Assembly: GCA_000310025.1 (NCBI GenBank)
Contig: FN648508.1
Span: 142,822-184,249 of the forward strand
DNA from: Ectocarpus siliculosus
Taxonomy: Eukaryota > Sar > Phaeophyceae > Ectocarpales > Ectocarpaceae
Direction: 5' to 3'
Length of the DNA stretch: 41,428 nt
How positions within the stretch are numbered: position 1 is the first letter of the stretch; each line of letters starts with the position of its first letter. The notes under the pieces were generated by a model. The model did no database searches, was not told where the DNA came from, and saw only the letters and a list, made by a program, of their open reading frames with translations. Shown here piece after piece: positions 1-41,428 of the stretch. Position numbers and translations under genes: made by a program.

Positions 1-102
1 GGGGGGGAGGGGGGCACCCCCCCTCCGCGCCCAGCCGTCCCCTTTTAGGGGGGGGAAAAGTGACCCCCGGGGAGAAGCAACTTCAAACCCACGGACCAGT
101 GT

Positions 103-170
103 GGGGGGGGGGGGGGGGGGGGTACTTAGGTAAATGCATTTCGTAGTCGCTAGACCATCGACCTCGTGGG
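103..170 (-). repeat. LINE 3'-tail fragment with poly-C end
   Basis: A run of about 20 G followed by GTACTTAGGTAAATGCATTT and then CGTAGTCGCTAGACCATCGA resembles the reverse complement of the 3' end of the LINE copies at 28740-28802 and 31330-31405. There the LINE reads TCAATGGTCTAACCGCTAA, then a GAGTAC motif, then poly-C. Only the tail is left and it is diverged, so this is a family-level resemblance. Confidence 0.5.
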
Positions 171-1530
171 GGGGGACCTGAAAAAGCGACATGCCGCCGC
201 CGGTGTTTGGTGAACAATCAAGCAGACGTACTACACCTCGGACACGTGAAAAGACAAGCAAGAGAGGGATGGACTAACGCAAACAGAATGCGGAGTGTCT
301 TTTGCTCTTGATGCAGACTCACCGAAAATGCCACCTGCTTTAGTTCTTGATACAGATGACGTACTTCAGCTCTTGATACACGACCAAGAAGATGGCATAC
401 GCTAGTCAGACAGGCCACCCTACAGCGAGAACCTCTTCTCTTGCTTCAACCCGAGGCTCGCTCCTTCATCCCTCCGTGGGATAACTCTGACCCTACCCCA
501 ACATCAACCTATTTCTATTATTAGGGTGAGGGTGGGATTTACGACTCCCAACATCTCGACTAAATACTAGGTAAGGGCGGGATTCAAGGTCTATTCCCCA
601 ACATCGAAATATCTCAGGTAGCAGTGTTGTCCAAGTTCTCCTCTTCCTAGTCAATTCGCCTCTCAAGATCCGTACCTCAACACACCGGGTCACGAACACA
701 GGCGAGCTCGACAAGGAACAAGCGATACCATACCACGAGGTAGTCAACAAAGAACGGCTTTCATGGCTACTGTACTTCGAAGTACTGTACAGAAACAGCG
801 AACGGCACATCGCGCAGCAGTACGGCCCACACGCGGAAAGGACAACATCTGTAGTGCCCAAGCTCACTATTTAGGCCCAGACGCAAGGGGCAGGGGTGGG
901 TATACACGCCAGAAGAGGGGGGGAAAGGAGGGAAAAATAATGCGCTCGGCACGGGCAAGTCTGTCGCGGAAATTGAAGGAGTTTTCGTCCCCCGACCTGA
1001 CAGAGATAAAACATAAAAAAGGGGCACCTGAAACTCGGTTGGTGACATGGCAGGTGTGGCCGATAACCATGAAAGGGTCTCAAGCGATTTCACACGTGCT
1101 AGAAATCGTCCCCAACCCCCCCGCATTTTCATTTTCTTCCCACAAAAAAAAACCCAAGAGAAGGAGCGGGGGGGGGGGGGGCTGACAAAAATTCGCTGCA
1201 ACATGTTCCAAACGGCACCGCAGAATGATTTCACAGGTCAATCGCCGTCGAGAGTGACCAACGCTGCACCCTGACAAACCGTTTCACATCACAAAAGGGG
1301 GAAAGCTTATTGGGTACTCGTCTTCTTTGAGCCACTTTCAACATTTGGTCCGTTGGTCAGTTTTGACACAGCTCTTGCATTACGCCTGAGAGAGACAAAG
1401 AGGCCTCCTATCTACACGCGTGAGGGGCGCGTTGTAGTAGTAAACGAGAGGCGTGTGGGGGGGGTCCCTTGAGTCCCAAACTTTGGCTGTTGTCTCTGCT
1501 GCTACGTTCGCGACTTTCCGCAAGAGTCTG

Positions 1531-1750
1531 GGAGATGGCACCCCCGTGTTATTTAGCGTTTTTTTGTAGCGTATTGCTCCACAACTAGGAGGAGCCGAAC
1601 AGCAACCGATACCTCTCAGGAAAGCCCTCGACGATATGTTTCCAAAACTACTACCCTTTCGGCAGTGGTACAATACCCCCCCCCCAGGTTGTGAAGAAAT
1701 ACACGCTACAAAAGAGACGCTCTGCAGTAAAACACGGGGGTGCCATCTCC
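1531..1750. repeat. Imperfect inverted repeat (foldback or MITE remnant)
   Basis: The left arm (about 1531-1586) reads GGAGATGGCACCCCCGTGTT, then TTGTAGCGT, then ACAAC. The right arm (about 1688-1750) reads the same in reverse complement: GTTGTG, then ACGCTACAAAA, then AACACGGGGGTGCCATCTCC. The outer 20 bases match almost perfectly, the inner part less well. The spacer is about 100 bases. No coding capacity is recognisable, so a MITE-like element is the simplest reading. Confidence 0.6.
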
Positions 1751-2904
1751 GACATTTACAGAAAGGAGGAAGCCGATCCAACTAAATCTACACCAACACC
1801 ACCGCTGCGTGAGGGAAGTTGCCCGTGAGGGGACAGGAGGAAAAGGGCAGCGGAGGAGCAAAGTAGAGTCGGCGTTATCTATCGCGGTACCCCGAGAGGA
1901 AAGTCACAAAAAATGACACAAATTTTCGTCCTCGACGGAATAAAAAAACATCCACTGGGAGGGATGCTCCTCCTGTGCACTTTAATATGCACCCGAGATC
2001 CATGTCGTGCCTCCGTTCCGTCAAGCATGGGTTTTTCCTACCGAACTATCTACCATCATCGATCAGAGGAGGGCGGCGGGGTGATCTAGTTGCCAGCACG
2101 CGAAAGCACACAGGTGTACAATAGTATTAGACAAAATAATCCAGACTACGCGAGGCGGGCATTCCGCCTCCGCGCTTGGTGAGCTCGTTGTTGCACATGT
2201 CGCGAAATCATGTCTTCACGCAGCAACTCGGTACTTGACCAGACCACGTGTATGCAAACAGCGCTGTAATAGTAGAATGTCCCGCAAAAACTCTACCAGC
2301 GGGGATTCCGACGTACAAACTGCCTCCCTCGAAGCCTCCGGCTATATACTTGCGCAACCCCTTGTCCCTCACTCGATCCTTGCGGGAAATATTCAGCAGG
2401 GAATAAGCGCCAGGCTATACTGAGTGGTGGGGTAGAAGTCCATCTATTCGAAAAATATTCGAACCCTCAATCCCGTTGGCTATGAGCTCCTCGCCAATGG
2501 TGGCGCAATCTGTTCTGTAATCGAAATTTCTCTGCACGGGTTTTTAGTCACCCCGCTCAACAGAACCCCCCCACTCCCCGTCTGCGAGGAGACCCTCCTG
2601 CAAGGGTGGGGGAGGGGTTACATTTTCTCACGATATCGCGACTTGCGGAACCCCCACCGCCGAAATCGATGTAACTGTCACGGTCGGGGGAGGGGGGGGG
2701 GGCTACTACCCTGGTGTTGAACAACCGGGACCGGTATCATGGGACAGAAGACGTGCATCGCTTCGGCCAGGATCACCGAATACTCTTATCAATACATCCA
2801 CGATACACGTGCTCAGTTAGAGGTGAAGGTCCCGATACAGCAACGCCGATGCTTTCGGCCGACACAGCCTGCGCTACAGCATCAAGTAGTTCGGCGCTTT
2901 GAAT

Positions 2905-2968
2905 AGTCCCTGTGTCCGGTACAGTGCCGGTCAAGCCTCTGGGCACATACCGGCACGATATGGGGACA
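2905..2968. repeat. Short copy of the GTGCCGG element family
   Basis: AGTCCCTGTGTCCGGTACAG, then TGCCGGTCAAG, then GGGCACATACCGGCACGATA and TGGGGAC match the two ends of the elements at 12896-13290. The middle is missing, giving a copy of only about 64 bases. This looks like an internally deleted MITE. Confidence 0.6.
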
Positions 2969-4721
2969 TCTACTACTGCTGTGTGTTGCTCATCGGTCGG
3001 GCGATGGGCTGCTGCTAAAAAAACGGTTTCGCCAGCTACGCCAATTGGTACATACCAAGGTGAGGATGTATGACCGTCGTTTTTTTGCGGCAGGCTTCCG
3101 CTTGCTCGACGTCAACGGAGAAACTAAATTACAGAAATGAAGAGATGTTTTTTGTACTCACCACCAGCTGGCATCACTGATGTAAATCATCAGTGTATAG
3201 ACTTAAAAGACTCGAAATAAGCCCAGAACCCAGCAGGTTTTCCTCCACTCACGGAAAAGACTCCAACACATCCCGTTCAAATGTGGGTATATCTCGAATG
3301 GGGTAGTTTTTCTGTGCGTGTATTTATTTTTCCTCACGAGAAGTGACAGGCGTACATTGCGTATCTTGGGACAGACATTTTCTTCCTCGCCTTCTGAAAG
3401 AAACGAGGAAATCGGGATAACCTGTGTCGTCAAAAATCTTCTTCCGCGCTAAGCCGACGCAACCTCGACGCGATGAAATCTCAGGAATCCTGGATCAGAG
3501 CCAGATGTTTCACCAGCGTAAATAAGCGAAATGATTCGAAAATTGTCATTCGGGGGTCTTGGAGTCTGGACGACGCGTGGGCCGTTAGAGGTTGGAGAAT
3601 GTCACAGCTGGCTGCCAGTTTGTCGACCTTAGAAAACACGAAAAACACCACAGCTATTTAGGAAGCGGCAAGCTGTTGATTTTAGCGTGCGGTTGGTGTT
3701 GAGATTCCGAGTCAGCTGCACCCCCAAAATCGCCTCTATCAGCAACCCAAGACAGGGGGGAGAGGGCGGCACAAGTCGCTACAACCCATATTTTTGGGCC
3801 ATTACCTCTTCATGGCACCGATGAACCCACTGTGGAGATAGCCTTGTACAACAGAAAATTTACAATTCTAGCTCGAAATCGAAGCGTACAAAATAGTGTT
3901 GTTACTTGCCATGTACTAAAAAGTGTCTTGGTTGTGTTTTTTTTTATGTTTACACTACTGCTGTATTATGTATACTACAACTATAAGGTTGTAGGTTTGT
4001 GCATTGACCTCCCATGCTCGCGCCCGAAAGCACGGCGGCGTCAATGAATACTTGGACCGCCGGCAACAAATACAATACTTGAAACATAAAAAGTACCAAG
4101 TATCGAATAATCTGACATGTCTGCTGTCGGCTTCGACCTAGTGGAACAGCAGTACAATGAACGCACGCATCGGAATAAACACGAGCCTTAGATTCGGCGC
4201 GCAATTTGTACAGGTCCTTCCCTGTATGCAAAGCATATGCATCAGGCTTGAATGCGCAGTGGCAATAATTCACCACGCTCGGCAACCCGCACCCCTACAT
4301 CTACTGCTGTAAGAATGGACTTTTAACAATGGTTTTTTTGGGGCCTACCAGTGTGAGAGCCATCACAGAGAACGGCACAAAAAAACTTGAGCTTCTCGGT
4401 ACATCAAAATTTACCGCCTAAAGTATAGAAAAAGTAGGAAGAACTCCAACCTTGCAACTTGTTACTTATATAATAGACCGCACAAACCCAAGGTCCCGCA
4501 GCACCTGCCGTTTCTGGCCACATTTCTGGGCCACACACCCGAGAAGGGAGGGAGCGAGCGAGAGAGGGACGCAACAAGAACCGCGCACAAGCGAAGCAGG
4601 CGCCCACCGGCACCCACACGACCGCGCGCGTAGATTATGCCATGTTTTGGAACAATACTGCTGATGTTCCGAACGGCAGCAAACCTACTTTTACTGCGAG
4701 TGCCGATGCGGCTCTGGCTAT

Positions 4722-4880
4722 CTACGTATCAGCGCGGCGACTTGGTTCCCCGCTAGACACACCGAAGGGCGTCAGTTCCTCTCCCCCGCCTGGTGCATTC
4801 GCTTCTGGTGTGCGATATGCTTCTTTTATGTACGCATGTTCCCGGCGCGAAGAAGGATGCGCGTTTTCCTCGTATTCCGA
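4722..4880 (-). CDS. Candidate terminal exon, unknown product
   Basis: On the minus strand a frame with balanced composition runs from about 4880 to a TAG at 4722-4724. It contains EFSEYEENAHPSSRREHAY and ends GGGEELTPFGV, then SSGEPSRRADT. It could be the last exon of the gene whose exons lie at 6479-6309 and 5520-5143, because the preceding exon ends in phase 0. However, I see no pyrimidine-rich acceptor just upstream. The call rests only on the codon pattern and position, and chance is not excluded. Confidence 0.25.
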   Translation of the reverse strand, partial: SEYEENAHPSSRREHAYIKEAYRTPEANAPGGGEELTPFGVSSGEPSRRADT

Positions 4881-5090
4881 AAATTCACACTCATTATTAC
4901 TCCACATACACAGCACTTCAGTAGTTCATTAATATGTGATACATATTATAATATCGAACGCAACAACGATTCTCGGGTTCACCACATAAAAAAAGTAAAA
5001 AACTTCCTTCGGTGGTGCCGTCTCCAGCAGCGACCATGCACCAACTCGAGGACGGCATGGGGACTGCTTGTTCTCAGCTCTCGCACACGC

Positions 5091-5100
5091 ACGCGCGCGC

Positions 5101-5133
<33 letters not shown>
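5091..5133. repeat. CA/CG then (GA)n microsatellite
   Basis: CACACGCACGCGCGCGCGAG is followed by a nearly pure GA run to about 5133. It sits directly downstream of the GTGAGTAA donor of the minus-strand exon ending at 5143, so it lies inside an intron. Confidence 0.85.
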
Positions 5134-5142
5134 GTTACTCAC

Positions 5143-6479
5143 GTGGTCGGACACAGGAGGAGCGGACGTCGACCTCTGCAACATGGCACCCGCGAACGCA
5201 TGGTCCACGTTGTTGCTGCTGCTGCCGCCGCTGTCTGCCCCCGCCGCCGCACTACCAGCAAAGCCATCGCCGGCACCTAGCCACCCCCCTCCTCCACCCC
5301 TGGCACCTTCCGCCCCCGGAGCGCTGCCCGTCACGACGGTTGCGCCAGCGAGAAACGCTGCTGCTGCAGCGCTGCTAGCAGCGGTTTCTCCGGGGGGAGA
5401 AGAGGAGGTAGTAGGCTTGTCGACGTCGAAGCCGGGGGATCGCGAGCGGCCGCTGGGAAGGCCGCCATTGGAGGACGATGTCGCCATGGCCGTGCTGCTG
5501 CCGAACGCCGCGGCAGCCACCTGTGTTGTTCGTGTTTGAGTCGCGGGCGGCCATACTCAGACGTGTGTCTTATGTGTTTGGTTCGCGGTGTTCGCACACG
5601 TACGGCTGCTGCCGTGCATGGACTCTCTGCTGCTTTCTGCCGTGGGAGGAGAAAAAGAAATCTCGGCCCATCAAGGAGCGGCGAAATCAGGCCGCAAAAA
5701 TAAAACATGGATATATATGCATGCAGGAACCGTCTGGCGTGTTTCCCGCGAACTGAGCGGGGTTCATATGCGCACGGGGTCTCTGCTAGTGCCTGGGGTG
5801 GACGGGGGGAGGGCAGACAAGACCGCGTACAGCTTGTGTTCACAGGCTTGGTCGGGAAAAACATGACGAACAACAACGAACATAGACGATATTTTGTCGT
5901 GATTTGTGTGTGGCCAGCAAAAAAGTGTGCGTGTGTGCGCAGCTCGTACGGGTCTGTGCGTCCACGCTGTACGGGCTTGAAGCAACACGGACCCAGGCTA
6001 ACCAGCCAAGGGCCTGTGGGGCTGGCCACGAGAGCGACTCCCTCTCAAAGATGTGTCGCATCCCACGTTACATGTGTGAGTATTTTCCACGAGAAATTAA
6101 TCGGATGGTATTGAGACGAAAGGTGCTGTATGATAAAAGAGAGGAGAAGCGATGAGCCATTTGATGCGCCAACCACACACGGCAGCAGCAGCAGCAGCAG
6201 CAGAGTCGAGCCGAGAAAACGCAACACGGGAGCTGCTGCTGCAGGCGACCAAGCAGAAGGGCTCGGCTCGCGATTCACGCCTCAGTGTCTCGCTGCGTCC
6301 GTACTCACCGGTGGAGAGGAAGAAACCGTCGAGTCGCCCGCGGCGCTCTTGTCGCCAGCGCTCAGGCCGCTGCCCAGGCCGTGACCGCCTCCGATCACGT
6401 TGATGTTCATATTGAGGTGCGACACCCCCACGTCCACGGCGCCCGTGGCTCCCCGAGAGCCGTCCATATTTCGGCTAGC
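5143..6479 (-). CDS. Ser/Gly/Ala-rich hypothetical protein (two clear exons)
   Basis: Two minus-strand exons fit splice and phase rules. Exon 6479-6309 (171 nt) follows AAAGCAG and ends at CCACCG|GTGAGT. Exon 5520-5143 (378 nt) follows AACACAG and ends at GACCAC|GTGAGTAA. Both begin and end in phase 0, and the intron between them is 788 bp. The first exon encodes ASRNMDGSRGATGAVDVG, then SHLNMNINVIGGGHG; its ATG at 6467 could be the start. The second encodes AAAAFGSSTAMATSSSNGG, then SRSPGFDVDKP and a long Ala/Gly/Ser stretch, ending STSAPPVSDH. The composition suggests a disordered protein; no domain is recognised. It may be a separate gene or the 3' continuation of the PX-UBA gene upstream on the same strand. 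The 3' end is unresolved. Confidence 0.55.
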
Positions 6480-8311
6480 CTGCTTTCTTCCCTGCTGGAA
6501 GCCACGCCTGGATGCGTGTGTAAGTCTGGGATGTGTAGACACACAGCGAGGACGCACAGAACTGACTGCTGAGATTAGTTCGTCTTTTGATTTTCAAAGG
6601 CGCAAACAAGAGGCCGGCTACAAAGCGGAGAGAGCCAGCGGCGAGTGGCGGCGGGTGGGGTATGAATGTGCGGGGGGCCCCGTGGTTGTTGTATTTCCTT
6701 CCGATATCTTGATCTTGATACTACATGTATCTTCCTTTTCTTCTGTCTTGGGCCGATAGAGCCTATCCTCACAGCCCACACACACAGCAGCGGAAGCAGA
6801 CGGTCACATCTTATCAGCTGACACCCGGTGTGAGCGGTTGTCCAACAGTTTAAACCGCTGCACTTCTGTCTATACGCGCGCGTCTTGTTCTAGCAGCACA
6901 CACAGCGGTAACCAGGCTTTTCGTCCACGGCCACCGCTCGGACAGATTTCCCCCACAGACGTACACACCTGTCCCTGTTGGTGCTCTGGCTGGATACCGC
7001 CGTACGTAGGCGACGTAGACCACAGCACCACACGTGCATGTATGTGTGCATGTACAGCCAGTTTGGCGTGACGCTGAATGTATGTGCACGGCTATTATTG
7101 TTCGATAGTTGTACGAAAAAAGAACGAAGAACATCGTCAGTAGGGGTGCTGCTGGAAGAAGAAATAGCACGCACGACATAGGCCCAATTTCCAGCCGGTT
7201 TCCCCCGCCTCCCACTCACTCATAGACAAGACGTCAGCACCCATTTCGACTGTATGGTTATATATATCTCGAACGTTGTCTCTCTGTATGTTTCTGTATA
7301 TTTTCATAATAATTAAGGTAGCAGCTGGTAGCAAGAAGTGAGGCTGCGTACAACAACAACAGCAGCAAGTAGAGTAATGCTTACGCTTTCTTCGTTATTA
7401 CGGAATGTTCAAATTGGAATTCATCACTAAGTACACATATACATATGCAGGAGGACGCACGCGAGAGAATACTACAGTACCACAGGTACATACATATATG
7501 CGTTCATATGCATAGCTTGTCCCATACAGCAAGCAATGGAGTCAGGTCGTAAAATAAATCGTGCACCTCCAAGTTGCGGCGAGTTGGGATGGAGATTACT
7601 ATTATAATAATAATAGTGATCCCGCCCTTCCTTTGATAGATTGTTCGATGCTCTGCGCTAGATTAGATGTGAATTGAAGAACAGAAAATCGGCGAACAAC
7701 TTGTACTACTATTATTATTCTCATCGGACACCTAGGTACACCTTCCTGTGGTAACGGCCCGCTCGTGACAAGGCTCGAAGCTTTCAGCAGGAGGATCTCA
7801 TCGACTGAGCAGAGGCCAAATATGCCAAGCTATTACGCTGCATACTCTATATGGCGCCGGCGGCTGAGCCCGTTTCTCTCGCCTTTTTTCTTATTCTCGA
7901 GCATTTATTTTTTTTTACCGTCGATTTCTTGTCCGCATTACACTCCCTCCTTGTCTCCTCCGACGAAACAAAACGTTAACGTTTCTGCCCGCGAGCGGGC
8001 GAAAAAACGGTTGGTTGTACCTGTACCTACCTGTAGCAGGCAGACGCTGCAAGTTACAATACAAGTCAGAGGTTGCCCTCGGCCAATTTTTTCGTCCTGA
8101 TATATATCTGGGACCACCACCACCCCCTTCCTCAAATGAAACCTGTGGCCAAATGCGAAATACCTTTCTTTGTTGACTCCCATGAAAGTCGTCCTGTCAT
8201 CTACTATGAAGCATTGTATGCCATCTACTTCGAAGCATCCATATTGGGTACGACGCTTGTGGAATGTGTAGCGCTACTTGCGATCCCGAAGCTAGCGCGT
8301 TCGGACACTAT

Positions 8312-8650
8312 TCATAGTGTTCGAGGGCGGGATGAGTTGCGCGCGTGGACACACATAACCAACAAATGGGGGAAACTCAGGGTCGTGTGATCAAAATCGT
8401 CAACGCTGCCCAGGTCATTCGCCATCCGGAGTCTTGCGGCCCTCGACATGGTCAAAGGTAACGTCAACATGCCACATTGATTGCTAGAACACGTGAAAAA
8501 ACAGAAGATATCATCAATCCTACGCTTCTTGTGCGGACACATGATATCGACGACGAGATCACCCTCGCTCGTTGAAACGACGAACCTTTTCACAACGAGC
8601 AATAGCACAGGGGTGGCTATGGGCCTCAGGGGTTGGAGTAAACGACACAC
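8312..8650 (-). CDS. Hypothetical open frame, 112 codons
   Basis: The minus-strand frame contains VKRFVVSTSEGDLVVDIMC, then PHKKRRIDDIFCFF and MSRAARLRMANDLGSVDDFD. Its composition is more protein-like than the neighbouring random frames, with mixed hydrophobic and charged residues and no low complexity. I recognise no family. It overlaps a SINE-like 3' end at its upstream side, so it may be a scrap of a mobile element or chance. No splice context was identified. Confidence 0.25.
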   Translation of the reverse strand: MCRLLQPLRPIATPVLLLVVKRFVVSTSEGDLVVDIMCPHKKRRIDDIFCFFTCSSNQCGMLTLPLTMSRAARLRMANDLGSVDDFDHTTLSFPHLLVMCVHARNSSRPRTL

Positions 8651-8692
8651 GTGCTGTGAGCGCTGATTTGAAGTAAAGACAAGAAGAAAAAA
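8610..8692 (+). repeat. SINE 3' end with A-rich tail (5'-truncated copy)
   Basis: GTGCTGTGAGCGCTGATTTG followed by AAGTAAAGACAAGAAG and poly-A is nearly identical to the 3' end of the SINE at 11711-12024 (GTGCTGTGAGCGCTGATTTG, AAGTGAAG, poly-A). The preceding bases (AGGGGTTGGAGTAAACGACA against ACGGGTCGGAATAAACGGCA) also match. The tRNA-like head is absent. Confidence 0.7.
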
Positions 8693-9145
8693 AAACAGCG
8701 CATCTCCTCCATCTCCAGTGTTGTTACTGCAGCAAAGATAAAAAAAAACGCAAATGACTGTGCCATCGATCGGGGGGAGGTGGGGGGAGAGAGAAAAGAT
8801 AATGAAAGAAAACTCATTCCCACACTACATATAGCAAGGCGGCCATCTGTACACAAACGTTCCCCCCATCTATTTTCGAGATAGCTCTACTGTACCACGA
8901 CACCTTGCACCACAGACGCTTTGCAGCAGGCGCACTGCATCCCCCCTCAATGACTTCCCACGACAGGGTGACAAGCAAAAAGAAGACAATGACGCGAAGA
9001 CCGCGCATAACGATGGGACCCAATAAAGGCTTCAGAACAAAACAAACTCCAGAACCACTACCAATTAACACAATACACCCCATCGCCCGTACGTGTACTC
9101 CCTCTTTTTCTGTACAACAGAGGACACTATCAACGGTTACAGAAA

Positions 9146-12100
9146 TCAGACGTCAACGGTTCCTCCCCCCCCGCCGCCGCCACCGCCACCGCCACCGCCG
9201 TTGTTCGCTCTAGGCATGTTTCGCCAGTCAAGCCCGGTTGTTCTCCCTGCCCCATCGACGGCCGCCCCCCCCCACGCTGCTGTCATCGCACCCCCGTAGC
9301 CCCCACCGTTCGAAACCGCGCCGGTTTGGGTCCCCCCCCCCGCTGATGCGCGTCGCCAGGCGGGTACGCCGACGCTGTTGCCGCCGGAGGGAACAACGTT
9401 GTTCCCGATCAAGCCTTTTCGGCCACGAGAGGAAGAGGGGGCGGGGGCGGCGGCGGGACTCAGCGCGGCGACGGACGCAGCGCGATCGGGGGGTATGCCC
9501 GTCACGCAGTACTCCGCGGCGAGGTTGGTGTCGTAGCCAGACGCTCTCAACGCCAGTCTCGCCGCGTCCTGCGAAAACAAGACCGTTGAACGGCGATGGC
9601 AAGGGTGAGTACGTGGTGCATGGGGGAGGGGGGGCAGGGTGGGCAAACAAAAACAGAGCACCTTCGTCAAGGATGGAGCATCTGTAGTGCGCGACTTTTA
9701 ACGCTCGCTAGTCTCGCCGCAAAGACCGTTGAGCGGCGATGGCAAGGGCGGGTACGTGGTGCATGCGCGCAAAAGGAGGGCCAGGGGTCAAGGGGGGGTA
9801 AGGCAGGGTTATCACACGATAAACAAAGCACGTGGTACGTCAAGGTTGGAGGCTCTGTAGTGCGCGAACTCTTCAGACGCTGACCGCATGAATCCCTCCC
9901 TCCTTCCCTCCTTCCTTCCCTCCCTGCCCCCATCCACTTTGTTTCGGGGGTGACCCATGATCAATACTCAGATTAACCTAAGAAACGAAAAAGTACTCCT
10001 CCCTCCCCCCCGCTCCCGGCTTTGTGGGGGTGCGAGGTCGAGGGTCTAACGTCTGCAGCATGCACACGGCTATGCGTACACCATCCTGCACTCAGGGTTA
10101 GGGTTAGGGTTAGGGGTTAGGGTTAGGGTTAGGGGCTAGGGTTAGGGTTAGGGTTAGGCTTACCTCTGCAAACCCCATGTCCTGCAAAGCCTGGACCTGG
10201 ATCTCCACCGGACTCCCCGGCACCGCCTTCGGCACCGCCGCCGCAGCCGCCGTGTTTCCACCACCCCCTGGCCACCATCCTCGGCCCCTCCCCTGAGCAG
10301 CCGAAGCCCCTCCGCCGTAGTTGTTGTAGCCGTTGGATTGCTGTGGGCCGAATCTTCCCTCGTGCTCTTGCTGCTCTCCTCCCCCTCCGCCGATTCCGCG
10401 GAACCACGCCCCTATTCCGCCTCCTGTGTCCTCTCCCTCGCCTCCTCCTCCTCCTCCTCCTCCTCCTCCTCCTCCTCCTCCTCCTCCTCCTCCTCCTCCT
10501 CTTCCTCTGTAGTCGTTGTCGTTGCTGTGGGCGACGTAGTCTGTGTTCCTTGTGCGATTTTCCTGCGCCGCTTGCATCGCTATGGAGTACGGGTTCCACT
10601 CGGACGCCACGCTCGGGTCGTAGTTCCTGCACAGTCGTTGTCGTTGTCGTTGTTGTTGTTGCCGGCGGCGTTGTTGGTGGTGTGAAGGCGATGTGTTGGT
10701 CATCGAGCCCATAGTATGAAGGCCGTGCACAGAGGCGGGGGTGAGGCGGGATGTTGGTGGCGGCACAAAAGGTGTTATTTTTTTCATCAATGGCATCGTA
10801 CACCCGGGGGGGGGGGGTGTACTCATAGTCGTGCATGCCGTAGTCGTTTGACCATTGACCTCGCATCCCTACAAAGCCGGGACGGAGCACGCCGGGTTCT
10901 CACCGGACCAGGCTCTCACATCACCAAGCGCGAAGCACCGTGAGGTATTCGGCGAGTCGCATGAAGGGTGAGCTGCATCCTGCTAATGGTGTTCGGCATC
11001 TTGTGCTTACTTCCTTGCGTACGGATGACAGCTGCGTATGACTTACATTTATTTTCTGGTGCTTTCACTTCCAGAGACAGTTATAAGCACTGTGTAACTG
11101 CCTCGAGGGTGCTTGACCAATATTAACACAACGTGGTGCGATCATCCCCCTTGCGCGGAGTGAGGGTTCTCCACCCTGCACAACATGATCTACTCGACCA
11201 CCATTATGGTTACCGCCAAAAAAAAAAAACAGAGGTAAAAAAAAAAACGGAACAAACGGTAACCTGGTTGCCGAGTTCACGAAGTGAATTGGCTTCTTTT
11301 ACAACGTCGTTGCCAAGTGACGAAAACCCAATCCTGATGGCAAACACCGAGGGGGGGGCTTGTTTGTTTTACAACGTCGTTGCCAAGCGACGAAAACTCA
11401 ACCCCGATGGCAAACACCGGGGGGGGGGGGGCATAGAAGGTTGTGTGTGTGTGTGTGTGTGTGTGGGTACTCATGTTTCGCAGGCCTTAGCTGTTCCACT
11501 ACTCCACCCGCGTCCTCCAGAGGACATTGTTCCCACAGGACCGATCACCGATGGCCAATCGTTCCTTCCTTCTTTGCCCAACTCAAAAACGTTGTCCCTA
11601 TCCTACCTATCCTACCGGCGTGTGTGAGGGTGGGGTAAGCTGTTTCCGTGTCTGTGTGTTTCACGAACCGTGCTCCATTTCTTCCTCTTTCGCACAACCA
11701 TCTGCACCAAGCCCCGGTGGTCTAGTTGGTAACCTCGAAACCTTCTAGAGGTCAGGTCAGGGGTTCGAATCCCGGCGTAGGCGAGCTTTTCTTGCAAAGT
11801 GAGTTTTTCTCGCGCCACCGCTCCTGGCCGAGTGGATAGCGCTAGTTCGTGTGTACACAGAGGGAAGAGAGTGCTGAACTCTTCTCGCATTAAAAATCGT
11901 AGGCAAAGTACCGCAGGAGGGGGAGGGTAGAGAGGGACTCTTCTGTGTGACCACGGGTCGGAATAAACGGCACTAGTGCTGTGAGCGCTGATTTGAAGTG
12001 AAGAAAAAAAAAAAGAGAAAAAATCATGCATCACGCTGCGCTCGCTGGACTAAAAAGAGACCAATGAATCATCAATTATTTCTACACACATACATACACC

Positions 12101-13790
12101 AGTCTCGCTTCAAGCCATGGCCGACTTCTCTCCTCCCCAGCAATGCAACGAAAAAAAACAAAGACGTCTCCTGGATTGCCCGATCCTCCCCCTCCTCCGA
12201 CGTCAGTAAACGCGACATGGCCCCACCGTCCACCATCACTGGGACTGCTTGAGCAAAGGAACGTAAGTTTGTTCCGAAAAAAGACCTGACAGGGGGCACG
12301 CAGACACAAAACCTAACCCCACTTAGCCGATCTATTCTTTATCCGGCATGTTTGAATACCTAAAAAAAACTGCGTAGCCTATTTGGACACAAGACCAGGT
12401 AGGTGGCACGCAGGCCCTAACCCTAACGGCAACTTAGCCGATTCAATACTTTATCCAGTATGTTTGCATACTTAAAACAACCTGCGCAGACTAATGCATC
12501 GCTACACCGCACCGCACCTCAAGCCGTGTCCGACGCCATTCCCAACCCCTCCGCCCGCGTGCGCCCTTTCCGCGTAGCTCTTCCCTTGGTCCAAGGCTTC
12601 CAGGTTAAAGAACTCAACCACGTCGGGGTGCTCCCACAGCTCTGTTACCACCAGCGCCCCATTGGGAAGAGAGAGAGACACGGCACCGACAACGGGCGGA
12701 AGAGGTAGGAAATTCGTGCATTAGAGGCCAAAGCAAATACAAGCACTCCGTAATTTCCAGAATTCAGCAAGAGAAAAGCGTTCTTAGGCTTTCGGGTACT
12801 TGGTGTAATTATTTGTTGTCGGTCGCGTTGCTCCTTACCTTCGCAAACGAAAAAACCTTTCTGACCTCCCTGTTCATCCTTCTTGCCCGCAATACAGTGG
12901 GGGCCCTGTTTTGTGCCGGTTGAACGGTGCCAATGCCTGGGATAGTGTCGGTGTTTCGGGGTACACACTCTGAATTTCCAAGTCATTGTCAGTACTTTTG
13001 ATTGGTTCCGGTCCGGTATGGTGCCGGTGAATTTTCTTGGCACATGCCGGCACTAAACTGGGACCCCCTCTGTATGTGTGTTTTTGTGTCCTTCACAGAG
13101 GGAGTCCCTGTTTAGTGCCGGTCGACAGTGCCGGTGCCCGGGATAGTGCCGGAGTTTCGGAGTACACACTGAATTTCCAAGTCATGGTCAACTCTTGGAA
13201 AAGTGCCGGTCCGGTTTAGTGCCAAATGAACTTGCCGGTGAATTTTCTGGGCACATACCGGCACTATTTAGTACACAGGGACCCACACTGTATCCGATAC
13301 CAAGACACCACATTGGAAATTTCGGTGATCGCAGGTGCCATATTCTTACATATCGCCTTTCGGAATACGGCTCAACAATATGTTGAAAGTGTGTTCGCGA
13401 AAGAATGGCCAGGAAAAAGAGAACAAAAAAAAAGAGCTTCGGTAGAATAAGAAAGAGCCACAGGCAACAAGACAAGAACGATGAATCGAATCCATGCAGA
13501 GCGAGCGCCCTGTGCCATGCAGCAAGCTTTGTCGCGTAGGAGAGCCAAATCCAGACCAAGGCAAAATGCAATACTTTCTCTGCATCTCTCTGTCCGCCTC
13601 TATCATAGCTCACCAGGGTTCTTGTTGAACAACTGGCGTAAGAAGCTGCCCAGCTGCTCCTTCCGGTGCCTCACGAACTCGCTGTTAGCGTCGGACCTGT
13701 CGCCGAGAAAGCTCTCCTCCGTCACCACTCGCTTCCCCGGAAACTCGGGAGCGCCCTCGGACCGCACCTGCCCCTCGTGCTGTTGTTGTT

Positions 13791-13824
<34 letters not shown>

Positions 13825-16473
13825 TCGTTGTTGTCGTCGTCGTTGTCGTCGCCATCGTTGTTGTCGTCGTCGTTGTCGTCGTCATCGTCGTTGTTGTTGT
13901 TGTCGTCATTGCCGTTGTTGTTGTTATTGTTATTGTTGACGTTGTTGTTGATTGGTGGTGAGCAACCACGAGAGTTGTTGGTGTTGAAGTTGTCGTCGTC
14001 GCCGTCGTCGTCGTCGTTGTTGTTGTTGTCGTTGATGTTGTTGATGACGTTTCGTCGTCGATGTTGATTGGCGGTGAGCAACCACGAGAGTTGTTGTTGT
14101 TGTTGTTGATGACGTTTCGTCGTCGATGTTGATTGGTGGTGAGCAACCACGAGAGTTGTTGTCCATGTCATCGTCGTGGTCGTCACCATTGTTTATGTCG
14201 TTGATGACGTCATTGTCGTCGTCGTCGGCGGCGGCGATGTTGTTGGTTGGTGGTGGTGAACAACCACAAGAGAAACAAGGGTCGCAAAACACCGAATGTG
14301 GGGTTGGAGGGAGGAGGGTGGGGGAATGCTGTCAACAACGCCTTGAAAGAAAAACAACACACGATTATACGAAGACTTGGGGTCAAATTTCACGTGTTCT
14401 CGACAAACGTACATGCGGACAAACACGCGATCTTTCCGGACGCACTGAATACTCCCTTGCTCCGCGGAGCACGCCTCGGGAGTACTACTACTGCTGTCGT
14501 ATCGTCATGTACGTCGGTTGTTGCATGCCCAACGTTCAGCGCGCTGCTACTGCCCAAACGTTCGGCATCTACACAGCAGAGCCAAACTTGAACGTGTTTT
14601 CTTCCCCCCCACGATAACAAAACAAGAGTTTAGTTGTGCCCTTTGTTGCATCCCTCCGCAGGGAATTTACCGCCCCACCCTGCCGTGTCGGTACAACACT
14701 GTCTCAGGGGAGGGCTTGGCGTGGGTAAAAAACGAAATCAACGAATTCCGATGAGAGTGTCTTTTTCGTTGTCTGGGTGCTGCGTGCGTCGACTCCACTC
14801 CGATACAGACGTATATACCCCTACAACAGGCCGGAAGAGCACCGGCGGCAAACTGGCAGAAAACAATCATGGCAGCAAACAATGGTGGGCAGCAAACCGC
14901 CACGGCAGCAACCAGTCACAGGAGCGAAAAAATAATCATGGCAGCGAACAATCGTGGCAGCAGCCAATAATCCCAGAAAACAACCATGCAGAAAACAATA
15001 ATGGCCGAACGCACAGCTCCAACGCCGCCATTTTCGGCACCGCTACTCCTTGAACTGCTGAGGACTAATCGAGCTTTGATCATCGGTCGAGGGGGTGTGG
15101 TACCTTGCGTCATGTCACGTCACCTACAAAACGTGAGGTGTTTTCGACTAAGTAAACATGTTGGACAAAGCATGCCGTCGGGGAAGTTGGGTAAGGGTTA
15201 GGGTTAGCGAGTAGGGCCTGCGTCCCCCCTCACTGTTCTATTTCCTCCTAAATTTACTAACCTCGCGAAAGCGGTCCGACTTTCTCGTGGTATGCTGAGA
15301 TCGGTCGACGCATGGCCGCGGTATGCATGTATTGCATGCGGGGCAAATATGCATACGTGCCCGGACAACGGTGGCGGAGAGAGAGAGGCCATGGTATGCA
15401 TACGCACTTCCGAGGGAGACAAAGGGGCACGCGCTCGCCTTCTAATCATTTTCCATTTTCTGCTAAACATACAAGTACGCATGCGATACATAAATACCGT
15501 CCGCGCGTGGGTATTTTCATTTTTCCTAAAAAATCTCCTTCACTGTTTAGATCCTGCGGTGAAACGATCGTTGGTCGTTGAACCTCACATGCTAATAAGT
15601 ATACATGTGGCCACCGATTTGGGTCAGCCCGTTGCTGCACGAAAACCTCGTTTGTTGGCGTTGTCGACTTATTAGGTCGCATAGTAGTCTTTACACCCCC
15701 CGGACAGGGCCTCAAAGCTCGACTACTCTGCAGCAAAACCAGCAGGCAACGGTGCCGAAAATGGCGGGAGGTGTTGGAACTGTTTACACCCCCCGGACAG
15801 GGCCTCAAAGCTCGACTACTCTGCAGCAAAACCAGCAGGCAACGGTGCCGAAAATGGCGGGAGGTGTTGGAACTGTGTCATCGAGAGCTTTCCAAAAACG
15901 TGCCGTTCGATGTTGTACTAACTTCCTCTTCATCGTGGGGTAATCGAGCTTTGAAGTTCGGCCCAGGATGTGTGGCATCGTATATGCTCTACCAATGCTA
16001 CCTACCCATTTGTACGGCAGAAAGAAGAGGACGTGACACATACAGGCATGGTGGGTTTAACGCTAAGACAACAGCAACAACGACAGCAACAAACGGTAAC
16101 AACATCAACGACAGCAGCAGCAGGAGCAACAAAAACAGCAGCAGCAGCAACAACAACAACTCTCGCAAGAAACAGCGACGTACCTTGAGGTGGTTGTAGA
16201 GGCTTCGCAGTTCGCTGTACCGCTGCGCCGACACGCACGACGCCCCGTCCCTTATTCGGCTCACCCGGATTATGTAAACCACGAAGCTCGTCTTGGGCCC
16301 GATGCCTAGGTCTTTTATCCAGGCCTGGAGGTTTTCACCACGTACATGTACAGCGCGAACGAACAAGGCGCAAAAAGCAACATCCGTAGCCTGGTGTGTC
16401 TGGTAGTCTACAGGGAGGGGGTACACGCGATAGAGTGCCGTTGCAGCTCGGCTTGCCTCGGAACGAAGAGATT

Positions 16474-16504
<31 letters not shown>

Positions 16505-18350
16505 CTTCACACAAAGAAACGTTCCGATGTCTCTATCCAGTACCTTCCTCTGTCTGTGCTGATCTACACTTGACGCGATCGATTCCGTAGTCACAGGCTA
16601 ACTTGACCTTATAAAGGTACTAAAAAAACATGGACCCGAAGTGTCCGCACGCCAATAGAAATCGACGACAGATGTCAAATATGTCATGTACTGACAGACT
16701 CCCGAGCCAGGTTGGCGTTGTCGAGGGGCTGGTTGGCGCTTGTGCTCGACTCGAAACTGAACACTGCAATCAACGCCGAAACCAACCAAAAGGGTCTCTT
16801 TGACAGTAGTCAAGACTCAGTGCTTCACCTGCTTTCGAGTCTCAGCGGCCAGGACTTTGACGTCAAACTTGGCGAGGTTCTTCTCGATGGCCAGGCCTTG
16901 CCCCGTGTTCATGAGCATATTTATCTGAAAGCGAACAGAAGGGATGATCGAAAACATGAGCATATTTATCTCAAAGCGAACAGACTCGATGGACGAAACC
17001 ACAAAAAAAAGGGAAAAAAACACCGGAGTATCGGGGGTTCCCCAGCAAGCATCGCCACGGCGGGGGCAGGGAGAGTTGATTATTGGTGTTGGGTGGGTGT
17101 ACTCACTTAAACGCACGCCGTAGGTATTAGGCCATTGACTTCGAATCCCTACAACGCCTGGACGGAGCTACAATATATGTCGCGTTCTTACGCCGGCCCA
17201 GGCTACGTTTTACAAGGATGGTGGGAGGAGAGGGGGGGGAGAACAGAAACAATTGTGTCCGGCGTGTTTGTAGCATCGAACATGGCATCCTCAGCACCCA
17301 CGTCAACAGAGTTCATGAACAATTGGTATCCTGGGATACGTGAACAGTCAACGCGGGAGTCACCCAGAGAGACAAGAGAGAGACAAAGGCACAACACGAA
17401 AAAAGCAAGAGAAAAAGCGTGCCATCGGGCGACGATCGCAGCACTACGCAAGACCGCTGCTGCCCTTGTAGGCGGCGGGGGGGATGACAGACGGAACTGT
17501 CACGAAATCGGTCGAAAGCTAGAAGGATTCGAAGCTCCTATGCACACCAACCACAACCACCGCCATTCCGCTCTCGTATTTTAGCCTCAAGGCGAGAGAT
17601 GGACAATACTGCACTCTGCATCTGCTTGTAGCAGTAGTACGCCAAGCTGACATCTCAACACTGCGATTATATTGTGGTTAGGCGCGTATAACGTCACGTG
17701 ATGTACAACTCGAAATCTCTCTCCACCCGCGGTCAAGAGCTGGCTTTCAAGGCTACGCGGGACGAATCTACGCATTAGCTGTTACGATGTGATCAGCCTC
17801 CGCGAGTCGACACACACAGGCCGTCGTCGACCCCAACGCCCCCGCCTAACCCTCGCGGGTGACAATAACCCGGGACACAACAAGGGGAAGAATTATGATG
17901 GGGAAGTCGGGGGAACCAAAAAGAGAGGCGACGTGACAGCAGCAGCAGTGCAGGTTCATCTCATCATCAGCATCTTCCACCTTCGATTCGTTCGTGAGTT
18001 GCTGCGGTTGGGGGGGTCCTGCACGCCAGCGGTTCGCGTCATCCGTCACGGACAGGTACACGCTGGGCGTGTACCGAGTCCCCTGCTCCGCCATCGCCCA
18101 CTGCGGTGGTTTCTCCCTCCGGCTGTGTGCTGTACTCAGCAGCTCAACTTTGAACCTCGACCTGTTGGCGTCGGCAGCCGGACAAGGGCGCACAACGTAT
18201 TCTCAGTTGGCGTATCTTCCCCGGGGGGGCTGTTCTTTGAAATATACAAATGAAGAGGGAGAAGAAGAGCGCGAAGCGCGTGCACGTTTGCACTCACCGA
18301 TCGTCACTGCTGCCGGTATCAGCTCCGCGAGGGCACTCAAACCCACCCCT
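9146..18350 (-). CDS. PX domain and UBA domain protein (multi-exon)
   Basis: Minus-strand exons join with matching phase: 18201-17981, 16924-16829, 16763-16692, 16324-16184, 13767-13614, 12641-12518, 10626-10164 and 9568-9146 (TGA at 9146-9148), about 564 codons. A further 5' exon ends at 18298 (GATCG|GTGAGT) and the start codon is not found. The PX domain spans exons 3-6. It shows SFVVYIIRVSRIRDG, the RYSELRSLYNHLK phosphoinositide-binding arginine motif, EFPGKRVV, FVRHRKEQLGSFLRQLF and LWEHPDVVEFFNLE. A linker follows with a long poly-Gly tract. The UBA domain is split by the last intron: EIQVQALQDMGFAE joined to DAARLALRASGYDTNLAAEY and CVTGIP, like the first UBA of Rad23. The C-terminus is Gly-rich. 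PX domains usually bind PI3P on endosomes and UBA domains bind ubiquitin, so a role in ubiquitinated cargo sorting or selective autophagy is inferred. The N-terminal exons (RFKVELLSTAHSRREK; GQGLAIEKNLAKFDVKVL) are not recognised. Confidence 0.78.
10095..10157 (+). repeat. Interstitial telomeric repeat (TTAGGG)n
   Basis: Nine or so TTAGGG-type units, with two TTAGGGG and one CTAGGG variant, end directly at the minus-strand splice donor of the 10626-10164 exon (CAGAG|GTAAGCCTAACCC). TTAGGG is the telomeric repeat type expected in brown algae. Shorter matches occur at 12417-12427 (CCCTAACCCTAA) and 15190-15205. Confidence 0.9.
10441..10503. repeat. (CTC)n trinucleotide repeat encoding poly-Gly
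   Basis: About 20 uninterrupted CTC units lie inside the 10626-10164 exon. Read on the minus strand they give GAG/GGA/AGG depending on frame. In the frame fixed by the UBA exon junction they encode poly-Gly, flanked by NDNDYRGRG and EGEDTGGGIGAW. Length variation in multiples of three would change the linker length without breaking the protein. Confidence 0.85.
10806..10925 (-). repeat. LINE 3'-tail fragment with poly-C end
   Basis: A G-tract (10806-10817) is followed by GTACTCATAGTCGTGCATGC and GTAGTCGTTTGACCATTGAC. This matches the reverse complement of the LINE 3' end (GTACTCTTATGTTTTGCATG, then CCTTAGCGGTTAGACCATTG). It lies in the intron immediately upstream of the UBA-containing exon. 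The same stretch read on the minus strand looks deceptively protein-like. Confidence 0.65.
11297..11431. repeat. 70-bp tandem duplication with variable G tract
   Basis: TTTTACAACGTCGTTGCCAA begins at 11297 and again at 11367. Each copy continues with G(T/C)GACGAAAAC, then CTGATGGCAAACACCG or CCGATGGCAAACACCG, and ends in a G-run of different length. The copies differ at a few positions. Confidence 0.85.
11442..11618 (-). mobile_element. Truncated LINE 3' end, (CA)n tailed
   Basis: Reading the plus strand from 11466, GTACTCATGTTTCGCAGGCC, then CGCGTCCTCCAGAGGAC and ATTGTTCCCACAGGACCGAT, then GGCCAATCGTTCCTTCCTTC match the reverse complement of the LINE 3' end at 28640-28785 over about 150 bp with scattered differences. 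The tail side is a (GT)n run at 11442-11465 preceded by a G tract, instead of plain poly-C. It sits in the intron between the PX exon 12641-12518 and the UBA exon 10626-10164. Confidence 0.8.
11711..12024 (+). mobile_element. tRNA-derived SINE, full length with poly-A
   Basis: The head holds a pol III A box (TGGTCTAGTTGG, 11718-11729) and a perfect B box (GGTTCGAATCC, 11762-11772) at tRNA-like spacing. The acceptor and anticodon stems do not pair properly, so this is not a working tRNA. A second A-box-like motif (TGGCCGAGTGGATAGCGC) follows near 11826. The 3' end is GTGCTGTGAGCGCTGATTTG, AAGTGAAG and an A-rich tail to about 12024. Truncated relatives lie at 8610-8692 and 22610-22785. It lies in an intron of the PX-UBA gene, in the opposite orientation. 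Confidence 0.8.
12896..13072. mobile_element. MITE-like GTGCCGG element, copy 1
   Basis: The ends are inverted: GGGGGCCCTGTTTTGTGCCG at the left and CCGGCACTAAACTGGGACCC at the right. The interior carries TACACACTCTGAATTTCCAA and several GTGCCGG units. It is non-coding and about 177 bp long. It lies in the intron between the 13767-13614 and 12641-12518 exons, next to a second copy. Confidence 0.75.
13096..13290. mobile_element. MITE-like GTGCCGG element, copy 2
   Basis: ACAGAGGGAGTCCCTGTTTA, then GTGCCGG, opens the element and CCGGCACTATTTAGTACACA, then GGGACCC, closes it. The interior shares GTACACACTGAATTTCCAAG with copy 1 in the same orientation. Only about 23 bp separate the two copies, so this is a nested or tandem arrival. 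Confidence 0.75.
13785..14275. repeat. GTC/GTT triplet-rich intron tract with embedded minisatellite
   Basis: Nearly 500 bp of the PX intron (13768-16183) consist of GTC, GTT and GTG triplets. Embedded are copies of GATTGGTGGTGAGCAACCAC followed by GAGAGTTGTTG, at about 13948, 14060 and 14129, with a fourth diverged copy (GGTTGGTGGTGGTGAACAAC) near 14240. Long Thr/Asn/Asp frames read through it are artefacts of the triplets. Confidence 0.85.
15024..15104 (-). repeat. Inverted copy of the 93-bp repeat family
   Basis: The reverse complement reads CCACACCCCCTCGACCGATG, then AAAGCTCGATTAG and CGGTGCCGAAAATGGCGG. This resembles the unit at 15690-15782 (ACACCCCCCGGACAGGGC, AAAGCTCGACTA, CGGTGCCGAAAATGGCGG). 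It faces the tandem units about 590 bp away, as terminal inverted repeats would. Confidence 0.55.
15690..15875 (+). repeat. Exact 93-bp tandem duplication
   Basis: The unit starting TTTACACCCCCCGGACAGGG occurs at 15690-15782 and again at 15783-15875 with no difference that I can see. A diverged relative lies at about 18450-18560 (ATACCACACCCCCTGCACAG, then AAAGCTCGAT). The exact identity suggests a recent duplication. Confidence 0.9.
16040..16165. repeat. CAA/CAG triplet-rich tract beside a splice donor
   Basis: AACAGCAACAACGACAGCAA and similar triplets run to within about 20 bases of the minus-strand donor CTCAAG|GTACGTCG at 16184/16183. The tract lies inside the intron. Confidence 0.75.
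16471..16503. repeat. (GTT)n microsatellite
   Basis: Eleven GTT units, interrupted little, lie in the short intron between the exons at 16692 and 16324. Read on the minus strand they give a poly-Thr or poly-Asn frame that is not part of the protein. Confidence 0.85.
16911..16983 (-). repeat. 45-bp in-frame tandem duplication across a splice acceptor
   Basis: ATGAGCATATTTATCTGAAA begins at 16911 and ATGAGCATATTTATCTCAAA at 16956, both followed by GCGAACAG. On the minus strand this gives two possible acceptors 45 bases apart, CGCTTTGAG|ATAAATATG (upstream) and CGCTTTCAG|ATAAATATG (used in the model). Using the upstream one would add exactly 15 residues in frame. Confidence 0.8.
17095..17205 (-). 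repeat. LINE 3'-tail related repeat
   Basis: GTACTCACTTAAACGCACGC, then CGTAGGTATTAGGCCATTGA and ATCCCTACAACGCCTGGACG resemble the fragment at 10806-10925 and, less well, the LINE tail. It lies in an intron of the PX-UBA gene. The G-run is replaced here by GTTGGGTGGGT. Confidence 0.5.
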
Positions 18351-19948
18351 TTTCACTTCACCACAGGTTTCAGGAGGAACTGCCCACACCAGGACTGATT
18401 TTGCTGCAATGTTACTACATTCTTGCATACCTACAAGGTTGCGTCAGATACCACACCCCCTGCACAGATTTGAAAGCTCGATCGGTGTCGAGTACTCATC
18501 TGAAGCAAGCCCAGCGCTGAGCGACGGTGCCGTTGGGAACATCTTGCCGAGTGCTTACAAAACGCATGATGACTTGATTTGTCCATCCTCGTCGTCGTGG
18601 AGTTACAAGTCACGGCGAGCTCTGAAAATCGGTGTAGGGAGTGCTATCTTCCGCAACCAAAGGAAACTAAAAAGTAGCGCTTCTACTTTCTAGACGAAGT
18701 CGGCGGTTGAAACCACGGCGAACTTACTCCTCCGCACAGCGTGCTGTTGCGGGAATTTCGTCCTTACAAAAAGCGGCACTCCGTGTTGGTTTTTCACGTA
18801 CCCGTCCGTGTGTGGTTTTATGCAGCGGTTGGTATATACTGCTGTACACCTAACAGCCAAGTTGACTTACATAGAACGGAATCAGTATCCATCAGAAAGT
18901 AAACAACAGGTAACATGTGAGGTGAGCCCAACCAACGGATCCGCGTTTTGTATTTGTATGCAAAATAATTACAAACACAGAAAGACTAATATAATACCCA
19001 TTCGAGATTATCCGCCAGTGGAACAGGATGTTTGTATGCGTCATGGGCGACAGCAGATGGATGACGAGAACCTCCCGTTGTGTCAGTATGTGTGCTTCAG
19101 CACTACGAGTAGGGTTATAAAATAGCATATGGCCTGCGACCCGTAGTGCAGGCTGTTTCTCGCGTAGAGAAATCCATGCAGTGACAACAGCACGCTCTGT
19201 GCCTGAACTCCATCCATGTTTGTGGAGATTTTTGAAACTACATGATTCACCCACGTTTCGTGGAAATTATGTTTTTGAAGGACATGCGTTGTGCGCAACT
19301 CTTTACTCGCACGGTTTTCCCACCAAGCACGTTCTAAAAGGTGCGCAAGGTGCCTCAGCGCATCATCATGACCCTCCAAAACGAAACGTGGGCAACCGTG
19401 TCCAACTTGGGACGCCGTACCTCGTGTGTCACGGTGCTAACCATCTAAGAGGCGAAAATATAATGTGTGCGTTTTGTTCCTTTCATTTTAAAATGACTCA
19501 ACGTCATCCATCCCCACCATTGAACCCGCGGCAGCACGGCCCCCAGGCACAACTACCGCAACAAAACAGCAAAAAAAAAAAAGGAACATACAGCGCTTGG
19601 AAACATGTGGAGGGACCCCGACATGTCTCCCCTCGCTGCTCTTGGCAAGAGAAGCCCCACACCCACAACAAAGCAAAAACCTCTACCCTTCCCACAGAAG
19701 TTATCTGGGACCGGGAATCAAGAAGCGAAAAATTCTGGGCTGCATTCTATGTCTAAAAATGGCTCTTCAAGTCAGCTCAGCTAGCTGCTAGACAACCTCA
19801 CCCTGCTTTTTAAATATTCACACACAAGGTACACAAATCTAACAGTGTCTGCCCTCGAAACCACCCAACAGACGTTCAAGCCGGTCAGGACAAAAGAGAC
19901 AAAAACGACCTCGTCAAGGGGCGTCTAATGCCCCCTACAAAGGAAAGT
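18351..19948. other. Region with no resolved exon
   Basis: This must hold the 5' end of the PX-UBA gene, but I cannot place its start codon or first exons. A relative of the 93-bp repeat lies at about 18450-18560. The rest is AT-rich with no recognised coding pattern. The 3' untranslated region of LHC copy 1 would occupy the right edge. Confidence 0.4.
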
Positions 19949-22146
19949 TTAGTTGAAGGTGTATCCCGCGCCAAGGAGGTCGTTGATCACGTACGGCTTG
20001 TTGTTCAGCTCCTCGTGCACCATCAGGGCCAGGATGCCCATCTGTGCCGCGCGCCCGTTGTTCAGCTCGATCGCGCGCTTCGACGCCTGGGTCTCCTCCG
20101 ACATCGCGTCCCACGAGGACCCGAACGGGTTGCCGCCCAGGGTGAAGTCTCCAGGGAACGAGCCCTCCACGTTCTTCATCACAGCCAGCTCAAGGAAGCC
20201 GATGAACGCGAAGATCTGGGCGAGGCCCGCCGGGGGGATCTTAGACAGAGCGGCCACGCCGTTCGGCATGTCCGCGAACGACAGGTTCGCCGAGTTCGAC
20301 AGCATGCCGGGGAGCCGGGTGTTCTGCTGGGTCAGGTGACCGGCGATGGCGAGCATAGCAATGCGCCCGTGCTTCACCTCCACGTACCGGAGGCGCTCGA
20401 ACCGCTCCTGGTCCGCGTCCTCGAGGAGGCCGAGCGGGTCCCAGAATCCGAGGGGGGGCTGCGCGCCGATCTCCGACTCGAACGACATCTTCATGGCCGA
20501 CGACGACTTGGCCGGGGTGGCCACGGCGGCGCCCTTGAACGCGCTGTGGTTTTAGATGGCAGCAGTGACAAGGCAAGGAAGGAGAGGAAAAAAGGGAAGG
20601 CGGGTCAACGATTGATTTCAACCAAGGAGGGGTTGTCTTCCAGTCTTGTGTATTTACAATTTTCCTAAAACGAACACAATGAAGAGCTCGGAGATTCTCA
20701 AGGGTCTGTAGGCATTATACGCATACAACGGACAACAATCGAGACGGATGTTGCGCGTTTACGTGGGAACGAAACGCCGGCGTGTGAACGTGTACCCATC
20801 CGCCGTGGTTCGAAGCTGCGAACTCCTTAGAGGAGTTCAAGCGAAAAAAACAAGCTGACACGCAAATTTACGGAGTCCATGCGGGCACACGATGTTCTGC
20901 TGAGAGATTGTGACAAGACTCTCGGTGCGATCACCCCACGGCATGATTTCGAGGCTGCAAACTCGGTGCAACTAGATAGCTACTGCTGGTGGTTTGTGAG
21001 TGCGGCGAAAGGACGAAGCAGTCTGAGTCGGAGGTTTGTCGAGACACGAGATCGACCCGACACCGCTGCTCGTGTGTGCCACGCCACTCGACAAAACGAC
21101 AGCCATCTTGGAAAAGACAAGCATCGGACACTAATGAACTTTTGGATCTAGGGGAAAGGTGTGATGCGCAAACATCGGGTTGCGCGCCAACAAGCAGGCG
21201 CTGCCGCTGCTTCTGTGTTGCATATGTACGAACGATGACGACTGTCCTAACCGTTCCATGCTCAGTGAAACCGAGTCACCTACTGACGAGAAAATATTCA
21301 ATCGTGCACGGGAGCAGGCACGCAAGTGCAGGTCTTTTCCGATCTTCCAAGCTTAAGCTTCCGACCCGCCGCGCACGACACAGGAGGAGACAACTCATGA
21401 GGGGTGGCACAACTCGAACGCCAAGACCCTTTGGTGAATAGTGCCAGCAACGAGAATGAGCGCGTCGCGAGAACTACATCTGTACGCTCCTCCGCCCTTG
21501 GGTGTAGTGTATTCTTGCTTGACAGGTGTTTAGTTCCTTCCAGGATGGACTCTACAGCTCGCATTACTCAGCAACAACAAACTCAGCAATCTACATTCTA
21601 CAGTAGTCGTGCGCGCATCATATTTAGTCCACGGCAGGGACATGCTTTGTTCATGCTGAATCCGAGAGAGCAGCGGCAGGGACATGTTTTTGTTCATGCT
21701 GAATCGAGAGAAGCGGGGAAGAGAAGTCATGCGCGCATTCATCTCAGAAGGAAAGGAGCTGCTGTAGTGCGTAGATTTGACGCCGGCCGAGTGAAACGCA
21801 CGTGCTTCGGCAAGCGGGAGGGACAGGCACTCCTACTCAATTCGTACAAGAGCCCATCATCATGCAGAGCGACGCGACGTGCATTTAGTAGCGCATGGCG
21901 CCACCAGGATACCGATTCAATTACGGAGAGAGGAAAGATGTTAGGAGGACAGCTGTTCTTAGAGAGCACATGCTACAGATTTTCGTAGCTTCTAGAAGCA
22001 AGAAAGCATGAGTACGTGTGTTCCTACTACGATCGAAAGGAGCGTGCTACCTCCGGATAACCAACGAACTGCTGCTGTTCTCACCTGGGTGCCACGAAGG
22101 CTTGGGCTCCGGCCACGCAGGCAGCGGCTACAACGCAGGACTTCAT
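19949..22146 (-). CDS. Fucoxanthin-chlorophyll a/c-binding light-harvesting protein, copy 1
   Basis: Two exons, 22146-22085 and 20543-19949, encode 218 residues. The single 1541-bp intron follows codon position 2 of Ser21. Residues 1-20 (MKSCVVAAACVAGAQAFVAP) are an ER signal peptide ending in the A-F motif used for import into complex plastids. The mature protein has the three LHC helices. Helix 1 (about 67-92) carries ERFERLRYVEVKHGRIAMLA with the chlorophyll-binding Glu, His and Arg. Helix 2 (about 126-145) carries IFAFIGFLELAV. Helix 3 (about 172-199) carries AIELNNGRAAQMGILALM. This is the standard FCP/LHCF fold of thylakoid antennae that harvest light with fucoxanthin and chlorophylls a and c. 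The predicted protein is identical to that of copy 2 at 36263-37980, and the two genes are head to head. Stop TAA at 19949-19951. Confidence 0.95.
20544..22084 (-). other. Intron of LHC copy 1
   Basis: GTGAGAAC donor and ACCACAG acceptor. The last 50 bases or so resemble the copy 2 intron end (CACTGCTGCCATCT, then AACCACAG); the rest is unlike it. A short tandem repeat (CGGCAGGGACATG, then TTCATGCTGAATC) occurs twice near 21630 and 21673. No gene is seen inside. Confidence 0.85.
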
Positions 22147-22260
22147 CTTGATGTGAGGTGGTGGTGTGGGAAGAGAGAGGTGTAGGTTGTTGTGGGCAGA
22201 AAACGGAGTGAACAAAGGAAGGGCGAGGCGTGGGCTGCCAAATGTGAGAGACAATGGTTG

Positions 22261-22320
22261 AGAGATCTTCGAGCCAGATGACATCAACCAAAGCTTGGCC
22301 AATCACAGGCCACGGGACTG
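22261..22320 (-). promoter_or_regulatory. Conserved LHC promoter block, copy 1
   Basis: On the minus strand, CAGTCCCG, then TGATTGGC (an inverted CCAAT box), then GTTGATGTCATCTGGC and CGAAGATCTCTC lie about 115 bases upstream of the ATG. The same motifs in the same order stand about 122 bases upstream of the copy 2 ATG. TGATGTCA resembles a bZIP (CRE-like) site, so an aureochrome-type regulator is conceivable, but that is inference. Confidence 0.7.
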
Positions 22321-22609
22321 TTGTTCACGAGACGAAGGGTACTGTAGTTTCGCCGCATTTTCGGATGTGCTGGGATACGGATCGTGCGCCCTGCACGTTG
22401 GCTTCGTGTATCTCTTGCGGAATTGGTTGTTGTCTTAAGCCGTTGGCCGTGGTGGACGTGGGGTTGGTTCTCTATGGCCACCCTCCTACTGCTGTGCGGT
22501 CAGCAGTGGAGCGTCCTGCTGTTGGTGAAAAGTCCGCCCTTTGGATCATCTCTGCAACCTCTATGTGTGACGTGTCGTCACCGCGTGGTCCATGTACGGC
22601 TGTCTAGGT

Positions 22610-22785
22610 CATTGATGACAACAGCGACATCTCTAGTGGCTGGGCACAGGTTCGATTCTGGCCGAAGCGTGGGTTGTCCGCGGTTTGCACCAACAGAGGG
22701 AGTGAGTGCGGAAAGCGCTTCTTGGTCCTATGGGAGAGTAATTATGTAAAAGTGCCGAACTTCTTCTCATACCTCGCAGATTAGG
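22610..22785 (+). mobile_element. Diverged tRNA-derived SINE
   Basis: A B-box-like GGTTCGATTCT (about 22651) follows TGTCTAGGTCATTGATGAC at tRNA-like spacing. Further on, ACAGAGGGAGTGAGTGCGGA and CCGAACTTCTTCTCATACCT correspond to ACAGAGGGAAGAGAGTGC and CTGAACTCTTCTCGCAT of the SINE at 11711-12024. The 3' end and poly-A are not visible. Confidence 0.5.
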
Positions 22786-23279
22786 GCCGGAGCTCTTCGG
22801 CGAGAGAGGTAAAACTGCGGTAATAGTCTACTGCAGATAGTACTGCAATCACCGTGAAATGGTGACTGGGGTGACGAGAAAAAGAGAAGATAAGTGTATG
22901 GGCCGCAATCTCTCTCAGTTGATGTGTAGCGCCAACTGCGGCCGGCTCAGCGAGTCCCAATCATACAGTTGCCTACAGACTACTGGGTAATTCAGTACAG
23001 GGTGTCATGGAACAGCCACACAGCAGTAGTTGACGAGCTCAGATCTGCTGCTGGGGCTGTGATGTCGAGGGTTGTCGCTGGGTCCAAACTCTGTAACTCT
23101 GGATCCAAACGAAACACTCGCCACTGCTGCAGTACTCGGCATGTCGAGCCCCTACCAAGCCTGCGCGTGTATTTTTTATTGCCGGAGGGAGGGGGGAAGG
23201 AAGCGGTGCTTTTTGGACATCTCGAAACGGGTTTCGACAACAGATGTCTCGCCGCCGGCCCGTGATCACCTGTGAATTG

Positions 23280-23440
23280 TGGGATACTCGAATATATCCG
23301 GACTGGGTTCGTTCGGCACAATATATGACCCGCAGACCTCACCCGGAGCCACACTGCACGCTGACGGTAGCACGCCTACAACGAAGCCGCCGTTAAGGGG
23401 GGGAAGAACAGCGGTTTTGATGCTGGCTCTTTTCCCATAC
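23280..23440. repeat. Dispersed repeat, copy 1
   Basis: GGACTGGGTTCGTTCGGCAC, then ATGACCCGCAGACCTCACCC and GCACGCTGACG are matched at 24290-24365 (GGTTGGTTCGGCGGGACAG, TAACCCGCAGATCTCACCCC, GCACGCAGGGA). AAGGGGGGAAGAACAGCGGT, then TTTGATGCTG is matched in inverse near 24175-24215. The element type is unknown. Confidence 0.6.
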
Positions 23441-23487
23441 TTTAATCCTATACAAAGAAAGAAAACAGCCTTCCCGCCGGGGTTAGG

Positions 23488-23915
23488 TTAGGCATTCTAT
23501 TGTCATCAGTAGAGGATACCATGAAGAGGCGTCGTGCGTGCTGGCACGTTCAGGGTTGCTACTGAAGCGGAAATATCGAAGGTCGCAGCGCCTTTGAAAA
23601 CAGTCGCCGGAACCAAGCGGCATCCAACATTTGTCACAGCCATGCTCACCGCCACGGACCGTAAACCCCTGAACGGAGGGGTGTCAGCAGTAGCTAGTGG
23701 CATCAGCTACTGCTGTAAACCCGTAGCTCAGGAGATTGGGGTCGGTGACGGCGAGCATGGCTGTGACAAATGTTGGATGCCGCTTGGTTCCGGCGCAGAT
23801 TTCGGCAAAGGCTGCTGCGACCTTCGATATTTCAGCTCCAGTAGCAAACCTGAACGTGCCAGCCCGCACGACGCCTCTTCATGATGTCCTCTACTGCTGA
23901 CAATAGAATGCCTAA
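23488..23915. mobile_element. Long foldback element (about 200-bp arms)
   Basis: The left arm starts TTAGGCATTCTATTGTCATC at 23488. The right arm ends in its inverse, GACAATAGAATGCCTAA, at 23915. Inner segments also pair: ACCAAGCGGCATCCAACATT, then TGTCACAGCCATGCTC on the left, against GAGCATGGCTGTGACAAATG, then TTGGATGCCGCTTGGT on the right. The loop is small (about 23695-23710). Both strands can therefore read the same short peptide (MRAGTFR, then GTKRHPTFVTAML), which follows from symmetry. MITE or foldback transposon is the likeliest identity. Confidence 0.85.
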
Positions 23916-24169
23916 CTTAGCCCTCAAAACTGACCTTATGTGAGCGCCTTCCGTTTTGGCTCTTTTGACTTGAATTTAGAATAGAGGGAATTTTTATCTT
24001 GATTTCAAAGGAAGCCTGTGGAGGTAGACGCGTGAAATGTTAATGTATGTTTTGAGCAGCCTCTACTGCCGCCCTGTGCGAGAATCAACGATTCTGTTTT
24101 TCGCGATGCCTCCCGACTGGTCTTGTATGTCTGTTGTACAATTTCTGGACCTCTTGCGTTTTTTTTTCA

Positions 24170-24370
24170 AAATTCGTCAACATCAAAATTGCTCTTCTTC
24201 CCCCCCTTAAATAAGGGTCTTTCACCATGGATGGATGAGGATGCCACCGTTGCGGCGTGGGTGCCGTTACATGTACTGGGTTAACCCGGACTGGGTTACT
24301 GGGTTGGTTCGGCGGGACAGATAATAACCCGCAGATCTCACCCCGCACCATCTTGCACGCAGGGATCTCC
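24170..24370. repeat. Dispersed repeat, copy 2
   Basis: The counterpart of 23280-23440. One part is in the same orientation (24290-24365) and one is inverted (CATCAAAATTGCTCTTCTTC, then CCCCCCTTAA at about 24181-24210). The changed relative orientation suggests rearrangement or TIR-like ends. Confidence 0.55.
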
Positions 24371-25284
24371 CTTGTCAATGACGGGTGACAAGTGCGGTCG
24401 TGGCAGCCCACTCGAGCACAACGTCGTATGTAGGCATAGACGAAGAAAAAATCCCTGTAGGCCCACATGACTTAGACCGGACCTTAAACCGACAGAAACA
24501 AGTGAACATACGTCGAACTCCGCAACCTAACGAAGAACCGGAAATATTGTTATTTGCCGTGCGAAACCATTCGCAGCAAGCGTAGGTTCCAATTTTTTTA
24601 AGATGAAAACTCCAAACTTACGACAATTCTAAAAACGAAAACGTAGAAATAACGAAACTACTATAGACTGCACGCAGACGCCCACGTTCTGCACAACAAC
24701 TCGAACACCGCTGCCGACGCGCTAATCAAGTTCAAATGTGGTTTGCATCAAAGAAGGGCCACACACTCGAGATGGGCTTGCGGGCAAAACCATTGAAATT
24801 TCTCTCTCTGCTCTTGATGGGAAACAAGGCAAGTTAAGGACGTTCAGCGAGACGCTGACCGGACGCTTTCTTTCCCAAGACTGGAAGGTCAACGGATATA
24901 CTCAAGAGAGGCATACCCCTGCCACCAACCGTGCGCGGTTGCAAGTGCCCTTCCGTCTATTTTTTGTGCATATATCGTCAATTGATTCCATACCACCCAC
25001 CACCCACGTTCCACCGCCTCCCCCCACCACTCAGCGCCAACTTCCCGCCTCCATTCTATCGACGACGAAAACCAATCTGACCGGCCGCGCGATCTTTCCT
25101 AACTATGGGTACTCCCATCCAACCTTTTCCGCCGCTCCATCCCCGGCTTTCCCGACATTCTCCCCTCGCCCCGCCCCGTCCCCTCCCCGCTCTCGCCCTC
25201 TCTTGCTGCTCTCATCGTACCTCTATGTACCCCCCCCCCCCCCCCCCTTGGTCCCGCCTCCGTAGCTCCCCAAAGGTTTGTGGT

Positions 25285-28200
25285 CTACCCAAGACCGAAA
25301 ATCCCCTTCTTCTTTCCGACATCGTCGGGGTTGAGCTTCTGCGCCTTCTGCGCCTTCTTCTTGTCGTCTGCCGCCTTCTTGGCCGCCGCCGCCGCCCTCT
25401 CCCCCGCCGGTGGCGGTTTCTTTCTGAAGGGGGGGGGAGGGGGGAAAAGGTGTGGTTGTTTTAAACCAAGAAAGNNNNNNNNNNNNNNNNNNNNNNNNNN
25501 NNNNNNNNNNNNNNNNNNNNNNNNNNNNNNNNNNNNNNNNNNNNNNNNNNNNNNNNNNNNNNNNNNNNNNNNNNCTGGGTATTGTGCCTCTCTACTGCAT
25601 GGGTTTGACTTGCACGGGAACCCAATATTTCCACGAGAGGGGACCAGAGAGGGAGAGATAAAGAGAGTCAGACAAAAACAAAGTTATCGCATGGCCAAGC
25701 GGAAGAAAAGTCGACCCTGCAGTCGGCCACGTAGAACACGACCTTGGGGTACGAGGTAGGCGTGAAGTCAGACTTGCTGCTCAACAACCACGAAAGAGAA
25801 ACACGCATGCACCAAGTTTAATCTTTGCCCTTGTCTTTTCGAACCCCTACCTTGATCATTTCAGCACAAGGAAAGGAAAGCGGCTCGCTCTCATTTTTCT
25901 TCCACTGGTACTAAAAATAGCACCAGGTGTATGTATTTCGCAAGAGAATGAATCAAGAGTACATATGGAAATCAAAGCTTGACGAAAACGTCTACATGTA
26001 CCACTGCAATCAGAGCAAGAAGGTGAAAGAGGGACAAAACGCCAAAGGTGAAAAAAAAACTAGAGGCCTAGCATCACCGAAGTGAGAACAGGAACATCAA
26101 AGCTGGACGAAACAACACACGCAAAACCGAAAAACCTAAAACGGCCTTCTATCCCCAACTCACCGCAGCGTAAGCCTTGTCTGTGGCGGACCACTTCTTC
26201 TGGAGGTTCTTCTTGGCCAGGTCGGAGTTGTCCCACGCCCCTTTCCTCTGCATGTACGGGGTTTTTTCAGGAGGGATCTCTCCCGATTTTACCTGCCGTC
26301 GAAGGTAATAGTAGCGTTCGTTGTCGTTGGGTGATCGACATTGTTGTTTCGAATGCTCCCTCTCTTCCTTGTTTGCCAGCATTCCGTTTGCAATGCACAG
26401 ATCCGTATATGGGAGCAGCAGTTACAATTATAAATTGCTTGCTTGGCGCTACCCACTTGAGGACTTGGAGGATAAAGGGGTCAGTGCTCAGATTTGTCTT
26501 TGTAAAAACCAACACACGATAACGATGCCCGGTCATGAAGTCGTACGTACAGTGGCTGCCGGAATTCCCACAGAAGAAGCAATAACTCGGGTCTCTTGCA
26601 AGCACCAGAGGTGCTCTCTAGAGTTGGTTTGGTCACGCTCTCTGTGCCGTGCGCGCAGTTTTCATCGGATTGCCCGCGTGGCTTCTACCCCGAAGCCAGA
26701 TGAGCATGCGCTGCTGCCGTAGTTCTTCCGCTCTGCATGACCACGAAAGGCGTCTCGATCTGCTGTGTTGGCGCATACCGCGTGTTCCGTGGGGCAGCAA
26801 TGCGGGACGGGCAACCCACCGGAGACCGTGCACGGGACGGAAGCGTCCCGCCAAAGGCCGGAACGAGAACGCCCCCTCTTGCCTGCCCCCCATGACGCTC
26901 TAGCTTTCCGTCCGAACCAGATGACAGAGCGTACACCCGTGCGAAAAGCCACATTCACAAGAAAAAAGTGTCGCCATTTTACCGTCCTCGGTGGTCTGCA
27001 CACACGAGACACACACATGTTACACATGAATGCTAAATATCGCGTATGTCTTGAGGAAAAGAGGTCCGCATTCGTCATATATCGTTGCGGAAGGCGGCGG
27101 ATGGGTGCTCTCTGCATTTGCCGGCAGGTCAGAAAAAACGTAGGAAGAAACGCAAGAGAAAACGGATGGCGCTTACGTTTTTTTTCTGGCGTTTCTTCCT
27201 GCGTTTTTTTCCAGTTTTTTTCCTCATGCGCTGGAATGCAGAGAACCTCTATCCACCGAATTCCGCAGGTATGTATGACGTATGACAGGCATGTTACAAC
27301 CATCACTGGTAAACCTCCCCCCTCTCCCCGCAAGGTTGCACTTTGTCCCCAACGTTGTTCCAGGTGTTCATCAACGATCTGTTGAAAGTCGTACAAGCAG
27401 TCGAAAAGGGAGTAGAGGTGGGGGAAAGCACGGTGTCGGGAATGCTGTTTGCGGATGACTTTATTGGGATGTCTGACACCCCTGAGGGACTGCAATTGAC
27501 GCGGGGAAGGAGTTTGTTGATAAGTTGAGATTGTCTGCCAACGTTGAGACGAGTGCGGCCATGGTATGCAACGAGGACAGGGAGGAACCAGTAGAACATA
27601 GATGGAAGGGGGGGGTCGAGGAGAGCGCAGTAGTGGACCAGTACACATACCTCGGAGTAGAGATCGCAAAAGACTGCTCGTGGAATGCACACATGTCCAA
27701 GGTAGCGGAAAAGGGCAAAGCACGAGCAGGGAAGCTGCACCCAATACTCGCAAACCGGCACCTCGATTCACGTATGTATCAAATTGGCGGTTTTGAAGAG
27801 CGTTATCGTACCGCCGCTAGAGTACGCCGGAGAAGTATGGGAAGGAAATAAGAAGGTAGTGAAAGAACTCGAGGCGGCGCAGATGAAAGCAGCGAAAGTC
27901 ATCCTAGGATGCTCCAAGCGCACAAGCAATGCAGCCGTAAGGGCAGAATTGGGGATCCAATCCCTACGGTCGGGAAGAGACGCAAGGAAGCTGACATGGC
28001 AGTATCGCATGTGCGGGATGGGAGAGGAGAGGTTGCCGAGAATAGTATGGGAGGCGAAGTGGGAAAACAAAAAGAGGGTTAGACAACCCACGGAATGGGT
28101 CAAGGTTGTAGAGGACGTATGGAAGGGGTTAGACATCGACGAACATGAAACGCTGGAAACGGAGGGTTTACAGGGGTTCAAGGAGAAGATATCTGTTGCT

Positions 28201-31200
28201 TGTGCCGAGAGAGAAGAACAGAATCTAAGGAAAGAAACCAAGGATAAGGAGGGTCTAGAAGTGTACGATGTTGAAAGAAGGAATAGGGTTCAAGGAGTAC
28301 CTACATGGACCAAATGATGCAAGGACAAAGCTTAAGGTCAAATTCAGGACCGGCGACGTTGGCCTTCGAGAACGTAGCCGAAGATATAGAAAGGTAGACG
28401 ACGAAGACGCCAAGTTCCAATGTGATTGCGGTTCCGAGTGCGAAGACCGTGTTCATGTAGTCACGGAATGTCGGCTGTACAAGAAGGAGAGGGACGTGTA
28501 CATGACTGAGCTGGGAAAAGTAGAAGAAAAGTACAGGAAGACGTTTGAGGCATGGAATAGACAGGATAAGACGTTCGCTGTACTGGGGAAAAGGAAGTGG
28601 TTTGAAAAGGCGGGAAGGAATATCGGTAGGATAGATAGACTAGGGAAGACATTTTTGAGCCACCTTTGGCAAAGTAGGAAGGAACGATTGGCCATCGGGG
28701 ATCGATCCTGTGGGAACAATGCTCCGTCCTCTCGAGGACGCGGGGTCAATGGTCTAACCGCTAAGGCATGCAAAACATAAGAGTACGCCCCCCCCCCCCC
28801 CCTGGTGGTACGATGTGGGGTATCGGTTAAGTGGTGGGATAACGAGCTGAAAGAAGAAATAGGGGAACGTAGAGAAGTCTTCAAGCAGTACCTGAGTGAG
28901 GGGTCTGAGGAGAGTTGGGAAAAGTACAGGGCCAAGAGGAAACAGGCGAAGGGACTAGTGAAAAAGAAGAAAAAGTGCATTTGGGGCGAAGTAGTGCAGA
29001 AAGGCCAACGGAGGCCTGGAGGGGAACGCCAAGCAGATGTGGGAAGGGATTAGTGGGATGGTAAAAAAGACCGCGCAAGGGGGGCATACAGGGGTAGCAA
29101 CTTTGCGAGGTGTGAACGGTGGACTAGTCAGCAGTGGGAAGGAAAAAAGGGAAGTTCTAGCAGGACACTACAAGAGACTTGGAGTGCCTTCGGAGAATGA
29201 AGCTTTTGACCAAGTGCTTAAGAAGGAGGTGGACGCATGGGCCCAGAAAGAAGAAGAGACATCGAAGGCAGACGTTGGGAACGTAGAACTAGAAAAGGAG
29301 TTCACTGAGGACGAGGTTGAGGCGTGTGTGAACAAGTTGCAGTGCTACAAAGCAGCAGGGGCGGATGGGATAGTCAACGAGTTCATGAAGTTTGGGGGGA
29401 AGGGGATGATCCAGTTGATGGTACAGCTGTACAACTGGGTGCGGAAAAACGAGTATGCGCCAAGTAGATGGAGGGAAGGAGTGGTTGTGAACTTGTTTAA
29501 AAAAGGAGACAAGACTGACCCAGGAAACTACAGGGATATCACACTGTTGAACACAGTAGGAAAAGTGTTTTGTAAGTTGCTGAACGATAGGATAGTGGGA
29601 GTATTGGAGAAGGAACGTAGCATTAGTGAGGGCCAGGCAGGTTTCCGACAGAAGAGGGGGTGCGTAGACCACGCATTCACGGTAGGGAGAATCGTCCAAG
29701 GTAGAAAGAGGGCGGGAAAGCCGACGTACTGCTTCTTCCTGGACGTGAAAAAGGCATACGATACCGTATGGAGAAATGGGCTGTGCAAACAATTGTCCAA
29801 GTACGGGATCAAGGGGAAAATGTGGAGTGCTGAAGAAGGTGACAGAGTGTACGAAAAGCGCGGTCATGCTAGACGGACAACTGTCTAAGTTCTTCGACAT
29901 TGAGCAGGCGGTCCCACAAGGTTGCACCTTGTCCTTAACATTGTTCCAGGTGTTCATCAACGATCTGTTGGAAGACGTAGAGGCAGTCGAGAAGGGAGTA
30001 AAAGTAGGGGACACGGAAACTTCGGTGTCAGGAATGCTGTTTGCGGATGATTTTGTTGGTATGTCGGACACCCCTGAGGGACTGCAACTGCAAATTGACG
30101 CGGCGAAGAAGTTTACTGATAAATGGAGATTGTCTGCCAACGTAAGAAGAGTGCCGCCATGGTGTGCAACGAGGTCAGGGAGGAACCAGTAGAACATAGA
30201 TGGAAGGGATGGATCGAGGAGATTGCAGTAGTGGACCAGTACACATACCTCGGAGTAGAGATCGCAAAAGACTGCTCGTGGAATGCACACATGTCCAAGG
30301 TAGCGGAAAAGGGCAAAGCACGAGCAGGGAAGCTGCACCCAATACCCGCAAACCGGCACCTCGATACACGCATCAAATTGGCGGTTTTGAAGAGCGTAAT
30401 CGTACCGCCGCTAGAGTACGCCGGAGAAGTATGGGAAGGAAATAAGAAGGTAGTGAAAGAACTCGAGGCGGCGCAGATGAAAGCAGCGAAAGTCATCCTA
30501 GGATGCTCCAAGCGCACAAGCAATGCAGCCGTAAGGGCAGAATTGGGGATCCAATCCCTACGGTCGGGAAGAGACGCAAGGAAGCTGACATGGCAGTATC
30601 GCATGTGCGGGATGGGAGAGGAGAGGTTGCCGAGAATAGTATGGGAGGCGAAGTGGGAAAACAAAAAGAGGGTTAGACAACCCACGGAATGGGTCAAGGT
30701 TGTAGAGGACGTATGGAAGGGGTTAGACATCGACGAACATGAAACGCTGGAAACGGAGGGTTTACAGGGGTTCAAGGAGAAGATATCTGTTGCTTGTGCC
30801 GAGAGAGAAGAACAGAATCTAAGGAAAGAAACCAAGGATAAGGAGGGTCTAGAAGTGTACGATGTTGAAAGAAGGAATAGGGTTCAAGGAGTACCTACAT
30901 GGACCAAAGGATGCAGGGACAAAGCTTAAGGTCAAATTCAGGACCGGCGACGTTGGCCTTCGAGAACGTCGACGAAGACATAGGACGGTAGACGACGAAG
31001 ACGCCAAGTTCCAATGTGATTGCGGCTTCGAATGCGAAGACCGTGTTCATGTAGTCGCGGAATGTCCGTGGTACGAAGAGGAGAGGGAATTGTACATGAC
31101 TGAGCTGGGAAAAATACAAAGGGACGTACAGGGAGATGTTTGAGGCATGGAAATAGAGAGGAGAGGACGGTAGCTGTACTGGGGAGTAGGAAGTGGTTTG

Positions 31201-34200
31201 AAAAGGCGGGAAGGGATATCGTTAGGATAGACATACTATTATAGGGAAGGCATTTTTGAGCCACCTTTGGCAAAGTAGGAAGGAACGATTGGCCATCGGT
31301 GATCGATCCTGTGGGAACAATGCTCCGTCCTCTCGAGGACGCGTGGTCAATGGTCTAACCGCTAAAACATGCAAAACATAAGAGTACGCCCCCCCCCCCC
31401 CCCCCGGTCCTTGGACAGCCGGGGGGCCCAATCAACCCACAGCATATCGGGTTTGGCACAGCAAACGCAAGGATGATGACACTACCAGCTTCTGGGTTTA
31501 CCCTTGCGAAACGTTGCCTGGGCCGGCCAAAACCCGGCGGCGTATCGCTCCGTCCAGGTATTGTAAGGGTTGCAGGGTCTATGGTCTAAACGACTACAGA
31601 ACGGGCCCGGAGATAAAAAGCGTCAAAATCGGGTCGACGCTCAGTGTCTTGCTTCGTCGCCGCTGCTATCGAGCAGACGTTGTTGCGGTAGAGTTTACAA
31701 TAGGATACACCGCCGAACTGTGTTCTTTAAACCTCATATTCATATTTTTCGTGGAAAACTGTTTCTTCATGAAGCATTTCACAACTGGGGGTCCGGTCTG
31801 CAAGTCATGCATTTGCAGGAGTGCACCGTCCCCGCTACATAAGAATATACTCAGGGTGATACTCGTGCCAGAGGCGAAATTTCCGTCTCTATTGCGTGTA
31901 GTTCCTGAAGGAAGATATGGGGTACTGTAGGGTCGCAAAGTCATGCGTAACCCCAACATCACCCAGCATGCCATGTGTCGGAAACCCAAACTCGAAGAAG
32001 GCCGCATCTATTTCTTCATCGCACCGCGAGACGCGAAAGACATGAATACAGTACAACACCGGCGTCGGTTTTCCAACATGGCTCGGATTCTCCACAGCAA
32101 CGCAGGCGTTGCCAGCAAAACATACGGCACGGCGAAGCGTCTTTCTTTGGAGAAAACAAAGTAATATGGCAAAATATTCTTAGACGGCACAATTTTGAAT
32201 GTATAGACTGTCAAAGACGGAACAGTAACGATACACACATTGTTTCCTCGTGTTGAGACACCGAGCTTGGAAGCTCAGCCGGGGGAGTGTGGAATACCGG
32301 GCGGCATGCGGTACCTAACTCATTTGGAGACGTCCAGAGTACGAAAGCACGGTGAATGCTTCAGCATGAAACGGCAGGAAAAAAAAACACCCTCTAAGTA
32401 CCACCGCCGTCCTTTCCATTCGGAATTTTTCTGTGGGGTGCATCGCAAGCTTCGTACGTTTGCTGTGTTTTCCATACCTGTTGCCGGTGGTACCAACCGA
32501 ACAATGCTTCTGGGGGCCTATCGGGAAGACTTTGCATCCGATGTTACTACAAGAGTTGGTTGCTTGTCGGTTCCGGCAACAGTATAATAATGTTTTTACG
32601 ACATGAAGAGGAGTCATCCTTGTCTACTGCAAAGCAGACATACACGAAGCATACTGCATTTATGATACGGCAATCACATGATATCATCGCCAACACTCTC
32701 AGGGTCATACAGGGCCCACCACGCTCTCGCCTGATGTGTTTTTAAGACATGGGTATCAATCTAGCAGTTTCCAGCCCATGTGGAGTGTGAAATCGACCAT
32801 GCGTACATACTGTATTCCCTGCAAAGCACGTGGGGTGTGAATACGACGACCATGAAAGTGTGAAACCAACCATGCATACAGATTGGGATCCGCTTCCCCG
32901 CAAAGCACGAGGGACGTCTATACGACGACGGACCATGGATACGATGATGCAGCATCTCCGCACCTTCTTGGGGTCTACGGGGAAGAGGTGGCCGGCCCCG
33001 TCCTCCTGCCACGCCTGGAGGCTCCTGCTTTTGAAGCTCTTCACTCCCACCTGCCGCGGCAGGCGCACCAAAAGAGATACATACACGATCATCACCGATA
33101 AGTTCAACCACACCTACCTGAACAAGATAAGTTTGCAAACCAGGACGTTTGAGGCAATTAAACTTGGCGGAACACCAAGTCATACGGTGTTCATGAACGA
33201 AGAAAGCGGTCTACAGCAGTAGCCTTTTCAGGGTCGCCTTGATTGACGTCAAGCAAATAAACAAACTCACAAATAAACGGCCAAGAGGGGCAGAGAGAGA
33301 GAACGAAAAAGCCGTACCAGGAACAAGGCTGTAGCACCAAGGATTTCCCGACGGCAACAGTACGCAGCAAAATTGATTAAGGGCGCGGGGGGGATCGCAG
33401 TACCTCCTCTGAAAAATCCAGGAAACGCCTGCATATCTCGGTTTTCCAAATTCTAACTCCAGTACGAAACTACCATCGTAAATTAACCGTCCGCAGCGGT
33501 CGCTTGTGTACAATGTTAGTAGCTGAGGTTGTACCCCTTGCGATACACTACAGACTAGCGGTCCGCGATTTTCCAAACGATCCTTCTCTCATCGAGTTCG
33601 GTGAGCTACAAGCTAGATTTTTGAAGCTGCTGTGCGGTCCAATTTTGAAACGCTTCAAGCACCTTTGCCTAAAGGCTGGACATGCATATACATGACCCTA
33701 GGCATTCAAATCGACAATGGCGACCAGCTGGATATGTGAGGGAAGAGCTGCGCTGAAGTTCGCGGCCCCATACACTCACATAGGCGGTGATTCGTGTTCA
33801 CCATGTGCTTGAAGCGTTTCAAAATTGGACCGCACAGCAGCTTCAAAAATCTAGCTTGTAGCTCACCGAACTCGATGATAGAAGGATCGTTTGGAAAATC
33901 GCGGACCGCTAGTCTGTAGTGTATCGCAAGGGGTACAACCTCAGCTACTAACATTGTACACAAGCGACCGCTGTGGACGGTTAATTTACGATGGTAGTTT
34001 CGTACTGGAGTTAGAATTTGGAAAACCGAGATATGCAGGCGTTTCCAGGCGTTTCCTGTTTTTTTGAAGAGGAAGTACTGCGATCCCCCCCGCGCCCTTA
34101 AGCAAACATATGCGATAAAAGTATTCAATCCGTGCTTTGTGGTTAGGGCCCCCTCCCTATTCTCTTTCTAGATCCTCTTCAAATCCTGCGTAGGCGGTCC

Positions 34201-35176
34201 GACGGCAAAGAGATGACACAGGAACTTCGAGGTACTGGCATAGAGTACTGGCATCCCACGTCTCCAGGTAGGTGCCGTGCGCAGTGTGTTTACATCGTCA
34301 CGTGCCATGTTGCACAAGTAATTGTATTGACATCAAACGGCTAGTTGTCGGTAACGTGTTTTGGCCACTCGTGACTAAAATTATCTCCGTGTGCGGCGTG
34401 CGCTTGGCGGGCAGAGTCGCCCATGTGCCCTCGACTCCCACCGCAGCCGCAAAGAGGGATGAGGCCAGGCACCCACAAGTGTCGAAGGAAGCGTGTATGA
34501 TAGCAACGGGGGAACGTGCGCGGGAGGTCCACCATGCTCTTTGGAAGCTCTTCTTCAGTGCTCGGAGAAAAAGTAGATGCACCCCTGGTCGACTACTGCT
34601 GTGGTTACATCTCGAACGGGTAGTCTTTCCTCCATATTTTTTCCGAAGAAGGTGCAGTACTTCTGAGTCAGGTCCGCGAAGCACTACAAGTACTACCAGT
34701 ATTATTTTTCAACACTGATGATACTGCTGTAGTCTGTAGAGAACTGCAAAGAGCACGAGACGGTATTTGGTTTGATAGTTTCCCGTCGTGATGAAAGGAT
34801 GAAGATCGAGAACTGCAGAGTACTACAGCAGTAGTGCTGTACTGTACAAGACGATAGCACAACCTGACCATCCTCTCCTTTTAGATACCTGCCCAAGGTC
34901 GCCCATCTTTTTCTTCTTCTCAGCCTCCTCCTTCTGCATCTTCTTCCACTGCTCGGGGGAAAGGCCGTCAGGGACGTACTTCATGTCGAGGTCGGCGCGA
35001 CGCTGCCTGGAGCAGCTGCCGCTGCTTTTAAACGAAGGCTGGTGTCGTTGCCCGACACGCAGCATCTTCGATCCTCCTCCTCCGAACGAAGTAATGAAGG
35101 CTTCGGCAGGAGAAGCAACAGCAGCAGCAGCTGCTGCCACCAGCACCCCGGACCGGAACGCGTACCAGACACCCAT
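25285..35176 (-). CDS. Plastid-targeted conserved protein of unknown function (split by assembly gap)
   Basis: Exons: 35176-34889 (ATG at 35176; CAG|GTATCT), 33050-32964 (GGCAG acceptor; AAG|GTGCGG), 26292-26164 (GGCAG acceptor; GCG|GTGAGT) and 25423-25285 (TTCAG acceptor; TAG stop). The first three are in phase 0 throughout. The last needs phase 2 upstream, so at least one exon between 25430 and 26163 is missing, probably in or near the N run 25475-25574. The N-terminus (GVLVAAAAAAVASPAEAFI) is a signal peptide ending in the A-F plastid motif. The body has YVPDGLSPEQWKKMQKEEAE, then FKSRSLQAWQEDGAGHLFPV, then KSGEIPPEKTPYMQRKGAWD and KKWSATDKAYAA. The C-terminus is Lys-rich, ending GKKKGIFGLG. 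The pattern recalls a conserved plastid protein of diatoms and other stramenopiles with no known function (from memory, not searched). Confidence 0.75.
25475..25574. other. Assembly gap (100 N)
   Basis: One hundred undetermined bases. It is flanked by a G-rich run on the left and lies inside the plastid-protein gene, where at least one exon is missing from the model. Confidence 0.99.
25727..25790 (-). CDS. Candidate extra exon of the plastid-protein gene
   Basis: The minus strand reads SDFTPTSYPKVVFYVADCR with strongly coding-like codons (many third-position C/G). It lies between the exon ending at 26164 and the last exon. It could be the missing exon or an alternative 3' end, since the frame stops at about 25668. 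However, its acceptor is weak (AGCAAG|TCTGAC) and the donor GG|GTCGAC is not canonical. Confidence 0.3.
27331..28802 (+). mobile_element. LINE (non-LTR retrotransposon) copy A, 5'-truncated
   Basis: The copy starts abruptly inside the reverse transcriptase, at AAGGTTGCACTTTGTCC (motif B region). It continues through the catalytic MLFADDFIGMSD motif, a C-terminal region (VIVPPLEYAGEVWEGNKKVV) and a CCHC-like zinc motif (CDCGSECEDRVHVVTEC). It ends with GAGTACG and 16 C (28787-28802). The frame is broken: the RT part carries an early frame change near 27500-27540, and the C-terminal part shifts frame near 28270. A 515-bp tract (about 27798-28312) is identical to copy B. EN and ORF1 are absent, so this is dead on arrival or decayed. 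Confidence 0.93.
28803..31405 (+). mobile_element. LINE copy B, 5'-truncated, directly behind copy A
   Basis: The copy begins at the base after the poly-C of copy A. It starts in the linker before RT (WWDNELKEEIGERREVFKQY), so endonuclease and ORF1 are missing. It ends with ATAAGAGTACG and about 17 C. Copies A and B lie in the same direction, forming a head-to-tail dimer inside intron 2 of the plastid-protein gene, antisense to it. APE-type LINEs such as Jockey, CR1 or RTE-X relatives have this RT plus C-terminal zinc-motif layout. The clade cannot be set by eye. Confidence 0.93.
28805..31143 (+). pseudogene. LINE reverse transcriptase ORF, frameshifted
   Basis: RT landmarks in order: CYKAAGADGIVNEFMK, then FKKGDKTDPGNYRDITLLNT, then FRQKRGCVDHAFT, then YCFFLDVKKAYDTVW (motif A aspartate), then QGCTLSLTLFQVFINDLLE (motif B) and MLFADDFVGM (motif C, catalytic Asp pair intact). 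The coding frame is interrupted near 29030, 29822, 30140 and 30870. After the last shift come IGFKEYLHGPKDAGTKLKVK and the zinc motif CDCGFECEDRVHVVAEC. The shift near 30870 has an exact counterpart in copy A, so it predates the pair. No intact protein can be made from this copy. Confidence 0.9.
33377..34101. mobile_element. Large foldback element, arms of about 290 bp
   Basis: The left arm (33377-33662) runs from TTAAGGGCGCGGGGGGGATC to AAACGCTTCAAGCAC. The right arm (33805-34101) is its reverse complement, from GTGCTTGAAGCGTTT to CCCCCCGCGCCCTTAA. Identity is near complete over most of the arms, with small indels near the outer ends and a 142-bp unpaired spacer. It carries no recognisable transposase. 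It sits in intron 1 of the plastid-protein gene and would form a long hairpin in the pre-mRNA. Confidence 0.92.
34713..34840. mobile_element. Small MITE with TACTGCTGTAG terminal inverted repeats
   Basis: The left end reads CACTGATGATACTGCTGTAG and the right end, inverted, reads CACTACTGCTGTAGTACTCT. Adjoining GAACTGCA motifs lie on both sides. The element is about 128 bp and non-coding. It lies in intron 1 of the plastid-protein gene, about 50 bp past the exon 1 donor. The TACTGCTGT core recurs many times in this window. Confidence 0.65.
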
Positions 35177-36081
35177 CGCTGTTGTTGCCGCCCCGCACAC
35201 CTTTTGATGAATATATCAAGTGTTTGGTGTTTCAGCACAGGACAAAGCAAGGTCGTTGTTCTTCCAAGCCGGTCCTGGCAGCGTGTGATCAACGAGCACT
35301 GCCTGTCTCTGGGGGGGGGGGGATCTGTGTATGTATGCGCCGTTGCAGTTCGTCGATAGCCAGCACAGCAGCTGGCTCTATTCCTTTGGCTAGTCTATCC
35401 CGCCAGATGAACACACACACCATGACTGACGCTGCTGGGGCTCTCTCTTCTTCAGGTGGCTCCAACCGCGATCTGCACTATCCCGCAGAATCAACGTTGC
35501 GTTCTTGACCGCTAGAGAGGAGGCTTGCAACGGGGGTTGTGACCGGTGGTTTCAGCGAGAGCGGCAGCAGGACGCTGCTTCGCGTTTTCAAGATATGAGC
35601 GTATGTTGTTGAAGCGGAGTTCTCTGGAGTTGTTGTTGGAGTTCGCGATTGTGAGGTTGTGGAGCGGAAGCACATTGAGTTTCGAGGATAGACTCGCCGA
35701 CCGATATGGTACTCACACAGCAGAAGGTTACAACAGCAGAGTTTTTCACAAAGAACCCACCACAAAACCTAACGCGCTGGGAGCATTTACTATCAGCAGA
35801 CCAAACACCAGAGCATCGCCTGCCTTCCTTCACAATAACGAACGATGATGACGCTGCACACGGCACAGCCGCCACCAAGGTGTTGCTTTCATCGGTTATC
35901 GTGTAGAAGGAGTCCCCTGTGCTCCATTCAACGGCACACTCATAATACGTGGTGGTGCAAAGGACAAGTGCGTCACAGCGAGGCCACTATGGACGCTGTT
36001 CTTGCTGCGTAGAGCTCGCACACAGCGGGAAGAGGGAAAAATGAGAAAAACAAAATGCGGCGAAATGTCGAAATCTCGGTA
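35177..36081. other. Divergent intergenic region
   Basis: This is the region of about 0.9 kb between the start codon of the plastid-protein gene (minus) and the promoter block of LHC copy 2 (plus). Both transcripts should start from here, in opposite directions. I see no clear TATA box or initiator and no coding exon. Confidence 0.5.
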
Positions 36082-36141
36082 CAGTCCCGCGTCCGCTGAT
36101 TGGCTGGGTTTGTTGATGTCATCTGGCCCGAAGATCTCTCG
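36082..36141 (+). promoter_or_regulatory. Conserved LHC promoter block, copy 2
   Basis: CAGTCCCGCGTCC, then TGATTGGC, then GTTGATGTCATCTGGC and CGAAGATCTCTC, about 122 bases before the ATG. This is the same string of motifs as upstream of copy 1. The sequence between the block and the ATG is pyrimidine-rich (CCTTCCTCTCACTCTGTTTT) in both copies but otherwise only loosely alike. Confidence 0.7.
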
Positions 36142-36262
36142 GCTCTTTGCAAACAAGCGCACGCCCCCACGCCCACGCCCACGCCCCTTCCTCTCACTCT
36201 GTTTTCCTGCCTCACATCTCCTCAACACCTTCTTCTTTTCACCACCACCACCCCACAACAAG

Positions 36263-37980
36263 ATGAAGTCCTGCGTTGTAGCCGCTGCCTGCGTGGCCGG
36301 AGCCCAAGCCTTCGTGGCACCCAGGTGAGAACAACCGACTACCTACAGAGGGAGAGAGAGAGCGGCACACGATTTGTTCGTTGGGGTCATGGCGACAAAG
36401 TAGGCAGCTGTTCTTGGGTGTTTTGGCGCGTCTTGTTGCATGCGCGGCAAGGGCGCGTTGCGGTGTGCTCCCACTCCTCACTGAAGACAGTTCGCGCGCG
36501 CCACGCCGCTGTGTGCACCCGTGCATGCGTGTGTCAGCTTGTTTACTACACTGCTTACGCAATCCAATCATGTTTTCTCCGGAAGACTCCGCATACAAGA
36601 ATGCCGTCAGCTGCCTCCCGTGTTGAATGTGAAATCTTGAGTTTAAGATCCAGGAGTCAACAACGCTTGCTTCTCCCTCGGTCGTACAGCCAGCCGAGGT
36701 TGTCCTCGCAACCTTCCCATCACAAGACACACTTTTTCTATTTCGCGTCTTTTCTACACAACTCAACATGTGTTACTACTGTTCAGGGAGAGCCCCAGCG
36801 TTTCATGCAGATGCGTTGCCAAGTAGGTCGTCCTCAACAACTCGCGTAATAGTCTTGGTGTTGACTGTGTGGAGCGTGGCCAACAGACTACAAAAGGCAT
36901 CATCTGTACAGCTTGCCGTTTTTTCGGGGTGCTATATATATGTAGACAACGATCTGAAAACAACTCGCCGCCTCCATGGGCCCTCCCGTCGGATAAATAT
37001 CTGTCCGTCTGGCGATTGAACAACAACGAGGGTGCACACAGCCACAGTACGCCCACCTACCTGCAACATGTGGACTTCACACCAATACATTATGCAAGTT
37101 GTCGCTTAGCAACTGTCCGGAACTTGTGGAGTAATGATCTACCTCACACAGGAACTCTTCAATCGCGGAAATCCAGACAAATACCCAGTTGAATCAAATC
37201 GAGTCTTGAACGCTGTTTGTGAACTAAGACGAGGAAGAGAGTAGATTCCAATGGACTTGGGTGATTTTCGTTCGAGCTGGGAACATCAGATCATGGACAA
37301 CTACTGCTGTTGAATCGCTCGCGATTCGTAACTTTTTCCCTTTTTTCCTCTCTTGCCTCGTCACTGCTGCCATCTATAACCACAGCGCGTTCAAGGGCGC
37401 CGCCGTGGCCACCCCGGCCAAGTCGTCGTCGGCCATGAAGATGTCGTTCGAGTCGGAGATCGGCGCGCAGCCCCCCCTCGGATTCTGGGACCCGCTCGGC
37501 CTCCTCGAGGACGCGGACCAGGAGCGGTTCGAGCGCCTCCGGTACGTGGAGGTGAAGCACGGGCGCATTGCTATGCTCGCCATCGCCGGTCACCTGACCC
37601 AGCAGAACACCCGGCTCCCCGGCATGCTGTCGAACTCGGCGAACCTGTCGTTCGCGGACATGCCGAACGGCGTGGCCGCTCTGTCGAAGATCCCCCCGGC
37701 GGGCCTCGCCCAGATCTTCGCGTTCATCGGCTTCCTTGAGCTGGCTGTGATGAAGAACGTGGAGGGCTCGTTCCCCGGAGACTTCACCCTGGGCGGCAAC
37801 CCGTTCGGGTCCTCGTGGGACGCGATGTCGGAGGAGACCCAGGCGTCGAAGCGCGCGATCGAGCTGAACAACGGGCGCGCGGCACAGATGGGCATCCTGG
37901 CCCTGATGGTGCACGAGGAGCTGAACAACAAGCCGTACGTGATCAACGACCTCCTCGGCGCGGGATACACCTTCAACTAA
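36263..37980 (+). CDS. Fucoxanthin-chlorophyll a/c-binding light-harvesting protein, copy 2
   Basis: Exons 36263-36324 and 37386-37980 (TAA at 37978-37980) encode 218 residues, with a 1061-bp intron after position 2 of the Ser21 codon, exactly as in copy 1. Presequence MKSCVVAAACVAGAQAFVAP is followed by SAFKGAAVATPAKSSSAMKM and the three-helix LHC body (EVKHGRIAML; FAFIGFLELAV; ELNNGRAAQMGI). It acts in the thylakoid antenna. Compared base by base, the coding sequence differs from copy 1 at 3 of 657 positions, all silent: TCG/TCT in Leu-Ser-Lys, CCC/CCT in Phe-Pro-Gly and CTC/CTT in Leu-Leu-Gly. The intron exon-proximal 50 bases are alike; the rest is not. It is divergent from the minus-strand plastid-protein gene. 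Confidence 0.95.
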
Positions 37981-40900
37981 ACCACACCCCCACTTTTGCA
38001 TTCCGTTTGTTCCGACCGTTTTTGAAACGCTTTTGTTTTTTAGGGGGGATGAGGTAAAGAGAAGATTTCAGAGTTGACTAGTTGTTGACGAACGTACTTG
38101 TGCGTTGCCTCTGTTGGCCTCTTGCCCCACCTTTTAACGATCTTTCGGACGGCTTCCTTGCTTTTGAGTTTGGTCAACGCGGCTTGTTTAATGCCGGGCG
38201 CTTCGCAGCAGTTTCGAAGTTCTTAATAGCCTGTCTACCTTGTCGTCCTTTCGTGACGAACTAGCCTGCTGTACCGAGCATGATGTTGGGAGTCTGATCG
38301 TCTGGTCCTTTCGTATTTTTTTTTCTAGGGGTTCTCTCTCTCGGTTTCTAATTGTCGTGACGTCGAGCGCGCGACTCATCTGCTGTTTCTATTCCTACCC
38401 TGGTGATGAGTGGTTGAATTGCGTTTGCTGTGATCCCGGTCTTTTCGGCGTACTTTTTTTTTAATCTGCTCTGTCCGGGCGTGTAGGGAAAGGTGGACGA
38501 ACGAGAAGTTCCAACAAGAAAAAAAAAAATGGATTGAACATTGGGAAGATGTACACTTGCTGTACATTAATGGCCCGCGCGCGTTTTGCGCGTTTGCGGT
38601 CGGACGGGGGTTGGTGGTTTGTCGTTTCGTGGTTGGGAGGCGTGTTCCCTCCCACACGTCATGACTCTCCTGAACCAACAGTAGGTCGACGTCGTTTTCC
38701 CGCGACCTAAGTCGAGCCCCGAGAAATAGTTGCTGCTTCCTACTTTCCGCCTCCGAAGCATTTGAAAAATGCGCGTTTCGTAGTTTGGCGCTTCAGGTCG
38801 CTGTGTAAAAAGCGGTAGGGGCCTACTTGGCCCTCCTCACGGCTGAAACACAACAAATCTGCATGTATCCATACAAACTTATCTTTTCGCTGGACGCTCA
38901 CGGAACATACTCGCAGTCCGTTCTCGAAATGAACGAAAGCCTTGTGTGTGGGCCGTGTGACCACCATTGGAACAAAGAAGCCGCGTCCGCTTCAAACCTC
39001 GGCTCAAAACTGGAGACAGTCGGGCGGGTTTCCACAACTTGGTTGGACGTCATGAGCACTACTGCCACCAAAAAAACTGTATGCGAACCGGCGGCTCTCT
39101 GTTGTGCGGCCGATCCAACAAGATCAGAGTCAGTCGACACACACGCAAGAAGTGAGATTTGGCTGCCCTCCCATGCACAGGGGTCCAACAAAAAAAATAT
39201 ATGTATTTCGCGCGAAGCGCGAAAAGAAGGGTCGGAGAGAGGAGACATAATCAAAGCAAGCGTAGATGATAGATATGGATGGAGCCTTGCTGCTGCTGCT
39301 GCAGTTTTGCTGTTGATGCTGCCTGCCGCTGCTGCCGCTGCCGCTGCTGCTGCTGTGCATGGGTGATGCGCACTTACTTGCTTTCTTCGCTTTCGCTACT
39401 AGCAGAGGGCAACAGGCTCTAAAAATTGGGCCCTCCCACGATGTGCGTATTTGGCCGCCCGTGGCTTGCAGCGCTGTATACGTCTCACTTGTCTCTGTTT
39501 CTGGGTTGCGTCTGTTGTGGAAGCAAAGATCGGCCGGCAGACGAAGAGACACCAGACAGACAGAGATCTGACTTGTGTGCACTCGCAGTTCCCTCGCTTA
39601 CTACGCTGCTAGCAGTAGGCCTCGGGGTCTAAAAATAGCTTCCGATGCCAGCCATGATGTGTGCCTTTGGCCGGCCTTGGCCTACAGCAGTGTGTAGGCC
39701 TCGTTTTCTTTGTTGTGGGGCTGCGTCTGTGCGGGAAGCTCCCGCACAAGATTTTCCCTCAGCAGCAGCAGCAGGAGGAGGAGGAGGAGGAGAACGCCTA
39801 TTTAACACATCATACACATACATACAGCGTGCGTGCGCGTGCTTTTTCTCTTTCCGGAATCAATCCTCCTCCTTCGTTCGGGGGACGAAGGTCCAACGAA
39901 CAAGATTTGTATCTACCCATCTATCTATCTATCCGAAAGAAAATAGTCGACGGTGGAAGGAAGGATGATGTTGTACTGGTGGTGGTGATCACCTGATCTC
40001 AATGAATGATGGTTGCCGCTGTTAAATAACATTAACTTAGCGGCTCGTCGTCGTTCGTTGCTGACGAAAGAAAGAAGAGTGATGATGATGATGATGAGGC
40101 AGGCGACGGTAACGACCTCTACTATAAAACTATAAAAATGCTAAATAGTATCATCCCTACTAAATAGCATGATCCCTGTTGTTGTTGTGGTGCTGCTGTT
40201 GTTGACAAGAGACCCTCCCCCCTGCAAGCTGCATGCAGTATTTGTACACTTCAAAAAAGAAAAAAGATGGTATATATATGTATACAGCTAATAGTGAGTG
40301 TCGGGTGGCAAAAAAACACATACATGGAGGCATGGCCAAAAGAATGACGATCAAGCAAGTGACTGCCGTTCGTTCGTCGACGTCGGTCGGATCGCCCGTC
40401 CGTTTATTTTTTTGTGCATGTCCATAAAAAAATAGCAGCAATCGACACGTACGTTCGAATTTTGAGGGAGGTTTGGCAAGGGTCTACAATTGTATGCATA
40501 AAAGAAAACATCGAGGAGATAGAATGCACATCATTAATGTAAGACCTGTAAGCTCTCGCAAACACACAACATACATGCTCCACCACCACCTCTCTCTCTC
40601 TCCCGGGACTTTTCTTGTGCCTGCTCCATCCACTTCTTCCAGACCACCGAGCCCCCGCCCCCATCAAGGGCAAAAAAACAAAAAACATCCTGCGTAGCCT
40701 CCCCCTTGCCATCAACCTGCATTCATTCGTTGCCATGTGCTTTCTTTACGCGTCCTCTGTGTGTAATGATTGGTTGCCTCCCGATGCAACCCCCCCCCCC
40801 TCTTTCCCCCCCCCGTCCGTTGTTTTTTCAACGTCACCATCATCACTGTTCACCCAAACACAAAACGCGCGCACAGACCAGACAGACCTGATTTATTTCA

Positions 40901-41428
40901 GCTATAGGCAACCTACCATCTGTTGTGTTGCTGCTGTACGAAAGGAACAACAAATAATAATAACGACGCCGACAGCAGTAGTAGCGGGGTTCCATCCCTT
41001 CCCGACCCACACAAAAAAATCAGTCCAACCGAGGAGTACCGAACCAAGAAAAGGAAAGGAAAGGAAAGGAAAACCAAACCAAACCAAACAAACGAAGACA
41101 GGAGAAATGCATACGCACGATTCCACGCAAACTATTTTCTTCGCAAAAGAACGGACGTACTTTTTTGGATGTACATGCAGGTGCAAAACATGCACGCAGG
41201 TAAAAGAAACTAACAAGCTCGCTCTCGTTTTTTTATTGGCCTGACTCTCGTTCTTTTTTGTCGCGGGCGGAGGTGATCCTTTGCAGACTTACTCCCGTCC
41301 TCCTCGTGTTGACAACTTCAACAACTAACTCGCTACATCTACCGAACGAAAGGGCAGTACTCTGCCCCCCCCCCCCCCCCCCCCCCCCCCCACAGAAAAA
41401 AATTTTTTTTCCCCCCCCCCAATTACAT
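37981..41428. other. 3' region of LHC copy 2 and repeat-rich tail of the window
   Basis: No gene is identified with confidence. 37981-38500 should contain the LHC copy 2 3' UTR; no obvious polyadenylation signal is seen. Triplet runs (GCT near 39280-39360, GAT near 40080-40097), a diverged repeat pair (39395-39745), AAGGA/ACCAA runs (41048-41090) and a long C tract (41365-41391) occur. A minus-strand frame at 40540-40715 (ALDGGGGSVVWKKWMEQAQE, after ATGCAG) could be an exon of an unseen gene, with weak support. Confidence 0.4.
39395..39745 (+). repeat. Diverged direct repeat, period about 212
   Basis: GCTACTAGCAGAGGGCAAC, then CTAAAAATTG, TTTGGCCGCCCGTGGCTTGC and GGGTTGCGTCTGTTGTGGAAGC recur about 212 bases later as GCTGCTAGCAGTAGGCCTC, CTAAAAATAG, TTTGGCCGGCCTTGGCCTAC and GGGCTGCGTCTGTGCGGGAAGC. 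About 135 bp are alike in each copy. The nature of the repeat is unknown. Confidence 0.7.

Follow-up and report, generated by a model that had tools for sequence, protein, structure and literature searches.

A candidate PX-UBA protein of the brown alga Ectocarpus siliculosus predicted to read PtdIns3P and, plausibly, ubiquitin

Introduction

PtdIns3P is a mark of endosomes and of phagophores, and ubiquitin is a tag on cargo bound for the vacuole. Reading both signals with a single protein is described for HRS/Vps27 of ESCRT-0, which binds PtdIns3P through FYVE and ubiquitin through UIM in endosomal sorting (PMC12051064), canonical ESCRT-0 composed of HRS and STAM being presented in these accounts as restricted to opisthokonts, with TOM1-type proteins acting elsewhere (PMC12051064, PMC7253699). 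UIM is listed among the domains that accompany both FYVE and PX in a survey of such proteins from 2010 (PMC2837644, section 7), and the main text of that survey contains no UBA (PMC2837644); as PX together with UIM is on record there, one protein reading lipid and ubiquitin is no new idea. A survey of kinetoplastid PX proteins distinguishes PX alone, PX-PX, PX-kinase, PX-kinase-lipocalin and PX-Vps5, with neither UBA nor ubiquitin in its main text. Stramenopiles have lineage-specific PX architectures, i.e. PDZ-PX-Vps9 in ochrophytes (PMC6032885) and FYVE-PX in Phytophthora sojae (PMC8233823), both being without a UBA domain as described in these reports.

Here, we analysed a window of 41,428 nucleotides of E. 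siliculosus (assembly GCA_000310025.1, contig FN648508.1, positions 142,822 to 184,249), for which a sequence-only reading had placed a PX domain and a UBA domain in one protein. We see about an even chance that a single gene encodes a 504-aa adaptor for PtdIns3P and ubiquitin which would gather tagged cargo on endosomes in an HRS-like manner.

Results

A seven-exon gene model

On the minus strand, seven exons combine into a single open frame of 504 aa (1515 nt) with a lone stop at its end (Table 1). All six introns start with GT and end with AG, and four of the six donors carry a G at position +5; the exceptions are the first two (GTGGAA, the weak donor of exon 1, and GTGAAG), which makes the N-terminal end the less certain part of the model. 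By codon usage, the used frame ranks top of six in all seven exons under either of two backgrounds tried, the codon table being derived from one fucoxanthin-chlorophyll protein (FCP) gene of the window with 200 codons only. An open scan for coding-like segments ranked simple repeats above true exons, and its best 30 segments touch exons 2, 4, 6 and 7, some of them in another frame, and not exons 1, 3 and 5.

Exon 1 alone has no Pfam match or known domain. The N-terminal third, regarded as unrecognised in the sequence-only reading, turns out to be shorter, as in the simplest model starting at ATG 18094 only ~55-80 of the 504 aa precede the PX fold. Upstream of this ATG lies a good donor (GATCG/GTGAGT, last exon base 18298) that would close a 5' UTR exon, since one upstream ATG, followed by eye, runs into a stop. 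A model without exons 1 and 2 and with a longer exon 3 leaves the domain scores nearly unchanged, and the domain calls are therefore independent of the uncertain N-terminus. An exon 3 start at 16390 is open as well; 16324 was preferred because the 22 codons gained in this way have their highest score in a different frame. Between exons 2 and 3, the coding-like stretch ANQPLDNANLARE (16737-16699, minus strand) scores as high as exon 2 and is a possible alternative exon, the phases of which, judged by hand, do not fit the simple model.

Several repeats accompany the exons. A 45-bp tandem duplication (84%) at 16910-16999 takes in the exon 2 acceptor and the first bases of that exon, with GAG instead of CAG in its upstream copy; an exact 93-bp tandem duplication, or an assembly artefact, is present in an intron at 15690-15875; and trinucleotide repeats of the CAA/GAC type lie upstream of the acceptors of exon 6 (10634-10683), exon 4 (13785-14250) and exon 3 (16473-16505).

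Table 1. Features of the PX-UBA gene model, in coordinates of the window
Feature	Position	Strand	Description
Coding exon 1	17981..18094	-	ATG 18094; aa 1-38; phase 0, open
Coding exon 2	16829..16924	-	aa 39-70; phase 0, open; used frame top of six
Coding exon 3	16184..16324	-	aa 71-117; PX; SGK3 alignment and Pfam PX
Coding exon 4	13614..13767	-	PX; SGK3 alignment
Coding exon 5	12518..12641	-	PX end (ELWEHPDVVEFF) and linker start; SGK3 alignment crosses the 4/5 junction
Intron joining the PX and UBA halves when removed	10627..12517	-	1891 bp, with repeats; GTGCGG..TGTGCAG, phase 2
Coding exon 6	10164..10626	-	aa 210-364; Gly-rich linker and first half of UBA; open; used frame top of six
Coding exon 7	9146..9568	-	Second half of UBA, low-complexity C-terminus, stop TGA 9148-9146
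PX domain	12604..16228	-	PF00787 match spread over exons 3-5
UBA domain	9509..10199	-	PF00627 match spread over exons 6-7
GGA microsatellite	10441-10507	-	Period 3, 22.3 copies, 96% matches; codes the 20-Gly run

The PX domain and the predicted membrane target

Both profiles named in the sequence-only reading, PF00787 and PF00627, match the spliced protein above their curated cut-offs. The PX match (1.3e-9; 38.9 bits with a curated cut-off of 21.6) covers aa 103-181 of the 504-aa model and profile positions 12-82 of 84, leaving the first strand uncovered, and the arginine motif RYSELRSLY noted before is present, within QRYSEL at aa 104. Judged by eye, FDVKVLAAETRK of exon 2 may be this first PX strand; the PX matches in the structure and Pfam searches stop short of exon 2. 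Among solved structures, the PX domain of SGK3 is closest (6.1e-7), followed by the weaker matches to the sorting nexins SNX12, SNX3 and SNX1.

The SGK3 alignment places all four PtdIns3P-binding side chains, the counterparts of the SGK3 binding residues being found in QRYSEL, APEFPGK and VRHRKEQ: the Arg-Tyr pair R105/Y106 is encoded in exon 3 (16222-16217), and exon 4 contributes the Lys of the PPK loop, K129 (13734-13732), and the Arg of helix 2, R152 (13665-13663). The corresponding account states that these four residues are present in all human PX domains binding PtdIns3P, and it links a helix His or Tyr with basic neighbours to other phosphoinositides, SGK3 belonging to a group that binds both (PMC6449406). 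Tyr113 (in LYN, likewise encoded in exon 3) sits where SGK3 has a Tyr. Because all four required side chains are present, PtdIns3P binding is the best prediction for this PX domain, and we do not claim it to be exclusive.

At E-values up to 1, the 504-aa model shows Pfam matches to PX, UBA and UBA_7 only, hence none to VHS, GAT, FYVE or UIM, and neither of the ESCRT-I motifs PSAP and PTAP occurs in it. As PtdIns3P marks phagophores as well, the protein might instead be a selective-autophagy adaptor linking ubiquitinated cargo to PtdIns3P-rich phagophores and not an endosomal sorter. This is a fair if unlikely alternative: it has a stramenopile precedent in PsAF5 of P. sojae, described as an ATG8-binding mitophagy adaptor with ANK and FYVE (PMC10912746), and the protein contains five [WFY]xx[LIV] strings, but chance often produces such strings, the PX match itself contains three of them (aa 106, 113 and 179), LIR evidence is lacking, and a Pfam match to PB1 or ZZ as in NBR1 is absent.

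Evidence for a single gene across the exon 5/6 junction

Of the four splices leading from PX to UBA, three interrupt a domain and have homology behind them, since the SGK3 alignment runs across junctions 3/4 and 4/5 and the RAD23A alignment runs across junction 6/7. Junction 5/6 (12518/10626) is the sole one outside a domain and has no such backing. The phase-2 junction TTGAG/G predicted earlier, which yields ..GHGLRNYDPSVASEWNPY.., is present in the sequence. An open frame at this position is weak evidence, because 12 of 42 combinations of nearby splice sites (7 GT x 6 AG) stay open, and the acceptor of exon 6 is preceded by CAA/CGA repeats without a pyrimidine tract.

The alternative to be weighed here is a pair of adjacent genes on the same strand, i.e. 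one for a small PX-only protein ending just after 12518 and one for a Gly-rich UBA protein starting in or just before exon 6. Reading through exon 5 reaches a stop after CGAV, four codons past the donor, which is a possible C-terminus; the first ATG of exon 6 is in frame at codon 17, others lie in the open stretch upstream, and the many open splice-site pairs mean that openness proves little. Codon usage speaks against such a division. Upstream of exon 6, the in-frame stretch has per-codon scores of -1.39 or -1.25 under the two backgrounds, no better than intron windows of 240 nt (median -1.12 or -1.10), whereas exon 6 itself reaches +0.30 or +0.23 over its first 18 codons, a level attained by 2.0% or 2.5% of equally long intron windows, and the 16 codons ahead of the in-exon ATG are coding-like as well (+0.48 or +0.37). 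Exon 6 thus looks internal and not first, the upstream stretch scoring like intron and its first codons like coding sequence, and exon 5 is the nearest exon on the same strand needing a partner. Moreover, the 5/6 join is in phase and its donor has a G at +5. Two genes are therefore rather improbable, and one gene is favoured because exon 6 looks internal by codon usage; we infer a single transcript spanning the PX and UBA halves. Of the proposal that PX and UBA belong to one protein, the two domains were confirmed by Pfam, and the single gene is the reading best supported by codon usage.

The intron separating the two halves carries the second copy (11952-12020) of a dispersed 69-bp repeat, 83% alike to the copy at 8627-8695. 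Around 11700-11900 it resembles, by eye, the A and B boxes of a tRNA and perhaps contains a SINE; ARAGORN found no tRNA.

The Gly-rich linker and the UBA domain

The poly-Gly linker described before is present and was refined to a stretch of 20 Gly (aa 253-272) inside a PX-to-UBA linker of ~167 aa, 53 Gly being contained in aa 196-350. The run is encoded by a GGA microsatellite and, instead of a conserved hinge, is slippage-prone filler within a flexible linker; its length probably varies.

The Rad23-like UBA domain split by the last intron was likewise recovered, with a PF00627 match of 7.2e-8 (32.6 bits, curated cut-off 22.4) at aa 353-384; UBA_7 overlaps this match and stays below its own cut-off. 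The closest solved structure is RAD23A (3e-5), followed by RAD23B and a ubiquitin-specific protease 14. Exon 7 is open to its stop. A telomere-like (CCCTAA)n repeat directly follows the donor of the UBA-splitting intron (10094-10162).

The MGF loop is kept, and YLLTGIP of RAD23A is replaced by YCVTGIP, i.e. Leu-Leu by Cys-Val in the last helix; for these two reasons, ubiquitin binding is predicted as plausible and short of certain. The sequence-only reading of a dual binder of phosphoinositide and ubiquitin is in line with the PX side chains for its lipid part, and its ubiquitin part is plausible. We consider it quite improbable that the UBA is a dimerising or other protein-contact module and the protein an ordinary PX adaptor, since the Cys-Val exchange and the fact that not all UBA domains bind ubiquitin would suit this but the protein closely resembles a ubiquitin-binding UBA of RAD23A in its MGF loop and in the ALRASG..AAEY..TGIP on either side.

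Searches for relatives and neighbouring features

The PX part gave 3 pattern stretches in viral contigs and 60 in prokaryotic genome contigs, and the UBA part 38 in viral contigs, with no relatives among any of them. An FCP protein of the same window, used as a control, gave 2 stretches and no relatives in viral contigs; as this control was also empty and the genome contigs are prokaryotic, the result does not mean that the family is absent.

The window further contains two FCP genes (PF00504) in opposite orientation, at 19949-20551 on the minus strand and at 37228-37980 on the plus strand, 197 of their 200 last codons being identical; either an inverted duplication took place recently, or gene conversion or the assembly made the two copies alike. 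At the protein level, FCP matches FCP17 of PDB entry 9ygv with 8.3e-114. Retroelement fragments lie at 27486-31143 (plus strand), with a reverse transcriptase match (PF00078) at 28995-29885 and a similar 3' part occurring twice, at 27.5-28.3 and 30.1-30.9 kb. A full-length Rfam match to MIR8622 is located at 23594-23805 on the plus strand (206.8 bits, cut-off 197); this match and the one to FCP17 are in keeping with brown-algal DNA.

Discussion

The predicted protein shares features with several described systems. Like HRS/Vps27, it may combine PtdIns3P and ubiquitin binding in one polypeptide, although this binding is only predicted here, and it differs in using PX and UBA in place of FYVE and UIM and in having no VHS or coiled-coil match; the ESCRT-0 domain set of VHS, FYVE and UIM was not found by Pfam. 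With SGK3 it shares the closest PX domain, the four PtdIns3P residues and the Tyr in LYN, and in contrast to SGK3, in which a kinase follows PX, the 504-aa model has no kinase match. The UBA domain is closest to RAD23A, but RAD23 is a shuttle composed of UBL, two UBA and XPC-binding parts, whereas the model has one UBA and no UBL match, and the NCBIfam rad23 profile reaches only 26.5 bits of its cut-off of 207.3, confined to aa 338-414. The sorting nexins share the PX domain, yet the UBA and the Gly-rich linker take the place of BAR or other SNX parts, a Vps5/BAR match being absent. The PX proteins with UIM listed in the 2010 survey likewise join PX to a ubiquitin-binding motif and, going by that listing, have UIM and not UBA (PMC2837644). 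PDZ-PX-Vps9 and FYVE-PX resemble the candidate as lineage-specific PX architectures of stramenopiles and differ from it by having no UBA as described.

We found no described protein with a PX-UBA layout in the literature searched, in which the pair thus appears undescribed; the sequence-only reading had likewise named no described family for this layout, and the principle of reading two signals is already known.

In the mechanism we propose, the PX domain would dock on PtdIns3P-bearing membrane, either endosomal or pre-vacuolar, the long flexible Gly-rich linker would extend between the docked PX domain and the UBA, and the RAD23-type UBA would hold ubiquitinated membrane cargo. A protein with weak affinity for lipid and for ubiquitin would, like HRS, remain at sites carrying the two, and such combined reading would collect tagged cargo at endosomes so that it can be sorted. 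An adaptor of this kind suits a lineage in which TOM1-type proteins act in place of HRS and STAM, the comparison with HRS being an analogy. We infer the binding of ubiquitin by the UBA, the endosomal location and the sorting role. A further-reaching possibility is that PX-UBA proteins, conserved in brown algae or more widely in stramenopiles, serve as a home-grown counterpart of ESCRT-0, recognising PtdIns3P and ubiquitinated cargo and starting multivesicular-body sorting in a lineage that has no HRS and STAM; we regard this as doubtful, with a low probability.

If the proposed role is true, the brown-algal PX-UBA adaptor would represent another, independent route to the joint reading of lipid and ubiquitin, and the gene provides a specific testable candidate in a lineage in which endosomal sorting is little studied.
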